A DNA stretch of 64,000 nucleotides from Oscillospiraceae bacterium (GCA_015068825.1 SVJU01000001.1:124001-188000); one strand, 5' to 3'. Counted from the first letter of the stretch, positions 1 to 64,000 are shown. The notes: generated by a model from the sequence alone, not told the origin. Program-made: numbers and translations.

Positions 1-1
1 A

Positions 2-1138
2 CCATTTGGGCAGCATACATATTTTCACCGTTTTGTGCACATGACAAACTTTACACTTGTTTGTGGATTTTTATTTAAATTATTTGGTACAAACATTTTT
101 GTTGTAAAACTGGTGAGTATAATAATATCATGTTTGTGCATTTATATTATGTATCTTATTGGTAAAAAGCTTTCTGACGAAAGACTGGGCCTTACAATAA
201 GTGCAATTTATACATTTTTTATTCCGTCAATTGCGTATACATCGGTATTTACAAGCGAAAATTTTGCAATGCCATTTCTTTTAATGTCACTTTATTTTGT
301 AATAAGTGCTTATAAAAAAGAAAAGTTAAAAAATACAATTATAGAAATGCTTTTTGCAGGCATATTTCTGGCGTTTGGTTGTCTGTTTCGTGGTGTTGCA
401 CCGTTCTATTTGTGTGCGTATGTAATAGCAACTCTTACTGTATTTGCAAAAAAAACAAAGCTTTTGGGTGCATTATCGCTTCTTGTTGCGTTTTTTACCA
501 TGTATAATGCAGTAAGTCTTTCGCTTTACCATACAGGGATAACATCATATAAACTTACAGATGGTGATGTTCCTTTTACAATTTATATGCTTGTAGGATT
601 TAATTTTGAAACAGGCGGAATGTTTTCGGCAGAGGACCAGGGCATTTATTATGAGGTTAATCAGGACAAAGATAAAATGGCTAAGGTTGTAAAAGAACGG
701 CTTATAAAAAGGATTAAAGAAAATCCTCATAAAATAATTCCGCTTATGTTTAAAAAGACAAATACAATTTATGGCTATGGAGAGTTTAATTCGGTTTACT
801 GGTCGTATGACAATAATGGAAATGAAGGTGAAAAACCTAATATAAGCATATTTTACCGAACTGCATCGCTTTATTACATTGCACTTTTGATTTTAACTTT
901 GTATGGCTTGGTTTTTACAAAGAAAAAATCTTTATACTGCATATTTGCACTTATGATTTTAGGGTTTGAAGCAGGGCTTATGCTTATGGAAGTACAGCCA
1001 AGGTATACATACAGTGTTGCTTATGTTTTTGTGATTTGTGCATCAATGGCAATTTGCGAAATGAAAACAAAGCCTATATCTGAAATAATTAAAAAAAGGC
1101 TTATTAACGGAGGCAAAAAGGATGAAAAAATATCTTAA
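2..1138 (+). CDS. GT39-type membrane glycosyltransferase, C-terminal part (5' end outside window)
   Basis: The reading frame is open from the first bases of the window, so the gene starts upstream; the first GTG (position 35) is not a credible start. At least 378 residues are visible, with about eight to nine hydrophobic segments separated by short basic loops, then a soluble stretch and more membrane spans. The early segment with FGQHTYFH resembles the conserved extracytoplasmic region of the GT39/ArnT/PMT family (GT-C fold), whose members transfer a sugar from a polyprenyl-phosphate donor outside the membrane. The catalytic acidic residue expected near the N-terminus is not in the window. 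It overlaps the next gene, a UbiA-type prenyl-phosphate glycosyltransferase, by 17 bp, which supports a lipid-linked-sugar role. Family call is by similarity of pattern; substrate unknown. Confidence 0.7.
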   Translation, partial: PFGQHTYFHRFVHMTNFTLVCGFLFKLFGTNIFVVKLVSIIISCLCIYIMYLIGKKLSDERLGLTISAIYTFFIPSIAYTSVFTSENFAMPFLLMSLYFVISAYKKEKLKNTIIEMLFAGIFLAFGCLFRGVAPFYLCAYVIATLTVFAKKTKLLGALSLLVAFFTMYNAVSLSLYHTGITSYKLTDGDVPFTIYMLVGFNFETGGMFSAEDQGIYYEVNQDKDKMAKVVKERLIKRIKENPHKIIPLMFKKTNTIYGYGEFNSVYWSYDNNGNEGEKPNISIFYRTASLYYIALLILTLYGLVFTKKKSLYCIFALMILGFEAGLMLMEVQPRYTYSVAYVFVICASMAICEMKTKPISEIIKKRLINGGKKDEKIS

Positions 1139-1988
1139 GCTTGCGCGTGTAAAGCATTATATAAAAAATATATTTATACTTCTTCCGCTTTTTTTCGGAC
1201 AAAAACTATTTGATTTGAATTTAATATTAAAAGCGGTTCTTGGTTTTTTTGCATTTGGACTTGTTTCAAGTGTTGTGTATGTTATAAATGATATAAATGA
1301 TGCCGAAAGTGATGCAAAGCATCCCACAAAAAGGTTAAGGCCTGTTGCATCGGGGGCGATAAGTAAGAAAAATGCAATTGTTTTTGCTTGCATACTGGCT
1401 TTTGTTTCAGTTATATGCACATTTTTTGCCTGTGCAGATAATCTTATTTCATCAAGTTTTATAATCGTTTATTTTGTTATAAATGTTTTATATAGCATAA
1501 AGCTTAAAAACTATCCGATTGTGGATGTAACAATTTTAGCATCTGGATTTTTGTTAAGACTTTTATTTGGTGCTGGGATTGCCAATATAGAAATTTCAAG
1601 CTGGCTTTATTTAACGGTTCTTACACTTTCTTTTTATCTTGGACTTGGCAAAAGACGAAATGAACTTTTAAGACAGTCAGATGAAACAAGAAAGGTTTTA
1701 AAATACTACAACTATGAATTTTTGGATAAAACAATGTATATGTTCATGGCAGTAGCGATTGTGTTTTATTCGCTATGGTGCGTTGACCCTATTACAATTG
1801 AGAGGATATCGACTGATAAAATAATATGGAGTGTACCTTTTGTAATAGTTATACTTTTAAGATACAGTTTTATTGTTGAAGGTGATTCTGATGGCGATCC
1901 TGCAGAAGTTATTTTAAAGGATAAACCGCTTTTGCTTTTGGGTCTTTGTTATTTTTTGTTTATCTTATCTTTAATTTATTTGTTATAG
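1122..1988 (+). CDS. UbiA-family prenyltransferase, decaprenyl-phosphate phosphoribosyltransferase type
   Basis: This 288-residue integral membrane protein has about eight to nine predicted spans. The motif NDINDAESDAKHP followed by KRLRP (residues about 64-82) matches the NDxxDxxxD signature of the UbiA superfamily. The HPxKxxRP continuation is typical of the DPPR-synthase branch, which transfers 5-phosphoribose from PRPP to a polyprenyl phosphate. The start has GGAGG seven bases upstream and overlaps the preceding glycosyltransferase gene. A HAD phosphatase gene follows after 12 bp; UbiA and HAD phosphatase genes are often linked or fused. Together the three could make and use a lipid-linked pentose. 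The exact acceptor and product are inference. Confidence 0.8.
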   Translation: MKKYLKLARVKHYIKNIFILLPLFFGQKLFDLNLILKAVLGFFAFGLVSSVVYVINDINDAESDAKHPTKRLRPVASGAISKKNAIVFACILAFVSVICTFFACADNLISSSFIIVYFVINVLYSIKLKNYPIVDVTILASGFLLRLLFGAGIANIEISSWLYLTVLTLSFYLGLGKRRNELLRQSDETRKVLKYYNYEFLDKTMYMFMAVAIVFYSLWCVDPITIERISTDKIIWSVPFVIVILLRYSFIVEGDSDGDPAEVILKDKPLLLLGLCYFLFILSLIYLL

Positions 1989-2000
1989 TGAGGAAAAAAT

Positions 2001-2570
2001 ATGAATGTTTATGATTTTGATGAAACAATTTATAATGGCGACAGTACAAGAGATTTTTATTTTTATACTTTGAAAAACAAAAAATCTATATTAAAATACA
2101 TTCCAAAGCAAGGCTTTTATTTTGTTCTTTTTGCACTTGGAATAATAACAAAAACTAAATTCAAAGAAAAGTTTTATTCGTTTTTTAAATCTATAAAAAA
2201 TATAGACGATTTTTTGGAAGAATTCTGGAATGAACATGAAAAGAATATAAAAGAGTGGTATATTAAAAATCAAAAAGAAGACGATATAATAATTTCAGCA
2301 TCACCTTATTTTCTTCTTTTACCTATATGCAAAAGACTAAAAATAAATCATCTTCTTGCATCAAATGTAGATAAATTTACAGGAAAATACGATGGCGAAA
2401 ACTGCTGGGGTGAAGAAAAGGTAAAACGGCTTGATAAATATACAAGTGATTATTCAATAGACGAGTTTTATTCAGATTCCTATTCAGATTCACCTCTTGC
2501 AAACTTAGCCAAAAAAGCATACATTGTTAAAGGAAATGAACTTTACGACTGGAATGAATATAAAAAATAA
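2001..2570 (+). CDS. HAD-superfamily subclass IB phosphatase
   Basis: This protein has 189 residues. Motif I is YDFDETI at the N-terminus (nucleophile Asp plus second Asp replaced by Glu, as DxDxT variants DFDETI). Motif II is ISASP (residues about 96-100), and a DSYSDSPL segment near residue 156 acts as motif III/IV. This is the SerB-like IB group, which hydrolyses small phosphate esters. Position directly after the UbiA-type gene suggests it dephosphorylates the phosphoribosyl-lipid or a related intermediate, but that is inferred from context only. RBS GAGGAA precedes ATG. It is the last gene of the operon; a strong terminator follows immediately. Confidence 0.8.
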   Translation: MNVYDFDETIYNGDSTRDFYFYTLKNKKSILKYIPKQGFYFVLFALGIITKTKFKEKFYSFFKSIKNIDDFLEEFWNEHEKNIKEWYIKNQKEDDIIISASPYFLLLPICKRLKINHLLASNVDKFTGKYDGENCWGEEKVKRLDKYTSDYSIDEFYSDSYSDSPLANLAKKAYIVKGNELYDWNEYKK

Positions 2571-2614
2571 AAAAAGAGATGCTATGCATATCAATATGCA
2601 TAGCATCTCTTTTT
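2571..2614. terminator. Bidirectional intrinsic terminator
   Basis: A perfect 21-bp inverted repeat (2571-2591 with 2594-2614), A-rich at one end and T-rich at the other, lies between convergent genes. It can terminate the plus-strand UbiA/HAD operon and the minus-strand paaK/ACT operon. Confidence 0.9.
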
Positions 2615-2624
2615 AGTATATTTT

Positions 2625-3056
2625 TTACTTTCCAAAAATATCTTTCTGGTCGATAACAGAAATGTTGGCATCTATCAATGCTTTTGTAGCTTTGTCATTG
2701 TTGTCAACTCTGAAAATCATATATGCTTTATCTTTAATATGTGACATAAATGCATAAGTATATTCAACATTGATGTCGGCATTTGTTAATATTTCAAGAA
2801 TATTTGCCATACTTCCCGGGGTATCATCAAGCGCTGCAGCAAGAACGCTTGTTGCAACAGCGGTGTAGCCTGCATCTCGTAGTATATCGCGAGCTTTGTC
2901 TGCATCTTCTGTAATAATTCTTAAAATACCAAAATCCTGTGTATCTGCAATAGATAATGCAAGAAGATTAATTTTGCTTTCTGCAATAAATTTTGTAACT
3001 TCAGAAAGTGATCCTTTTTTATTTTCTATAAATATCGAAATCTGCTTAACACTCAT
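2625..3056 (-). CDS. Tandem ACT-domain amino-acid-binding protein
   Basis: This 143-residue protein contains two ACT repeats. The first (residues about 1-68) starts VKQISIFIENKKGSLSEV and the second (about 69-140) has the LDDTPGSMANI turn that forms the ligand-binding loop of ACT domains. No catalytic domain is attached. Such small double-ACT proteins commonly follow phenylacetate-CoA ligase genes in Clostridia and archaea and are thought to sense aromatic or branched amino acids. Here it lies 20 bp downstream of the paaK-like gene in the same operon, which fits a regulator or sensor of aromatic amino-acid metabolism. Confidence 0.88.
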   Translation of the reverse strand: MSVKQISIFIENKKGSLSEVTKFIAESKINLLALSIADTQDFGILRIITEDADKARDILRDAGYTAVATSVLAAALDDTPGSMANILEILTNADINVEYTYAFMSHIKDKAYMIFRVDNNDKATKALIDANISVIDQKDIFGK

Positions 3057-3076
3057 TTTTCATTCTCCTTATAAGT

Positions 3077-4384
3077 TTATTTATAAAGCTTTCTTTTATC
3101 AACAACTCTTACAGCCTTGCCTTCGCTTCTTGTAATGCTTTTTGGCGGTACAAGATGCATTTTTGGATTAATACCAAGCATTGTTTTAACTGCCGACGCA
3201 AGCTGTTTTTCTTTTTCGGCAATTTCTTTAACAGTATCAGAGAACTGGTCTGATGAAATTTCAACATAAACATCAAGTGTGTCGGTGTTGTTTTCTCTGT
3301 CAACTTCGATGCGGTAGTTGGGTGAGTATCCCTGTTCAAGAAGAACAGTTTCAATCTGTGACGGGAATACATTTACACCTCTTATAATAAGCATATCGTC
3401 GCTTCTGCCCATTGGTTTTGTCATTTTTACAAATGTTCTTCCGCAAGAACATTTCTTTCTTGTAAGAATACAAATATCTCTTGTTCTGTATCTGAGTAGC
3501 GGAAATGCTTCTTTGTCAACACTTGTAAGAACAAGCTCGCCTTTTGAACCTTCTGGAAGAACCTCGCCTGTGTCAGGGTCAATTATTTCTGCAATATAAT
3601 GGTCTTCGTTAATGTGCATACCGGTTTGTTCTTCACATTCAAAAGATACACCCGGACCTGCAAGTTCGGTAAGGCCATAAATATCGTAAGCTTTAATGCC
3701 AAGAGTATTTTCAATATCACGACGCATTTCTTCTGTCCATGCTTCTGCACCAAAAATACCTGCTTTAAGCGAAATATCGTCTTTTGTGTAACCCATTTCT
3801 TTTAGTGTTTCACCAATATATGCGGCATAAGATGGGGTACAGCAGATGATTGTAGACTGCAAGTCAACCATAAACTGAATCTGTCTTTCGGTGTTGCCTG
3901 ATGACATTGGAAGTGTAAGACATCCAACCTTGTGAGAACCGCCGTTAAGTCCGGGACCGCCTGTAAATAAGCCATAGCCGTAACAAACCTGACAAACATC
4001 ATCTTTTGTTCCGCCAACTGCCATAATTGCTCTTGCACAGCAGTCTTCCCATATATCAATATCGTTTTGTGTGTAGAAAGCCACAACTCTTTTTCCGGTT
4101 GTTCCGCTTGTAGACTGAATTCTTACACAGTCAGAAAGCGGTCTTGCCATAAGGCCGTATGGATATGCCTCTCTTAAATCTGCTTTTGTTAAAAACGGTA
4201 GTTTATGTAAATCGTCAACCGATTTTATATCATCGGGTGTAATACCTTTTTTGTCCATAAGGTCACGGTAGTATTTTACATTTTCGTAAACATTTTTAAC
4301 TTGCTTTACAAGTCTTTCACTCTGCAACTCTTTAATTTTTTCGAGTGGCATTGTTTCAAGCTCTTTTTGGTAATAATTTGCCAT
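3077..4384 (-). CDS. Phenylacetate-CoA ligase family (PaaK-type) adenylate-forming enzyme
   Basis: The 435-residue enzyme belongs to the acyl/aryl-CoA synthetase (ANL) superfamily. The phosphate-binding loop is QSTSGTTGKRV (about residue 90), followed by the adenylate-binding DIYGLTELAGPG (about 240) and the C-terminal hinge region with RSDDMLIIRGVNVFPSQIE (about 320-338). It activates an aryl acid such as phenylacetate or indoleacetate to its CoA thioester using ATP. I chose ATG at 4384 (MANYYQKEL) because GGAAGG lies about ten bases upstream; the longer reading frame to 4411 would start inside that leader. The ACT gene follows. Substrate is not provable from sequence. Confidence 0.9.
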   Translation of the reverse strand: MANYYQKELETMPLEKIKELQSERLVKQVKNVYENVKYYRDLMDKKGITPDDIKSVDDLHKLPFLTKADLREAYPYGLMARPLSDCVRIQSTSGTTGKRVVAFYTQNDIDIWEDCCARAIMAVGGTKDDVCQVCYGYGLFTGGPGLNGGSHKVGCLTLPMSSGNTERQIQFMVDLQSTIICCTPSYAAYIGETLKEMGYTKDDISLKAGIFGAEAWTEEMRRDIENTLGIKAYDIYGLTELAGPGVSFECEEQTGMHINEDHYIAEIIDPDTGEVLPEGSKGELVLTSVDKEAFPLLRYRTRDICILTRKKCSCGRTFVKMTKPMGRSDDMLIIRGVNVFPSQIETVLLEQGYSPNYRIEVDRENNTDTLDVYVEISSDQFSDTVKEIAEKEKQLASAVKTMLGINPKMHLVPPKSITRSEGKAVRVVDKRKLYK

Positions 4385-4489
4385 TTTAATCATTCCTTCC
4401 AAAATAAACAAAAGTAAAATTTATCGTATTTAATAATTATACTATAAAAATGCATAATATACAAGTTTTTTTGATGAAATTTTAGTAAA

Positions 4490-4517
4490 AAAAGACGACT
4501 TTTATAAGCCGCCTTTA
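4490..4517 (-). terminator. Terminator of the spoVA operon
   Basis: On the minus strand a G+C-rich stem (GCCGCCTTT at 4508-4516 with AAAGACGAC at 4491-4499, including G-U pairs) is followed by a run of T. It lies just after the spoVAE stop codon. Confidence 0.65.
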
Positions 4518-4523
4518 AAAATA

Positions 4524-4883
4524 CTATTTTATTCTTGGTTTTGAAACAAGTGATGCGATGTATCCAAAAAGTATTGCGGCGCTTATTCCACCTGCTGTAG
4601 CACTTATTCCTCCTGTTAAAATACCCATAATACCTTTTTGGTTTATCCCTTTTATAACGCCTTTGCAAAGAGAATATCCAAAACCTATAATAGGTACTGT
4701 TGCACCTGCGCCTGCATATTTAACAACAGGTTCATATATACCAAAAAGTGTTAAAAAAGCACCTGCAACCACATAAGTTACCATAATTCTTGCGGGGGTA
4801 AGCTTTGTTTTATCAATTAAAATCTGTGCTATAACACAAAGACCGCCACCTACCCAGAATGCTTTGAAAATATCGTAAAGCAT
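4524..4883 (-). CDS. spoVAE: Stage V sporulation protein AE (SpoVAE/SpoVAEB)
   Basis: This 119-residue polytopic protein has four to five predicted membrane helices in a Gly/Ala-rich pattern (GAGATVPIIGFGYSLCKG), matching SpoVAEB. SpoVA proteins form the inner-membrane channel that moves dipicolinic acid into the forespore and releases it at germination. GAAAGGAAA upstream supports the ATG at 4883 rather than the longer frame beginning at 4964, which would overlap spoVAD. It is the last gene of spoVAC-spoVAD-spoVAE. Forespore (sigma-G) expression is known for the family; I did not identify a clear sigma-G promoter. Confidence 0.93.
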   Translation of the reverse strand: MLYDIFKAFWVGGGLCVIAQILIDKTKLTPARIMVTYVVAGAFLTLFGIYEPVVKYAGAGATVPIIGFGYSLCKGVIKGINQKGIMGILTGGISATAGGISAAILFGYIASLVSKPRIK

Positions 4884-4909
4884 AAGCTTGGTTTCCTTTC
4901 TTATAAATT

Positions 4910-5935
4910 TTAACTCTCTATTGCTACAGCGTGTGCAATTGACGGAATACTTTGTCCCTGACACGATGACACAGGATTCATAAGTGCACCTGTTGCAACA
5001 AGAAGAAGATTTTTTATTTTTTTATTTTTTAAAAGGTGGTAAAGATAAGAGCAAAATACCGAGCCACAGCATCCGCAACCCGAACCGCCTGCATCAACCT
5101 TTTGTTCTTTTGTATCAAAAATCATACTTCCGCAGTCTTTATGATTTTTTGATATATCAACACCTTGCCTTTTAAGAAGGTCACAAACAAGCTTTGAACC
5201 AATATCTGCAAGGTCGCCTGTTACAATTAAATCATAATATGAAGGATGGCGGTTTGTATCTTTAAGATGTGTATAAATTGTATCACAAGCCGCAGGTGCC
5301 ATAGCTGCACCCATATTGTTTGCATCACTAACACCCATATCAACTATTTTTCCTGTTGTAATATGTGTAACTTTTGGTCCTTCGCCCTCTTTTGAAAGTA
5401 TTGCCGCACCGCTTCCTGTAACAGTCCATTGCGATGTTGGTGTTCTTACACTTCCGTATTCAACCGGAAAACGAAATTGTTTTTCTGCACCGCAAAAATG
5501 ACTTGATGTTGTGCATATTGTTTTTTTTGCATATCCTGCATCTACCATTATTGATGCGAGTGATAACCCCTCTGCCATAGTTGAGCACGCACCAAAAATT
5601 CCAAAAAACGGTATACCAAAATCCTTTATCGCAAAGCTTGATGAGGTGCATTGATTAATAAGGTCGCCTGCAAAAATATAGTCAATATCGCTAAACTTTA
5701 TTTGCGCGTTTGATACCGCACCCAAAACAGTTGTACGCATAAGTTCAGTCTCTGCCTGCTCCCAGGTAGGCTTATTCAAAAATTCATCCTGATGTACTTT
5801 GTGAAAATAATCTTTTAACGGACCTTCGCCTTCTTTTTTTCCCACAGAAGAAAATGTTTCAATAATAACAGGTTTTGAATCAAGCTTAATGGTTTGTAAT
5901 CCAATTTTTTTATTCATATTCATATTCATATTCAT
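4910..5935 (-). CDS. spoVAD: Stage V sporulation protein AD (SpoVAD), dipicolinate-binding subunit
   Basis: The 341-residue protein has a thiolase/ketoacyl-synthase-like fold typical of SpoVAD, with FGACSTMAEGL (about residue 115), TTSSHFCGAEKQFRFP (about 143) and GGSGCGCCGS near residue 283. In Bacillus SpoVAD is the peripheral subunit that binds dipicolinic acid at the channel. AGGGTGA seven bases upstream supports the first ATG at 5935. The gene opens with four tandem copies of ATGAAT (5912-5935), giving four in-frame ATG codons and an odd (Met-Asn)4 N-terminus. It sits 11 bp after spoVAC. Confidence 0.95.
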   Translation of the reverse strand: MNMNMNMNKKIGLQTIKLDSKPVIIETFSSVGKKEGEGPLKDYFHKVHQDEFLNKPTWEQAETELMRTTVLGAVSNAQIKFSDIDYIFAGDLINQCTSSSFAIKDFGIPFFGIFGACSTMAEGLSLASIMVDAGYAKKTICTTSSHFCGAEKQFRFPVEYGSVRTPTSQWTVTGSGAAILSKEGEGPKVTHITTGKIVDMGVSDANNMGAAMAPAACDTIYTHLKDTNRHPSYYDLIVTGDLADIGSKLVCDLLKRQGVDISKNHKDCGSMIFDTKEQKVDAGGSGCGCCGSVFCSYLYHLLKNKKIKNLLLVATGALMNPVSSCQGQSIPSIAHAVAIES

Positions 5936-5946
5936 AATATTTCACC

Positions 5947-6393
5947 CTAAATGAAATAGAAAAAATAATAAATGATACCGCATATAACGGATGATATTGT
6001 TCCAAATACCAGAACAGGTCCTGCAATAGTAAACATTTTTGCGCCAACACCCATAATATAACCCTCACTTTTAAATTCCATTGCCGCCGAAACAACACTG
6101 TTTGCAAAACCTGTTATAGGGACTAAAGTTCCCGATTTTCCGTAATTTGCAATTTTGTCATAAATGGTAAGCGATGTTAAAAATGAGCCTAAAAATATCA
6201 TTATGATGCTTGTTGCACCCGATGAATATTCAGTTGAAAAACCCATACCTTTTATAAAATGCAAAATTATTTGTCCTATTGAACAAATAATACCACCTGT
6301 TATAAAAGACATTAACATATCTTTAAAAAGGGTAGAGTTGGGAGATGCTTTTTTTATAAGTTTATCGTAATCTTTGTTTGTTAAAGAACCCAT
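5947..6393 (-). CDS. spoVAC: Stage V sporulation protein AC (SpoVAC)
   Basis: This 148-residue membrane protein has four predicted helices and the GGIICSIGQI and GTLVPITGFANSVVSAAMEFKS segments characteristic of SpoVAC, the mechanosensitive DPA-channel component. The stretch FKSEGYIMGVGAKMF is shared by SpoVAC and related SpoVAEB proteins. It begins inside the end of a 42-codon upstream ORF (13-bp overlap), so the two may be translationally coupled. spoVAA, spoVAB and spoVAF are absent here, as in the reduced clostridial spoVACDE arrangement. Confidence 0.95.
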   Translation of the reverse strand: MGSLTNKDYDKLIKKASPNSTLFKDMLMSFITGGIICSIGQIILHFIKGMGFSTEYSSGATSIIMIFLGSFLTSLTIYDKIANYGKSGTLVPITGFANSVVSAAMEFKSEGYIMGVGAKMFTIAGPVLVFGTISSVICGIIYYFFYFI

Positions 6394-6509
6394 ACTTCAT
6401 CATCCTTTGCATATTTGCCAAAATTTTTTGAAGATATTGATTTTTTTACTGTTATAAAAACGGCAAAAACCGAAAAACATATTGTAAAAAAAGATACAAA
6501 ATATTTCAT
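6381..6509 (-). CDS. Small single-span membrane ORF upstream of spoVAC (42 aa)
   Basis: An ATG at 6509, preceded by a good RBS (GAAAGGATAG), opens a 42-codon frame. It reads MKYFVSFFTICFSVFAVFIT, then a basic/polar tail ending KDDEVWVL. Residues 3-21 form one hydrophobic helix. Its stop lies 13 bp inside spoVAC, so it is probably the first cistron of the spoVA operon. I do not recognise a family. The RBS, overlap and hydrophobic design argue that it is translated; conservation in relatives would be decisive. Confidence 0.55.
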   Translation of the reverse strand: MKYFVSFFTICFSVFAVFITVKKSISSKNFGKYAKDDEVWVL

Positions 6510-6663
6510 TTTTACTATCCTTTCTTTTTTATATTTCTTTTTTATTGTTTGTATTTTAAAATAAAATATTCTTTTAAAATTTATTGTTGTGTTACGAAAA
6601 AAAATGTGTTACAATATATAATAGATAAGTATATGTAAGTATTAATAAGGAGAAATAAAATAA

Positions 6664-8469
6664 ATGTCAGCAAATCAGGAAAACATAAGAAACTTTTGTA
6701 TTATAGCACATATTGACCATGGTAAATCCACCCTTGCAGACCGTATTTTAGAGCATACAGGTGTTTTAACCGAGCGTCAGATGCAGGATCAGATTTTGGA
6801 TAATATGGATCTTGAAAGAGAAAAGGGCATAACCATAAAGGCTCGTGCTGTAAAGCTTGTGTATAAGGCAAAAGATAATAAAGAATATATTTTAAATTTA
6901 ATAGATACACCGGGACATGTTGACTTTAACTATGAGGTATCAAGAAGCCTTGCTGCGTGTGAGGGTGCTATTTTAATTGTTGATGCTGCGCAGGGAATTG
7001 AAGCACAGACACTTGCAAACACATATCTTGCAATTGACCACGATTTAGAGCTTGTGCCTGTTATCAATAAAATTGACCTTCCAAGTGCAAGACCTGATGC
7101 TGTAAAAAACGAAATTGAAGATATAATAGGTCTTGAAGCACACGATGCTCCTTTAATATCTGCAAAAAATGGTATTGGTATTGAAGATGTGCTTGAAGCG
7201 GTTGTAAATAAAATGCCACCTCCAAAAGGTGATGAAAATGCACCTTTAAAAGCACTTATTTTTGACTCTTACTATGATTCATACAAGGGTATTATTGTTT
7301 ATGTAAGAATTCGCGACGGAAAAATAAAACCGGGTGATAAAATTAAATTTATGGCAACAGGCTCAACATTTGATGTTGTAGAGGTTGGATATTTATCTCC
7401 GCTTGGTCTTATCCCTTCAAATAACCTTATGGCAGGTGAGGTTGGATACATTGCCGCAAGTATTAAAAATGTGCGTGATGCAAGAGTTGGAGATACTGTA
7501 ACCTTGGCAGAAGGCGGAGCAAAAGAAGCACTTCCAGGATACAAAAAGGTTAATCCAATGGTATTCTCTGGTATTTATCCTGCTGACAGTGCAAAATATT
7601 CTGACCTTCGTGATGCACTTGAAAAGCTTCAGCTTAATGACGCATCACTCACATTTGAACCTGAAACATCGTTAGCATTGGGCTTTGGATTCAGATGTGG
7701 ATTTTTAGGTCTTTTGCATATGGAAATAATTCAGGAAAGATTAGAGAGAGAATATAATCTTGACCTTGTTACAACAGCTCCAAGCGTTATATATAAAATC
7801 ACAAAAACCGATGGTGAAGTTATAGATATTTCAAACCCGACAAACCTTCCACCACAACAGGAAATTGAATATATGGAAGAGCCGATTGTTAAAGCATCTA
7901 TTATGGTGCCAACTGAGTTTATTGGTAATATTATGGAGCTTTGTCAGGAAAGAAGGGGTATTTACAAGGATATGCAATATATCGACGATACCCGTGCAAC
8001 GCTAAATTACACACTTCCGCTTAATGAAATTATATACGACTTTTTCGATACCTTAAAATCAAGAACAAGAGGTTATGCATCATTTGACTATGAATTAACA
8101 GGATATCAGAAATCCGACCTTGTTAAGCTTGACATTATGCTAAATGGCGATGTTGTAGATGCATTATCGTTTATTGTTCATTCGTCAAAGGCATATACAA
8201 GAGGAAGAAGAATTGCCGAAAAATTAAAAGAGTCAATTCCGCGTCAGCTTTTTGAAGTTCCCATTCAGGCAGCAATAGGAAACAAAATTATTGCCCGTGA
8301 AACTGTTAAAGCAATGCGAAAAGACGTTCTTGCAAAATGCTATGGCGGTGACATAACACGAAAGAAAAAGCTTCTTGAAAAGCAGAAGGAAGGAAAGAAG
8401 AGAATGCGTCAGGTAGGTTCGGTTGAAGTTCCGCAGGATGCATTTATGGCTGTTCTTAAAATTGACTGA
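6664..8469 (+). CDS. lepA: Elongation factor 4 (LepA), ribosomal back-translocase GTPase
   Basis: This is a full-length 601-residue translational GTPase. It has the G1 loop AHIDHGKST (about residue 15), [10 protein letters not shown] (G2), DTPGHVDF (G3), NKIDLPSA (G4) and a C-terminal LepA-specific domain ending in [20 protein letters not shown]. LepA acts on stalled or mistranslocated ribosomes. AAGGAG lies eight bases upstream of the ATG. The TGA stop overlaps the ATG of hemW (TGATG), indicating translational coupling; lepA-hemW is a conserved pairing across Bacillota. Confidence 0.98.
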
Positions 8470-9587
8470 TGAAAAAAGGACTTTATATTCACATTCCGTT
8501 TTGTATAAAAAAATGCCGATACTGTGCATTTAATTCGTATGAAAATATGTATGATTATGCGAAAAAGTATATCGATGCTCTTATAAAACATATAAAAAGC
8601 TTTAAAAGCGAAAAAATTGACACGATTTATATTGGTGGCGGAACTCCGTCAAGCATTGATAAAGAGCTTATATCAATGCTTATGAAAAGTGTTTATGAGC
8701 ATTTTGATGTTTTGGATGAAAGTGAAATTACAATAGAGGCAAATCCAAAAACACTTGATGAAGAAAAGATAGAGGCATATTTAAAAGCAGGTATTAACCG
8801 TATAAGCATAGGCTCACAGAGCTTTAGTGATGATGAGCTTAAAATTTTAGGCAGAATTCATACATCAAACGATATAGAGAATGCAGTTAAAATGGCAAGA
8901 TGCGGTGGTTTTAAAAATATAAATCTTGATATTATTTATGCTCTTTTTAACCAAAGCGAAGATTCGTTAAAAGAAACAATAGATAAAACTCTTTCTTTAT
9001 CGCCTACACATATTTCGTGCTATGGACTTATGATAGAAGAGGGAACAACGCTTTTTGACGATGTGAAAAAAGGAAAATATGTTCCTTTAAAAGATGAAGC
9101 GTACGCAAAAATGTATGAAACAATTTGTGACACATTAAAAAAATACGGTTTTTTGCATTATGAAATTTCTAATTTTGCAAAAGAAGAAAAGTACAAATCA
9201 AGGCATAATTTAAAATACTGGAAAGGCAAAGAGTATTTTGGAATTGGTGCGGGTGCATCGGGCTATTTAAACAGTCAAAGATATACAAATTGCGACGATA
9301 TTTTAGGTTATATAAATGATTTTTCTCAAAAACACGATGTTGAAAATCTTACACTTAACGATAAAATGAGTGAATATATGATACTTAATTTAAGACTTCT
9401 TGATGAGGGTGTTGATATTCTTGAATTTAAAAAATTTTTCGATAAAGACATATTTGATGTGTTTGGCGATAAGCTAAAATATCATCTTGAAAAAACAAAA
9501 ATGCTTACAAAAAAAGAAAATAAAATTGTACTTTCAAAAGAGGCGTATTATGTTTCAAATGCCGTTTTGTGCGATTTTATGATTTAA
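8469..9587 (+). CDS. hemW: HemW-type radical SAM protein (heme chaperone / coproporphyrinogen oxidase-like)
   Basis: The 372-residue protein begins LYIHIPFCIKKCRYCAF, whose CxxxCxxC cysteines bind the radical-SAM 4Fe-4S cluster; YIGGGTPSS (about residue 54) is the SAM-binding GGE-like loop. The C-terminal HemN region has YWKGKEYFGIGAGASGY. It lacks the N-terminal extension and extra cysteine of true HemN, so heme-chaperone HemW is preferred over an oxygen-independent coproporphyrinogen III oxidase. Its start overlaps the lepA stop. Confidence 0.93.
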   Translation: MKKGLYIHIPFCIKKCRYCAFNSYENMYDYAKKYIDALIKHIKSFKSEKIDTIYIGGGTPSSIDKELISMLMKSVYEHFDVLDESEITIEANPKTLDEEKIEAYLKAGINRISIGSQSFSDDELKILGRIHTSNDIENAVKMARCGGFKNINLDIIYALFNQSEDSLKETIDKTLSLSPTHISCYGLMIEEGTTLFDDVKKGKYVPLKDEAYAKMYETICDTLKKYGFLHYEISNFAKEEKYKSRHNLKYWKGKEYFGIGAGASGYLNSQRYTNCDDILGYINDFSQKHDVENLTLNDKMSEYMILNLRLLDEGVDILEFKKFFDKDIFDVFGDKLKYHLEKTKMLTKKENKIVLSKEAYYVSNAVLCDFMI

Positions 9588-9612
9588 AAATATATAAAGG
9601 TGGAATTAATTT

Positions 9613-10065
9613 ATGAAAGTAGAAAGTTTTTCTCTTGACCATACAAAAGTAAGAGCTCCGTTTGTTAGAAAATGCACAACACAGGTGGGTGAAAAAGGTG
9701 ATGTTGTTGCAAAATACGACATCCGTTTTACCCAGCCTAATAAAGATGAAATGCAAAGTGACGGCATACACACTTTAGAACATCTTTTAGCAACTTATTT
9801 AAGAGATGATATGCCAAATATTATAGATTTATCACCAATGGGCTGCAGAACAGGTTTTTATATGACAACCTGGGGTGAGGTTGATGTTAAATTTATTATA
9901 GAATGTGTTGAAAAAGCACTTAAAAAGGTGCTTGAAACAAACGAAATTCCTGCTGCAAATGAGGTTCAGTGCGGAAACTATAAGCTTCACAGCCTTGAAA
10001 ACGCAAAAAAATATGCAAAAAACGCACTGTCACAGGGATTTACCGATAAATTTATGACAGAATAA
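9613..10065 (+). CDS. luxS: S-ribosylhomocysteine lyase LuxS
   Basis: This 150-residue enzyme shows the LuxS metal site [10 protein letters not shown] (HxxxH, about residue 57) together with the downstream CGNY motif (about 126) that supplies the third metal-ligand Cys. GCRTGFYM surrounds the catalytic Cys of the family. It cleaves S-ribosylhomocysteine to homocysteine and DPD, the precursor of autoinducer-2, in the activated methyl cycle. It has its own RBS (AAAGGTGG) 25 bp after hemW. No pfs/mtnN gene is adjacent. Confidence 0.97.
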
Positions 10066-10090
10066 AAAAGTGAAATAATTTATCACTTTT
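10066..10090 (+). terminator. Weak hairpin after luxS
   Basis: AAAAGTGA (10066-10073) pairs with TCACTTTT (10083-10090) directly after the luxS stop. The tail is short and followed by GGGGG of the next RBS, so it may only partly terminate or act as an attenuator before the rpiR gene. Confidence 0.45.
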
Positions 10091-10106
10091 GGGGGAAGTT
10101 TATAAT

Positions 10107-10943
10107 ATGAACAGAACACTTTTACAGGTAAAAGTTTTATATGATAAAATGGGAAGAGCAGAAAAGAAGATTGCCGACTGGATTTTAAATCATCCGGGTG
10201 ATTTAATTCCTCTTTCTATTTGTGAGCTTGCAGACAGATGCGATTGCAGTGAAGCTACAATAGTGCGTTTTGCAAGAAGATTAGGATGCACAGGGTATCA
10301 GGAGCTAAAAATCTCTATTGCTCGTGACGAAGGCAAAACAAATGTGAGCGATAAGGTTAAAAAAGGCGATAACTGCTTTGAAATTTATGAAAAGGTTTCG
10401 AACGACATTTATTGTTCTTTGGAAAAAACCAAAGAGTCGCTTGATAAAGACAGCCTTGAAAAAGCAGGAAAAGCAATTTTGTCGGCAGAAATTGTTTCTG
10501 TGTATGGTCTTGGTAACTCTGCCGCGGTTGCAATTGATGCCCAGCATAAGTTTCTTCGTGCTGGCTGCAATGCATTTGCGTATTCAGATAATCATATGCA
10601 GGCCATAAACGCATCACATCTTAAAAAAGGTGATGTAGCAATAGGTATATCACATTCGGGTTCTTCAAAAGATGTTGTAGAAGCTTTAAAGCTTGCACGA
10701 GAAAAAGGTGCAACAACAATATGTCTTACAAATGAAGGAAAATCACCTATTTTAAAACAGAGTGATATTGTTCTTTTTACTTCGTCAAATGAAACAAGAC
10801 ATTCCATTTTAGGTCTTAACTCAAGAATTGCACAGCTTGCAATTATAGACTCTTTATATCTTTATCTTGTTTCGCATAAAGATGATTTAGCGCTTAAAGC
10901 AATAGAAGATACCGAGAGAGCTTTGCTTAGTAAAAAATATTAA
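10107..10943 (+). CDS. RpiR/MurR-family transcriptional regulator
   Basis: The 278-residue protein has an N-terminal HTH_6 domain (residues about 1-75, with ATIVRFARRLGCTGYQELK as recognition region) and a C-terminal SIS phosphosugar-binding domain (GLGNSAAVAIDAQHKF and GISHSGSSKDVVEALK). Such regulators sense phosphorylated sugars, often amino-sugar or pentose phosphates. I set the start at the ATG at 10107 because GGGGGAAG lies ten bases upstream. No sugar operon is immediately adjacent; the amino-sugar operon at 14.6 kb is a possible target, but no operator evidence links them. Confidence 0.92.
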   Translation: MNRTLLQVKVLYDKMGRAEKKIADWILNHPGDLIPLSICELADRCDCSEATIVRFARRLGCTGYQELKISIARDEGKTNVSDKVKKGDNCFEIYEKVSNDIYCSLEKTKESLDKDSLEKAGKAILSAEIVSVYGLGNSAAVAIDAQHKFLRAGCNAFAYSDNHMQAINASHLKKGDVAIGISHSGSSKDVVEALKLAREKGATTICLTNEGKSPILKQSDIVLFTSSNETRHSILGLNSRIAQLAIIDSLYLYLVSHKDDLALKAIEDTERALLSKKY

Positions 10944-10961
10944 AATTTTTTTAAAAAACCC

Positions 10962-10990
10962 TTGACAGAATGAAAAAGTGCTGATATAAT
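10962..10990 (+). promoter_or_regulatory. Consensus sigma-A promoter for tRNA-Ser genes
   Basis: TTGACA (10962-10967) and TATAAT (10985-10990) match consensus exactly with a 17-bp spacer. The tRNA-Ser gene begins 22 bp downstream. Confidence 0.92.
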
Positions 10991-11011
10991 ATCTTATGTT
11001 GCATAAAGCAC

Positions 11012-11098
11012 GGAGAGGTGTCCGAGTGGTTTAAGGAGCTAGTCTTGAAAACTAGTGATGCGAAAGCACCCAGAGTTCGAATCTCTGCCTCTCCGCCA
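11012..11098 (+). tRNA. tRNA-Ser(UGA)
   Basis: The acceptor stem GGAGAGG pairs with CCTCTCC, the CCA end is encoded, a long variable arm typical of class II tRNA is present, and the anticodon loop CTTGAAA reads UGA. It is the first gene of a two-tRNA-Ser unit. Confidence 0.97.
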
Positions 11099-11170
11099 TT
11101 TTTTTATTCAGGCAAAATTTTTTGACCTGAATAAAATTTTATTTAATAGGTTATTTTGGCAAACCTTTAT

Positions 11171-11261
11171 GGAGAATTACTCAAGAGGTCGAAGAGGCGC
11201 CCCTGCTAAGGGTGTAGGTCGGGCAACCGGCGCGAGAGTTCAAATCTCTCATTCTCCGCCA
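11171..11261 (+). tRNA. tRNA-Ser(GCU)
   Basis: The acceptor stem GGAGAAT pairs with ATTCTCC, CCA is encoded, a long variable arm is present, and the anticodon loop CTGCTAA reads GCU. It lies 72 bp after tRNA-Ser(UGA), probably on the same transcript. Confidence 0.97.
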
Positions 11262-11263
11262 AT

Positions 11264-11291
11264 AAAAAGGATACCATAGGGTATCCTTTTT
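11264..11291 (+). terminator. Terminator after tRNA-Ser genes
   Basis: The stem AAAAAGGATACC / GGTATCCTTTTT has a 4-base loop and ends in T residues three bases after the tRNA CCA end. Confidence 0.9.
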
Positions 11292-11318
11292 GTCTTTTAA
11301 ACAAGGAGGTTTTGTTTA

Positions 11319-12146
11319 ATGAGTAATTACAAAATAGTTGCAAGTGACCTTGATGGCACACTTTTAAACAGTAATTTTAAAATAAGTGATGAAAATCTTC
11401 TGGCAATAGAAGAGATTTCGAAAAAAGGCGTGCAATTTGTTCCTTCAACAGGAAGAACATATTCAGAAATTTATGATGAAATCAAAAACAATTCTAATGT
11501 CCGTTACATAATTTGTTCAAATGGTACGGTTGTTTTTGATAAGCTTACAAAGAATAAAATTTTAATGTGTATGTCAAAGCCTGTTGCAAAAAAAATTTTT
11601 GATATACTCTATTCATACGAAACACACATTACATATCGTTATGATGGAAACAGCTATGTGGATGCTGACTATCAGGATGAAAAATCTTATAAGTATTATA
11701 AGGTATGGGAAAATCACATTTCAGTAATTAAAAATTTTTCGATTCCGATAAGTGATTTTAAAGAAACAAGCTATTCAATTGATAATATCGAAACAATTGC
11801 GGCATTTTTTCATAATGACGATGATTTGGAAAAAGCAAAAGAAGAAATTTTAAAAATAGGCGGTCTTATAGTTACAGCAGCTTGCGATCATAGTCTTGAG
11901 ATTTTTAGTGATAAAGCAGGAAAGGGCAATGCACTTTATAAGCTTTGTGATATGCTTAATGTGGATTATAAGGATACAATAAGTGTTGGTGACAGTGATA
12001 ACGATGCATCAATTACTAAAGCTGCAGGATTAGGACTTGCAACAAAAAATGCCTGCGATTCTTTAAAAGAAATTGCAGATAATGTTATATGTTCTAATGA
12101 TGAACACATAGTAAAATATGTATTGGAAAATTACATAGAAGAATAA
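11319..12146 (+). CDS. Cof-type HAD-IIB sugar-phosphatase-like hydrolase
   Basis: The 275-residue protein has motif I ASDLDGTLLNSN (residues about 8-19), FVPSTGRTYSE as motif II, a conserved Lys in the KAGKGNAL segment and motif IV SVGDSDNDASI. The cap domain lies between motifs II and III, as in subclass IIB (Cof/YidA). It probably dephosphorylates small phosphorylated metabolites such as sugar phosphates or flavin intermediates. It stands alone with its own RBS (AAGGAGG) and terminator. Confidence 0.92.
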   Translation: MSNYKIVASDLDGTLLNSNFKISDENLLAIEEISKKGVQFVPSTGRTYSEIYDEIKNNSNVRYIICSNGTVVFDKLTKNKILMCMSKPVAKKIFDILYSYETHITYRYDGNSYVDADYQDEKSYKYYKVWENHISVIKNFSIPISDFKETSYSIDNIETIAAFFHNDDDLEKAKEEILKIGGLIVTAACDHSLEIFSDKAGKGNALYKLCDMLNVDYKDTISVGDSDNDASITKAAGLGLATKNACDSLKEIADNVICSNDEHIVKYVLENYIEE

Positions 12147-12175
12147 AAAAGCAAGTGCTAAGCACTTGCTTTTTT
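12145..12175. terminator. Intrinsic terminator between convergent genes
   Basis: A 15-bp inverted repeat (GCAAGTGCT / AGCACTTGC flanked by A and T runs) lies between the HAD gene and the convergent FAD oxidoreductase gene. Confidence 0.85.
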
Positions 12176-12177
12176 AG

Positions 12178-13449
12178 TTAAATCATAAAACCTTCGTTTC
12201 TTAAAATTTTTTGTATTTTTTCTATGTCGGCATATCTTACATCTTTATTATCTTTTTTTGCTACATAAGCTGCTACACCTGCCGCCTGACCAATTTCGGC
12301 ACAATAGGGCATAATCCGGTATGATGCCTGTGCCTCATGTGTAGAAGAAATACACCTTCCTGCAACAAGCAGGTTATCCATATTTTTTGGAATAAGGCAT
12401 CGATAGGGGATTTGATACCACTTACCATCACCAAAAAAGAAATGGCTTGTACCTTCACCTTCGGGATTATGTATATCTATATCATAATTAGCAACAGCAA
12501 TAGCATCATTAAAGCGTGCAAGCGATTTTAAATCGTTTTCGCAAAGTGTGTATTCACCCACAATTTTTCTGCTCTCTCTTATACCTATTAAAAGTGCAGT
12601 TGATAAAACTCTTGAATTTTCAAATCCTTCGATATTTTCTTTTAAGAAATTATGAAGTTCAAAAACCTGTTCGCGTGCTTCTATTTCGGATTGAGTAATT
12701 TCAAATGGATCGGTGGGATTTTTCTTTACAATTCGCGTACTGTTAAAGTGCAAAACACCGTCATTGAAATTGCTGAAAATAAGCACATCCTCACGCACAT
12801 TTTTTATAAGCCCTTTTTGCTTGAATTCTTTATATAACGGATTGATTTTATGCCTGTTTTCTAAAAATTTTTTCTTGTCAACACCACTTAATCTGAAACA
12901 AAGTGTCATAGGCTGACAAAGGTTGTCTTTTTCTCTTCCTAAAATATATTTGCATCCTGCAAGATACGAAAGTTCTCCGTCACCGGTTGCATCAATAAAA
13001 GTATCTGCAAACAACTTAAGTTCCATAGATTTTCCAAAAGCGGTTATTGAGCAAATTTTTTTATCTGATACATCTGTTTTTGTGACTGTTGTGTTAAACA
13101 GTAATGTTACACCGTATTTTATACACATTCTGTTTAATATAAGTTTTAAAATTTCTTCGTCAAAGCTGATGTCATTAACACCAAGGTCTTTTTCAGTACC
13201 GGATTCTTTTCTCATTTCATCGATGATTTCCAAAAACAGATTTCCGCAAAGATATTTTTTTTCTTTAGTTTCGGCATCATTTGTCCAGTATTTCATAAAA
13301 GGCATTACAAGTGCATTTGATGCAGCACCGCCAAGACAATTATATTTTTCAATAAGAAGCACATCCAAACCGTTTTTTGCCGCCTGTATTGCTGATGAAA
13401 CACCTGCAAATCCGCCACCGACTACTATTAAATCGTATTTTGTTTTCAT
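12178..13449 (-). CDS. FAD-dependent oxidoreductase (FAD_oxidored family)
   Basis: The 423-residue protein starts with a Rossmann dinucleotide loop (DLIVVGGGFAGVSSAIQAAK), followed by EKYNCLGGAASNALV. A second FAD-contacting region (FIDATGDGELSYLAG) is near residue 150 and a C-terminal LLVAGRCISSTHEAQASYR segment near 365. This pattern is the FAD-dependent FixC/TcuA-like group common in polysaccharide-utilisation loci of Bacillota and Bacteroidota. The reaction is unknown. Its promoter carries the same 44-bp operator-like sequence as the GH106-like gene at 22.8 kb, so it is probably co-regulated with rhamnoside breakdown by the neighbouring AraC regulator. Confidence 0.9.
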   Translation of the reverse strand: MKTKYDLIVVGGGFAGVSSAIQAAKNGLDVLLIEKYNCLGGAASNALVMPFMKYWTNDAETKEKKYLCGNLFLEIIDEMRKESGTEKDLGVNDISFDEEILKLILNRMCIKYGVTLLFNTTVTKTDVSDKKICSITAFGKSMELKLFADTFIDATGDGELSYLAGCKYILGREKDNLCQPMTLCFRLSGVDKKKFLENRHKINPLYKEFKQKGLIKNVREDVLIFSNFNDGVLHFNSTRIVKKNPTDPFEITQSEIEAREQVFELHNFLKENIEGFENSRVLSTALLIGIRESRKIVGEYTLCENDLKSLARFNDAIAVANYDIDIHNPEGEGTSHFFFGDGKWYQIPYRCLIPKNMDNLLVAGRCISSTHEAQASYRIMPYCAEIGQAAGVAAYVAKKDNKDVRYADIEKIQKILRNEGFMI

Positions 13450-13488
13450 ATAAAAACCCCTTTTGGTAGTTTCGTTTGTGGTAATTTT

Positions 13489-13517
13489 AATATACTATAA
13501 AATTTTTATTCGTTCAA
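13489..13517 (-). promoter_or_regulatory. Sigma-A promoter of the FAD oxidoreductase gene
   Basis: On the minus strand, TTGAAC (13517-13512) and TATATT (13494-13489) are separated by 17 bp. The operator-like motif ends 16 bp upstream of the -35 box, the normal place for an AraC-type activator. Confidence 0.8.
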
Positions 13518-13533
13518 GATTTGATTGGTTTTA

Positions 13534-13577
13534 TGTCTTTTTCATCTACATTTTAGTCTTGAATATCACCTTAAAAT
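13534..13577 (-). promoter_or_regulatory. AraC-type operator, copy 1 (44 bp)
   Basis: This 44-bp sequence agrees with 22849-22892 at 39 positions. It contains two direct repeats of AAGAC followed by A/T-rich bases, at 13560-13556 and 13539-13535, spaced 21 bp (two helical turns), as expected for the two HTH units of an AraC activator. It overlaps the last codons of the araC-like gene. Confidence 0.75.
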
Positions 13578-14398
13578 GCCTTTTTAATATATTCTCCCGG
13601 GGTTAAACCGGTTTTTTCTTTAAAAACACGGCAAAAATATGCAACTTCGTTAAAGCCAAGTGCATCGGCAGTTTCTTTAATTGTTTTATTTTCAAAAGCA
13701 AGATACTGTTTTGCTCTTTCAATTTTTTTGTTTATTTTAAATTGAGATGGTGTAAAGCCTGAATACTCTTTAAAGAGTTTTCTGAAATATATTTCGCTTA
13801 CATTGCACATTTTGGCTATTTTAGATACCGATATGTTTATATTATCACTTTCTTCAAGATATAATATTCCGTTTGATATAACCTGAAATTTTGAAGAAAA
13901 AATGTTTTGCTTATGAAAATGAGTGCAAAGCTCGGTGATTATTTTGTAAAAACCAAGTCTTAATGCACTTGGAAACCTGATGTTTTGAGATGAAATATCT
14001 GTGAGAGAAGAAAACATCATCTCAAATCTTTTAATGTTTAAATCGTCCATAATTTTTATTTCGTCACTTAACGAAAAAATTTCGCCATCTTCATCAAGAA
14101 GATTGAAATTTATTATTATAGTCTGAAAAGTATCTTCATCTACTTCAAGACACCTGAAACTATAGCGTGAATTTTTCGGGGCATAAATAATACTCTTTTT
14201 AGGTGCAATAAAAACCTTTCCGTCATAAGTTGTATATTCTCCTACACAACCATTTAAAAACAAAAACATATCATTTTTTTTAGGGGCATCTATACACGAA
14301 AAACAGTTTTGAATATTCCAATACTGTTTTGCTGCATTAAAAATATGAGTATTGAATTCTTTTGTGTAAAGTTCTTCAAAATTCACGATATTAGCCAT
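13571..14398 (-). CDS. AraC-family transcriptional regulator
   Basis: The 275-residue protein has an N-terminal cupin-like sensor region (residues about 1-160) and a C-terminal pair of helix-turn-helix units: SVSKIAKMCNVSEIYFRKLF and TIKETADALGFNEVAYFCRV. It ends with the FKEKTGLTPGEY signature. Such proteins activate carbohydrate genes on binding a sugar. It is transcribed away from the nagA operon and toward the FAD oxidoreductase gene. The 44-bp repeats in front of two neighbouring promoters are its most likely targets, as it is the only AraC-type gene seen in the window. Confidence 0.93.
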   Translation of the reverse strand: MANIVNFEELYTKEFNTHIFNAAKQYWNIQNCFSCIDAPKKNDMFLFLNGCVGEYTTYDGKVFIAPKKSIIYAPKNSRYSFRCLEVDEDTFQTIIINFNLLDEDGEIFSLSDEIKIMDDLNIKRFEMMFSSLTDISSQNIRFPSALRLGFYKIITELCTHFHKQNIFSSKFQVISNGILYLEESDNINISVSKIAKMCNVSEIYFRKLFKEYSGFTPSQFKINKKIERAKQYLAFENKTIKETADALGFNEVAYFCRVFKEKTGLTPGEYIKKAF

Positions 14399-14555
14399 TT
14401 TTTAGTCACCTCTTGTTCTTGTAAAATTATAATACCTCTTATACCGGCATGTCAAGACTTTGTTTCGAAAAGTACAATGATTGTATAGGTTTGTGCATTG
14501 AAATAAGGTACCCTTTGTGTTATTGTAAAATTAAGGTATTATACGAGGTGATTTT

Positions 14556-15731
14556 ATGATTTTAAAAAATGCAACTGTAATAACAAATCTTAAAATATAC
14601 GAAAATTATGATGTTATGTTCAAAAACGATATAATTATAAACATTGGCAAAAATTTAGATGATGACGAAATTTTTGATGCAACAAATCTTTATGTTTGTC
14701 CCGGGCTTATTGATATACATACTCATGGCGGTGGTGGCGGAGATTATATGGATGCAACCAATGATTCTTATGATAAAGCATTAAAATTTCAATCTAAAAA
14801 CGGTATAACATCTGTTCTTACTTCATCTGTTACTGCTTCAATAGATAAAATTGAGCGCCTTATTAACAAAACAAGAGAATATATGCAAATTAAAAACCCT
14901 GTAACAAGGGTTTTGGGAGCACATCTTGAAGGGCCTTATATTTCTTTTAAAAACAAAGGTGCACAACACGAAAAATATCTTAAAATCCCTTCTAAAGACA
15001 GTTATGATTTTATAATAAAAAACAAAGATGTTGTAAAAAATGTAACCCTGTCAACCGAGCTTGACGGTGCACTTGATATGGTTAAAGCTTTAAAGGAAAA
15101 TTCTATAACTGTATCGTGCGGTCACGACGACGGACGATATGACACAATAAATCCTTGTATAGATGCAGGAATTACCAATCTTACACACTGGTACTGCGCA
15201 ATGTCTAGTGCATCAATGAAAGACGGCGTAAGAAGTATTGGAATGGTTGAAACAGGTCTTATAGATGAAAGGCTCACACTTGAGCTTATTGCCGACAATC
15301 ATCACATAATCCCAGACCTTGTAAAGCTTGCATACAAAAATAAAGGTGCCAGAGGTATTTGCCTTGTTTCTGATGCATTAAGGGCAGGCGGTATGCCAAA
15401 AGATGGAACCTTATACAAGCTTGGCTGTATAGATGATGACGATGCACAAAGGTTTAAGGTTGATGACGGCGTTGCCAAAATGGAAGATGGCACACATTAT
15501 GCAGGAAGTATTCAGCCTGTAAGTCAGATGATTAGAAATCTTGTAAACGACTGCGGTATACCTTTTGAAGAAAGTATTTTTATGGCCACATATACTCCTG
15601 CAAAAATAATTGGAATGGAAGATATTATCGGCTCAATAGAAGCTGGCAAAAAAGCTGATTTTTGTATAATGGATAAAAATTTAAATGTAGTTGCAACAAT
15701 CACAAACGGCAGGTTTGTTTATAAGAAATAA
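14556..15731 (+). CDS. nagA: N-acetylglucosamine-6-phosphate deacetylase family (NagA)
   Basis: The 391-residue amidohydrolase has the metal-binding DIHTHGGGG (about residue 53), GAHLEGPYIS (about 125) with the ligand Glu, a His in SCGHDDGRYD, LTHWYCAMS in place of the usual THxFNAM, and the catalytic Asp in LVSDALRAGG. It removes acetate from GlcNAc-6-phosphate or a related N-acyl amino-sugar phosphate. The altered substrate loops (WYCAM) leave room for a non-GlcNAc substrate. It is first in a four-gene operon with a Gfo/Idh dehydrogenase, a NagB-like deaminase and an epimerase, divergent from the AraC gene. Confidence 0.88.
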   Translation: MILKNATVITNLKIYENYDVMFKNDIIINIGKNLDDDEIFDATNLYVCPGLIDIHTHGGGGGDYMDATNDSYDKALKFQSKNGITSVLTSSVTASIDKIERLINKTREYMQIKNPVTRVLGAHLEGPYISFKNKGAQHEKYLKIPSKDSYDFIIKNKDVVKNVTLSTELDGALDMVKALKENSITVSCGHDDGRYDTINPCIDAGITNLTHWYCAMSSASMKDGVRSIGMVETGLIDERLTLELIADNHHIIPDLVKLAYKNKGARGICLVSDALRAGGMPKDGTLYKLGCIDDDDAQRFKVDDGVAKMEDGTHYAGSIQPVSQMIRNLVNDCGIPFEESIFMATYTPAKIIGMEDIIGSIEAGKKADFCIMDKNLNVVATITNGRFVYKK

Positions 15732-15746
15732 AAGGAGTGTAAAAAA

Positions 15747-16814
15747 ATGAAAAAGAAAATTGGACTTATAGGCTGTGGCGGTATTGCAAATGGCGTACAT
15801 ATTCCAGGATATTTAAAAATTTCAGATGACGCCGAAATTTATGCAGTATGCGATATTAATGATGAAAATCTTAAAAAAACTGCAGAAAAATTAAACATTC
15901 CCGAAGAGCGAAGATTTAAAGATTACAAAGACCTTATTAAAAGCGGATTGGTTGATGCGGTTGATATATGCACACCAAACCATGTGCATTGCGAAATTGC
16001 TCATGCTGCAATTAAAGAAGGATTACCCTTTAGCGTTGAAAAACCAATCGGTCTTGATTTTTTAGAGGCTGATAAGCTTTTAAAAGCGGTAGAAGATACA
16101 AAAACTCCGTCTTTTGTTTGCTTTTCGTGGAGATATAATACATATGCACGATTTGTAAGAGATATTATTATATCAGGGCATTTAGGAAAATTGTATCATA
16201 TATCTGTTCGTTGCATAAAAGACAGCGGTCTTTGGGAAAACAGACCACTTGAATGGAGATTTGACAAAAATCTTGCGGGAACCGGTGTTCTTGGCGACCT
16301 TGGCTCACACATGATTGATGTTATAAGATTCTGGGGCGAAGAATTTGATGGCTTATTTGCACAAAGAGGTATTGAAATAAAAGAAAGAAAAAAACTTGAC
16401 AGCGACGAAATTGCGCCTGTTACAACGGACGACTGGTGTAATATTAATGCTATTTCAAGAAACGGTGTTCCCATTACAATTTCTGTATCAAGAATTGCAA
16501 AAACAATAAGTAATCTTATTGAATTTGAAGTTATCGGCGAAAAAGGAAGAATTAAATTTACCTTTGATAACGGAGAACAGGATATAGAAATCTGCGCAGG
16601 CGATATTGATACAAAAGCAAAAGGCACACATCACATTGTACCTCCATCTTCTTACGAAGGAAATCAGTCAAAATCTTTTGTTGATATGCTAAACGGCAAA
16701 AAAGACCAGTACACTTCAGAGCTTTTGGAAGGTATGGAATGTCAAAAAGTTTTGGAAGCTGCATTTTTATCCTGCGAACAAAACCGTTATGTTAAAATAG
16801 ACGAAATCAGATAA
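15747..16814 (+). CDS. Gfo/Idh/MocA-family NAD(P)-dependent oxidoreductase
   Basis: The 355-residue protein has an N-terminal Rossmann fold (IGLIGCGGIANGVHIPGY), the conserved VEKPIGLD motif with catalytic Lys (about residue 98) and a C-terminal alpha/beta substrate domain with GDLGSHMIDVIRFWG (His/Asp of the active site near 190). These enzymes oxidise or epimerise sugars, inositols and sugar derivatives. It is inserted between nagA and nagB, 15 and 18 bp from each, so it probably prepares an amino-sugar derivative for the deacetylase/deaminase steps. Substrate unknown. Confidence 0.92.
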   Translation: MKKKIGLIGCGGIANGVHIPGYLKISDDAEIYAVCDINDENLKKTAEKLNIPEERRFKDYKDLIKSGLVDAVDICTPNHVHCEIAHAAIKEGLPFSVEKPIGLDFLEADKLLKAVEDTKTPSFVCFSWRYNTYARFVRDIIISGHLGKLYHISVRCIKDSGLWENRPLEWRFDKNLAGTGVLGDLGSHMIDVIRFWGEEFDGLFAQRGIEIKERKKLDSDEIAPVTTDDWCNINAISRNGVPITISVSRIAKTISNLIEFEVIGEKGRIKFTFDNGEQDIEICAGDIDTKAKGTHHIVPPSSYEGNQSKSFVDMLNGKKDQYTSELLEGMECQKVLEAAFLSCEQNRYVKIDEIR

Positions 16815-16832
16815 TAAAAAAGGAGAATAAAT

Positions 16833-17654
16833 ATGAAAAGCACATACACATGCTCTGGCGAAGAATTAAAGCTAAACTCAAAAATTCCATTTCGTGTTAT
16901 GGAAAAAGAAGATGATATGTACGAAGAAATTGCACAGATTATGGTTGATACCATAAAAGCAAAAAATGGTGAAAAGACACTTATTATATGCCCTGTTGGT
17001 CCTATAAAACAGTACCCAATTTTTGCAAAAAAAGTAAACGAAGAAAAATTAAGCCTTAAAAATGTATGGTTTATAAATATGGACGAGTATCTTGATGATG
17101 ATGAAAAACTTATCAGCAAAGAATCCATTTTAAGTTTCAGAACAACAATGGATAATTTGTGCTATTCAAAGATTGACCCCGAGCTTGTTATGCCTGAAAA
17201 GCAGCGCATATTTCCAGTTCCCGGAAAAGAAAAAGAAGTTGATGCTCTTATAGAAGAAATGGGCGCAGACCTTTGTCTTACAGGCGTTGGAATTAACGGA
17301 CACATTGCTTTTAACGAGCCACCCGAAAAAGACGACAATATAACTGATGAAGAATTTGAAAAAATTTCTACAAGATGCCTTGATATATCAAGAGAAACAA
17401 TTACAAACAACGGTGCAAACAAAATCTTTGGTGCACTTGATGTATTTCCAAAAAGATGTATTACACTTGGAATGAAGCAACTTTTAAGTGCAAAAAAATT
17501 CAAAGTATATCTTTATTGCAACTGGCAATGGGGTATTATGAGAAAAATCGCTCTTGAAAATCCAACAAAAACCGCACCTGCATCATTTTTACAAAATCAC
17601 CCTGATGCAGAAATGGTTGTAACACGTGAGTTGTTTGAAAAGAAAGTATTTTAA
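16833..17654 (+). CDS. Glucosamine-6-phosphate deaminase/isomerase family (NagB-like)
   Basis: The 273-residue protein has NMDEYLDDD (the NagB DEY motif, about residue 72) and LTGVGINGHIAFNEPPE (about 150), the GHIAFNEP signature of NagB. An Asn stands where the E. coli enzyme has Asp141 just before Gly-His. It would convert an amino-sugar 6-phosphate to a ketose phosphate and ammonia. Because the loops around the sugar site differ from classical NagB and the operon carries a dehydrogenase and an epimerase, the true substrate may be a modified hexosamine phosphate. The family is clear, the specificity is not. Confidence 0.85.
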   Translation: MKSTYTCSGEELKLNSKIPFRVMEKEDDMYEEIAQIMVDTIKAKNGEKTLIICPVGPIKQYPIFAKKVNEEKLSLKNVWFINMDEYLDDDEKLISKESILSFRTTMDNLCYSKIDPELVMPEKQRIFPVPGKEKEVDALIEEMGADLCLTGVGINGHIAFNEPPEKDDNITDEEFEKISTRCLDISRETITNNGANKIFGALDVFPKRCITLGMKQLLSAKKFKVYLYCNWQWGIMRKIALENPTKTAPASFLQNHPDAEMVVTRELFEKKVF

Positions 17655-17669
17655 AAAGGAGCATAAAAA

Positions 17670-18494
17670 ATGAAATTCGGAACACTGACACATATTACAA
17701 ATTTAGATGATTGCGATAAAAAGTTTAAACGCCTTAAAGACCTTGGATTTGAAGCTTGTCAGCTTGTATATAAGCCCGATGTTTATACACAGGAGGCTGC
17801 AAAAATTATAAGAGAAAGCGCAGATAAATATGGTATTGATATTTCTGCTCAGTTTGCAGGCTTTAAAGATACTGAAACAATCTGGTATGATATTCGTTAT
17901 GCATACAAAACACTTGGTGTAGGCGCACCTTCTTATCGTATGGAAAGAATTAAATATATAAAAAGCGCTATTGATTTTGCATCATGGGCAGGCATTGAAG
18001 ATATTGTTATACACGCAGGCTTTATTCCAAACGATTTAATGTCAGAAGACTATGCCAATATGCTTGTAGCGGTTGAAACACTTGCAAGATACTGTAAAAC
18101 AAAAAATATGAATCTTTTACTTGAAACAGGTACCGAAGCTCCGATTGTGCTTTTAAGTCTTATAAACGATTTAGACAGCGACAATGTTTATATAAACTTT
18201 GATCCTGCAAACATTTTAATGTACGGCTACGGAAACCCTGTTGATGCCCTTTGCGTATTTGGTAAATATGTGAGAAATATGCACGGTAAAGACGGAATGC
18301 TTCCAATAGACCCACACCGTGTAGGTAAAGAAACACCTGTTGGCAAAGGTATGGTTGACTTTCCAAAAGTATTCCAGAAATTTAAAGAACTTGGCTACGA
18401 CAGATATGTTGTAATTGAAAGAGAAATTGAAGAGGGCGAAGATAGGCAAAGAGATATTTTAAATGCCAGAGATTATTTAAAATCATTATGCTGA
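17670..18494 (+). CDS. Sugar phosphate isomerase/epimerase (xylose-isomerase-like TIM barrel)
   Basis: The 274-residue single-domain TIM barrel carries metal-ligand segments DIVIHAGFIP (about 110), LLLETGTEAP (about 150), YINFDPANILMYG (about 175) and RNMHGKDGM (about 200), ending with VVIEREI. This is the AP-endonuclease-2/IolE-like group of sugar isomerases and epimerases. Last gene of the nagA operon, it probably isomerises an operon intermediate. A strong terminator follows after six bases. Confidence 0.9.
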   Translation: MKFGTLTHITNLDDCDKKFKRLKDLGFEACQLVYKPDVYTQEAAKIIRESADKYGIDISAQFAGFKDTETIWYDIRYAYKTLGVGAPSYRMERIKYIKSAIDFASWAGIEDIVIHAGFIPNDLMSEDYANMLVAVETLARYCKTKNMNLLLETGTEAPIVLLSLINDLDSDNVYINFDPANILMYGYGNPVDALCVFGKYVRNMHGKDGMLPIDPHRVGKETPVGKGMVDFPKVFQKFKELGYDRYVVIEREIEEGEDRQRDILNARDYLKSLC

Positions 18495-18500
18495 CAAATA

Positions 18501-18532
18501 AAAGGTGGATGATTAATCATCCACCTTTTTGT
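18501..18532. terminator. Terminator between nagA operon and GH78 gene
   Basis: AAAGGTGGATGATT (18501-18514) pairs with its complement at 18515-18528 and is followed by T residues. It lies between convergent operons. Confidence 0.9.
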
Positions 18533-20434
18533 TTATTTAAGTATATTAAAATAGTATATTGGAATTGCGCTCCAACCATGGCAAAGACTGCCCGCGTTAG
18601 AAAATGCCTTATCGCCGTCAATGGTTTCCCATACTGTTGTAGAGCCAAAGCAGAGCATTTTTTTATAATTTTGGCGAATTTCATTAATTATGCAAGCTTT
18701 ATACTTTTCTAAGTTGACATCTATAAGAGCATCATACTTAAATGTTTTCATACTGAGTGAGCAAGGCTCAAGCTCATCTTTTGCAAGCTTTTTAGCAATT
18801 ATTTCCTTTTGGTTATTATCTGCAATGCCAGATATAACCGCAAAGCTGTTTGCAAGCTCTGTTGGTTTTTCGTCTTTAATAGATATAAAAAACATACCTG
18901 TTTGTTTGTTTGAAAATCTTTCTTTTGCATTTTTAATAATTGTATCGGCAATGTCATTAAAATCATTTTTATTCCCAAGCTTATCGCAAATAAACGAAAA
19001 TGCCTTTAAAGCCATAACAAATATAGCGTTAATCATAAAATCTGTTTTGCTCTCGTTATTTGAATTACCACTTGCATATAAAGACCAGTCGTAAAAATTC
19101 CAGTAATTGCCTTCAAAAAGCATAACTAATCCATCTTTCATATTAGCCTTAAATACCGATAAAATGCTGCAAAGCTTATCAAAAACCTCTCTTGCAAGCG
19201 ATAAATCACCGCTATGCTCAATATATTCCTTAACCGCAATAACATAATAAAGAGAAAAAGATGGAATGGTAATAGGGTCACCGCTTGGAAAACAGATGGA
19301 TAAAAGGTTATCATCTCTTTTATCTTTGCTCATTAAAAGAAGATTTGCACGAGCATAATTAAAATTTTTATCTTTGAAAGCATAGTATCCTGTAAGCATC
19401 TGATTTCTTGAATCAAAAGCATAAAGTGCCTGTTCCCTCCACGGACAATCAACATAATGCTCGAGCATACAAAGTTTTAAAGTTTCAACGCAGATTTCGT
19501 ATATTTTTTTATCTTCATCGCAAAGAGGTGGCATTACACTGTCGCTGACAGGATATATAGTCGGTATAATTCCTACAAAATCAATCTTTATATCACTTTC
19601 GCACTCAATTTCTATATAACGGCATGCAAGACGCAGCATATAGTTTGTGTAATGGTTTTCGCCTTTTTTTGCAATATAGTCAAAGCTAAAATCACGAGGG
19701 CCTATTTTTCGTTTAACATGGCCATTTTCAAGAATTTCGCCAAAAGCAATGTTTATATTCTGTACCTTGTCAGAAAATAAAGAAAATGTGCAAAGCCCTA
19801 CAATTTCTTTTCCAAAATCAACAATATAAGTGTTGTCACTTTTTGTTACTTTTCCTTTTACTGTATCTTTAGCTATAAGCTTTTTGTTTGGTCTTTCAAA
19901 AAAATCCTTTTTAGGCTGTGTAATATATGATTTTGAAAAACCATTGTATTTGCCAAAAATCCACAAATCTTCTTTGCTTGCATCGTATTTAAAGCTATAA
20001 CCAAATTGTGGACTTATTTTATGTATCTTGTCACCACTTTCGTAAGCAAGGCTTTTTCGGGAAGGTGTATCAGGTGTGCTTTTTGATAAAATGCCATCAT
20101 CATTTACAATTTCATAAATAAGTCCGGGGTTTTTTGTAAAATATCTTTTTCCGCTTTTTGACCAGTACCACACTAATATACATATAGTGTTTTCACCTTT
20201 TTGAAGCATGCTTGTAATGTCTATTTTGTCGTATACCTTATAGTGCTCAAAATCCTGATACTGATTACTTGAAATGTACTTTCCGTTTATAAAAACGGTG
20301 TAATCTCCGCATACAGAAATATTTAAATATGTATTTTTGTTTTCCCAATAAAAAACATCGTAAAATTCACAGTATTCATTTTCATCATAATCCATACTGT
20401 GCCATATCCAATCAGATTTTTTAAAAATTTCCAT
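18533..20434 (-). CDS. GH78-type alpha-L-rhamnosidase-like enzyme
   Basis: The 633-residue protein has N-terminal beta-sandwich modules (residues about 1-280, with GDYTVFINGKYI) and a C-terminal (alpha/alpha)6 barrel. The segment HYVDCPWREQALYAFDSRNQ (about 315-335) is the DCPxRE signature of GH78, with the catalytic acids in WRE and DSR. It would release terminal L-rhamnose or a similar deoxy-sugar. There is no signal peptide, so it acts in the cytoplasm on imported oligosaccharides. RBS AAGGCGG precedes ATG. It is second in a two-gene operon, 22 bp after the GH106-like gene. It is shorter than typical GH78 enzymes (800-1000 aa). Confidence 0.83.
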   Translation of the reverse strand: MEIFKKSDWIWHSMDYDENEYCEFYDVFYWENKNTYLNISVCGDYTVFINGKYISSNQYQDFEHYKVYDKIDITSMLQKGENTICILVWYWSKSGKRYFTKNPGLIYEIVNDDGILSKSTPDTPSRKSLAYESGDKIHKISPQFGYSFKYDASKEDLWIFGKYNGFSKSYITQPKKDFFERPNKKLIAKDTVKGKVTKSDNTYIVDFGKEIVGLCTFSLFSDKVQNINIAFGEILENGHVKRKIGPRDFSFDYIAKKGENHYTNYMLRLACRYIEIECESDIKIDFVGIIPTIYPVSDSVMPPLCDEDKKIYEICVETLKLCMLEHYVDCPWREQALYAFDSRNQMLTGYYAFKDKNFNYARANLLLMSKDKRDDNLLSICFPSGDPITIPSFSLYYVIAVKEYIEHSGDLSLAREVFDKLCSILSVFKANMKDGLVMLFEGNYWNFYDWSLYASGNSNNESKTDFMINAIFVMALKAFSFICDKLGNKNDFNDIADTIIKNAKERFSNKQTGMFFISIKDEKPTELANSFAVISGIADNNQKEIIAKKLAKDELEPCSLSMKTFKYDALIDVNLEKYKACIINEIRQNYKKMLCFGSTTVWETIDGDKAFSNAGSLCHGWSAIPIYYFNILK

Positions 20435-20456
20435 TTACATTCCGCCTTTGATTTAA

Positions 20457-22763
20457 TTATAAAACAAAGCTTATGCTTTCAAAGCCGAATTTAACTTCGC
20501 TGTCGGGTGGTGTGGCTTTAAGTCCTGCATTGTTTATGCTTACCTTGTCATAGTATTTTAAATCACCAAATATTGGCGCAATACTTGAATATTGAACAAT
20601 TTTAATGTTTACAGTTTTATTCCATAAAGCGCTGTCTATATCAAAAATAAAAGGATGGCATATTTTTTCATCTACAAGGTTATTATTGATATAAAGACTT
20701 GTGTATAAATCAGCCGTTTTAAGTTCAAGTTTTTTTACACCTTTTGGAATTTTTATATCAGCACAAAATTCGACCTTTCCAAAATCCGAAACAACATCTT
20801 TTGCAATAGCTTTTTTCTTTCTTTGATTCAATATAACTTCGCATACATCTGTGGGATTGAATTTGTGTGAAAAATCTCCTGAAACAAATACACTTGGCAT
20901 GTATTTGTAGTCATCGTCTGATTTTATTGTGTATGTGCCTTTTTTCAGTAAGATTTCGTCTGATGTTCCATAAAGATTTTTAATACCTCTTGAAAGAAGG
21001 TTGTTATTTATATTTGTGCATACAATTTTGCTATTGTCAATGTATGCTTTTACACCATTTCGGATAGCAAAAAATACTTTTGTATCCTCCATACAACAAA
21101 GTTTTGCCTCTTTTTGGTCGTTTAAATACATAAGTCGTACCATATTGTTGTTAAGATAATTAACTTCAAATTCTGCATCAATAGCTTCTTTTTTTACATC
21201 CAAAGAATAGTTTTTATAATATTCATTTGTGATAATCTGATACTTATCTATCCACATTTTTTTGCCAAGTATGTTATAAAAATCAGCTTTTGCATAAAGG
21301 TTGAGAATTAAAAAACTATCGTCATTGAACTTTCGTACAAAAAATCCTTCTGGAATATTGCCATTTATGTCGGTGATAATTTTTTCATTATCTATTAGTT
21401 TGCATATATCATCTGCTTTTTTATATGTTATACCTTTGTATATGTATTCAAAATCATTGGCAAACTCTATAACAGAAATGTCTTCTCCTGGTTCATCTGT
21501 ATCCAGAAACTTCCATTGTACCTGATTTTTTGTAAGAGTGTTAATAATGTAATAAAATGGCTGAATATTAATTTTTTCGTGAGTTTTTTCTGTGCATATT
21601 TTAGTGGGATATCTCACATAAACATCAGGTTTATAATCCTTTTTTGCATATTCTGAGCAGATTTCTGCCTCTTTTGCCAGAAGTTTCATTCCGCAAAAAT
21701 CTGGCTGGTCATCGGTAAAGGTATTAAAATAGCTTTTTATTTTAAAGTTTCCTCTCATATCAAAATGCGATATGGCAAGAAAATAATTATTTATTTTATG
21801 ACAGGCAGCAAAATAAAGCATACATTTCTTTTTGGCAAAAGACATATCACATGGGCCTACTGCAAAAAGCTCCGCCATTGCACCATTTTCGCCGCTTGCA
21901 TACTCGGCTGTTCCAAAAAGGTTAAATATTGTTTCAGCTTCAAAGTTTGTGCGTATTTCGTCTATTCCCGGCATACCAAATGATGATAAATTCTTTAAAA
22001 GATTTCCGTTTCGGCGTATTGCCCAGAATGGCTCGTGGTCGTCCATAAGATGCCCTGTCATTATGATGTTGTGATTTTTACACCAGTTTTTAATTTTGCT
22101 TATGTAGCACTTGTTAAATCTGTCACCTACAATTTTGGTTGTTATTTTATATATATCTTTATATCCGCTATAAACATCTTCCATAAAATTACGGCCTGTG
22201 TATTCAGTATAATCTTTTTCCATTTCTTTTGAATATACAACTGAATTTTCGGGTTTCCAGTATGAAAGGGCGGGCTCGTCAGTAAACATACCTTTTATAA
22301 CATTTCCAAAATATTTACCAAATTTTTCGTAATATTTTTCGTGCGTTGCTTTTATAAATAAATCTACTGCTTCATCTAAGATAAGATTGGGAAAGTACTG
22401 CACGCCAAAAGTATGGTTTGAATCGGATTGCGCGCTTATAATTTTGCCTGTGTTTTCGCCCGAGGTATATATGTATTTTAAACGAAATTCATCAATGGCT
22501 GTAACCAAACCGTTTGCGTTACCCGACGGAAAATTAAACTCATCGTAAAGCCATATATTCATATCAAGCTTTTTTGCATTTGTTATAAAATATCCGATTG
22601 TTTCAAACCATTCGTCGCTTAAATATTCAAGCTCGCATCCTGCCCGCGGGTACAGCATAGCCTGGTTGATTCCGTTTTCTTTAAGAGAGTTCATATACTC
22701 AAAGATTTGCTTGTCTTTCGGCTTTCCTGTAATGGCACACATCACTATAAGCGGATTTTCCAT
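20457..22763 (-). CDS. GH106-like glycoside hydrolase (probable rhamnosidase)
   Basis: The 768-residue protein opens with a TIM-barrel region carrying WLYDEFNFPSGNANG and MFTDEPALSYW, then GHLMDDHEPFWAIRRNGN and a MPGIDEI segment, a pattern shared with GH106 and related GH-A-like rhamnosidases. The C-terminal half is beta-sandwich with LYINNNLVDEK. I chose ATG at 22763: it has GGAAGGAA upstream, and the alternative TTG at 22814 lies upstream of the -10 box. No signal peptide. It is first in the operon with the GH78 gene under a promoter preceded by the shared 44-bp operator. Exact GH family is moderately sure. Confidence 0.68.
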   Translation of the reverse strand: MENPLIVMCAITGKPKDKQIFEYMNSLKENGINQAMLYPRAGCELEYLSDEWFETIGYFITNAKKLDMNIWLYDEFNFPSGNANGLVTAIDEFRLKYIYTSGENTGKIISAQSDSNHTFGVQYFPNLILDEAVDLFIKATHEKYYEKFGKYFGNVIKGMFTDEPALSYWKPENSVVYSKEMEKDYTEYTGRNFMEDVYSGYKDIYKITTKIVGDRFNKCYISKIKNWCKNHNIIMTGHLMDDHEPFWAIRRNGNLLKNLSSFGMPGIDEIRTNFEAETIFNLFGTAEYASGENGAMAELFAVGPCDMSFAKKKCMLYFAACHKINNYFLAISHFDMRGNFKIKSYFNTFTDDQPDFCGMKLLAKEAEICSEYAKKDYKPDVYVRYPTKICTEKTHEKINIQPFYYIINTLTKNQVQWKFLDTDEPGEDISVIEFANDFEYIYKGITYKKADDICKLIDNEKIITDINGNIPEGFFVRKFNDDSFLILNLYAKADFYNILGKKMWIDKYQIITNEYYKNYSLDVKKEAIDAEFEVNYLNNNMVRLMYLNDQKEAKLCCMEDTKVFFAIRNGVKAYIDNSKIVCTNINNNLLSRGIKNLYGTSDEILLKKGTYTIKSDDDYKYMPSVFVSGDFSHKFNPTDVCEVILNQRKKKAIAKDVVSDFGKVEFCADIKIPKGVKKLELKTADLYTSLYINNNLVDEKICHPFIFDIDSALWNKTVNIKIVQYSSIAPIFGDLKYYDKVSINNAGLKATPPDSEVKFGFESISFVL

Positions 22764-22804
22764 ATAAAACTCAAGTTCCTTCCATAATATATTTCTTACA
22801 ATAG

Positions 22805-22833
22805 ATTTTATCAAGTAATTTTAATACTTTCAA
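22805..22833 (-). promoter_or_regulatory. Sigma-A promoter of the GH106-like/GH78 operon
   Basis: On the minus strand, TTGAAA (22833-22828) and TAAAAT (22810-22805) have a 17-bp spacer. The operator copy ends 15 bp upstream of -35, nearly the same geometry as at the FAD oxidoreductase promoter. Confidence 0.8.
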
Positions 22834-22848
22834 GTTTTTAAAAAATTT

Positions 22849-22892
22849 TGTCTTTTTTATCCCCATTTTAGTCTTGAATGTCACCTTGAAAT
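22849..22892 (-). promoter_or_regulatory. AraC-type operator, copy 2 (44 bp)
   Basis: This copy is 39/44 identical to 13534-13577 and keeps both AAGAC direct repeats at 21-bp spacing. Unlike copy 1 it lies in non-coding DNA, so the conservation is not due to coding constraint. Confidence 0.75.
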
Positions 22893-22970
22893 AATTTTTT
22901 GTTAAGGTATAATTTTATTATAATGAGAGTAGCATGGCGATAGTTTAATTATAAAAAAAGGAGGAGTAAT

Positions 22971-24101
22971 ATGCGAAGGGGTTTTAAAATTGTTTCTTTG
23001 CTGCTGTGTTTTATTCTTTTGTTTGATTTGCCCATGTTTGTTATGGCACAGAATGAAGATAATAAAAACACTGCTTATGTAATATTGGGTGATGATTTGC
23101 AGCTTACTAATGTTACGCAGGTGAGTATGGGAACAAGCAGCACAATAACAACTGCAGAAAAGGGTGGCAAAAAAGGATGGCAATTAAATTCTGCAAGTAC
23201 AACGGGAGCATATCTTAATATTGATTTGCCCGACTCATTTTCAAATACAAAAACAGAAGGTACAGAATATGTTGTTGAGGTAGACTATTTTGACACAGAA
23301 AAAGCTGTTTTTTGTTTGAAGTATGATGCGATTTTAAATCCGGTAAAAGAAGCAGACCTTGTTTATCTTGGAACGAGTCAAACCTGGAAAACAGCAAGTT
23401 TTGTTCTTGATGATGCTTATTTTGGAAACAGAATGGAAGGCAGCGATTTAAGAATTTGCGTAAGAAGTGACAAAATAAAAAGGTCAAGCGGAAATGTTGT
23501 TATTTCAAAGGTAACAATCAAAAAATATCCAAAAAAACATCCTGTTCTTGTTACAGAAATAAAAACAGAAGAAGTCGGAAATATTTTTGGAAACGGTGAA
23601 GACAAAAAATTTAATGTCACATTTGTAAATAACTCAAACGAAACAAGACGTGATGAACGTATGGAAAATGCAAAAAGAAGACTTTCAGAACTTGCAGAAT
23701 ATGCCAATACGTTAGGTCTTACCATTGCAGTTGAAACACTTCCAAGACTTTGCCTTGGAAACTCAACAGATGAAATGGAAGAACTTATGAAAGCAAACGA
23801 TAAATTAAGAATTTGCTTTGATGTAAATCATATTAAGCTTGGTACGCAAAAAGAATTTCTCGAAAGACTTGGCGACAAAATTGTAACACTTCATATATCT
23901 GACTATATTATTACCGATGACCATTTCCTTCCATTTGAAGGTAATATGGACTGGAAAGAATTTATAATCGCACTTGATAATGCAAATTATAACGGAGTAT
24001 TTATGTATGAAGCGGGTCTTATGACAAAAGACGGAACCGATATTATGCGTGATGCTAAAATTTATTATGACCTGCATAAAAAAATAGAAGATTTAAAATA
24101 A
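22971..24101 (+). CDS. Chimeric ORF: secreted beta-domain joined to C-terminal half of a sugar epimerase
   Basis: The frame encodes 376 residues behind a strong RBS (AAGGAGGAG). Residues 1-26 are a signal peptide ending near VMA-Q. Residues about 27-210 look like an extracellular beta-sandwich (galactose-binding-like). From about residue 226 (ETRRDERMENAKRRLSELA) the protein becomes the C-terminal half of a xylose-isomerase-like TIM barrel, with VETLPR, CFDVNHIKLG, VTLHISDY and FMYEAG. A half barrel without strands 1-4 should not be active, and an epimerase is normally cytoplasmic. The join, near base 23645, therefore looks like a deletion fusion or an assembly join. The frame is intact and may be expressed. 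Confidence 0.7.
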   Translation: MRRGFKIVSLLLCFILLFDLPMFVMAQNEDNKNTAYVILGDDLQLTNVTQVSMGTSSTITTAEKGGKKGWQLNSASTTGAYLNIDLPDSFSNTKTEGTEYVVEVDYFDTEKAVFCLKYDAILNPVKEADLVYLGTSQTWKTASFVLDDAYFGNRMEGSDLRICVRSDKIKRSSGNVVISKVTIKKYPKKHPVLVTEIKTEEVGNIFGNGEDKKFNVTFVNNSNETRRDERMENAKRRLSELAEYANTLGLTIAVETLPRLCLGNSTDEMEELMKANDKLRICFDVNHIKLGTQKEFLERLGDKIVTLHISDYIITDDHFLPFEGNMDWKEFIIALDNANYNGVFMYEAGLMTKDGTDIMRDAKIYYDLHKKIEDLK

Positions 24102-24121
24102 AAAAGGCCCCCATATTGATA

Positions 24122-24154
24122 TACACCCCAAAAGTTAGACACTTTTGGGGTGTA
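24122..24154. repeat. Palindrome resembling abutted IS3-family ends
   Basis: TACACCCCAAAAGT (24122-24135), a 5-base TAGAC spacer and the exact complement ACTTTTGGGGTGTA (24141-24154) form a perfect 14-bp inverted repeat. The arm plus spacer (ACACCCCAAAAGTTAGAC) resembles terminal repeats of IS3/IS150-type elements. No transposase is present. It sits inside a terminator-like stretch (A-rich 24101 side, T-run 24171-24177) between convergent genes. Confidence 0.5.
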
Positions 24155-24178
24155 CATTAATTAAGGCTCTTTTTTTAT

Positions 24179-24686
24179 TTATTTGCAAAAACCTGTTCCT
24201 GTTTTTGATTTGTGATTAAATTTGTCTTCTAAAAGTCGCAATGCTTCACCGAATCGCTGATAGTGAACAATTTCTCTTGCACGAAGAAATTTTATTGCAT
24301 CGTTTACATCAGGATCGTCAGATAAGCGAAGAATGTTATCATAAGTTGCTCTTGCTTTCTGCTCTGCTGCTAAGTCTTCGTTTAAATCTGCAATCGGGTC
24401 ACCCGATACTGCAATAGAAAAAGCATTAAATGGTGAACCATTTGAATTAGCAGGATATACACCAGTTGCGTGATTTATAAAATAATCACCAAATCCAGAA
24501 TTTTTAACAATGTCTGAATTTAAATCTCTTGTCAGCTGATAAACAATTGCACCAACCATTTCAAGATGGGCAAGTTCTTCTGTACCTATATCATTAAGAA
24601 TACCTTTTGTTTCAGCTGTTGGCATAGTGTATCTTTGAGAAAGATATCTTAGTGATGCACCTAATTCGCCGTCAGGTCCGCCGTAC
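24179..24686 (-). pseudogene. cotJC: cotJC 3' segment: manganese-catalase spore-coat protein, interrupted
   Basis: This piece encodes 165 residues from PDGELGASL to the C-terminus GTGFCK. It keeps the di-manganese ligands of the family: Glu of PDGELG, GTEELAHLEM (ExxH), the Glu in DLAAEQKAR and REIVHYQRF. It has no start region: the nearest in-frame ATG/TTG (24688-24691) has no RBS. The missing N-terminus (31 codons ending in AQYGG) lies 15.5 kb away at 40248-40156, just after cotJB. Joining the two at the shared 10-bp TCCGCCGTAC (24677-24686) gives an unbroken 196-codon gene, the usual CotJC length. CotJC is a mother-cell-made coat enzyme that removes peroxide. Confidence 0.93.
24677..24686 (-). 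other. Left attachment core of the cotJC element
   Basis: TCCGCCGTAC on the plus strand; on the cotJC strand it encodes the Tyr-Gly-Gly codons. It is identical to 40156-40165 and in the same orientation. Flanking bases diverge at once on both sides. Confidence 0.88.
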
Positions 24687-24754
24687 ATCAAAATATTAAA
24701 ATAAATGTATAAATGAAAATGTTGATTTTTTTGACAACAATGCTATTTTTAAGG

Positions 24755-24798
24755 TTTGCATAGGGTGGATAAAAGTTCTACCTATGCAAATTTTTTTT
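24755..24798 (+). terminator. Intrinsic terminator near left end of the element
   Basis: TTTGCATAGG (24755-24764) pairs with CCTATGCAAA (24781-24790), followed by eight T residues. No plus-strand gene precedes it in the integrated form; in the excised circle it would lie downstream of the recombinase gene. Confidence 0.8.
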
Positions 24799-24851
24799 GC
24801 AAAGGTATAATAATGATACAATAAAATTTTTATAAGGAAAGGTGAAATATT

Positions 24852-25478
24852 ATGAAATTAACAAAAAGACTTATATTGACAGTACTTATTTTAGCCATTT
24901 TTACTTCTTGTTTTTCAGGATGCAAAAAAGATGCTGAAGTTAGCACAGATGCACTTGAAGTTGTTACAATCTGGGGCAATGGCGCAGGAGTAAATGTTGA
25001 TGCTAAAATTGCTCAGGAATATAACGAAACAATAGGAAAAGAAAAAGGTGTTAAAATTGATTTTCAGGCAAAAGAGGGAGATGTTTCTCAGCAGATTTCG
25101 ATTGCGCTTCAGTCAGGAAATGCACCCGATCTTTTTGGTGGCGGTAAAATAAAAGAGTTTTCTCAAAAAGGATATATTGCGCCTATTTCAAAATTTAAAG
25201 GCGGTAAAGAATTTGTTGATAACGCAGTTAAACACGGCAGTGCTTATTCTGAAGATGTTAATGTGTCGGGAAATGAGGCTTATACTGTATCTTTGAGCGT
25301 TCTTACATTTGGGCTTGTTTATAACAAAGATATGTTTAAGGCAGCTGGTATTGTTGACGAAAACGGTGAAGCTACTCCTCCTAAAACATGGGATGAGCTA
25401 AGAGAATATGCAAAAAAACTTACAGATAAATCAAAAAGACAGTATGGTATAATTCTTCCTTTAAAATGGTCAGGCTGA
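24852..25478 (+). pseudogene. Sugar ABC transporter substrate-binding lipoprotein, truncated
   Basis: The 208-residue frame begins with a lipoprotein signal (basic start, hydrophobic core, lipobox FSGC at about residue 25). It continues as a family-1 extracellular solute-binding protein (VVTIWGNGAG, SGNAPDLFGGG, GLVYNKDMFKAAGI, PKTWDELREYAKKL). It stops abruptly at LKWSG, where complete members continue to about 420-450 residues. The DNA after the stop belongs to a different gene in another frame. No permease genes follow. The truncation removes the second lobe, so sugar binding is not expected. Confidence 0.88.
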
Positions 25479-25689
25479 GTCATTCACAAAGATTGAAAAT
25501 GTAGAATCATCTGAATATTTTGATTTAGGTAAAGATGCACCTTGTAATCCAGGAGTTGCAACACTTTATGTTTTAGGTAAGGTAAATGGACACACAGGAA
25601 TGTTCAGAAGTACAGATTTTGGTAAAACATGGGTTGAAATAAGTGATTTTAACGAACACTCACTTTGGAATTCTATTAAGTTCTTCTAA
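25474..25689 (+). pseudogene. Fragment of a GH74-like enzyme (Asp-box repeat)
   Basis: In the frame beginning GAG at 25477, about 70 codons read as SFTKIENVESSEYFDLGK, then PALYV-like ATLYVLGKVNG, then GMFRSTDFGKTWVEIS, ending at TAA 25687-25689. STDFGKTW is an Asp-box (SxDxGxTW), and the spacing and wording match the C-terminal propeller of GH74 xyloglucanases. There is no start, and both ends are joined to unrelated sequence. It is a scrap left between the truncated binding protein and the Gly-rich protein. Confidence 0.75.
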
Positions 25690-27253
25690 AGGTTCAGGCG
25701 GTGGAAGAGGCGGTTCATCGGGCGGAAGTTCTGGGGGCTTATCAGGTGGAAGTTCTGGTGGTTCGTCTTCGGGAGGTTCAACCGGTAGCTCATCTACACC
25801 TTCAAAACCATCTTCGGGTGCTGCAAGCAACGAAAACAAGCCTTATGAGATAGAAAACATTTCATTGGAAGATGGATTTGAATTTGAAGAAGATTTCGAT
25901 AAAGAAGTATTAGATTACGAAGTAATCATTGATTTTGATGTTGATACATTAAAATTAAATACTAAATTTACTGCCGGCGCAACTGTAACAATTGACGGAA
26001 AAGAAGCTTTATCAGAAACACCGTTTGAGATTTTAAATATCGAAAGCGGCGAAAGCGAAGTTGAAATTGTTATCATGGACGGCATAAGAACACTTAAAAC
26101 CTATAAAATAAAGATAAATAAAGGTTATCCTGCTCCGGAAGGTACAATAGAAGCATTAAATGAATTGTTTAAAACAACACAAAATGCCGAAGAAGATGCA
26201 CAGGCTATTTTAGATGCATTTGGAAATGCAAAAATAGAAGGGGCAATAATACTTTTAACAGCGCAGTACAAAGCTGAATATGACATAATGGCGAAAGATA
26301 GCGATTTAACACAAAGACAGTTCATGTCATTGTTATCTAAAGTTAACGAAGAAGATAGCGATATTTTAAAAACTGCGCTTGGAATTAAAGATGAAGATGG
26401 AGTTGTATATACAAAAACTATTGCAATGACCGAGAACGGTATGTTTAATGTAGGTGTAAGATATGCTGCTACAAGTGCAGGGTCTAATAAAAAGCTTGCG
26501 GTATATATTGATGGAGTTAAATATGAATCAGAAGAAATTAATCTTGATTCTAAAAACGGATGGGTTGATACCAATATTAAAGTTCCGCTTATAATAGGCG
26601 ATAATGAGCTTTCTATGTATGCCGAAACAGAAGAGGACGGTAACTTTGGTATTATTGTCAAAGATATTGCAAAAACCGGCGAAAAGCTTGCTACATCAAT
26701 CTTTAAACTCGAAGCAGAAAATGCAGAGTATTCTACTACAAACGCAACACCATACCAGAGTAGTACACTTGATGCAGGTTATAAGCAGACAAAATCAAGC
26801 GTTTCGGGTTCTCCTGTGGTTGTTGGTGGTGGAAATATAGTATTCAGATTCAACTCACCTGCCGCACAAAATGCTACATTAAAAATCACATATTATATGG
26901 GTGCTTCAGGAAGTGACTGGAGACTTGGTTTCTTTAATCCTGTTGCTACTCCTTCAAGCTATAATCTTGATATGGTAGAGGGTGTTGATTATCCTGCATT
27001 GTCAGAAGCAGTTTTCAATGCAGCTACATGGTGCTCTAATACAACAAAATATACATTCGAAGTTAATGTAGATGTTGTAAAAGGAGAAAACGTAGTTTGG
27101 ATTCCGGGACGAAATCTACTTTGTGTAAATGCAGAACAAAACGGTACTGCCAATATGTATATTAATAATTCAAAACGACCAAATCATCAGACACAGGTTG
27201 ACTTTATTGAAGTTGTACCTGCGGACCTTGATTTAACTGCTATAAAAAAATAA
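25643..27253 (+). CDS. Secreted-type protein lacking its N-terminus: Gly/Ser linker, cadherin-like domain, C-terminal CBM-like module
   Basis: The open frame is 536 codons, but its first ten codons overlap the GH74 fragment and the GTG start has no RBS, so the true 5' end is missing. Order: Gly/Ser-rich linker (residues about 12-65), a cadherin-like beta-sandwich (about 66-165), a helical segment (about 168-245), an immunoglobulin-like stretch, and a C-terminal module (about 355-530) opening LEAENAEYSTTNATPY. That module recurs in the next gene (WRLGFFNPVATPSSYNL and ENVVWIPGRNLLC in both). The module resembles CBM6/CBM35-like sugar-binding folds in its opening. Probably a surface or secreted glycan-binding protein when intact. 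Confidence 0.7.
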   Translation: MILTNTHFGILLSSSKGSGGGRGGSSGGSSGGLSGGSSGGSSSGGSTGSSSTPSKPSSGAASNENKPYEIENISLEDGFEFEEDFDKEVLDYEVIIDFDVDTLKLNTKFTAGATVTIDGKEALSETPFEILNIESGESEVEIVIMDGIRTLKTYKIKINKGYPAPEGTIEALNELFKTTQNAEEDAQAILDAFGNAKIEGAIILLTAQYKAEYDIMAKDSDLTQRQFMSLLSKVNEEDSDILKTALGIKDEDGVVYTKTIAMTENGMFNVGVRYAATSAGSNKKLAVYIDGVKYESEEINLDSKNGWVDTNIKVPLIIGDNELSMYAETEEDGNFGIIVKDIAKTGEKLATSIFKLEAENAEYSTTNATPYQSSTLDAGYKQTKSSVSGSPVVVGGGNIVFRFNSPAAQNATLKITYYMGASGSDWRLGFFNPVATPSSYNLDMVEGVDYPALSEAVFNAATWCSNTTKYTFEVNVDVVKGENVVWIPGRNLLCVNAEQNGTANMYINNSKRPNHQTQVDFIEVVPADLDLTAIKK

Positions 27254-27278
27254 AAGCAAATTTAAAAGGAGATAAATT

Positions 27279-29387
27279 ATGAAAAATAAGCTAATCTATC
27301 TTTTGTGTTTGCTCATACTTATAAATAGTTTTATATTCGTACAGGTTTTTGCTGATGATTTATCGGTAACGTTTTCGGCTTCAAATTACAATCATTCAAA
27401 TATAATAACAGCCAACGATGGTACAAAATTCTGGCTTAACGGAGATGTTTCGCTCAGCTTTAATGCTGAAAAAAGCGGGAAGGCGATGATGAAAATTTCG
27501 CTTCTTGCTTTAGAGTCGGGAAAACAGGGACTTGTGTTTTTTAATCAGACAGAAGCTGACGAAAGAGTTTATGCCGACAACGCTCCGGCGGCAAAGGATG
27601 CAGTAGGTGGGGGAGCAATAAACATCCCCACCTTTACCGCAATAAACTTGGTTTCTAAAGAAAGCTTTAAGGATTATATCTTTTATGTGGATGTTAAACA
27701 GGGAATAAATACAATATTTATTCCAAACGGAAACTTTACAAATGATTGTGACAAATTAGTTTATGAAATAGCAAGTGGTGTTGGGGGTAACAACAAGGTC
27801 TGCTATAAATCAATAAGCATTGAAGGCTGCAATGATTTAAGCTATAAAATTTATCCTGATGATGTTTCGTCGAATAACCTTACATACCATCCCGACGGCC
27901 AGATTGTAGAAGGCTATGACAAGCTTGATGCTCTTACAAATCATACAGTAAGACAGGAATATGAGTCAATGTTTACTGTTATACCATTTTATGTGGAAAA
28001 CGAAGGAGATTATATAGTAAACATAAGGTATAACGCTTATGCTCAAACTGCATTAAAAGAAAAAATACCTGCAGCGGTGTATCTGGATGCTGATTTAACA
28101 GGTCTTAATAATGCTAAGTGGCAGGATTTTCTTGATACTAATGTTTACACAGACGAAAAAATAAAAGAAGCTACAGATGAGCAAATAAGAGTTATTACAA
28201 AAAACAACACAATCGAGCCTGTCGATTTGGGCGGATGGATGACATCACTTTATGATGAAAATCAAAAATCTGCACCATTTTATCACTTAAAATCGTTTAA
28301 ATTAAGTAACCTTGCAAAAGGCGACCATACGCTTTTGTTCTATACAGCAAGGGATATTTTGCAAAGCACAGATAAGGTTGTTAATAAGGATGTATATTTT
28401 AATTCATTTGAATTTGAATTTTTAACACCCGAGTATGAAAAAATAGAAACATTTTGTGTGCCGGTTGTAAATATGCAAACCACATCAGCAAATAAAGCAC
28501 TGATTCCTAAGTTTTATGACGATGCAAAAAAAGACCTTGCACTTTCAGAAAACGAGTGGAAAAACACACTTTATATACCTGTTACAGTGGCAAATAACAC
28601 AAAAGAAAATATTAATGGAATGGTTGCGGTTGTATTTTACAAAGATAAAGAACTTAAAACTGTAGATACACATTCGTTTAATCTTTTACCATACCAAAGC
28701 TTTGAAGAAGTATTGGATGCCTCATTTGCCGGCATTGATGCCGATACCTTTAAGGTATTTATATGGAATAAAGAAAGCATAATGCCTTATAACTCTCCAT
28801 CAATTATTTTGGGAGAGAATGAGGTTGAAGAAATAACTGCTTTGAAGATAGAAGCAGAAGATGCCGAGTATGCTACAACTAATGCAACAACGCATCAGAA
28901 TACTTCTGTTAATGCAGGTTATGCTCAAACCAAAGGCAATGGTGCAAAGGTTGTAGGTGGAGGAAATATAGTATTTAGGTTTAATTCGCCTCAGGCACAA
29001 GAGGTTACATTAAAAATTGTTTATTATATGGGTTCTGCAACAACTGATTGGCGACTTGGCTTCTTTAATCCTGTTGCCACACCTTCAAGCTATAATCTTA
29101 ATATGCAGGCGGGTGTTGATTATCCCGCACTTTCTGAAGCAGTTTTTGTAGACACATCATGGAAGGCTGCAAATAATACAGAACATACATTTTCGGCAAA
29201 AGTTACTGCTAAAAAAGGTGAAAATGTAGTTTGGATTCCAGGACGAAATCTACTTTGTGCAAATACCGGTAACACGGCTACTTTGAACATGTATGAAGAC
29301 TCTAATGGAAAACGACCGAACATTCAGACGCAGCTTGATTATATTGAAATAACACCAACAGTTAAAAATGTAACTAAAACAGAGTAA
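27279..29387 (+). CDS. Secreted multi-module protein, paralogue A (putative glycan-binding)
   Basis: This 702-residue protein has a signal peptide (residues 1-25, ending VFA-DD) and an AAAGGAG RBS. Modules in order: M1 (about 27-188; opening VTFSASNYNHS, with LVFFNQ); M2 (about 200-385; YVENEGDYIVNIRY ... KGDHTLLFY); M3 (about 395-510; CARDB-like, VTVANNTKENINGMVAVVFYKD); and a C-terminal CBM-like module (about 525-695) matching the preceding gene. M1-M3 occur in the same order in the next gene. No catalytic motif, sortase signal or SLH repeat was seen. Function unknown; a role in binding or sensing extracellular glycans is inferred from neighbours. Confidence 0.85.
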   Translation: MKNKLIYLLCLLILINSFIFVQVFADDLSVTFSASNYNHSNIITANDGTKFWLNGDVSLSFNAEKSGKAMMKISLLALESGKQGLVFFNQTEADERVYADNAPAAKDAVGGGAINIPTFTAINLVSKESFKDYIFYVDVKQGINTIFIPNGNFTNDCDKLVYEIASGVGGNNKVCYKSISIEGCNDLSYKIYPDDVSSNNLTYHPDGQIVEGYDKLDALTNHTVRQEYESMFTVIPFYVENEGDYIVNIRYNAYAQTALKEKIPAAVYLDADLTGLNNAKWQDFLDTNVYTDEKIKEATDEQIRVITKNNTIEPVDLGGWMTSLYDENQKSAPFYHLKSFKLSNLAKGDHTLLFYTARDILQSTDKVVNKDVYFNSFEFEFLTPEYEKIETFCVPVVNMQTTSANKALIPKFYDDAKKDLALSENEWKNTLYIPVTVANNTKENINGMVAVVFYKDKELKTVDTHSFNLLPYQSFEEVLDASFAGIDADTFKVFIWNKESIMPYNSPSIILGENEVEEITALKIEAEDAEYATTNATTHQNTSVNAGYAQTKGNGAKVVGGGNIVFRFNSPQAQEVTLKIVYYMGSATTDWRLGFFNPVATPSSYNLNMQAGVDYPALSEAVFVDTSWKAANNTEHTFSAKVTAKKGENVVWIPGRNLLCANTGNTATLNMYEDSNGKRPNIQTQLDYIEITPTVKNVTKTE

Positions 29388-29445
29388 TTTAACAGGCAAA
29401 AATTTTGTCTGAAAAATAAAAAATTTTTTTAAGGAGTGTAAAAAT

Positions 29446-31251
29446 ATGAAAAGAATTTTTACTATGTTATTAACAGTAATTCTTCTTGTAAGTCAGTTTA
29501 GTGCAATGTCAGTTTTTGCTGCCGAAGTTGCAGGCACACAGGCTGACCCGATTAGCGAAGTAGGCGATACAGCAACTTTTTTAGCATCTGATAAATACCA
29601 GTGGCCTACTAAGTTTGTGAACACTGATGGTAGCGATGCAGGTTTGGGTGCATTTGTTATGAACGCAGCTGTAAAATTTGATTTTTATTCAGCTAAAGCT
29701 CAGAGTGTTAAGCTTAGTGTAAAAGTAGCACCATGGCAGCCATCTGAAGCTAAAACTGCACTTTTGTTTTTTAATCCTATAGCAACACCTACTTCTTCTC
29801 AGGCTTCTTCAATGACCGAAGGCGTGGATTATCCTGCAAAATCTGATGCGGTTATAAACTATACTTTTACAGCATATGGTGATTATTATCAATATCATTT
29901 AAACCGTGTTGAAGGCAAAGTATATATGAAATATTCTAACCCTGCAGACTGGCCGGTAAAAGAAGCTGTTGTTGACGCAGTTGAAGGCAAGAATACCGTT
30001 TGGTTCCCAAATGGTTTATATAGCGGCGCTAACGGAAATGTTTGTTTATATTCTGTAACTGTTGAAGCTTTGGAAGAAGACGCAGGTGAGGATGAAGAAG
30101 AAGGCGGATTTGACGACGGTGTTGAAAAAGCAACTTTTTATGTTTCTGATATAGAAGGCAAAGAAGATTTTATGTATAAAGAAAGCGGCGACTATACAAT
30201 ACAGTCATATCTTGGTGCATCTAATAAACAAGGCTATACAACTAAAAGAAGTAATTCAAAAGGTAATTACACATCAATTCCGTTCAGCGTAGAGGAAAAA
30301 GGCGATTACATTGTAAATGTATATTACGGACTTTGGTATGACAATCAAAGCTGGGTAATGGATAGAGCATCTGCAATGTATCTTGACCAAAAGCCTTCAC
30401 AAACTCCAAACGAATTAATAAGTGCTTACAGTAGTGCATCCAACTCTGATTTAACATATCTTGATAGCTATAATGAATACAGAGCTTCTCTTGGTTTAGA
30501 AGCTGTTGAAGCATATCCGGATACAGAAACTGCTCAGTGGTGGAACTTTAAAAACACAACTTTAGCTGGTTTTGATACAACCAAAAAAATTACTTCTGCC
30601 AACTGGTACAGAACAGAACCTTTAGGATATGACAATGACGGACAAGCGAAAATTAGTCCTACAATGGCATCATATTTCAGAGTAAATTCATTTGTATTAA
30701 ATGACATTGACGCGGGCGACCATGTAGCAACATTTTTAACTGAGCCACAGGATTCAAATGCCGACGGTGCATTTGAAGTCAAAGGAGAGCTTTGCTATAA
30801 TGCTGATATTATGATAAACAGAATTGAAATTGTTCCTGTAACAGAAAATATCAAGCCTGCACTTGCAACTTATATTTATAATGCTGGCGCAGTTGCTTCG
30901 CAAACATCAAGACCAAACTGGGCAAACTATCTTACAAGCCTTGAAGATGCAAATATTATAGGAACAGACATTACTTTTGGTGTTGAAGTAACAAATCCTT
31001 CTTCTTTATCAAAAGAAGTAGGCTATAATGTAATTTTAGCTTACTATGGCGAAGGTGATAAACTACTTAGTATTGATACTCCCGAAGGCAGTTCATTTAC
31101 TGTTCCTGTAGCAGCAAAAACAACTGTAAGAAAAGAATTTAAAAAACCAATTGCCGACCTTCCGGAAGGTACTTTAAAATTAAAAGTATTCTTATGGGGT
31201 GCAGGTGATAGCCTTGTTATTCCTCAGGGTGCGGCAACAGTTTTAGATTAA
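29446..31251 (+). CDS. Secreted multi-module protein, paralogue B
   Basis: This 601-residue protein has a signal peptide ending SVFA-AE (about residue 25) and AAGGAG upstream. It repeats the architecture of paralogue A: M1 (about 35-205; TFLASDKYQWP ... LLFFNPIATP), an acidic linker (EEDAGEDEEEGG), M2 (about 225-470; VEEKGDYIVNVYYGL ... DAGDHVATFL) and M3 (about 490-600; VEVTNPSSLSKEVGYNVILAYYG). It lacks the extra C-terminal module. M1 echoes the FFNPxATPxS wording of the other gene's C-terminal module, suggesting that M1 and the C-terminal module are themselves homologous. No recognised enzyme motif. Confidence 0.85.
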   Translation: MKRIFTMLLTVILLVSQFSAMSVFAAEVAGTQADPISEVGDTATFLASDKYQWPTKFVNTDGSDAGLGAFVMNAAVKFDFYSAKAQSVKLSVKVAPWQPSEAKTALLFFNPIATPTSSQASSMTEGVDYPAKSDAVINYTFTAYGDYYQYHLNRVEGKVYMKYSNPADWPVKEAVVDAVEGKNTVWFPNGLYSGANGNVCLYSVTVEALEEDAGEDEEEGGFDDGVEKATFYVSDIEGKEDFMYKESGDYTIQSYLGASNKQGYTTKRSNSKGNYTSIPFSVEEKGDYIVNVYYGLWYDNQSWVMDRASAMYLDQKPSQTPNELISAYSSASNSDLTYLDSYNEYRASLGLEAVEAYPDTETAQWWNFKNTTLAGFDTTKKITSANWYRTEPLGYDNDGQAKISPTMASYFRVNSFVLNDIDAGDHVATFLTEPQDSNADGAFEVKGELCYNADIMINRIEIVPVTENIKPALATYIYNAGAVASQTSRPNWANYLTSLEDANIIGTDITFGVEVTNPSSLSKEVGYNVILAYYGEGDKLLSIDTPEGSSFTVPVAAKTTVRKEFKKPIADLPEGTLKLKVFLWGAGDSLVIPQGAATVLD

Positions 31252-31261
31252 ATAACAAATC

Positions 31262-31299
31262 AATTCAACCTGCAAAGACATTCCTTTGCAGGTTGAATT
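31262..31299 (+). terminator. Hairpin after the secreted-protein genes
   Basis: A 16-bp perfect inverted repeat (31262-31277 with 31284-31299; loop ACATTC) lies just after the stop codon. It lacks a T-run, so it may be a weak terminator or an mRNA 3'-end stabiliser. Confidence 0.7.
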
Positions 31300-31333
31300 A
31301 AATGTATATAAATATAGTGGAAATAAATAATTC

Positions 31334-31363
31334 TTGCTTTAAATAAGCATAATGAAGTATAAT
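31334..31363 (+). promoter_or_regulatory. Promoter of the two-component system
   Basis: TTGCTT (31334-31339) and TATAAT (31358-31363) are spaced 18 bp, 33 bp upstream of the histidine kinase start. Confidence 0.6.
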
Positions 31364-31396
31364 AAAAAAAAGAAATAAAACAAAAAGGATAAAAAT

Positions 31397-32866
31397 ATGA
31401 TAATTTCTATACTTCTTCTTATTATACTTATTGCTGTACTGTTTTTTTATAATATCTATTCAAAAATAAGCGTAATGTTTATTGTTCAGCTTGGTGGACT
31501 TTGCTTAATAATTACAAGCCTTATAATGTTTACAATGAAGCTTTCTTATTACAACGGAATTTTTGGCTTGGAAATGTGGATATATTACCTTATGCGCAAA
31601 ATAGAAGTTAACATCAATGATGTAAAACTATGGATGGCAATAGGATATTTTTTGATTTTTATATCGCAGAGCTTTATAATGTGGGAATTTTCTAAAAAAG
31701 GCAAAAGAGCAAAAACACTTTTTGCTTTTTCAATGATTTTTGCATTAGGTTTTGTTGTTTTTAATACCAATACAGTATCGGAAATTATTTATATTAAGGC
31801 AAACGAAGTTTTTTCATTTGAGAAAAGCCAGAAGGTTAATGATATACTTACTTCTTTTAATTACGGATTAATTATTTACTTTGCTTTTTTACCTTTTTGG
31901 TCTTTGGTATCAAATATTAAAAATACAAGAATAATATTAAAAAAACGCCGTGGCATGATTATAACAGTATTTCTTGCGTTTGTTGAATTTATTGTTATTT
32001 CATTCTCTTTTTATTCAAGGTTAAAAAATATGCTTGTGTTTTATATGATTAATATGATTGATACATATACAAACGCGATAGGTGAATTATCTGTTATAAT
32101 TCCTATTATAAGTGTTTGTGTACTTATAGTTATGGCATTTATCACAGTTAAATTTGATGTATTTAACACTATCGACTTTTTTAAACCGTATGTTGCGCGG
32201 TCTAATATGAAAATTCTTCTTATGGATTTAAAATATATTTTTCATGATTTTAAAAACATAATGATGACAATTATTGCTCTTCAGAATACTGCACTTGATG
32301 ATTATGGCGGTGAAGAGGGCAAAAAAGCACTTGTGAAAATAGGTGATTTTGCATATTCTTATGCACAAAAAGTTGGCGAACTTTTAGATATTTACAAAAG
32401 TAAAAAAATAACTTTTAAAGATGTTGATTTATTAGCAATTATTTATGAGGCTTCTGCAAGAATAAAAGCAGAAAGTAATGTAGAAATTAATATTTTAAAT
32501 AATGTTTACGAAAACACTTCTATCTCGGGCGATGAGTATCAGCTTAAAATTCTTTTTTATAATCTTTTAAAAAATGCAGTTGATGCTATTAAAGTGAAAA
32601 ATATGCCCGACGGAAGAATTGATATAAATTTTATTGAAGAAGACAAATGGCTTTGTATTGATTTGACTGATAATGGAATTGGTATGAGCAGAAAAGAAAC
32701 TAAAAAAATATGGAAACCATTTGTAAGCTCTAAAAAAACTTTTATGAACTGGGGTATAGGGTTAAATCAGGTTAGAAATATTATAGAAGCACATTTAGGT
32801 TATATAGATATTATGAGTAAGAAAAATGAATATACCAAAATACAGTTGGTTTTCCAACGAAATTAA
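31397..32866 (+). CDS. Membrane sensor histidine kinase
   Basis: The 489-residue protein has about seven membrane helices in residues 1-255, then a cytoplasmic kinase. The phosphoacceptor region is KYIFHDFKNIMM (about 288), with His in FHDFKN; the N box is NLLKNAVDAI (about 390), G1 is DNGIGMS and G2 is NWGIGLNQVRNII. The multi-helix input domain without an extracellular loop domain suggests sensing within the membrane or of a lipid or peptide signal. Paired 14 bp upstream of a NarL-type regulator. The pair lies between secreted-protein genes and the beta-galactosidase gene and may control this cargo; that is inference. Confidence 0.9.
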   Translation: MIISILLLIILIAVLFFYNIYSKISVMFIVQLGGLCLIITSLIMFTMKLSYYNGIFGLEMWIYYLMRKIEVNINDVKLWMAIGYFLIFISQSFIMWEFSKKGKRAKTLFAFSMIFALGFVVFNTNTVSEIIYIKANEVFSFEKSQKVNDILTSFNYGLIIYFAFLPFWSLVSNIKNTRIILKKRRGMIITVFLAFVEFIVISFSFYSRLKNMLVFYMINMIDTYTNAIGELSVIIPIISVCVLIVMAFITVKFDVFNTIDFFKPYVARSNMKILLMDLKYIFHDFKNIMMTIIALQNTALDDYGGEEGKKALVKIGDFAYSYAQKVGELLDIYKSKKITFKDVDLLAIIYEASARIKAESNVEINILNNVYENTSISGDEYQLKILFYNLLKNAVDAIKVKNMPDGRIDINFIEEDKWLCIDLTDNGIGMSRKETKKIWKPFVSSKKTFMNWGIGLNQVRNIIEAHLGYIDIMSKKNEYTKIQLVFQRN

Positions 32867-32880
32867 GGCGGTAAGTTTTT

Positions 32881-33573
32881 ATGATTAGAGTAATGATATG
32901 TGATGATATTGAAGAAATTTGCACATTTTTTAAAAAAGCAATAAGTCAGACAAGCGATATGGAGGTTGTCGCCGTTGCAAACAGTGGTATTGATGCCGTT
33001 AAAATGGCTGATGAAGTAAAGCCTGATGTTGTTTTAATGGATATTCAGATGGAAACAAGAACTGCCGGAATAGATGCTGCAAAAAAGATTTTTGAAAATA
33101 ATCCTGAAATAAAAATAATTATGCTTACTGTTCATGAGGAGTCAGAACTTATAGTTCATTCTTATCTTGCAGGTGCGGTTGACTATATTAATAAGCTTTC
33201 AAAACCCAATTATATAACCGAGCAAATAAGAAAAATATATTCCGAAGAAATTCTTATAGGCTCAACAATCGCTCTTCATATTCGTGATGAATTTATTAAA
33301 ACTCAAAAAATTCAAAAATCACTTTTGTTTTTTATGACACAATGGTCTACACTGACAGAGAGTGAAATTGATATAATAAGACTTCTTGCTGATGGAAAAA
33401 GCAGGCGTGAGATTGCAGATGAGAAAAGTGTTGTTCTTGCAACGGTAAAAACACATATAAATAATATATTAAGAAAGTTTGAATGCTCAAGCACCAAAGA
33501 GCTATTGACAAACCTAAAGGATATGGGTATAATAGAGTATCTTTTAAAAACCATGGAAAAGAAACACAACTAA
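32881..33573 (+). CDS. NarL/FixJ-type response regulator
   Basis: This 230-residue protein has a receiver domain (residues about 1-125; phospho-Asp in VVLMDIQM near residue 56, acidic pair DD at 9-10, Lys in NKLSKP) and a C-terminal LuxR-type HTH (LTESEIDIIRLLADGKSRRE ... VKTHINNILRKF). It is the partner of the adjacent histidine kinase and probably activates transcription. It is followed after 18 bp by the beta-galactosidase gene, so all three may be co-transcribed. Confidence 0.95.
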   Translation: MIRVMICDDIEEICTFFKKAISQTSDMEVVAVANSGIDAVKMADEVKPDVVLMDIQMETRTAGIDAAKKIFENNPEIKIIMLTVHEESELIVHSYLAGAVDYINKLSKPNYITEQIRKIYSEEILIGSTIALHIRDEFIKTQKIQKSLLFFMTQWSTLTESEIDIIRLLADGKSRREIADEKSVVLATVKTHINNILRKFECSSTKELLTNLKDMGIIEYLLKTMEKKHN

Positions 33574-33591
33574 AAAAGGAGCATAAAAAAT

Positions 33592-36450
33592 ATGCGAGAA
33601 TACGAAAATATTTTAAAAACATCAGATAACAGGCTTAAACAAAGGGCATATTACATTCCCGAAAACGAAGGTGGATATACACTTTTAAATGGTGAATGGA
33701 ATTTTAAGTTTTTTGAGCGTGATATTGATGTGCCTGATGAGATTGATAACTGGGACAAGATTAAAGTTCCGTCGTGCTGGCAGCTTTGTGGGTATGAGAA
33801 ACCTAATTATACCAATGTAAATTTTCCTTATCCTGTTGACCCGCCGTATGTACCTGATGAAAACCCGTGCGGTGTTTACAAAAGGGAATTTGAGATTTTT
33901 GATTTAAATAAAAAGCATTATATCGTTTTTGAGGGCGTGTGTTCTTGCGTTTATTTATACATAAACAATAAATATGTTGGCTTTAGTCAGGGAAGTCATC
34001 TTCAGGCAGAATTTGATATTTCTCCTTTTGTAAAAGAGGGGGTAAACACCATTACGGCAAAGGTTTTAAAATGGTGTGTATCAAGCTATCTTGAAGATCA
34101 GGACTTTTTTAGATATAACGGAATTTTCAGAGATGTATATTTGCTTGAAAGACCTGAAAATCACATAAAAGATATTGTTATTAAAACAGAAAAAAACAAA
34201 GTTAAGGTTGATTTTGAGGGACAAGCTAATATAAAGCTTTATGATAAAGATATTCTTTTGTGTGAGAAAGAATGTGACAAATATTTTGAGTTTGAAATAG
34301 AAAATGCGGTTTTGTGGAATGCAGAAAAACCATATTTATATACACTTAAGTTTGAGTTCGAAGGCGAAATTATTACTCAAAAATTCGGCTTTGTTGAAAT
34401 TGAAATTTCAAGTGAAAAAGAGCTCCTTATAAATGGCGAATCGGTTAAATTAAAAGGTGTAAATCATCACGATACCCACAAAGAAAACGGTTGGTGTATG
34501 ACTGATGAAGAAATATATAATGACCTCTTGCTTATGAAAAAGCTTAATATGAATGCGGTTCGTACTTCGCATTATCCGCCAACTCCAAAATTTTTGAATT
34601 TCTGTGATGAAATTGGTCTTTATGTGATTTTGGAATGTGATATGGAAAGCCACGGATTTACTCAAAGACTTGTTGATAATGAAAATCGTCGTGCAGGATA
34701 CGACTGCGAAGATCCAATATGGCCATGCACAAATCCTAAGTGGGAAAAAGAACTTTGCAAAAGAATGGAACGATGCGTACTTCGTGACAGAAATCATCCC
34801 TCTATATTTATGTGGTCGCTTGGAAACGAAAGCGGATATGGCATTAATATGCGAAAAATGCTTGAAAAAGCAAGAGAAATTGACCCATCAAGACTTACTC
34901 ACGCAGAAGGTGCTTATCTTTCGCAGCTTGGAGAGGCTGAAGATGAGCCGACAAGTGTATATTCAAGGATGTATACAAATATTGTTTTTTGCGCTGAATA
35001 TGCAGATAACAAGGAAAATAAACAACCTATGTTTTTGTGTGAATATTGTCATACAATGGGTAACGGCCCCGGGGATGTGTATGATTATGTAGAAACTATG
35101 TATGCCCACAAAGGCTTTATTGGCGGATGTATCTGGGAATGGGCAGACCATGTTGTATTAGAAGACGGTGTGCAGAAATACGGTGGCGATTTTGGTGAAA
35201 TCACACACGATAAAAACTTTTGCTGTGACGGGCTGGTTTTTGCCGACAGAAGCTTTAAAGCAGGTACGTACGAAACAAAGATAGCTTATCAGAATATAAA
35301 AACAGAGCTTAAAAATAACGAAATCTACATAACAAACAGATATGACTTTACAAATCTTAATGAATATAAACTTAAAATAGATATTGAAATTGATGGTAAA
35401 GTTATAGAAACAAAAGAACTTGTTTTAGATGTAAAACCAAAAGAAACGGCTAAAATAAAGCTTGATACCATATTGCCCAAAAGTTGTAAGCTTGGAAGTT
35501 ATGTGAATATTTATTTATACGATAATGATGGTTATGAATGGGCAATGAGTCAGCATAAGCTTGATGTTTTGGTTGAAAAACATATAAATACATCTAAATT
35601 AGCTAACCTTACCGAAGATAAAGAATATATTTATGCAAATGGTGACGGCTTTAGTTATAGATTTTCTAAAGTTTACGGAAACTTTGACAGTATGCTTGTA
35701 GATAAAAAAGAAAAGCTTGCGGGTATGACAAAGCTTACTGCACATCGTGCACCAACCGATAACGACAGGCACATAAGATTTAAGTGGAATACATATCACG
35801 AAAAAAATAATCTTGGAGAAGCTATAAACAGAACTATGTCAAAAATATATTCCTGCGAAATAAAAGAAGGAAGAATTTTTGTGTCAGGTTCTCTTTCTGG
35901 TGTTTCAAGAGTGCCTTATTTCAGATATAACCTTGAAGTTTTGGTTTTTGAAGATGGAGAAATCAAATTCAATTTAAAGGGTAATGTGCGTGAAAATGCA
36001 ATATGGCTACCAAGGCTCGGATTTGAATTTAAACTCTTGTATAACGATGATAAATTTACATATTTTGCTTATGGTGATAAAGAAAGCTATATTGATATGC
36101 ACCATCACGCAAAGGTTGGTATGTACCAAAGCAGTGCCGATAATGAATATGTAAATTATGTTTATCCGCAGGAGCATGGAAATCATTATGGAGCAAAAAT
36201 GCTTGATATAGATAATTCACTAAAATTTGTATCAAATGATACATTTGAATTTAATGTGTCACATTATAATTCTAAAGCTTTAGAAGAAGCAACACATACA
36301 AATGAGCTTGTGAAGGATAATACAACAAATGTGAGAATTGATTATAAGGTTTCGGGAATAGGCTCACATTCTTGTGGACCTGAACTTCTGGAAAAATACA
36401 GATTCAGTGAAAAAGAAGTAAACTTTGAATTTTGCATTTTGAAAAATTAA
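33592..36450 (+). CDS. GH2 beta-galactosidase (LacZ-type)
   Basis: The 952-residue enzyme has the five-domain LacZ layout. It has a sugar-binding domain (WNFKFFERDI ... VPSCWQLCGYEKPNY), a TIM barrel with KGVNHHDTHKENG, acid/base Glu in FMWSLGNESGYG (about residue 408), nucleophile Glu in PMFLCEYCHTMGNG (about 483), and a C-terminal beta-galactosidase small-chain domain (RAPTDNDRHIRFKW onward, ending near SHSCGPELLEKYR). No signal peptide, so it is cytoplasmic and cleaves terminal beta-galactosides from imported oligosaccharides. AAAGGAG upstream. It is part of the cotJC-element cargo and would be lost on excision. Confidence 0.96.
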   Translation: MREYENILKTSDNRLKQRAYYIPENEGGYTLLNGEWNFKFFERDIDVPDEIDNWDKIKVPSCWQLCGYEKPNYTNVNFPYPVDPPYVPDENPCGVYKREFEIFDLNKKHYIVFEGVCSCVYLYINNKYVGFSQGSHLQAEFDISPFVKEGVNTITAKVLKWCVSSYLEDQDFFRYNGIFRDVYLLERPENHIKDIVIKTEKNKVKVDFEGQANIKLYDKDILLCEKECDKYFEFEIENAVLWNAEKPYLYTLKFEFEGEIITQKFGFVEIEISSEKELLINGESVKLKGVNHHDTHKENGWCMTDEEIYNDLLLMKKLNMNAVRTSHYPPTPKFLNFCDEIGLYVILECDMESHGFTQRLVDNENRRAGYDCEDPIWPCTNPKWEKELCKRMERCVLRDRNHPSIFMWSLGNESGYGINMRKMLEKAREIDPSRLTHAEGAYLSQLGEAEDEPTSVYSRMYTNIVFCAEYADNKENKQPMFLCEYCHTMGNGPGDVYDYVETMYAHKGFIGGCIWEWADHVVLEDGVQKYGGDFGEITHDKNFCCDGLVFADRSFKAGTYETKIAYQNIKTELKNNEIYITNRYDFTNLNEYKLKIDIEIDGKVIETKELVLDVKPKETAKIKLDTILPKSCKLGSYVNIYLYDNDGYEWAMSQHKLDVLVEKHINTSKLANLTEDKEYIYANGDGFSYRFSKVYGNFDSMLVDKKEKLAGMTKLTAHRAPTDNDRHIRFKWNTYHEKNNLGEAINRTMSKIYSCEIKEGRIFVSGSLSGVSRVPYFRYNLEVLVFEDGEIKFNLKGNVRENAIWLPRLGFEFKLLYNDDKFTYFAYGDKESYIDMHHHAKVGMYQSSADNEYVNYVYPQEHGNHYGAKMLDIDNSLKFVSNDTFEFNVSHYNSKALEEATHTNELVKDNTTNVRIDYKVSGIGSHSCGPELLEKYRFSEKEVNFEFCILKN

Positions 36451-36593
36451 TGATTTGAAAATGGGTATATATTATCCAAAGAAAATAAGATTTTTATTTT
36501 TATGAAATCAGTAGTTATGATTAAGAACGATACACGACATTTTTGAGTTAGATGTGCAGGCAATATAAATAAGAAAATTTGATATGCATAAAC

Positions 36594-36640
36594 AAAAAAG
36601 CGGAAACGAGAAATTGGAAAATTCTCGAGTCCGCTTTTTT
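36594..36640 (+). terminator. Terminator after beta-galactosidase gene
   Basis: AAAAAAGCGGA (36594-36604) pairs with TCCGCTTTTTT (36630-36640), with an inner CGAGAA/TTCTCG stem. The rest of 36451-36721 shows no gene. Confidence 0.85.
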
Positions 36641-36721
36641 TATCAGTAGAGAAAAGGCGCATATTTTTAACTGAAGTATTCTTTTAATTGAATTTGGAAT
36701 ACTATAAGCAGAGGTGAAGAT

Positions 36722-38026
36722 ATGAAATCAATATGGAATAATATTGAAAAACCAAAATTCGACACACTTTATGGTGATGTAAAAACAGATGTTTTAATTA
36801 TTGGAGGAGGTTTGTGTGGCATATTATGTGCATATATGTTAAAGAATGAAGGTGTTGACTTTGTTTTAGCTGAAGCGGATAAAATATGCAATGGAATAAC
36901 AAATGCAACTACGGCGAAAATTACATTTTTGCATGGTCTTATATATGATAAAATTATAAGAAAGTACGGAGCTGATAAAGCACAACTTTATTATAAAAGC
37001 CAAAAGTGTGCCTTTGAAATACTTACAAGAATTGCAAGTGAAATTGACAGCGATTTTGAAATTTGCAATTCTTTTGTATATTCCTTAAACAACAGGAGTG
37101 TAATAGAAAGAGAAGTAGAGGCATTAAATAAGATTGGCTGCAACGCCAAATTTTGTGAGGATACACAGGTGCCTTTCAGTATTGCCGGAGCTGTTAAGAT
37201 AGAAAACCAGGCAAAATTTCATCCATTGAAATTTGCTTATACAATAGCTAAAGATTTAAGAATATATGAAGATACGAAAATTATTGAAGTAAAAAACAAT
37301 ATGGCAATTACGGATAAAGGAACAATTACAGCAAAGAAAATTATTGTTGCAACACATTTTCCATTTATTAACAAACATGGATCATATTTTCTTAAAATGT
37401 ATCAACATAGATCATATGTACTTGCACTTAAAAATGCACAAAGTATTAAAGATATGTATGTTGATGAATCAAATGATGGTTTGTCTTTCAGAAGCTTCGG
37501 TGATTTGTTACTTCTTGGAGGAGGAAGTCATCGCACAGGGAAACAAGGCGGAAATTGGGAAGAACTTGAGAAGTTTTCAGAAAAATATTATCCTGAGGCA
37601 CAAGAAATTCAAAGATGGGCAACTCAGGATTGTATAACACTTGATTCTATACCGTATATTGGTAATTATTCAAAAACAACGCCTGATTTATATGTGGCAA
37701 CAGGATTTAATAAATGGGGAATGACATCCTCAATGGTTTCGGCTATGATTTTAAAAGATATGATATGTAAAGGAAAAAGCGAATATGAAGATGTTTATTC
37801 GCCATCAAGAACTATGGTTCATCCACAACTTGCAGTTAATATGTTTGAATCTTTAAAAGGGTTGGCTACATTAAAGGTACCAAGATGTCCGCATATGGGA
37901 TGTGCACTAAAATACAATAAACAGGAACATTCATGGGATTGTTCGTGTCATGGTTCAAGATTTGATGAGAAAGGAAAAATGATAAACAATCCTGCTACAA
38001 CAGATGCAAATGTGCGGTACAACTGA
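36722..38026 (+). CDS. FAD-dependent oxidoreductase with C-terminal Rieske domain
   Basis: The 434-residue protein has a DAO-type FAD domain (DVLIIGGGLCGILCAYMLK at the N-terminus; YVATGFNKWGMTSS near residue 320). It is fused to a Rieske [2Fe-2S] domain at the C-terminus: CPHMGCAL (about 393-400) and CSCHGSRF (about 411-418) supply the two Cys and two His ligands. This fusion is widespread in Bacillota and probably passes electrons between NAD(P)H-linked flavin chemistry and an unknown partner. It ends shortly after NPAT, as in family members. It is the last metabolic gene before the recombinase module. Confidence 0.93.
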   Translation: MKSIWNNIEKPKFDTLYGDVKTDVLIIGGGLCGILCAYMLKNEGVDFVLAEADKICNGITNATTAKITFLHGLIYDKIIRKYGADKAQLYYKSQKCAFEILTRIASEIDSDFEICNSFVYSLNNRSVIEREVEALNKIGCNAKFCEDTQVPFSIAGAVKIENQAKFHPLKFAYTIAKDLRIYEDTKIIEVKNNMAITDKGTITAKKIIVATHFPFINKHGSYFLKMYQHRSYVLALKNAQSIKDMYVDESNDGLSFRSFGDLLLLGGGSHRTGKQGGNWEELEKFSEKYYPEAQEIQRWATQDCITLDSIPYIGNYSKTTPDLYVATGFNKWGMTSSMVSAMILKDMICKGKSEYEDVYSPSRTMVHPQLAVNMFESLKGLATLKVPRCPHMGCALKYNKQEHSWDCSCHGSRFDEKGKMINNPATTDANVRYN

Positions 38027-38169
38027 GTGAAAAATTGTAACCATATTTGATAATAATAAAACTAAAAACTCTCAGGGGGTATAAAATTTATTTATAAATA
38101 ATAAAAAGCGCATAAAACACCAATAAACTAATTTAAAACAAAATTTAAAAACTTAATATCCATAAAAAT

Positions 38170-38196
38170 AAGAGTATCAATTTACGATACTCTTTT
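38170..38196 (+). terminator. Intrinsic terminator downstream of FAD/Rieske gene
   Basis: AAGAGTATC (38170-38178) pairs with GATACTCTT (38186-38194), followed by T-rich sequence. It separates the cargo from the recombinase module. Confidence 0.8.
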
Positions 38197-38302
38197 ATTT
38201 TCGCCCAAAACAAGACTACGCTTTTAGTACCTTTGAGAACTATTATGGATTACAACAAGGAATACATAAATTAACAAATTTAAGATTGTAATCAGGTGCT
38301 GT

Positions 38303-38332
38303 GAATAGGTCTGGCAGAGATTACATATATAT
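38303..38332 (+). promoter_or_regulatory. Possible sigma-E-like promoter of the recombinase module
   Basis: GAATA (38303-38307) and CATATATAT (38324-38332) are spaced about 16 bp upstream of the small ORF. They loosely resemble mother-cell sigma-E elements (ATA -35; CATACAnT -10). The match is weak and A/T-rich sequence gives such hits by chance. Confidence 0.25.
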
Positions 38333-38359
38333 TAATTACGAGGTGAGAAGTATTTGTAT

Positions 38360-38503
38360 ATGGTAAATATATCTTTTGATGGTAAGGATGATGTACATAT
38401 TAAAGATATAAAAAACTTGGAAGTTTCGCAAAGAAGCGCAATTTTAGAAAAAGCGTTATCGACATTTTACAAGAAAAATGTGAAAATTGATTTTATAAAA
38501 TAA
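38360..38503 (+). CDS. Small soluble protein next to recombinase (47 aa), candidate directionality factor
   Basis: ATG at 38360 (or TTG at 38354, better spaced from GAGGTGAG) opens a 47-codon frame. It starts MVNISFDGKDDVHIKDIKN, contains a predicted helix (SQRSAILEKALSTFYKK) and ends VKIDFIK. No known domain is recognised. It is the only other gene between the cargo terminator and the recombinase, 95 bp upstream of it. Large serine recombinases need a small partner to excise, and these are often encoded beside them, so it is a candidate. Nothing in the sequence proves it. Confidence 0.55.
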   Translation: MVNISFDGKDDVHIKDIKNLEVSQRSAILEKALSTFYKKNVKIDFIK

Positions 38504-38514
38504 AAAAATTATTG

Positions 38515-38572
38515 ACCGCCCTATCGAAAAATTAAACCAAACAAGGTATAATTTATATAAAATAAGGGCGGT
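38515..38572. promoter_or_regulatory. Inverted repeat flanking the recombinase promoter region
   Basis: ACCGCCCT (38515-38522) and AGGGCGGT (38565-38572) form an 8-bp inverted repeat around a 42-base A/T-rich segment with TATAAT (38547-38552). The right arm is followed by five T. It could be an operator pair, or a long-loop terminator/attenuator in the leader of the recombinase gene. Confidence 0.4.
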
Positions 38573-38597
38573 TTTTCATTAAGGAGATGCTAAATGA

Positions 38598-40079
38598 ATG
38601 AAAATAGCCGCCGCCTATATTCGAGTATCAACTGAAGACCAAATTGAATATAGTCCGGATAGTCAATTAAGTGCAATACAAGGATATGCCAAAAAAAACG
38701 GATACTGCCTTCCTTCGCAGTATGTTTTTATAGATGAGGGTATTAGTGGAAGAACTGTAGGTAAGCGTGAAGGATTTAAAAATATGATAGCTTTAGCTAA
38801 AAGCAAACCTGTGCCGTTTAATACTATTCTTGTATGGAAATACAGTCGTTTTGCAAGAAACAGGGAAGACAGTGTTGTCTATAAATCGATGCTCAGAAAG
38901 CAGTGTGGTATTGATGTTGTATCAATTAGTGAATCAACAGGAGATGACAAAATGTCTATTTTGTTTGAAGCTATGATTGAGGCAATGGATGAGTACTATA
39001 GCATCAATCTTTCTGAAGAAGTTAAAAGGGGTATGGCCGAAAAAGCCAAGAGGGGTGGAGTTCTTTCTATAGCGCCATTCGGATATAAAATTGAAAACGG
39101 AGAGTTTGTTACAGTTGAATCTGAAGCCGAGGTTATTAAAAATGTATTTTCAAGTTATTTAAACGGGAGTGGCTTTTTAAGTCTGGCAAAAAAACTCAAC
39201 GCATTAGGTGTAAGAACTCACAAAGGTAACAAAATAGAAAAAAGAACTATTGAATACTGGCTCAATAATCCTATTTATAATGGAAAAACAAGATGGAATC
39301 CAACGGGCAGAACCTCAAGAAATTATGACAGTAAAGATTTGATAATTTCAGAAGGTTCTCACAAGATGATTATTGATGATTCGATGTGGAATGCCGTGCA
39401 ACAAAAATTAAAAGAAAATAAAGCAAGGTACAAAAAGAGCATGAGAGAACCTAAAAAGGGTATGTCGCATTGGTTAAACGGAGTTCTTCGATGCGGAAAA
39501 TGCGGTAGTACACTTGTAAATTGTGGAGGAACCTACTATTGTGGTAATAAGGCAAAGGCACTATGCTTGGGTAATGGTGGTATCAGCACAAAGGTAATAT
39601 CAAAAATAATTATTGATAAACTTGAAGAAATTCTTGACTTAGATGATGTTTGTTTGCAGTTTGATACAAGCGACAAACCCGAAAATAAAGCTTATGTCTC
39701 CAATAATTTACGATTGTTACAAGTTAAAATTGAAGAAGCTGACAAAAAACTTGAACGTATCAAAGAGGCATACGAAAATGGTGTGGATACCATAGAAGAA
39801 TATAAGACAAACAAAGATAAGATTTGTAAAGAAGTAAATGAATTAAAGAAATTATTATCGGAAGAGAAGAAGCAAAATGAGAATGAAAATAAAATGCCTG
39901 ACCAAAGTATTGCAAAAGTTAAAGGTGATATACGAAAAATATCTGACATTTTAAGATCTGACGAAGTTACCAACGAAGAAAAAAATGCTGTTTTAAAAAG
40001 TATTATTAAAGAAATTGTTAAGATGGGTGATGACGGAAGAACTTTTCAAATTGTGTTCTGGAATCCAAAAGGAAACTAA
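38598..40079 (+). CDS. Large serine recombinase (SpoIVCA/resolvase type)
   Basis: The 493-residue protein has an N-terminal catalytic domain (AAAYIRVSTEDQIEYSPDSQ, with the nucleophile Ser in RVST at about residue 10, and YSRFARNRED with catalytic Arg near 78). It also has a recombinase domain (about 160-260; APFGYKIENGEF), a zinc ribbon (CGKCGSTLVNCGGTYYCGNK, about 298-317) and a C-terminal coiled-coil (about 370-450). Its length and architecture match SpoIVCA of the B. subtilis sigK skin. RBS AAGGAG precedes ATG 38598. It reads toward the right boundary of the element, 77 bp from the attachment core, and is the obvious enzyme for integration and excision at cotJC. Confidence 0.95.
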   Translation: MKIAAAYIRVSTEDQIEYSPDSQLSAIQGYAKKNGYCLPSQYVFIDEGISGRTVGKREGFKNMIALAKSKPVPFNTILVWKYSRFARNREDSVVYKSMLRKQCGIDVVSISESTGDDKMSILFEAMIEAMDEYYSINLSEEVKRGMAEKAKRGGVLSIAPFGYKIENGEFVTVESEAEVIKNVFSSYLNGSGFLSLAKKLNALGVRTHKGNKIEKRTIEYWLNNPIYNGKTRWNPTGRTSRNYDSKDLIISEGSHKMIIDDSMWNAVQQKLKENKARYKKSMREPKKGMSHWLNGVLRCGKCGSTLVNCGGTYYCGNKAKALCLGNGGISTKVISKIIIDKLEEILDLDDVCLQFDTSDKPENKAYVSNNLRLLQVKIEEADKKLERIKEAYENGVDTIEEYKTNKDKICKEVNELKKLLSEEKKQNENENKMPDQSIAKVKGDIRKISDILRSDEVTNEEKNAVLKSIIKEIVKMGDDGRTFQIVFWNPKGN

Positions 40080-40089
40080 AATTAAAGCC

Positions 40090-40108
40090 CAATATGGCTA
40101 CCATATTG
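40090..40108 (+). terminator. Hairpin after recombinase gene
   Basis: CAATATGG / CCATATTG with a 3-base loop lies 11 bp after the recombinase stop. It has no T-run; weak terminator or 3'-end structure. Confidence 0.4.
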
Positions 40109-40134
40109 CAAATGTTAAATGCAAGGACTTTTTG

Positions 40135-40248
40135 TTATAATCTTTTGCAGCATGCTCCGCCGTACTGGGCTATTATAAACTTTGCGAGTTCGGGGTTTTT
40201 GTTTTTTATTTTTACCGGGTACATAAGTCGTTTTTCATAATTCCACAT
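40135..40248 (-). pseudogene. cotJC: cotJC 5' segment, interrupted by the element
   Basis: ATG at 40248 follows GGAAGGAG, which overlaps the end of cotJB. The first 31 codons read as the CotJC N-terminus (MWNYEKRLMYPVKIKN and NPELAKFIIAQYGG). After the 10-bp core the frame runs only six foreign codons (ACCKRL) to a TAA at 40137. The rest of the protein is at 24676-24179. The good start signal and intact codons show no sign of decay, unlike an old pseudogene. Confidence 0.93.
40156..40165 (-). other. Right attachment core of the cotJC element
   Basis: TCCGCCGTAC, identical to 24677-24686 in direct orientation. On the cotJC strand it covers the last codons before the break (Tyr-Gly-Gly). Confidence 0.88.
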
Positions 40249-40254
40249 ATATTT

Positions 40255-40605
40255 TTATTCTCCTTCCTTCTGCCAGGGCCATTTTTGGTTTTCAGATACC
40301 CACTCAAACGGTGTTTCGTCTGAAGAATACATAGCTTCAAGTGGACCATATTTGGTCTGATAAGTGTTTTTCAGACTTTTTAGAGTAAAAGCAAGATTTT
40401 TAAAAAGCTTTAATGCCTCTTCACAATGAGGGTGAGTATCTAAAAACAAATTCAAATCATAAAGGGCAAAACCGACTTCTGAAATTCTTTTCAAAAGCTC
40501 TTTTTTGCCCATATTGTTATTATTATCATTTTCATTATTACAACCGCAGTTGTTGTTTAAATCATTGCATGCGCAATTTAATATTTCATCAATAGAAATT
40601 TTCAT
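40255..40605 (-). CDS. cotJB: Spore coat protein CotJB
   Basis: This 116-residue protein has the CotJB core in residues about 33-113: ALYDLNLFLDTHPHCEEALK, YQTKYGPLEA and a WPWQKEGE end. Residues 10-31 are an extra Asn/Cys-rich stretch (CACNDLNNNCGCNNENDNNN) not usual for the 80-90-residue family. AAAGGAG ten bases upstream supports ATG at 40605, so the extension is translated. In Bacillus, CotJA, CotJB and CotJC form an inner coat complex. It lies 25 bp after cotJA and 6 bp before the cotJC start. Confidence 0.92.
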   Translation of the reverse strand: MKISIDEILNCACNDLNNNCGCNNENDNNNNMGKKELLKRISEVGFALYDLNLFLDTHPHCEEALKLFKNLAFTLKSLKNTYQTKYGPLEAMYSSDETPFEWVSENQKWPWQKEGE

Positions 40606-40630
40606 TTCTTTTATACTCCTTTCTTAAAAA

Positions 40631-40813
40631 TTATTTGAATGGGCTCATAATAGGGTTGTTTTTATAGGTTGAAAACGGAATATCAAGGTCTTTAAAAATA
40701 GTACCTCGATAAAGTGCTTCGTCTGCCTTATAAAGATTTTCAAATGGCTGAAAAGCTATATAAGCATAAGCATACATAGGATTCTGGGGCATTAACGGAA
40801 TGTTTTTCGACAT
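40631..40813 (-). CDS. cotJA: Spore coat-associated protein CotJA
   Basis: The 60-residue protein contains AYAYIAFQPFENLYKADEAL and GTIFKDLDIPF, the CotJA signature. I chose ATG at 40813 because AGAGGTGAAA lies six bases upstream; the GTG at 40822 falls inside the RBS. It is the first gene of cotJA-cotJB-cotJC, which in Bacillus is transcribed by mother-cell sigma-E. Confidence 0.9.
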   Translation of the reverse strand: MSKNIPLMPQNPMYAYAYIAFQPFENLYKADEALYRGTIFKDLDIPFSTYKNNPIMSPFK

Positions 40814-40856
40814 ATTTTTCACCTCTTTTTAATTAGTAGTTTCACTATACAATATG

Positions 40857-40864
40857 TTTGTATG
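40857..40864 (-). promoter_or_regulatory. Putative sigma-E -10 element of the cotJ operon
   Basis: On the minus strand, CATACAAA (40864-40857) matches the sigma-E -10 consensus (CATACAnT), 44 bp upstream of the cotJA start. The -35 region is A/T-rich and less clear. Confidence 0.5.
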
Positions 40865-41037
40865 CTGTAAAATGTCAAAAAATGTTAAAAAATAGTACAA
40901 TTTTACTAAAAATCATATTGACAGATTGTTAAAAATAGTATAAAATATTAGTGTATTTTGATTTTTTTGAATTTTGCATTGGAAAATAAAGCAAAATTTA
41001 TCTTTTTTGCAGTAATAATAGCAAAAAGGTTTTGTTA

Positions 41038-41069
41038 AATTTCACATAAAAATGTGAAATACCTTTTTT
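41038..41069 (+). terminator. Hairpin with T-run upstream of rny
   Basis: ATTTCACAT (about 41038-41046) pairs with ATGTGAAAT (41052-41060), followed by CCTTTTTT. It may end transcripts entering from the left or be part of the rny leader. Confidence 0.5.
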
Positions 41070-41110
41070 GCATTAGAATTTTGAGTAATAAAACCGTGCT
41101 TAAAAATGCA

Positions 41111-41196
41111 CACCGTAAGAGTACCGATGGGTACACTTTATAAAAAATTAATAAAGATAGCAACCCGTACGGTGCTTATTATCCTTGTTTTGAGGA
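41111..41196 (+). ncRNA. Candidate structured 5' leader of rny
   Basis: CACCGTA (41111-41117) pairs with TACGGTG (41168-41174). It encloses two hairpins, GTACC/GGTAC (41121-41125 with 41130-41134) and CTTTAT/ATAAAG (41136-41141 with 41151-41156), giving a three-way-junction-like fold. A further ATCCT/AGGAT hairpin follows at about 41181-41196. I do not recognise a known riboswitch class. The G+C-rich helices stand out in an A/T-rich leader. Confidence 0.4.
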
Positions 41197-41228
41197 TTCT
41201 AAATTTAAGAAAAGGGGGTTGATAATCT

Positions 41229-42782
41229 TTGATTAGTGTAACTATTTTTATAATTACCTGCGTCGTAGCAGTAGCATTGTGTATTGCCGCTTTCTTTGGC
41301 GGTGTTGCATATAGAAAGAAAATAGCCGAAGCTAAATTGGGCGATGCTGAAAAATGTGCTCAGGAAATTGTTGAATCAGCGAAAAAAGAAGCTGAAACAA
41401 AGAAAAAAGAAGCTCTTTTATCAGCAAAAGAAGAAATCCATAAAAGCAGAGCCGAATTTGACAAGGAAATTAAAGATCGAAGATTTGAAATTACAAGACA
41501 AGAAAGGCGACTTGAACAAAAAGAAGCTAATCTGGATAAAAAGACAGATGCTTTGGACAAAAAAGATGAAAAATTAAATCAAAAAATCAAAGAGCTTGAT
41601 GTTTTAACAGAAGAAACCAAAGAAGTAAAACAAAAACAGCTTGAAATTTTAGAAAAATTATCAGGCTTATCGGTTGAAGAAGCAAAAGAATATTTGCTTA
41701 AAAACATTGAAGATGAAGTTAAGCATGAAGCTGCAATAATGATTAAAAGCATTATTGATGAAGCAAAAGAAGAAGCTGATAAAAAGGCTAAAAACATTAT
41801 CAGCACTGCAATTCAGAAATGTGCAGCTGACCATGTTGCCGAAGCAACAGTTACAGTTGTTGCTCTTCCCAATGATGAAATGAAGGGAAGAATTATCGGT
41901 CGTGAAGGAAGAAATATAAGAACACTTGAAACGATGACAGGAATTGACCTTATTATTGATGATACTCCTGAAGCAGTTGTTCTTTCAGGATTTGACCCAA
42001 TAAGAAGAGAAATAGCAAGAGTTGCTCTTGAAAAGCTCATTGTTGACGGCAGAATTCATCCTGCACGCATTGAAGAAATGGTTGAAAAAGCAAGAAAAGA
42101 AGTTGAAGCCATTATTAAACAGGAAGGTGAGCAGGCTACATTTGATACTGCTGTTCACGGATTACATCCTGAAGTAATAAGACTTTTGGGTAAATTAAAA
42201 TACCGTACAAGTTACGGTCAGAATGTTTTAAAACATTCTATTGAGGTTGCAAATTTGGCTGGTGTTATGGCAGGAGAGCTTGGTGCCGATGTTAAAATGG
42301 CAAAAAGAGCAGGACTTCTTCATGATATTGGTAAAGCTATGGACCACGAAATTGAAGGTTCACACATTGAAATCGGTGTTGATATTGCTAAAAAGTATAA
42401 AGAAAACCCCGATGTTATCAATGCAATTGCATCACATCATGGTGATACAGAGCCTACAAGTATTGTTGCTTGTATAGTTCAGGCTTGTGACGCTATTTCA
42501 GCAGCTCGTCCGGGTGCAAGAAGAGAAAACCTTGAAACATATATCAAACGACTTGAAGCACTTGAAGAAATTGCAAATTCTTTTGATGGTGTTGAAAAAT
42601 CGTTTGCTATTCAGGCAGGTAGAGAAATCAGAATTATGGTTAAACCTGAAAATGTTAAAGAAAATGAAGTTGCTCTTGTTGCTCGTGATATTGTTAAGAG
42701 AATTGAATCTGAACTTGAATATCCAGGTCAGATAAAAGTTAATGTAATAAGAGAAACACGCGCTGTTGATTACGCAAAATAA
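41229..42782 (+). CDS. rny: Ribonuclease Y
   Basis: The 517-residue protein has an N-terminal membrane anchor (residues about 1-24), a long charged coiled coil (about 30-200), a KH domain ([20 protein letters not shown], about 215-235) and an HD phosphohydrolase domain ([13 protein letters not shown], about 360). RNase Y initiates mRNA decay at the membrane. The TTG start at 41229 has AGGGGG nine bases upstream and no better in-frame ATG before the anchor. It is single-gene, with its own terminator and a structured leader. Confidence 0.97.
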
Positions 42783-42787
42783 AAATT

Positions 42788-42817
42788 AAAGCCTTCTGCT
42801 TTTGCAGAAGGCTTTTT
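42788..42817. terminator. Terminator between rny and accA
   Basis: AAAGCCTTCTGC pairs with GCAGAAGGCTTT, with a TTTT loop and a T tail. It serves convergent rny and the fab/acc operon. Confidence 0.92.
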
Positions 42818-42832
42818 AGTTGATGTTTTATT

Positions 42833-43621
42833 TTATGCACCGATTTTTCTGAATTTTTCGTATCGTTTATCTAAAAGCTCATGAGTAGAAAGCTTTTGTT
42901 TTTCATTTATTTCATCAACAATATACATTTTCAAATCGTCACATATTTCGTTATTGGTTTTGTCTTTTTCGTCAATTATTTTTTCAACAATTCCAAATTT
43001 TTTAAGGTCGTATGAGGTTAGCTTTAAAGCCTCGGCAGCTTCATTTGCTTTCTGTGAGTCTTTCCACAAAATGCTTGCACAGCCTTCGGGGGATATAACC
43101 GAATAAACAGAATTTTCAAGCATAATAAGTGTATCGCATACACCAAGTGCCAACGCACCGCCCGAGCCGCCTTCGCTTATTATAACCGAAATAATCGGAA
43201 CTTTTATTCCCATCATTTCAAAAAGGTTTTCGGCAATTGCTTCGCCCTGACCTCTTTCTTCTGCGTCAATACCGCAGTAAGCACCGGAGCAACCTATAAA
43301 ACAAACAATAGGACGGTTGAATTTTTCGGCTTCTTTCATAAGACGAAGGGCTTTTCTGTATCCTTCAGGAGTAGGACATCCAAAGTGTCTTTTCATTCTT
43401 TCGTCAAGAGTTGAGCCTCTCTCCATTGCGAGTACTGTGACACTTTTTCCGTTTAAATATCCAATGCCGCCAATTATTGCCTCATCATCACCAAAGCGTC
43501 TGTCACCGTGAAATTCAACAAAACTGTCAATCATATTTTCTATATAGAATTTTCCTAAAGGTCTTTTTGTATCACGAGCTGCCACAACTCTGTCGTATGC
43601 TGTTTTTGTATTAGAATTCAT
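42833..43621 (-). CDS. accA: Acetyl-CoA carboxylase carboxyltransferase subunit alpha
   Basis: The 262-residue protein has the AccA core: DSFVEFHGDRRFGDDEAIIGG, FGCPTPEGYRKALRLMK, GAYCGIDAEERGQGEAIAEN and ISEGGSGGALALGV (oxyanion-hole loops of the crotonase-like carboxyltransferase). It transfers CO2 from carboxybiotin to acetyl-CoA to give malonyl-CoA, together with AccD. Length matches the compact Bacillota form. Last gene of the operon; accD is 17 bp upstream. Confidence 0.97.
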   Translation of the reverse strand: MNSNTKTAYDRVVAARDTKRPLGKFYIENMIDSFVEFHGDRRFGDDEAIIGGIGYLNGKSVTVLAMERGSTLDERMKRHFGCPTPEGYRKALRLMKEAEKFNRPIVCFIGCSGAYCGIDAEERGQGEAIAENLFEMMGIKVPIISVIISEGGSGGALALGVCDTLIMLENSVYSVISPEGCASILWKDSQKANEAAEALKLTSYDLKKFGIVEKIIDEKDKTNNEICDDLKMYIVDEINEKQKLSTHELLDKRYEKFRKIGA

Positions 43622-43638
43622 AAATAAAACTCCCTTCT

Positions 43639-44457
43639 TTAAGCCTTATTATTGTGGATTTTTAAGATTTTTGAAAGAGTATATTTAAGCCTTGGTCTTT
43701 CTTCAATCATATCCACAAATCCGTGTTCAAGCAAAAATTCTGCTCTCTGGAACCCTTCAGGAAGTTTCTGACCGGTTGTTTGTTCAATAACTCTTGCGCC
43801 TGCAAAACCAACAAGTGCTTTTGGTTCGGCAATTATTATATCACCGTGCATTGCAAAGCTTGCGGTGATACCGCCTGTTGTAGGATCGGTTAAAACTGTT
43901 ATGTATAAAAGTCCGTGCTCGCTGTGGCGTTTTACACTACCCGATACCTTTGCCATTTGCATAAGTGATAAAATTCCCTCCTGCATTCTGGCACCGCCAG
44001 ATGTAGTAAACCCTACAACAGGAAGATTTTCTTTTGTTGCTCTTTCAAAAATACGGGTGATTTTTTCGCCTACAACAGTACCCATACTGCCCATCATAAA
44101 GTTTGAGTCCATTATAAAAATTGCGCATTTTTCGCTATCAATTTTTGCTGTGCCGCAAACAACAGCTTCGTTAAGGCCACTTGCCTCTTCTGATTTTTTT
44201 AGTTTTTCATCGTAATTTGGAAAATCTATGATGTTTTTGCTTTTTAATCCTTTGTCAAATTCTTTGAATGTGCCTTTGTCGCATATCATTTCAATTCTGT
44301 CTTTTGCACCAACTCTTAAATAAGAATTACAATCAGGGCAAATCATAAAATTTTCTTTTAAAGCTTTATAATCCTTTTCAGCATTACATTTTTTGCACAT
44401 TACTTTTAAAGGTTTGTTATCGCTTTTTTTAAAATTAAGCATTCTATTCACACTCAC
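43639..44457 (-). CDS. accD: Acetyl-CoA carboxylase carboxyltransferase subunit beta
   Basis: The 272-residue protein has an N-terminal zinc ribbon (CKKCNAEK ... [11 protein letters not shown], residues about 21-43) and the carboxyltransferase core ([37 protein letters not shown]). Partner of AccA. accB and accC, which in the streptococcal-type operon lie near fabZ, are not present between fabF and accD here, so biotin carboxylase and BCCP must come from elsewhere. Confidence 0.97.
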
Positions 44458-44463
44458 CTTTCT

Positions 44464-44880
44464 TTATTTTGAAGTAACTGCAAAAGAAAATTCTGCACTT
44501 ACACAAAGTTTTCCGTTTACATATCCTTTTCCTTTTGCAAAATAAAATGGTTCTCTTATTTTAGTGATTTCACATTCTGTTTCAAATAAATCTCCCGGCA
44601 CAACAGGAGTTCTGAATTTTACTTTGTCAAGTCCTGTAAAGAAGGGGAGAGTATTATCCTTTATTACACCATCAAGGCATACGCAAACAGACTGTGCCAA
44701 AATTTCGCAAAGTATTACACCCGGCACAACAGGGTGGTTAGGAAAATGACCTTTTAAAAAGAATTCGTCACCTGTAATTTTCTTTTTTCCGTGTGCTTTA
44801 CCATCTATTAATTCTACCTCATCTAAAAGAAGCATATTATCCCTGTGGGGAAGAATTTTTTTGATTTCTTCTTTATTCAT
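44464..44880 (-). CDS. fabZ: 3-hydroxyacyl-ACP dehydratase FabZ
   Basis: This 138-residue hot-dog-fold enzyme has the catalytic His in FLKGHFPNHPVVPGV (about residue 49) and the Glu in ILCEILAQ (about 63). It dehydrates 3-hydroxyacyl-ACP in each elongation cycle. It sits six bases upstream of accD and 13 after fabF. With FabK as the only reductase seen, no second FabZ/FabN isomerase or FabM was found, so the route to unsaturated fatty acids is not visible here. Confidence 0.96.
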   Translation of the reverse strand: MNKEEIKKILPHRDNMLLLDEVELIDGKAHGKKKITGDEFFLKGHFPNHPVVPGVILCEILAQSVCVCLDGVIKDNTLPFFTGLDKVKFRTPVVPGDLFETECEITKIREPFYFAKGKGYVNGKLCVSAEFSFAVTSK

Positions 44881-44893
44881 AATTCAATCCTCA

Positions 44894-46126
44894 TTATTTA
44901 ATTTTTGCAAAACCTACGCAGGCATTATGACCGCCAAAACCAAGTGATACCGACATAGCAAAGTCAATATCTTTTTTATCGGCAACATTTGGTGTGTAGT
45001 TTAAGTCACATTCTTCGTCTTTTTCTTTGTATCCGATTGTAGGCGGAATAATGCTTTCGTTAAGAGCCTTTATTGCGGCAATAGCTTCAATAGCACCTGC
45101 AGCTCCAAGAAGATGACCTGTCATTGATTTTGTTGAACTTATGCTTAAATCATAAGCTTTATCGCCAAATACATTTTTAAGAGCTTTTGTTTCTGTTTTG
45201 TCGTTTAATGGTGTACTTGTTCCGTGAGCATTTACATATATCTTTTTAGCGTCAAAATTATTTCCTGCTTCGTTTAAACAGTCAGAAATTGCTCTTGCAG
45301 AAGCTTCGGCCGATGAATCAGGAGCTGTAACATGAAATGCATCACATGTGCTGCCATAGCCTTTAACTTCGGCATAAATCTTTGCGCCTCTTTTTATAGC
45401 GTGCTCGTATTCTTCAACAATAAGTGCGCCTGCACCTTCACCCATAACAAAACCGCATCTTCTTTTGTCAAAGGGGATAGAAGCATTATCTTTGTCTTCG
45501 CTTTCACAAAGTGCCATACAGTTTATAAATCCAGCCATAGCAAGAGGATTTATAGCCGCATCAACACCGCCTGCAATTATTGCATCGGCATATCCTGCTT
45601 TAATTGCTCTGTATGCTTCGCCAATTGCAGTTGTACCTGTTGCACAGGCTGTTGATACTGCAATACATGGACCCTTTGCGTTAAATTTAATTGCAATGTT
45701 TCCCGCACCCATATTAAGTATCATTTTTGGAATAAAGTGCGGTGAAACCCTTAAAGCACCTTTATTTATAAGATTATTGTGTTCTGTAACAAATGTGTCA
45801 AAACCGCCAACGCCCGAACCGTAATATACACCAAATCTTTCAGGTGCAATATTACCTTCAATACCGCTGTCTGAAACTGCCTGATGAGAAGATGCAATTG
45901 CAAACTGAACAAATCTGTCAGATCTTCTTACATCAGCTTTTTCCATATATAAAGATGCGTCAAAATCTTTAACCTGTGCTGCAAGCTTTGCCTTAAGGTC
46001 AGTTGTGTCAAAGCTTTCTATAAGATTAATTCCGCTTTTTCCGTTTTTTAAACTTTCCCAAAAGCTTTCTACATCATTTCCAACAGGAGTTACACATCCA
46101 AGTCCTGTTATAACAACTCTTTTCAT
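44894..46126 (-). CDS. fabF: 3-oxoacyl-ACP synthase II (FabF)
   Basis: The 410-residue condensing enzyme has the nucleophile Cys in VSTACATGTTAIG (about residue 163), the two catalytic His in VNAHGTSTPLND (about 300) and TGHLLGAAGAIE (about 336), with the Lys in SSTKSMTG. It extends acyl-ACP with malonyl-ACP. Complete length. Located between fabG and fabZ, 21 and 13 bp away. Confidence 0.98.
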   Translation of the reverse strand: MKRVVITGLGCVTPVGNDVESFWESLKNGKSGINLIESFDTTDLKAKLAAQVKDFDASLYMEKADVRRSDRFVQFAIASSHQAVSDSGIEGNIAPERFGVYYGSGVGGFDTFVTEHNNLINKGALRVSPHFIPKMILNMGAGNIAIKFNAKGPCIAVSTACATGTTAIGEAYRAIKAGYADAIIAGGVDAAINPLAMAGFINCMALCESEDKDNASIPFDKRRCGFVMGEGAGALIVEEYEHAIKRGAKIYAEVKGYGSTCDAFHVTAPDSSAEASARAISDCLNEAGNNFDAKKIYVNAHGTSTPLNDKTETKALKNVFGDKAYDLSISSTKSMTGHLLGAAGAIEAIAAIKALNESIIPPTIGYKEKDEECDLNYTPNVADKKDIDFAMSVSLGFGGHNACVGFAKIK

Positions 46127-46147
46127 AAATAAAAACCTCCTTTGGTT

Positions 46148-46885
46148 TTATATTGCAAGTCCGCCGTCAACTCTTATTACTTCGCCTGTTATGTAATCAG
46201 AGTACTCGCTTGCCAAAAATGCAGCAAGGTTTGCAACATCTTCGGTTTTGCCAAGTCTTTTAAGCGGTATAGATTTTAAAAATTCTTCATCAGAGTTTAA
46301 ATCTTTTGTCATATCGGTCATAATAAATCCCGGTGCAATTGCATTACAGCTTATGTTTTTGGCACCAAATTCCCTTGCAACAACTTTTGTTAAGGCAATA
46401 ATACCTGCTTTTGATGATGCATAGTTTGCCTGTCCAGCAAGACCTTTTAGGGCCGATATAGATGATATGTTTATAATTTTACCGTATTTTCTTTTTATAA
46501 AGTTTCTTGATAAGGCCTTTATCATATTAAATGCGCCTTTAAGGTTTGTATCAATAACCTTGTCAAATTCGTCTTCTTCCATTGTGGCAATAAGATTATC
46601 ACGTGTTATGCCTGCGTTGTTTACTAAAATATCAATGCCGTCAAAATCAGAGGTGATTTTGGCTGCAGTTTCTTTAGCACATTGTGTGCTCGAAACATCA
46701 CACTGATAAACCTCACATTTTACGTTGTATGTTTCTTCAATATATTTTTTAGCTTCAAGTGCTGCATCTGATATTACAATATCAAGTATTGCAACATTAG
46801 CACCGCATGAAGCATACTTTTCTGCTATTTTTCTGCCAATTCCACGGCTTGCACCTGTTATAACTGCATTTTTTCCTTTAAGCAT
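46148..46885 (-). CDS. fabG: 3-oxoacyl-ACP reductase FabG
   Basis: This 245-residue short-chain dehydrogenase has the cofactor loop TGASRGIGRKIA (about residue 10), NNAGITRDN (about 86) and the catalytic Ser-Tyr-Lys: SISALKG, then YASSKAG (Tyr about 151, Lys about 155). It uses NADPH to reduce 3-oxoacyl-ACP. Its start overlaps the end of fabD by 8 bp, showing translational coupling. Confidence 0.96.
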   Translation of the reverse strand: MLKGKNAVITGASRGIGRKIAEKYASCGANVAILDIVISDAALEAKKYIEETYNVKCEVYQCDVSSTQCAKETAAKITSDFDGIDILVNNAGITRDNLIATMEEDEFDKVIDTNLKGAFNMIKALSRNFIKRKYGKIINISSISALKGLAGQANYASSKAGIIALTKVVAREFGAKNISCNAIAPGFIMTDMTKDLNSDEEFLKSIPLKRLGKTEDVANLAAFLASEYSDYITGEVIRVDGGLAI

Positions 46886-47798
46886 TGTTTCTTATCGCCT
46901 CCACAGTTTCGTTTAGTGTATCGGTATCCTGAACAGAATATACTCTCACATCTTTTGAAATCTTTTTAATAAGAGAGCAAAGAGTTTTTCCTGCACCAAC
47001 TTCAATAAAATCGGTGTATCCGTCATTTATCATATTTTCAATGGTTTCCTGCCATTTAACAGGACTTTTCATTTGATTTTCAAGATAAGAAATTACATCT
47101 TCGCCGTATTTTTCGGCAGTAAGGTTGGCATAAACATCAATTTCAGGTTTTTTAATGTCAAAGTTTTTAAGCTCATTGCCAAAATCTTGCGCTGCATCGC
47201 TCATAAAAGGCGAATGAAATGCTGCACTTACTGCAAGAGGAAGAATTCTGCCTCCAAGTTCTTTTATTTTTTCTTCAAATGCTGCAAAGCTTGATTTTAG
47301 TCCTGACACAACAGTTTGACCGGGGCAGTTAAAGTTTACTGCATATAGCTTTTCAAATTCTTTTGCGGTTTTATCAACTACATCTTTATCAAGCTTTAAA
47401 ACAGCATACATTGCAGTATCAAATTTTTGGGCAGCATCGTTCATAAGAAGGCCTCTTTTTGATACAATTTTAAAACCGTCAGTATATGAATAAGCTTTTG
47501 CATAGGCGAGTGCTGCAATTTCACCAAGAGAAAATCCTGCAACACCATCGGCAAAAATACCATTCTGGTTTAGTGCCATTGAAGATGCAATCTCGGTAAG
47601 GTAAAGACAAGGCTGAGTATTTTTTGTTTGTTTAAGTTCTTCGTCACTGCCTTCAAAAGACTGCTTTTGTGTGCCTGGACGAATACCTTCTGCTTCATCA
47701 TAGAGCTTTTTAATATCGCCGCCTAATTCGTAAAGCGATTTTCCCATTCCACTAAATTGTGCACCCTGACCGGAAAATACAAATGCTATTTTACCCAT
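46878..47798 (-). CDS. fabD: Malonyl-CoA:ACP transacylase FabD
   Basis: The 306-residue enzyme opens IAFVFSGQGAQFSGMGK. It has the nucleophile Ser in VAGFSLGEIAALAYA (about residue 90; Phe in place of the usual His before Ser) and the catalytic His in AAFHSPFM (about 193). It moves malonyl from CoA to ACP. It overlaps fabK upstream by 13 bp and fabG downstream by 8 bp. Confidence 0.96.
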   Translation of the reverse strand: MGKIAFVFSGQGAQFSGMGKSLYELGGDIKKLYDEAEGIRPGTQKQSFEGSDEELKQTKNTQPCLYLTEIASSMALNQNGIFADGVAGFSLGEIAALAYAKAYSYTDGFKIVSKRGLLMNDAAQKFDTAMYAVLKLDKDVVDKTAKEFEKLYAVNFNCPGQTVVSGLKSSFAAFEEKIKELGGRILPLAVSAAFHSPFMSDAAQDFGNELKNFDIKKPEIDVYANLTAEKYGEDVISYLENQMKSPVKWQETIENMINDGYTDFIEVGAGKTLCSLIKKISKDVRVYSVQDTDTLNETVEAIRNNA

Positions 47799-48730
47799 TT
47801 TGTAGCTCCCTTCAAAATTTCTTCTGCTTCTTTAAACATTTCTTCAATAATTTCACTTGCGGCTTGTTCTTTGTTTACAAGACCTGCAATCTGCCCTGCA
47901 AGGAAACATCCTTTTTTCTCATCACCATCAACAACAGCGGCTCTTAAAGTTCCAACAGCCATATTTTCAAGCTCATCGTTTGAAATAGAAGTGTATTCAG
48001 CTTTTGCGTATGCTCTTGAAAATGGAGATTTAAGACTTCTTACAGGATGACCAAGTCTTTTTCCTGTAACAATAGTTGAAGTATCGTTTGCCTTTAAAAC
48101 TTTGTCTTTATACACTCTGCTTATATTACATTCTAAACTTGTTAAAAATCTTGTTCCAATCTGAACGCCTGATGCACCAAGCATAAACGATGCTGCAACA
48201 CCTCTGCCGTCGGCAATACCGCCTGCAGCAATAACGGGGATATCTACTGCATCCACAACCTGCGGAACAAGAGAAAGTGTGGTAATATCACCAACATGAC
48301 CGCCTGATTCTCCGCCTTCTGCAATAACCATATCTGCACCAGAGCGTGCAACAAGCTTTGCAAGTGCGGCTGATGGGATAACAGGAATAACCTTAATTCC
48401 TGCTTCTTTCCACATAGGAATATATTTTTCAGGATTTCCTGCTCCCGTTGTTACAACGCTGACTTTCTTTTTTGCCACAAGACTGGCAATCTTATCAACA
48501 TTGTTACCCATAAGCATAATGTTTACGCCAAAGGGTTTATCAGTAAGAGAAAATGCCTTGTCGATTTCTTTTTCAATTTGCGAAATATCTCCGCTCGCAG
48601 CTGAGATTATACCAAGACCGCCGCCGTTAGATACGGCAGCGGCAAGGGTAGAATCTGATATGTGAGCCATACCGCCCTGAAATAGAGGGTATTTTATGCC
48701 GAGAATTTCGCATATAGGTGTGTAAATCAT
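47786..48730 (-). CDS. fabK: Enoyl-ACP reductase II FabK (FMN-dependent)
   Basis: This 314-residue nitronate-monooxygenase-like TIM barrel has FQGGMAHISDSTLAAAVSNG at the N-terminus, GAGNPEKYI, EGGESGGHVGD (about 137), and the FMN phosphate loop VIAAGGIADGRGVAA (about 170). FabK carries out the last reduction of the elongation cycle with NAD(P)H and FMN, replacing FabI in many Bacillota, and confers natural triclosan tolerance. Position between acpP and fabD matches the streptococcal/clostridial operon. Confidence 0.95.
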   Translation of the reverse strand: MIYTPICEILGIKYPLFQGGMAHISDSTLAAAVSNGGGLGIISAASGDISQIEKEIDKAFSLTDKPFGVNIMLMGNNVDKIASLVAKKKVSVVTTGAGNPEKYIPMWKEAGIKVIPVIPSAALAKLVARSGADMVIAEGGESGGHVGDITTLSLVPQVVDAVDIPVIAAGGIADGRGVAASFMLGASGVQIGTRFLTSLECNISRVYKDKVLKANDTSTIVTGKRLGHPVRSLKSPFSRAYAKAEYTSISNDELENMAVGTLRAAVVDGDEKKGCFLAGQIAGLVNKEQAASEIIEEMFKEAEEILKGATKWVK

Positions 48731-48762
48731 TTTTACACTTCCTTTCGCAAAAAACTCAATTA

Positions 48763-48984
48763 TTATTCTGCTTTTGCATCAATATATGCAACAAGCTCTT
48801 TTACAGATTTGCCAACTTCGTTAGGTTTAATTTCGATGCCGAATTCGTCTTCCATTTCCATCATAATTTCAACAGTGTCAAGTGAGTCTACACCTAAATC
48901 TTCAAATGTTGTAGCCTCTGTGATTTCACTTGCATCCATTTCAAGATGGTCTGCCAATAAATTAATTACTCTTTCTAATGTCAT
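48763..48984 (-). CDS. acpP: Acyl carrier protein
   Basis: This 73-residue acidic four-helix protein has the phosphopantetheine-attachment Ser in FEDLGVDSLDTVE (about residue 36). ATG at 48984 is preferred because GGAGG lies 8-9 bases upstream; the frame can be read from an ATG at 48999, but that ATG overlaps the RBS. It carries growing acyl chains between all Fab enzymes of the operon. Confidence 0.97.
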   Translation of the reverse strand: MTLERVINLLADHLEMDASEITEATTFEDLGVDSLDTVEIMMEMEDEFGIEIKPNEVGKSVKELVAYIDAKAE

Positions 48985-49028
48985 TTTAAATTCCTCCATA
49001 AATTTTATTTTTTATAGTTTTTTAATTA

Positions 49029-49982
49029 CTACCATTTTATAACACAGGCAGCACTTGATAAGCCGCCGCCAAAGGCACACAAAACAATGTTGTCGCCTCT
49101 TTTTAAGTTGCCTGTTTCATAAAGCTCAGACACCGCCATAGGAACACTCGCTGATGATGTGTTACCATATTTATCTATGTTTACAAAAAATTTATCCATA
49201 GGCACTTTTAATCTTTTTGATGCATACTCAATTATTCGTATGTTTGCCTGATGGGGTACAATGTAGTCGATTTCTTCAAGAGTTAATCCTGCTTTTTCTA
49301 CCACAAGCTTAATATCGTTTACAATTTTATTTACAGCAAATTTGAATGTTTCCTGACCATCCATAAAAATGTAAGGGTGCTTTACTTCGCCTTTGTAAAA
49401 TGGCGATGTGCCAGAAAAAGAAGGTATTTCTATAACCTCGTTTCCACCTTGAGTAGAAAGATGTGAGGCTAAATAGCCTTCGCCTTTGCTCACTACAAAT
49501 GCACCTGCACCGTCACCAAAAATAACACATGTAGCCCGGTCAGACCAGTCCACAATTTTGCTAAGTCTTTCGGCTCCTATAACAAGGACATTTCTTAAAT
49601 TGCCACGCATTATATAGCTTACAGCAGTATCTAACGCAAATAAAAATCCGCTGCATGCAGAGTTTATGTCAAACGCAGGGCAATTAGCACCAATAGCGCT
49701 TTGAACAAGACCTGCAACAGTAGGGCATAGTGTTTCGTGCGAAATTGTTGCTGCTATAATTAAATCTATTTCATCCGCTTTAATATCTGCACTTTCAAGA
49801 GCTTTTTTTGCAGCGTTTATTGCAAGATCACCTGCAGTTTCATTTTCAGATACTCTTCTTTCTTTAACACCAACTCTTTGAGTAATCCATTCGTCATTGG
49901 TTTCAACTATTTTGGATAAATCGTCATTGGTTATTACTTTTTCGGGTACATAAAAACCAGTTCCTAAAACTTTTATGCTCAT
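49029..49982 (-). CDS. fabH: 3-oxoacyl-ACP synthase III (FabH)
   Basis: The 317-residue protein has the Cys-His-Asn triad: Cys in FDINSACSGFLFAL (about residue 111), His in IVPHQANIRI (about 243) and Asn in YGNTSSASV (about 273). It starts chains by condensing acetyl- or branched acyl-CoA with malonyl-ACP. First gene of the fab operon; GGAGGG lies about six bases before ATG, and an AGCACA/TGTGCT palindrome lies 19 bp upstream. Confidence 0.97.
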   Translation of the reverse strand: MSIKVLGTGFYVPEKVITNDDLSKIVETNDEWITQRVGVKERRVSENETAGDLAINAAKKALESADIKADEIDLIIAATISHETLCPTVAGLVQSAIGANCPAFDINSACSGFLFALDTAVSYIMRGNLRNVLVIGAERLSKIVDWSDRATCVIFGDGAGAFVVSKGEGYLASHLSTQGGNEVIEIPSFSGTSPFYKGEVKHPYIFMDGQETFKFAVNKIVNDIKLVVEKAGLTLEEIDYIVPHQANIRIIEYASKRLKVPMDKFFVNIDKYGNTSSASVPMAVSELYETGNLKRGDNIVLCAFGGGLSSAACVIKW

Positions 49983-50000
49983 CTTTTTCCCTCCTTTTTC

Positions 50001-50015
50001 AGCACAGTGTGTGCT
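50001..50015. promoter_or_regulatory. Palindromic operator upstream of fabH
   Basis: AGCACA-GTG-TGTGCT (50001-50015) has the same half-sites and 3-base spacer as the palindrome in front of the TetR gene. It lies between the terminator hairpin and the fabH RBS. Confidence 0.7.
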
Positions 50016-50026
50016 CTTTTTTAAAA

Positions 50027-50053
50027 AACAGAGATTTTTCTCTGTTTTTCTAC
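50027..50053 (-). terminator. Hairpin between TetR gene and fabH
   Basis: AAAACAGAGA and TCTCTGTTTT pair with a T-rich loop; on the minus strand the stem is followed by TTTT. It would separate the TetR gene from the fab operon or attenuate readthrough. The fabH promoter itself is not obvious in 50016-50118. Confidence 0.7.
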
Positions 50054-50118
50054 TTATTTTTTATGCCTTCCAAAAAGCAGCTAAAGCCAAATTGAAAATA
50101 TTTTATTGCATCTTCTTT

Positions 50119-50628
50119 TTATATCTTTCTTGATATTGCATCGGCATTGTAGCCTCTGCAAAAACACCATATTGAATAGCACAAAACATCGTGGTCAACC
50201 TTTTTGATAAGATTTTTTTCTTCGGCATATTCAAGATATTTTTTCATTGAATTTGTCCACCACAAACGGTTGCTCTCAGTAAGTGAGTCGTGCTCAAACA
50301 TATACTGACTAAACTGCATTTTTATGTCGTAGGTGTTTATAAGCACCTTTGTTGCAACATCCAAAGCAAATCCAAAAAAATCGTCTTCAATGCTAAATTC
50401 TGAGTTTATGCTTTCTTGCATTTTAACAACCGCATTTTTATAAACAATCTGCAAAACCTCGTCTATGTTGTGAAAACGGTTGTAAAATACTCTGTTAGTG
50501 CAGTTAAGCTCTTTTAAAATTTTTCTTACTGTAACAGTGTGTGCACCATCTTTAGTTGCCAAATCCTGAGTGATTTTTATTATAAGATCTGATGTTTCGT
50601 CATATATTAGCTCTTTTTTATTATCAGC
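50119..50628 (-). CDS. TetR-family regulator of the fab operon (FabT-like role)
   Basis: This 169-residue protein has an N-terminal HTH (TVTVRKILKELNCTNRVFYNRF, residues about 32-53) and an all-helical ligand domain. GTG at 50628 is chosen because GGGAGGG lies six bases upstream; the longer frame from 50646 starts within that region. Palindromes TTAGCACA-CTA-TGTGCTAA in front of it and AGCACA-GTG-TGTGCT in front of fabH point to autoregulation and control of fatty-acid synthesis. It is not a MarR-type FabT or a FapR by sequence, so the role is by position and operator. Confidence 0.85.
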   Translation of the reverse strand, partial: ADNKKELIYDETSDLIIKITQDLATKDGAHTVTVRKILKELNCTNRVFYNRFHNIDEVLQIVYKNAVVKMQESINSEFSIEDDFFGFALDVATKVLINTYDIKMQFSQYMFEHDSLTESNRLWWTNSMKKYLEYAEEKNLIKKVDHDVLCYSIWCFCRGYNADAISRKI

Positions 50629-50650
50629 CACAAAAATCCCTCCCAAAACT

Positions 50651-50669
50651 TTAGCACACTATGTGCTAA
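50651..50669. promoter_or_regulatory. Palindromic operator upstream of the TetR gene
   Basis: TTAGCACACTATGTGCTAA is a perfect palindrome with 8-bp arms and a 3-base centre, 23 bp upstream of the GTG start. Confidence 0.75.
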
Positions 50670-50714
50670 GAAAATTTTACCACATATAATATATAAATGT
50701 CAATATATTTTTAA

Positions 50715-50741
50715 GAAAAAAAGATGGCATAAGCCATCTTT
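50715..50741. terminator. Terminator after SDR gene
   Basis: AAAGATGGC (50720-50728) pairs with GCCATCTTT (50733-50741); on the minus strand it is followed by a T-run. It ends the glyS/epimerase/dehydratase/SDR operon. Confidence 0.85.
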
Positions 50742-50759
50742 TATGTAAAAATTTTATTT

Positions 50760-51524
50760 CTAGAGTTCTCTTTCAATATTTGGAGTAAGCTGAGCGAGCA
50801 TACCTCCGTCAACCACAAGCTCTGTACCTGTTGTATTTTTTGAATTATCACTTGCAAGATACCATACCGCATTTGCAATATCTTCAAAATCCGCAATATC
50901 CTCAATGGGGGTGTAGTTTGCAAGTGCATATTTTGCGTTATTTTCATTATTATGCCACCTTGATGTTTTAATCATACCAGGAAGCACGCAGTTTGAACGG
51001 ATACCGTATTTTCCAAAGTCAACTGCAAACGATTTAGAAAGGGCAAGAATTGCGCTTTTTGACGAGCAATATGCACATCTTGATTGTGTTACTCTTATAG
51101 CAGAGTTTGATGCTATAAACACAATTGAGCCTTTTTTCTTCTCAATCATATGTTTTGCACTTTCTCTTGACATCATAAAATTCCACGCAACATTTATTTT
51201 ATAAACATCCATAAAATCGTTTATGTCAACTGTGAGGCTGTCTTGTCCGATTCCAAGATTAGCCGCATTTAATACAAGTGCATCAATTAAATAGCCTTGT
51301 TTTTTAATATCGTCAAAAATGCTTATAACTTCATCCTGCTCAAAGGTTGAGGTGATATAATATTTTGCAAAAACATTGTATTCTTTTAATTTATTAACTG
51401 CTTCTTCAAGAGGGTCGCCGCACCTTCCGCTTATAAAAACATTGTAGCCTTCTTTTGCAAAACGCTCTGCAATATAAAACCCTGTTCCGTAAGCGGCACC
51501 TGTTACAAATACCGATTTACTCAT
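50760..51524 (-). CDS. Short-chain dehydrogenase/reductase, sugar-acid-operon type
   Basis: The 254-residue SDR has the cofactor loop VTGAAYGTGFYIAERF, NAANLGIG, and the catalytic YCSSKSAIL (Tyr about 151, Lys about 155) with an upstream Ser in ASNSA. The Gly-loop variant TGAAYGTG is slightly unusual. Located last in the operon after a galactonate-dehydratase-like gene; it probably oxidises or reduces a sugar or sugar acid. Substrate unknown. Confidence 0.9.
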   Translation of the reverse strand: MSKSVFVTGAAYGTGFYIAERFAKEGYNVFISGRCGDPLEEAVNKLKEYNVFAKYYITSTFEQDEVISIFDDIKKQGYLIDALVLNAANLGIGQDSLTVDINDFMDVYKINVAWNFMMSRESAKHMIEKKKGSIVFIASNSAIRVTQSRCAYCSSKSAILALSKSFAVDFGKYGIRSNCVLPGMIKTSRWHNNENNAKYALANYTPIEDIADFEDIANAVWYLASDNSKNTTGTELVVDGGMLAQLTPNIEREL

Positions 51525-51536
51525 ATTTTATAATCC

Positions 51537-52688
51537 CTACCAATCTGCATTAGAGCCATCTTCAAAGTAAAGCTTTGGAGTTGTCCATTTTCCGTCGTAT
51601 ATTTTTTCTTTGATAGCATTTTCATCAAGCTCAACACCAAGACCTGGTTTTGTAGGAACATCAATGTAACCGTCTTTGATAACAAACGGCTCTTTTATAT
51701 ATCCAACACCAAGGTCAGAATCATCTTCGTTTCCGGGATGCTCCTGAACAAGGAAGTTTGGAATACAGGCATCAAGCTGAATACACGATGCAAGTGATAC
51801 AGGGCCTAAAGGATTGTGCGGTGCAACACTTCCATAGTACATTTCAATCATAGCGGCAAGTTTTCTTCCTTCAAATATACCGCCAACATGGCAGATATCA
51901 GGCTGAATTACACTTACTGCCTGTTTTTCTATAAGTTCTCTGTATTGCCATTTGCCAAAAAGTCTTTCGCCTGCGGCAATCGGAACGGTTGTCTTGCGTG
52001 AAATTTCAACCATTGTGTCAACATTCTCAGGAAGACAAGGTTCTTCTACAAACATTGGCATATAAGGCTTTAAAAGCTCGATTAGTCTGTGAGCCATTGC
52101 AGGTGATACTCTTCCGTGAAAGTCAATGGCAAGGTCAATATTATTTCCTATATGTTCTCTTATTTTTGCAAATCTTTCTATATGTTTTAGAGTGTTTTCA
52201 GGATTTTCAATAGTTTTAATAGGAGGAATAATGGAATATTTTAATGCAGTATAGCCTCTTTCCATTCTCCTGTCAGCTAATCTTAGCATTTCGCTGATTG
52301 GAAAATCGCCTTTTGTACCTGCAACTTTAAGGTGTGTATACATTCTTATCTTATCTCTGCATTTGCCACCTAACATTTCATATACAGGGCAGTTATAGTA
52401 TTTTCCTTTTATATCCCACAAAGCCTGCTCAATACCGCTTATTGCAGAGAGCATTAAAGGACCGCCCCGATAGAATCCGCCACGGTAAAGTGCCTGAATA
52501 TGATGTTCAATCATAAGCGGGTCTTTTCCTATTAAATATTCTTCAAATTCCTTTAAAACGGCTTCGATGGCTGTGCAGTGACCTTCAAGCACAGGCTCAC
52601 CTAAACCAATTATATCATTATCAGTATATATTTTTAAAAACATCCATCTTGGTTTTACATTTACTACTTCAAGTCTGGTTATTTTCAT
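51537..52688 (-). CDS. Enolase-superfamily dehydratase, D-galactonate dehydratase-like
   Basis: The 383-residue protein belongs to the mandelate-racemase subgroup. Metal ligands are in AIDFHGRVS (Asp about 181), FVEEPCLPEN (Glu about 207) and AAGERLFGKW (Glu about 233). The catalytic His lies in VAPHNPLGPVSLA (about 283), and RGGFYRGGPLMLSAISGIEQ is the capping region typical of DgoD. It would dehydrate a sugar acid to a 2-keto-3-deoxy acid. Isofunctional assignment within this family is unreliable without assay. Confidence 0.87.
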   Translation of the reverse strand: MKITRLEVVNVKPRWMFLKIYTDNDIIGLGEPVLEGHCTAIEAVLKEFEEYLIGKDPLMIEHHIQALYRGGFYRGGPLMLSAISGIEQALWDIKGKYYNCPVYEMLGGKCRDKIRMYTHLKVAGTKGDFPISEMLRLADRRMERGYTALKYSIIPPIKTIENPENTLKHIERFAKIREHIGNNIDLAIDFHGRVSPAMAHRLIELLKPYMPMFVEEPCLPENVDTMVEISRKTTVPIAAGERLFGKWQYRELIEKQAVSVIQPDICHVGGIFEGRKLAAMIEMYYGSVAPHNPLGPVSLASCIQLDACIPNFLVQEHPGNEDDSDLGVGYIKEPFVIKDGYIDVPTKPGLGVELDENAIKEKIYDGKWTTPKLYFEDGSNADW

Positions 52689-52709
52689 ACCATTTCGCTT
52701 CCTTTTGTT

Positions 52710-53558
52710 TTAAATTTCTTCTAAAATTTTATTTAATGCATCATGTGCAATGTGAAATTTATCAAGGTTGTTTGAAGTTTCATTTTCGCTTTTGTGACCG
52801 CCTTCTAACTGAGACAATCCTACAAAGCTCGCAAGATGGGGTTCAAGTGACAAAAATCCTTCGTAATTTTTTTCTTTAAGGTGCGATAAAACTTCTTTTA
52901 TTTTGCCGTCACCGCAACCTGCAGGAACAACTGTTTTATCAGAAGATAAAGCATCTTTAATGTGCATATATTCAATGTAAGGAGCCATAATGTTATATGC
53001 ATCAGGAAAAACGTTACAATCACACTGAACAAAATTTGCAGGGTCAAAAACAGCTTTTAGCTTTGGTGATGATATACTTTCGATAATATCCTTGCAACGA
53101 AGCGGTGTATCACCGTAAATGTCTTTTTCATTTTCGTGCAGAAGAATTACATCGTAGTCTTTTGCACATTTAACAAGCATATCCATTCTTTTTAAAACTT
53201 CGTCACGATTTTTTTCGCAAGAATTAGCAGGCATAAAAAAGCTGAAAAGTCTTATGTATTTTGTTTCAAGAATTTTTGTCATTTCAAGAATGTTTTTAAA
53301 AACCACAATATGTTCATCAATAGGGTCGGTAATTTTTATTTTGCCGATTGGGGACCCTATTGACGAAATTTTTACATTTTCTTTATCAAGAATTTTTTTA
53401 ATTTCTTTTACTTCATCCAAAGAGTGCTGGGAAATGTTTTTTCCGTTAACACCTCTTATTTCAATAAAGTTAATACCACATTCCTTAACGCCCGAAATCT
53501 GTTTTTCAAAATTCGGGTCGATTTCATCTGCAAATGCAGAAAGGGTAAATCTTGCCAT
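52710..53558 (-). CDS. Sugar phosphate isomerase/epimerase (TIM barrel)
   Basis: The 282-residue protein is a complete xylose-isomerase-like barrel, with LSAFADEIDPNFEKQI at the N-terminus, YIRLFSFFMP, VILLHENEKDIYG (about 155), AVFDPANFVQCD (about 180), YMHIKDAL (about 208) and FLSLEPHL (about 245). The His/Glu/Asp metal ligands are all visible, in contrast to the half barrel at 23.6-24.1 kb. It is between glyS and the dehydratase gene, in one operon. Confidence 0.9.
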   Translation of the reverse strand: MARFTLSAFADEIDPNFEKQISGVKECGINFIEIRGVNGKNISQHSLDEVKEIKKILDKENVKISSIGSPIGKIKITDPIDEHIVVFKNILEMTKILETKYIRLFSFFMPANSCEKNRDEVLKRMDMLVKCAKDYDVILLHENEKDIYGDTPLRCKDIIESISSPKLKAVFDPANFVQCDCNVFPDAYNIMAPYIEYMHIKDALSSDKTVVPAGCGDGKIKEVLSHLKEKNYEGFLSLEPHLASFVGLSQLEGGHKSENETSNNLDKFHIAHDALNKILEEI

Positions 53559-53582
53559 ACTTTTTCTCTCCTTTAGATTAAA

Positions 53583-54974
53583 TTAAAATTTTAATCTTTC
53601 TTCAATGTATGCAGCAACATCTTCAATTTTTAATGTTACCTGTTCCATACTGTCTCTTTCACGAACAGTAACCATTCCTGTTTCTTCTGATTCAAAATCA
53701 TATGTTACGCAGAAAGGTGTGCCAATTTCGTCCTGTCTTCTGTATCTTTTTCCAATATTGTTTGCATCGTCAAATTCACAAACAAAGTGTTTTGAAAGTT
53801 CGTTATAAACTTCTTCTGCTTTTTCAGAAAGCTTTTTAGATAAAGGAAGAACTGCTGCTTTAACAGGTGCAAGTGCGGGGTGTAGTCTTAAAACTACTCT
53901 TGTATCTGTGTCAGAAATTTTTTCTTCATCATAAGCTTCAACCAAGAAAGCAAGTGCAACTCTGTCTGCACCAAGCGAAGGTTCAACACAGTAGGGGATA
54001 TAATGCTCATTTGATGCCTGATCAAAATATTCAAGATTTTCGCCTGAATGTTCCATATGCTGTTTTAAATCAAAATCTGTTCTGTCGGCAATACCCCAAA
54101 GCTCGCCCCAACCAAACGGGAACATAAATTCAATGTCGGTTGTAGCGTTGCTGTAGTGTGAAAGTTCTTCTTTTTCGTGGTCACGCATTTTAATGTTTTC
54201 TTCTTTTATGCCAAGGCTTAAAAGCCAGTTTTTACAAAAATCTTTCCAATATGCAAACCATTCTAAATCAGTACCCGGTTTGCAGAAAAATTCAAGTTCC
54301 ATCTGTTCAAATTCACGTGTACGGAAAGTAAAATTACCAGGTGTGATTTCATTTCTGAATGATTTACCAACCTGACCAATACCAAAAGGAATTTTCTTTC
54401 TTGTTGTTCTTTGAACATTTCTGAAGTTTACAAAAATACCCTGTGCAGTTTCAGGACGAAGATAAATTTCAGATTTAGAATCTTCTGTAACACCCTGGAA
54501 GGTTTTGAACATAAGATTGAATTTTCTTATTTCGGTGTAATTTACCTTGCCGCATTTTGGGCAGGCAATTTTGTTTTCTATAACAAAATCATACATTTTC
54601 TGGCTATCCCAGCCGTCAACAACAACTGTTTCGCCTTTGTCGTGGAAATAATCTTCAATAAGCTTGTCTGCACGGTATCTGCTCTTACATTCTTTACAGT
54701 CCATAAGAGGGTCAGAAAATCCGCCAACGTGACCTGATGCAACCCATGTTTCAGGATTCATAAGTATTGCGGCGTCAATACCAACATTGTATTTTGATTC
54801 GTTGATAAATTTTTTCCACCATGCTTTTTTTACGTTGTTTTTAAATTCAACACCCAAAGGACCATAGTCCCATGTGTTTGCAAGGCCACCGTAAATTTCT
54901 GAGCCGGCATAAACGTAACCTCTTCCTTTGCAAAGTGCAACAATTTTTTCCATTGTTTTTTCGGTATTTTTCAT
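53583..54974 (-). CDS. glyS: Glycyl-tRNA synthetase (dimeric, GlyQS type)
   Basis: This 463-residue class II synthetase has [19 protein letters not shown] (motif 1 region), [12 protein letters not shown] and [21 protein letters not shown] (motif 2), [10 protein letters not shown] (motif 3), and an anticodon-binding domain at the C-terminus. ATG at 54974 has AAAGGAA upstream; the longer frame to 55031 is not needed. It is first in an operon with three sugar-catabolic genes, an unusual pairing. No T-box-like leader could be made out in the short upstream region. Confidence 0.97.
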
Positions 54975-55103
54975 TCTAAAATTCCTTTCTATGTAAAAGT
55001 TAATTATTAATTTTTTCAAAAAAACAATCATATATTAGTTTATCGAAATAATATCATTTTGTCAAGGTTAAAAGCATTATAGTTTCAAAATTTGGAGGTA
55101 TTT

Positions 55104-56165
55104 ATGAAAAAAGGTATATATAAGGAAGCTTTTTTGTTATGCGCAACATTTTTAGGTAGTGTTATCGGTGCAGGATTTGCATCAGGAAAAGAGCTTAGTC
55201 TGTTTTTTATGCCGTTTGATAAATGGGGAATTTTTGCACTTTTTTTATCATCTTTTTTAATGGCATTTTATTATTATGTTGTTTTAAAAAAAGTGTATGT
55301 TGAAAACATAAATAACACATTTGAATATCTTGTAAGTATAAGTAATGATTTTTTTGCAAAAATAATATATGCGTTTATTTATGTTTTTTCGTTTGCAATA
55401 TTTTGTGCAATGTTTTCTGCAAGCGGTGCATTAATTAAAGAACGGTATAATCTTCCTTTTATTTACGGAACACTTCTTATGGCGGCTATATGCTATATGG
55501 TTTTTTATAAAAACGCATATGGAATATTAAAGCTTAATGCTATTTTAACACCTCTTATGATTTTGGGGATTATTATTCTTGGGATTTATTCGATTTTTTG
55601 TGATAAAGATGTTTTTAACGATTTTGGTATAAAACTTGTAAAAAACTCATTCGTCTATGCAAGCTATAACGCTATTAATATTATTGTTGTGTTTTGCGAA
55701 ATGGGGCACATAATAAAGAGTAAAAAAACAGCTTTTTTATCGGGTATATTTTCGTTTTTTGGATTGTTTTTAATAAGTGTTATTTTATTTGTAATGCTTT
55801 TGATGTTCAAAAATGAGGCGATGTTTTTTGAACTTCCTATTTTAGAAATTTCCAAAAATATGAAGGATTTTTATGTTGTCATACTTATTTTTGCTATGAT
55901 AACAACTGCAGTATCAATGGGTTTTGGAGTTTTAACAGTTTTACAAAAGGTATTTAACCCCAATAAACAACTTCCGTTTCTTATGTGCATTATGGCGGTT
56001 TTATTTTCGCAGATAGGCTTTTCTGGTATGGTATCAAAAGTATATTCATTTTTTGGGTATCTTGGAATGGGATTGTTTTTAGTTATATTTATAGATTATA
56101 TAAAAACTTTGAAAAAAAGAGAAAAATATAAAATTTCAAAGAAAAACAAAGAAAAACTACGATAA
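55104..56165 (+). CDS. YkvI-family membrane protein (LeuT-fold-like)
   Basis: This 353-residue protein has about ten membrane helices. The N-terminal FLGSVIGAGFASGKE motif is characteristic of the YkvI family, related to APC/LeuT-type transporters. The start ATG (55104) has GGAGG seven bases upstream. It is divergent from glyS. No substrate is known for the family. Confidence 0.88.
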   Translation: MKKGIYKEAFLLCATFLGSVIGAGFASGKELSLFFMPFDKWGIFALFLSSFLMAFYYYVVLKKVYVENINNTFEYLVSISNDFFAKIIYAFIYVFSFAIFCAMFSASGALIKERYNLPFIYGTLLMAAICYMVFYKNAYGILKLNAILTPLMILGIIILGIYSIFCDKDVFNDFGIKLVKNSFVYASYNAINIIVVFCEMGHIIKSKKTAFLSGIFSFFGLFLISVILFVMLLMFKNEAMFFELPILEISKNMKDFYVVILIFAMITTAVSMGFGVLTVLQKVFNPNKQLPFLMCIMAVLFSQIGFSGMVSKVYSFFGYLGMGLFLVIFIDYIKTLKKREKYKISKKNKEKLR

Positions 56166-56229
56166 ATTAGTTTAAACAACTTTGATTTTATTCTGAATTT
56201 GTAATAAACTTAACAAGTTGCTAATGAAT

Positions 56230-56306
56230 CGGGGTTTAGCGCAGTTTGGTAGCGCACTTGGTTTGGGACCAAGGGGCCGGGGGTTCGAATCCCTCAACCC
56301 CGACCA
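56230..56306 (+). tRNA. tRNA-Pro(UGG)
   Basis: The acceptor CGGGGTT pairs with AACCCCG, CCA is encoded, and the anticodon loop TTTGGGA reads UGG. It stands apart from the following tRNA cluster by 131 bp. Confidence 0.96.
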
Positions 56307-56392
56307 TTTTTTTATAAAAAACAAAGCTTAAAGGCTGGTAATCGCAGTTAAGTAATTAGTATCAAAAACTTTAAAAAAAGTAAAAAAACTTC

Positions 56393-56421
56393 TTGACAAT
56401 AACTTTAAAGTATGATATTAT
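56393..56421 (+). promoter_or_regulatory. Sigma-A promoter of the Val-Thr-Tyr tRNA cluster
   Basis: TTGACA (56393-56398) and TATTAT (56416-56421) with a 17-bp spacer, 16 bp upstream of tRNA-Val. Confidence 0.88.
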
Positions 56422-56437
56422 ATCACTTGTGTTATTC

Positions 56438-56513
56438 GGGCGGTTAGCTCAGCTGGGAGAGCATCTGCCTTACAAGCAGAGGGTCACAGGTTCGAGCCCT
56501 GTACCGCCCACCA
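56438..56513 (+). tRNA. tRNA-Val(UAC)
   Basis: The acceptor GGGCGGT pairs with ACCGCCC, CCA is encoded, and the anticodon loop CTTACAA reads UAC. Confidence 0.97.
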
Positions 56514-56536
56514 ATATCACTTTTAAAATTTAATAT

Positions 56537-56612
56537 GCTGGTGTAGCTCAATTGGCAGAGCAGCTGATTTGTAATCAGCAGGTTGCGGGTTCGAGTCCCA
56601 TCACCAGCTCCA
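56537..56612 (+). tRNA. tRNA-Thr(UGU)
   Basis: The acceptor GCTGGTG pairs with CACCAGC (T-arm side ATCACCAGC), followed by TCCA; the anticodon loop TTTGTAA reads UGU. Confidence 0.97.
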
Positions 56613-56616
56613 GTAT

Positions 56617-56701
56617 GGGGAGGTTCCCGAGTGGCCAAAGGGGACAGACTGTAAATCTGCTGCTTATAGCTTCGGTGGTTCGAATCCACCCCTCCCCACC
56701 A
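56617..56701 (+). tRNA. tRNA-Tyr(GUA)
   Basis: The acceptor GGGGAGG pairs with CCTCCCC, CCA is encoded, a long variable arm is present, and the anticodon loop CTGTAAA reads GUA. Four bases after tRNA-Thr. Confidence 0.97.
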
Positions 56702-56738
56702 AAAATCGACATTCTTTGACAGAGGAATGTCGATTTTG
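56702..56738 (+). terminator. Terminator of tRNA cluster
   Basis: AAAATCGACATTC pairs with GAATGTCGATTTT immediately after tRNA-Tyr. Confidence 0.85.
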
Positions 56739-56844
56739 CTTATTACCTATTCCTTCTTCACTATTCCCTAAAAAGACTTGTCGATTTTTGGAAAGTAATA
56801 AGTAATAGTGAATAGGGAAGAGGTGTTTTATAAGGAGAAAGTTT

Positions 56845-57189
56845 ATGGAGAGTCCGTTGCTTATAAAATCAAAACAGTTTGCATTAGATATAATTAAAGT
56901 TTGTAATAAAGTAAAAAGTGAGAAAAGAGAAAGTGTACTTACAAATCAGCTTGTTCGCAGTGGTACAAGTATAGGTGCGAACATCAGGGAAGCTTTTTAC
57001 GGACACGGAAAAAATGACTTTATTGCAAAACTACAAATAGCATTAAAAGAATGCTCTGAAAGTGAATATTGGATTGAACTTTTCATAGAAAGCGGATATT
57101 ATGATGATAAAAACATACTTGAGAATTGTATTGAATTGAAAAAGATACTTATTTCATCTATAAATACAGCAAAGAAAAATAATAATTAG
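56845..57189 (+). CDS. Four-helix-bundle protein (S23/IVP-like)
   Basis: The 114-residue protein has SKQFALDIIKVCNKVK, TNQLVRSGTSIGANIREA and LQIALKECSESEYWIELF, the signature of the 23S rRNA intervening-sequence (S23) four-helix-bundle family. These proteins form pentamers; function is unknown. Usually found inside 23S rRNA insertions or scattered singly, as here after a tRNA cluster. AAGGAG precedes the ATG. Confidence 0.9.
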   Translation: MESPLLIKSKQFALDIIKVCNKVKSEKRESVLTNQLVRSGTSIGANIREAFYGHGKNDFIAKLQIALKECSESEYWIELFIESGYYDDKNILENCIELKKILISSINTAKKNNN

Positions 57190-57220
57190 AGTCGGTATCT
57201 AAACCATTCGGCTCTTCCAT

Positions 57221-57255
57221 AAAAAAAGCGTACTGAAAATTCAGTACGCTTTTTT
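57221..57255 (+). terminator. Terminator after S23-like gene
   Basis: AAAGCGTACTGAA pairs with TTCAGTACGCTTT, with flanking A and T runs. Confidence 0.88.
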
Positions 57256-57257
57256 CA

Positions 57258-57440
57258 GCGATATAAATTCCTGACGGAATTAGCGTTATACCTTTGGTAC
57301 GATATATTACTGCGTAATGCGATATGTTGCTTTCGGCAACGAGAAAAGGAGTTTATATCATATCGCAATCGAATGAAGTGCGATTATATCGAATTTACGA
57401 AGTAAATATATCGAGCAAGCTAAGTTTGCATATCCCTTTT
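57258..57440. repeat. Intergenic array of short hairpin units
   Basis: This stretch strings together small stem-loops separated by GATAT/ATATC words. Examples are AATTCC-tgac-GGAATT, TTAC-tgc-GTAA, GTTGC-tttc-GGCAAC and TTTAC-gaa-GTAAA. No ORF or promoter is evident. It looks like a REP/MITE-type repeat sequence; copies elsewhere in the genome cannot be checked here. Confidence 0.55.
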
Positions 57441-57446
57441 TTCACA

Positions 57447-58397
57447 TTATATATTAAGTTCTTTTAGTTTGTCGTCAATAATTTTAATTTCTTCTTCTGT
57501 AAGAGTCCAGTCAAATGCGTTGCAGTTTTCGGTTGCCTCTTTAACATTTCTTACACCGCAAAGAGCAGTTCCTACATAATCTTTTTGAGTGCTCCAGTTA
57601 AGAGCAATCTGAGATAGAGGATGACCATTATTTGCAGAAATTTTATCAAGTGTTTTTAAAAGCTCCATACATTTAGAGAATTTAGGTTCTTTATAAAAAT
57701 CATAGAATGTAAATCTGAAATCAAGTGGATCCCAGTTAGGAATTGAACGGATTGCACCTGTTAAAATACCTGAGCCTAAGCTTCCGTAGGAGAAAGATGC
57801 AATTCCTTTGTCATTACACCATTTCATAAGCTCTTTTTCCGATTCGTTTACCATTGAATACGGTGGCTGAAAAGCATCAATCATTGTAGTTTTAAGACAT
57901 TCTTCGATTAAAGGTTTATCAAAGTTTGATACACCGATATATCTTATTTTGCCTTGTTTTTTAAGTTCAAGCATTGCATCCATAGTTTCTGCAATCGGTG
58001 TATTGGCATCAGGCCAGTGAACAAAATAAAAATCGATGTAGTCAACATCAAGTCTTCTTAAAGAATCTTCGCACTCTTTAAAACAAGCTTCTCTTGATGC
58101 ATCTCTTGGAATTACGCCTGCTTTATCCATACCATCGCCAATACCAAATTTAGTTGAGATAAATACCTTTTCTCTGTATCCGCCTTTAAGTGCGCGTCCT
58201 ACAATTTCTTCTGATATTCCGCAGTTGTATGCAGGTGCGGTATCAATAAGATTTACACCATTATCAATCATATAGTGAATTGCATCAACAGAATCCTTTT
58301 CGTTTACTTCACCATATCTTGCACCGCCTATTGCCCATGTGCCTATTGCAAGGCTTGACACATCTACATCGGCGTTTTTAAAATGCTTATACCTCAT
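57447..58397 (-). CDS. Aldo/keto reductase
   Basis: The 316-residue (beta/alpha)8 NADPH-dependent oxidoreductase has the catalytic tetrad visible: Asp and Tyr in LIDTAPAYNCG (about 51-56), Lys in FISTKFG (about 84), His in FYFVHWPD (about 127). GVSNFDKPLI and the C-terminal WSTQKDYVGTALCGVRNVKE bind cofactor. It reduces or oxidises sugars or aldehydes. Single gene facing left; RBS AAGGAGG. Confidence 0.94.
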   Translation of the reverse strand: MRYKHFKNADVDVSSLAIGTWAIGGARYGEVNEKDSVDAIHYMIDNGVNLIDTAPAYNCGISEEIVGRALKGGYREKVFISTKFGIGDGMDKAGVIPRDASREACFKECEDSLRRLDVDYIDFYFVHWPDANTPIAETMDAMLELKKQGKIRYIGVSNFDKPLIEECLKTTMIDAFQPPYSMVNESEKELMKWCNDKGIASFSYGSLGSGILTGAIRSIPNWDPLDFRFTFYDFYKEPKFSKCMELLKTLDKISANNGHPLSQIALNWSTQKDYVGTALCGVRNVKEATENCNAFDWTLTEEEIKIIDDKLKELNI

Positions 58398-58540
58398 TTT
58401 TTTAGCCTCCTTAAAACTAAATTATTTAATTTTATTTTATCATCAATGATTTTTATTGGCAATAAAATTTGATTGTTATAATCTATACTTTTAGTAGAGT
58501 AATTAAAAAATCACATAATATCAAAAATAGTAAGCAAAGT

Positions 58541-58561
58541 GCGTAAATGGTAAATTTACGC
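58541..58561. promoter_or_regulatory. Palindrome overlapping the -35 box of the GH2 gene
   Basis: GCGTAAAT-N5-ATTTACGC is a perfect 8-bp-arm palindrome. The right arm contains the -35-like TTTACG (58555-58560), 17 bp before TATAAT (58578-58583). A dimeric repressor bound here would block the promoter. Confidence 0.65.
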
Positions 58562-58620
58562 TTATTAATTTTTATGATATAATTTATAATGCAATATTAT
58601 AAATTGAAAGGAACATATAA

Positions 58621-61020
58621 ATGAAAACAATAAAACATTCTTTTAATGGTGAGTGGAATTTAACTTTTACAAATCCTTATAATAACGAAAAAACAAGTAT
58701 GATGGTAAATGTGCCATGCAATGTTGAGCCTTATCTTGTAAAAAATGGCATTGTTGAAGATTATATGCCGTGCGATGACGAATATGCTATGGCAAGATTT
58801 GAGGCTGTGGATGACTGGACATATACAGTTTTTTTTGATGCAGATAATATAAACAGTGATTATACTCAGAATATTGTTTTCGAGGGAATAGATACTATTG
58901 CTGATATTTATTTAAACTCTGAATTTGTTATGCATTGCGAAAATATGCACATTGCATACCGCATAGATGTTACAGGTAAACTTAAAGAAAAAAATAACGA
59001 ATTAAAGGTTGTTATAAGAAGCAGCGAGCTTTGGGCAAGAGAACATTTGCACGATATGTTTTCATCAAGTCATGGCGACTGCGGTTCAGGACATGGTGAA
59101 ATAACATATTACGATTCGCAGAACTATTTAAGAAAAGCCCGTCATCAGTGGGGATGGGATAATTCTCCAAGACTTATTACATCGGGTATTATAAGAAGCG
59201 TTTATCTTGAAGAAATACCACCCTGCCGTTTTGAAGAAGTTTATCTTTATACTTCAAATATAACTGAAAATAAAGTTGATCTTGGTGCAAACTGGATATA
59301 TAAAACAAACGAAAAATACCTTTTAAATCACAAAATAAGACTTTCCGTTGTTGATAAAGAAAAAATTATATATACCGAAACAAAACCGATTGTTTTTATT
59401 CAAGGTTCGTCAAAATTTTCTATTGACAGAGAAGATGTAAAGCTTTGGTGGCCTGCTGGCTTTGGAGAGCCTTATCTTTATACTGTAAGGCTCGAAATGC
59501 TTGTAGATGACAAGGTTATTGATACTTACGAAGAAGCTTTTGGTATAAGAACACTAAAACTTTTAAGAACTGATGATGTTTTAGAGGATGGCACAGGCGA
59601 ATTTGTGTTTGTTATAAATAATGAAAAAGTATTTATCAGGGGCACAAACTGGAAGGTTTTAGACCCTCTTGCATCAGAAGCAGACAAAAAACTTAAAGAA
59701 GGAAAAGCACTTGAAGAAGTTAAAAATTTAAACTGCAATATGATAAGAATATGGGGCGGAGGAATATACGAAGACGAATTTTTATTTGACTGGTGCGATA
59801 GAAACGGTATTATGGTATGGCAGGACTTTATGTTTGCATGTGAAGTTCCTCCAACTGATGAATGGTTTTGCCGTCTTGTAGAAAAAGAAGCAAAATATAT
59901 TATCAAAAAATACCGAAATCATGCTTCATTGGCTGTTTGGTGCGGTGATAACGAAAACGATGAATGTTTATCATGGGTTAATTATTTTTCATCTGCACTT
60001 CCGTCGCATAGTGTTATAACCAGAACAATTCTTAAAAATGCAGTTGTTCATTACGATCCTTATCGCTCTTATGTGGATAGTTCACCTTTGGCATCGGATA
60101 AAAACTATATGCAAAGAGGAGGCGCACCTGAGCAGTTTTCATCAAGTGAAAACAGAAAGAAAATGACACATTTTCAATCGGAAACGCATTTTTACCCGTA
60201 TCCTCTGAATTATTCTAAGGATTTAAGGGAATTAAAAAGCATATTCCTTGGTGAAACAGGACCGATTATGGTTAATGCTGCAGCGGTAAATCAAAAGACT
60301 TTTGAAAGAGAAAAAGAAAGATGTAAAAGACTTTGGGATTCTGATTATCTGCCAAGCACAATAGTTCATCAGAATGACGGATATTTTACATGCTGGCGCA
60401 ATACAGGAAAGGATTTGTGTAAAAGATACTTTAATGAGGAGTTTTCGTTTGATGAGTGGAAAGACTATGTAATTGCAATCAATGTTTTGTGTGCAGAAAT
60501 GTTTAAAGATATTATAGAATATTGTAGAATTTCGCGTTGGAGTAAAAGCGGAGTTTTGTGGTGGTCACTTATGGATATGTGGCCGATGCTGTTTAACTAT
60601 TCTATAATGGATTATGAATTCAACAAAAAACTTCCGTATTTCTGGATACAAAAATCTCAGCAGGAAGTATGTCTTATGGCGGTTCGCACCGAAGAAGGCG
60701 GAAAGATAAATCTTTATGCTGCAAACGATACTTTGTCTGAGCATACTGTGGAATATTCTGTAACTGAATATGACGAAAACTTAAATTCAAAGGTTATTGC
60801 AACAGGAAAAGTTTTGCAGGAGAAAAATTCTTCAAGCCTTATTCAGCGCATTTTTGAAAATGAAAAACCATCTTTGTGGATTATTAAATGGAAAACAGAG
60901 GGTAAAGAATACACAAATCACGCATTTACAAAAATTCCATCTTACAATGTAATGAAAAAGTGGATTAAGATTATTGGCAAAGAAGGAAATTTTGAAAACG
61001 AAATACTTGAACTTAAATAA
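58621..61020 (+). CDS. GH2 beta-mannosidase-like glycoside hydrolase
   Basis: This 799-residue protein has an N-terminal sugar-binding beta-sandwich (residues about 1-200, including QNYLRKARHQWGWDNSPRL, typical of beta-mannosidases), an Ig-like domain and a TIM barrel. The barrel has RIWGGGIYEDEFLFDWCDRN (about 377), MVWQDFMFACEVPP (about 399) and the acid/base Glu in VWCGDNENDE (about 443). No signal peptide: cytoplasmic. It would remove terminal beta-mannose from imported oligosaccharides. GAAAGGAA precedes ATG. The SGNH-hydrolase gene follows, probably in one operon. Confidence 0.9.
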   Translation: MKTIKHSFNGEWNLTFTNPYNNEKTSMMVNVPCNVEPYLVKNGIVEDYMPCDDEYAMARFEAVDDWTYTVFFDADNINSDYTQNIVFEGIDTIADIYLNSEFVMHCENMHIAYRIDVTGKLKEKNNELKVVIRSSELWAREHLHDMFSSSHGDCGSGHGEITYYDSQNYLRKARHQWGWDNSPRLITSGIIRSVYLEEIPPCRFEEVYLYTSNITENKVDLGANWIYKTNEKYLLNHKIRLSVVDKEKIIYTETKPIVFIQGSSKFSIDREDVKLWWPAGFGEPYLYTVRLEMLVDDKVIDTYEEAFGIRTLKLLRTDDVLEDGTGEFVFVINNEKVFIRGTNWKVLDPLASEADKKLKEGKALEEVKNLNCNMIRIWGGGIYEDEFLFDWCDRNGIMVWQDFMFACEVPPTDEWFCRLVEKEAKYIIKKYRNHASLAVWCGDNENDECLSWVNYFSSALPSHSVITRTILKNAVVHYDPYRSYVDSSPLASDKNYMQRGGAPEQFSSSENRKKMTHFQSETHFYPYPLNYSKDLRELKSIFLGETGPIMVNAAAVNQKTFEREKERCKRLWDSDYLPSTIVHQNDGYFTCWRNTGKDLCKRYFNEEFSFDEWKDYVIAINVLCAEMFKDIIEYCRISRWSKSGVLWWSLMDMWPMLFNYSIMDYEFNKKLPYFWIQKSQQEVCLMAVRTEEGGKINLYAANDTLSEHTVEYSVTEYDENLNSKVIATGKVLQEKNSSSLIQRIFENEKPSLWIIKWKTEGKEYTNHAFTKIPSYNVMKKWIKIIGKEGNFENEILELK

Positions 61021-61082
61021 TAAAAAATATTGATTTTTTGTTTTTTGTGTGTTAATATTTTCTGTAAAAGGAGAGGGTATAT

Positions 61083-62108
61083 ATGATTTTTAAAAATGCC
61101 AAAATACATAATACACAAGAATTGATTCCCCATAAAGACGGCTCTGTTACATGGTGTAGAATTCCACAAAATGTTTACGATAATCTTACCACAGAACCGG
61201 GAAAAAGAGCGGCAGTAGGCTCAACAGGAGTTGAAATACGCTTTGTTATAAAAAGTGGCGACAGTGCTAAAATAACACTTGAGCTTTTAAACGACAAACC
61301 CACCCGTGCAACCTTCCAGGTTTATTATGGCGGTATTCAGGGTGGTTGGGCAGAAAGTGAAACATATGGATTTTTCAAACCGGGAATTAACACTTTTAAC
61401 ATACCAAAAGCAGAAAAAATGGAACTTGTTAAAAGAATGACCAAGGATTTTAATGTTGATTTTGACCCTGAAGTTGTAAGAGTGATTTTTGACAGAGGGA
61501 ATATAAGAATAATTGATATTGAAGGCGATATTGAGCCACCAAAAAAAGAGCAGCTTCCAAAAAGAACACTTTTAACTTATGGCTCGTCAATTACACATGG
61601 TTCAACATCAATAGATGCAGTTCATTCGTGGCCATATTATGTTGCGCATAATTTAAATATGGATATAAGAAATCTTGGTATGGCAGGAAGCTGTGCAATG
61701 GAAAAAGAATTTGCCGACTTTATTGCAACAGAAGGTGAAAAAGGTAATTGGGATGTTGCAATTTTAGAGCTTGGTATAAATGTTCTTCATTGGGAAAAAG
61801 ATGAAATATATGATAAAGCAGGCGGACTTATAAAAGAAGTTGCTTTAAGAAACAAAGATAAAAAAGTATTTGTTATATCTCCGTTTTATTGTATTGCCGA
61901 TTATAATGGTGAATACAGGGCGCAAAAATGGAGAGATGAACTTAAAAAATTTACTGATGAAGAAAATCTTCCAAATGTAGTTTATTTTGACGGATGTGAT
62001 ATTTTGGGTGATATGTCGCTAATTACTGGTGATGGTGTTCATCCTAATATTTACGGTGTTCAAAAGATTGCCGACAGATTAACAGAAAAAATTAAAAAAT
62101 ATATTTAA
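61083..62108 (+). CDS. SGNH/GDSL hydrolase, carbohydrate-esterase-like
   Basis: The 341-residue protein has an N-terminal beta-sandwich (about 1-155) and a C-terminal SGNH domain. Block I is TYGSSITHGST (nucleophile Ser, about 164), block II Gly in NLGMAGS (about 197), block III Asn in LELGINVLHW (about 226) and block V TGDGVHPN (Asp/His, about 319-322). Two-domain enzymes of this shape include acetyl-xylan/mannan esterases (CE2-like). Directly after the beta-mannosidase-like gene, deacetylation of imported manno-oligosaccharides is plausible. Confidence 0.88.
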   Translation: MIFKNAKIHNTQELIPHKDGSVTWCRIPQNVYDNLTTEPGKRAAVGSTGVEIRFVIKSGDSAKITLELLNDKPTRATFQVYYGGIQGGWAESETYGFFKPGINTFNIPKAEKMELVKRMTKDFNVDFDPEVVRVIFDRGNIRIIDIEGDIEPPKKEQLPKRTLLTYGSSITHGSTSIDAVHSWPYYVAHNLNMDIRNLGMAGSCAMEKEFADFIATEGEKGNWDVAILELGINVLHWEKDEIYDKAGGLIKEVALRNKDKKVFVISPFYCIADYNGEYRAQKWRDELKKFTDEENLPNVVYFDGCDILGDMSLITGDGVHPNIYGVQKIADRLTEKIKKYI

Positions 62109-62112
62109 TTTT

Positions 62113-62144
62113 AAATATCCTGCCTTTGCGGGATATTTTTTTGT
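62113..62144 (+). terminator. Terminator after SGNH gene
   Basis: AAATATCC pairs with GGATATTT with a short inner stem and T-run, five bases after the stop. Confidence 0.8.
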
Positions 62145-62233
62145 ATAAAAAGAGGACATAATATGTCTTTTTTGTCACATTGACATAAAAGCCTACATAT
62201 GTTATATTTTCATAAAATGGGGTGTTAGATATT

Positions 62234-63280
62234 ATGGATTTAAAAAACACAGAAAAGTTTATAAAAGATAAATTAAATGAAGAATTGTTTGGTTCTTATG
62301 CGGTTTTAGTAAGTATAAACGGCAATGAAAAGCTTATTACATCACCTGATGTTGATAAAGATACATACTTTGATGTGGCAAGTATGACAAAGGTTTTATC
62401 TACATCTACATTGGCTTTAAAGGCAATAAGCTTAAAAAAACTTAATCTTGAAGATACACTCGATATGTTTTTCGACTTTGATTTAGGGGATAAATCAAAA
62501 ATAAAAATAAAAAATCTTCTTACACATACATCGGGAATTGTTCGATATAAAGGAATTGACAATGAAATTAGTAAAAAAGGAAAAGACGAAGTTGCAAAGT
62601 TTATATTATCTTTCCCTCTTGCGTTTAAAACAGGTACAAATGAAAAGTATTTTTGCAACGGAATGATACTTATGGGCTTTATATTGGAAAAAATATTTGG
62701 TATACCACTTGATATGGCGTTTGAAAAGTACATAAAAGAACCGCTTTTACTTACCCGGAGTAAATTTAACATTTTATGGGATGAGGAAAATGCGGTAAAT
62801 AGCTACAGATGGAAAGAAGTAACAAAATACAGAGTAGATGATGAACAGGCAAATGCTTTAGGGGGTGTAGCTGGTAATGCAGGCGCATTTTTTACAATTT
62901 GTGATATTCAAAAATTTATATCGGCGATTTTAAGAAAAGATGAAGCACTCTATTCAAAAGAGTTATTTGACATCGCAGAAAAAAATTATACACCCAATTT
63001 TGAAAATGGCAGGGGATTAGGGTATCTTGTGGTAAACGAAAATTATTCTCAGACAGGAAATCTTTTTCCACCAGGCAGCTTTGGACATTGCGGTCATTCA
63101 GGTACATCGTTTTTTATAAACAGAAAGCTTAACCTTTATGCTGTTATACTTACAAATGCCACTCGTTATTTGAATATCCGCTCTGGTTTTAAAGGATATA
63201 ATTATGGTATTGTTACTAAAATGCGTGAGGATATTCACAATGAGATATTAAAAGATTTGAAAGAGCAAAATTTATTGTAA
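62234..63280 (+). CDS. Serine hydrolase, beta-lactamase class C / DD-peptidase-like family
   Basis: The 348-residue protein has the SxxK motif in ASMTKVLST (about residue 58, Ser nucleophile and Lys), YFCNG as the YxN-like element (about 136) and LLTHTSGIVRYKG. A C-terminal HCGHSGTSFF (about 290) takes the place of the KTG box (HxG variant). It has no signal peptide, so it is more likely a cytoplasmic esterase than a beta-lactamase. GGGGTG lies nine bases before ATG 62234. Confidence 0.88.
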   Translation: MDLKNTEKFIKDKLNEELFGSYAVLVSINGNEKLITSPDVDKDTYFDVASMTKVLSTSTLALKAISLKKLNLEDTLDMFFDFDLGDKSKIKIKNLLTHTSGIVRYKGIDNEISKKGKDEVAKFILSFPLAFKTGTNEKYFCNGMILMGFILEKIFGIPLDMAFEKYIKEPLLLTRSKFNILWDEENAVNSYRWKEVTKYRVDDEQANALGGVAGNAGAFFTICDIQKFISAILRKDEALYSKELFDIAEKNYTPNFENGRGLGYLVVNENYSQTGNLFPPGSFGHCGHSGTSFFINRKLNLYAVILTNATRYLNIRSGFKGYNYGIVTKMREDIHNEILKDLKEQNLL

Positions 63281-63327
63281 ATTTGTTGTTAAAAACAGAA
63301 TGTTGTGATATAATTGACACATACAGA

Positions 63328-63480
63328 ATTTTATTTCATAAAATTCTCAGGAGCTAACGCTCCTTTGTGCTCTTTCGAGCACTGTGCCAATTGACGGCGT
63401 CGCAAAAATGCCCTTGCAAGCAAGCATTTTTACTCCTGGTAAAATGATTTCTCGGCATCTAAATTGTGCACGAATTCTAT
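63328..63480. repeat. Hairpin-rich intergenic element
   Basis: A run of stem-loops: AGAATTTTAT-ttc-ATAAAATTCT, AGGAGC-taac-GCTCCT, GTGCTC-tttc-GAGCAC and AAAATGC-ccttgcaagca-GCATTTT-like. It lies between the serine hydrolase and PHP genes. No ORF is visible. It resembles a palindromic repeat (REP/MITE) rather than a single terminator. Confidence 0.5.
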
Positions 63481-63513
63481 AATTAAACAATAATTCGAAA
63501 TGGAGAGAGTTAA

Positions 63514-64000
63514 AATGTATAAGTACGAAACCCATCTTCACACATGTCCGGTAAGTAAGTGTGCAACTGCAACGGTAAAAGAGCACTTGGAATTTTACAA
63601 AAAATTAGGATATGATGGAGTTTTTATAACAAATCATTTTCTTGATGGAAGCTTAAATATTGATAAAACAAGGTCATATGAAGAAAGAATAAACTTTTTC
63701 TATTATGCTGTAGACGAGGGGATAGAGCTTGGCAAAAAAATAGGCATAAAAGTTTTTAGCGGTATAGAAACAAACTATTTGGGTTCTGATTTTTTGGTTT
63801 ATGGCCTTGATAAAAAATGGTATCTTCAAAATTCTCATATAATGGAAATGAAAAAAAGTGATCAGCTTACATATTTTATGAAAAGCGGAGCTCTTGTGAT
63901 TCAGGCACATCCGTTCAGAGAGGCAGGCTATATTGACCATATAAGATTATACCCAAGGTGCGTGCATGGTGTAGAAGTTATAAATGCAACAAAAAAAGAT
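63514..64000 (+). CDS. PHP-domain phosphoesterase (3' end outside window)
   Basis: ATG at 63514 with GGAGAG upstream opens a frame that runs to the window edge (162 codons). It begins MYKYETHLHTCPVSKC, whose THLHT supplies the first PHP metal ligands. FITNHFLDG, FSGIETNYLGSDFLVYG (Glu) and VIQAHPFRE (His) follow as motifs II-III. PHP proteins of this size hydrolyse phosphate monoesters such as histidinol phosphate or nucleotides, or have unknown substrates. The end of the gene is not visible. Confidence 0.88.

Follow-up and report, generated by a model that had tools for sequence, protein, structure and literature searches.

Structure of the interrupted cotJC locus

The analysed window, a stretch of 64,000 nucleotides from an Oscillospiraceae bacterium, carries the spore coat genes cotJA (40813-40631; Pfam CotJA, 1.5e-14) and cotJB (40605-40255; Pfam CotJB, 2.8e-25) on its minus strand, with a CATACAAA box upstream of cotJA. 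In B. subtilis, cotJB and cotJC are listed among the sigma-E genes (PMC3416734). Behind cotJB follow, on the same strand, the first 31 codons of cotJC (40248-40156), which are preceded by the ribosome-binding site GAAGGAAGGAG and show 88-92% identity to the intact cotJC genes of the genomes G001 and G002. The other 165 codons and the stop codon are located at 24676-24179 (minus strand; Mn_catalase, 6.6e-46 in Pfam) and join the 5' part in frame. The initial annotation had described cotJC as divided into 31 and 165 codons on one strand, and both the coordinates and the Pfam domains agree with this description.

The insert follows codon 31 and comprises 15,479 bp. A common sequence in direct orientation had been reported for both break points, and the 10-mer TCCGCCGTAC indeed has two directly oriented copies there, one at 24677-24686 and one at 40156-40165. 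Read in the direction of cotJC (minus strand), these copies represent the att core GTACGGCGGA on the 3' and the 5' side of the insert, respectively, with a predicted crossover at the GG within GGCGG. The proposed in-frame join was reproduced by reconstruction at the core, which yields 196 codons with no internal stop (MWNYEKRL...AQYGGPDGELGASLRYL...) and reads IIAQYGGPDGELGASLRYL across the core. According to this reconstructed join and the comparison with the empty site in a related genome, precise removal of the element would restore the cotJC frame. The predicted junction sequences are ATAGCCCAGTACGGCGGACCTGACGGCG for the joined gene and TTTGATGTACGGCGGAGCATGCTGC for the circle.

The element harbors eight cargo genes, all on the plus strand. 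They encode a truncated extracellular solute-binding protein of 208 aa (24852-25478; SBP_bac_1 over positions 14-148 of 307), a Ser/Gly-rich protein with a cadherin-like domain according to Pfam (25643-27253), two large proteins with N-terminal hydrophobic segments and no match in Pfam (27279-29387 and 29446-31251), a sensor histidine kinase (31397-32866; HATPase_c, 1.9e-14), a response regulator recognized from its translation and from PHROG regulators (32881-33573), a beta-galactosidase-like enzyme of the GH2 type with 952 aa, assigned from its translation and with no match in PHROG (33592-36450), and an FAD-dependent oxidoreductase with a Rieske domain (36722-38026; DAO, 1.5e-29; Rieske, 3e-8). 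A comparison of the eight proteins with PHROG returned matches for the kinase and the regulator only and no structural, packaging or lysis family, so the element does not qualify as a prophage.

A large serine recombinase of 493 aa with Resolvase and Recombinase domains (Pfam) is encoded at 38598-40079 (plus strand), antiparallel to cotJC and with its 3' end towards the right att site. Its stop codon lies 76 bp from the right core, in accordance with the serine recombinase announced just inside the right boundary. The protein matches the integrase family phrog_95 (4.6e-104), and residues 150-474 match the SPbeta integrase YokA/SprA in the PDB (1.3e-9). The motif YIRVSTEDQ, read from the translation, fits the YxRVST motif of the catalytic serine, and the zinc-ribbon domain scores slightly below the Pfam cut-off. 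By its domains and this motif, the protein is a large serine recombinase of the phage integrase type.

Upstream of the recombinase gene and co-directional with it, a small open reading frame of 47 aa (38360-38503, plus strand) represents a candidate recombination directionality factor. Small genes of about 47 to 63 aa occupy the same position and orientation in the clade of the window; other recombinase subclades have different, divergently transcribed small genes. Out of 988 open reading frames in the window, this one gave the best match to a profile of its relatives, a weak match (E 0.0024) that agrees in position. The small candidates that were tried have no relative in Pfam, PHROG or PDB; a role as directionality factor is what we infer for them. 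Precedent is given by SPbeta and the C. difficile skin element, where the recombinase is made constantly and the directionality factor is under sporulation control (PMC5595907); the gene layout in the clade of the window, with a recombinase and a separate small candidate factor, follows this logic. In six relatives, the candidate is preceded by the sigma-E-like promoter GTTATKT-N15-CATAARAT with invariant spacing, a pattern with no other occurrence in the 4.36 Mb of strand sequence examined. The window has a weak sigma-E-like promoter, GAATAGG...CATATATAT (38303-38330, plus strand), about 30 bp before the candidate, which is one of five loose matches in the 64 kb on both strands. The recombinase gene may have a promoter of its own, with TATAAT (38547-38552, plus strand) as candidate -10 element at the place where relatives show TTGATT-N17-TAAAAT.

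Distribution of split cotJC genes

Intact cotJC genes had been proposed as a check in related genomes, and one was found in the same genus. In G001, cotJC is uninterrupted, reads VIAQYGGPDGELGAS, and lies in the order rny-cotJA-cotJB-cotJC, identical to the window. Further intact copies are present in G002, G009, G013, G014 and G015 of the same family. From the intact gene at the rny-cotJ locus of G001 it follows that the two halves in the window are parts of one gene and that the element is an insertion.

Homologous recombinases beside split cotJC genes, likewise proposed as a check, were encountered in over 60 further genomes, and the split invariably falls at Gly-Gly codons 30-31. This recurrence of the same split beside homologous recombinases excludes chance as its origin. 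A recombinase scan with one genome per species returned 73 loci. With few exceptions, the full-length relatives have a fragment of cotJC, interrupted near codon 31, next to the 3' end of the recombinase gene. The family covers Oscillospiraceae, Butyricicoccaceae, Acutalibacteraceae and Peptococcaceae. All 50 recombinase-bearing genomes that were queried with cotJC contain cotJC pieces, and most of them are devoid of a second intact close cotJC. Where an element lies on a single contig in these 50 genomes, its length is between 2.3 kb (Caproicibacter fermentans EA1) and about 57 kb (G149).

The att sites are shared as well. Around the GG, one inverted half-site, approximately xCCrTACTGCAAAAgGtTAT, is common to the two arms of the element, a family consensus built from 59 junctions on the 5' side and 42 on the 3' side aligned on GGNGG (codons Gly30-Gly31). 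In every pair of ends that was joined, the common core includes or touches GGNGG or adjacent bases. The reconstructed attP of C. fermentans, GGCCATTCGGC-GG-GCCGAATGGCC, forms an 11-bp dyad centred on GG; the dyad of the window's own attP is partial. Intact attP dyads also adjoin the recombinase gene in the viral contigs L218, L220, L222 and L227 and in the genome contig L083. Some of these free attPs have their core inverted with respect to the recombinase gene. Both core orientations occur among free attPs, which accounts for the two layouts of split cotJC, with the recombinase turned towards the 5' part or, in other species, towards the 3' part. An assignment of the two layouts to two recombinase clades was rejected, as the orientation classes are intermixed on the recombinase tree (15 changes).

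The detached parts appear to be maintained as coding sequence. Neither half contains a stop in the window, as had been stated, and the same applies to the relatives, with no stop in 7,487 codons of the 3' halves (n=51) or in 2,066 codons of the 5' parts (n=74). Pairwise omega (NG86, pairs with dS of 0.05-1.5, a few loci being counted twice through overlapping fetches) has a median of 0.24 for the 5' parts (191 pairs), similar to intact genes (0.23), and of 0.18 for the 3' halves, the latter from only 19 pairs with few unsaturated. Residues E35, E65 and H169 are invariant in the selection set. This is the pattern of purifying selection and not that of decayed fragments, and on the simplest reading both parts would be translated as one protein once they are joined.

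Codon 31 is one of several positions at which cotJC is divided. The gene is also split near codon 62, with a core around GGNAC, and near codon 135, with the core GCAGA or TCGCAGCAGA; the recombinases at these two positions are only about 22-28% identical to that of the window. Three pieces, ordered and on one strand, were found in G142, G144, G148, Intestinibacillus massiliensis and the one-contig 4.8-Mb genome G039, and four pieces in Butyricicoccus sp. Marseille-Q5471. In G051, also a single contig, cotJC pieces are 157 kb apart. At the codon-31 sites of G039 and G072 the att arms are unlike those of the family, and the G039 recombinase at this site is only 24% identical to that of the window, so the position was chosen by more than one lineage. 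Counted by hand, the gene is broken at one of the three positions in about 27 of the roughly 76 genomes that possess a close copy, with individual cases partly checked and some possibly being contig ends. G079 was rejected as a split gene, as it shows a local frameshift without an insert. A script search gave no convincing shared core for site 2 of Intestinibacillus, Butyricicoccus and G039 and for site 3 of G061.

Judged by these sequences, cotJC forms an insertion hot spot across the class, in which elements occupy no fewer than three positions. We lean towards a broader reading in which cotJC would be a docking gene throughout the Clostridia, used at three or more positions (about codons 31, 62 and 135), and sometimes at two or three of these together, by elements with distantly related serine recombinases. 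To build the coat protein, a species with the gene in three or four pieces would then have to remove several elements precisely in a mother cell that is bound to die, and a tolerant gene needed in the mother cell only would serve mobile DNA as a safe harbour.

Proposed excision in the mother cell and alternative explanations

Taken together, we consider the 15.5-kb segment to be a sporulation-gene-intervening element that integrated itself into cotJC and is excised in the mother cell, with a probability of roughly 0.8. Its own large serine recombinase would have integrated it at the two adjacent glycine codons of the gene. While cells grow, and also along the spore line, the element would stay in place and cotJC would remain broken. 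During sporulation, a sigma-E-type promoter would drive a small directionality factor in the mother cell, and this factor would turn the continuously made recombinase to excision. Recombination of attL with attR at the GG would release the element as a circle and leave a complete cotJC of 196 codons behind cotJAB and their promoter. As the excising mother cell dies, the germ line would retain the element. Timing to the mother cell is suggested by the target gene, a presumed mother-cell gene, the sigma-E-like promoter of the relatives, which is weak in the window, and the precedents; that the window copy itself is active is likewise what we infer.

A circle junction was detected for a related element. 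The 22-kb viral contig L225, which comes from a metagenome, matches one end of the G160 element with 99.1-99.2% identity up to the core and passes from there into the other end (97.9%); the two meet at TGGCGG, which is the predicted circle junction. For the window element, neither the joined cotJC nor the circle junction was found in its own assembly, nor was its exact circle junction found in the IMG/VR viral contigs; such absence is expected if excision is restricted to mother cells. A search of IMG/VR with a degenerate attP pattern was negative too, even though an attP is present in five viral contigs retrieved by protein.

The host assembly, a metagenome bin of 62 contigs, gives a mixed picture. 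It encodes intact sigE, sigK and SpoIVA; in spo0A, a homopolymer differing by one base splits the gene into two frames, which may mean that the strain does not sporulate or may be an assembly error. On the small contig C57 the bin also carries a second, intact cotJABC with 62% identity, so that the pressure to rejoin the cotJC of the window could be weak. With these two features, and neither a joined gene nor a circle in the assembly, the case is stronger for the family than for the activity of this copy.

Instead of an excisable element in service of sporulation, a plain integrative element might have landed in cotJC by chance and inactivated it, with any excision serving transfer only. The cargo is ordinary, the second cotJC and the apparently frameshifted spo0A would fit such a history, and the free attP molecules could be transfer forms. 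Plain inactivation does not, however, predict stop-free halves under purifying selection in dozens of species; moreover, most of the 50 queried genomes are without another intact close cotJC, the elements sit at codons that permit a seamless join, and the directionality factor candidate of the relatives has a sporulation-type promoter. We therefore regard this explanation as unlikely, and the skin-like reading given in the initial annotation is supported over it by the empty site, the selection on the halves and the circle junction of a relative, all of which are sequence comparisons.

The break in spo0A and the truncated solute-binding gene could also mark the window element as a relic, skin-like in the past and stranded after the strain lost sporulation. 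Against this stand the intact recombinase, cotJC parts and att sites and the intact sigE, sigK and SpoIVA genes, and single-base homopolymer differences are a common assembly error, which makes a relic quite improbable. Such a fragmented metagenomic source might further suggest an assembly chimera, or two different genes wrongly brought together. This possibility was rejected and its probability is minute, because many assemblies, those of cultured isolates and the one-contig genomes G039 and G051 among them, show the same layout within one contig, and because G001 has both halves as one gene.

DNA splicing of cotJC in the course of spore formation is thus, as far as genome sequences can tell, probably widespread but overlooked. 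So far, a handful of genes are reported to undergo programmed DNA excision during sporulation, and here one coat gene is split in about one third of the sampled cotJC-bearing relatives within the Clostridia, by elements of 2.3 to 157 kb and, among cultured isolates, into as many as four pieces. In gut Clostridia, many cotJC genes that look fragmentary or absent are likely to be functional split genes. The idea that mobile elements favour mother-cell genes, since the rearranged cell passes nothing on, becomes testable, and the cotJC family makes many new serine recombinases available together with their pairs of att sites.

Comparison with known intervening elements

Sporulation-gene-intervening elements as such are known, with sigK, spsM, spoVFB, spoVR, gerE and yabG as published targets. 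New are cotJC as a target, the breadth of the family and the splitting of one gene at several sites; no element in cotJC was found in the open-access literature.

In Bacillus subtilis, the SPbeta integrase YokA/SprA reconstitutes spsM in sporulation (PMC4191935), and as in this system a recombinase of the same large serine family splits a gene for the spore envelope that is presumably expressed in the mother cell. In SPbeta, directionality is set by a small protein of its own, controlled by a sporulation promoter, whereas the window provides a candidate only. The target cotJC, the cargo without phage structural genes and the uncultured Clostridia host differ from SPbeta as well, and excision is predicted here.

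Like the skin element in sigK of B. subtilis and C. difficile (PMC5025042), the window element would restore an interrupted, presumably mother-cell gene on excision, and in C. difficile skin excision is controlled by a small directionality factor (PMC5025042). Unlike sigK, which encodes a sigma factor, cotJC is a structural coat gene, and the att cores differ. The gin element in gerE of B. cereus ATCC10987 (PMC5595907) shares non-phage cargo, a core of similar length (9 bp compared with 10 bp in the window element) and the combination of recombinase and small factor, the latter a candidate in the window; yet it has three recombinase genes and splits gerE.

Finally, yin in yabG of C. botulinum (PMC10747680) and, as cited in PMC4191935, vfbin (spoVFB) and vrin (spoVR) lie in mother-cell genes, as the window element presumably does, and resemble it in having a serine recombinase near one end, with targets other than cotJC in all three cases. 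In contrast to yin, which was reported as unique to one strain (PMC10747680), the cotJC family is distributed over at least four bacterial families.

Sporulation and Mn-catalase genes in the genome of the window

In the genome bin to which the window belongs (G000), spo0A is represented by two reading frames (C54:42322-42632; loci L253 and L254), and the frame break is a single-base difference at a homopolymer, reflecting either an assembly error or a loss of sporulation. The same bin harbors a second, uninterrupted cotJABC operon on the small contig C57 (L002), the cotJC of which is 62% identical and which could be a paralogue or lie on a foreign contig. A distant third Mn-catalase gene (L003; C6:47427-47987) directly adjoins sigK.

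Dispersed cotJC pieces and the codon-62 site

Four cotJC pieces are spread across 69 kb in Butyricicoccus sp. Marseille-Q5471 (G154:C1:205516-274904; L150, L151). Clostridium methylpentosum DSM 5476 has the 5′ part of cotJC and the rest of the gene on two different large scaffolds, mid-scaffold in both cases (G133:C11:617665, L162, and G133:C15:95637, L159), which implies that the insert is huge or that there has been an inversion or a misassembly. For the second cotJC insertion of Intestinibacillus massiliensis (L152, L153), comparison of the ends revealed no convincing common core. In a further genome (G079:C16; L245), the cotJC reading frame shifts locally at codon 61-62, exactly where elements of the second class insert, and no inserted DNA accompanies the shift.

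Element cargo and viral catalogue entries

In addition to the recombinase and a small ORF in divergent orientation, the 2.3-kb element of Caproicibacter fermentans encodes a protein of 162 aa (L155:3287-3775, minus strand) which reads like an amidase or cell-wall type protein. The cotJC 3′ half of the window (24179-24691) matches the viral protein family phrog_7573 (7e-60); hence, pieces of cotJC have entered the catalogue of viral proteins, probably by way of proviruses whose boundaries were misplaced.
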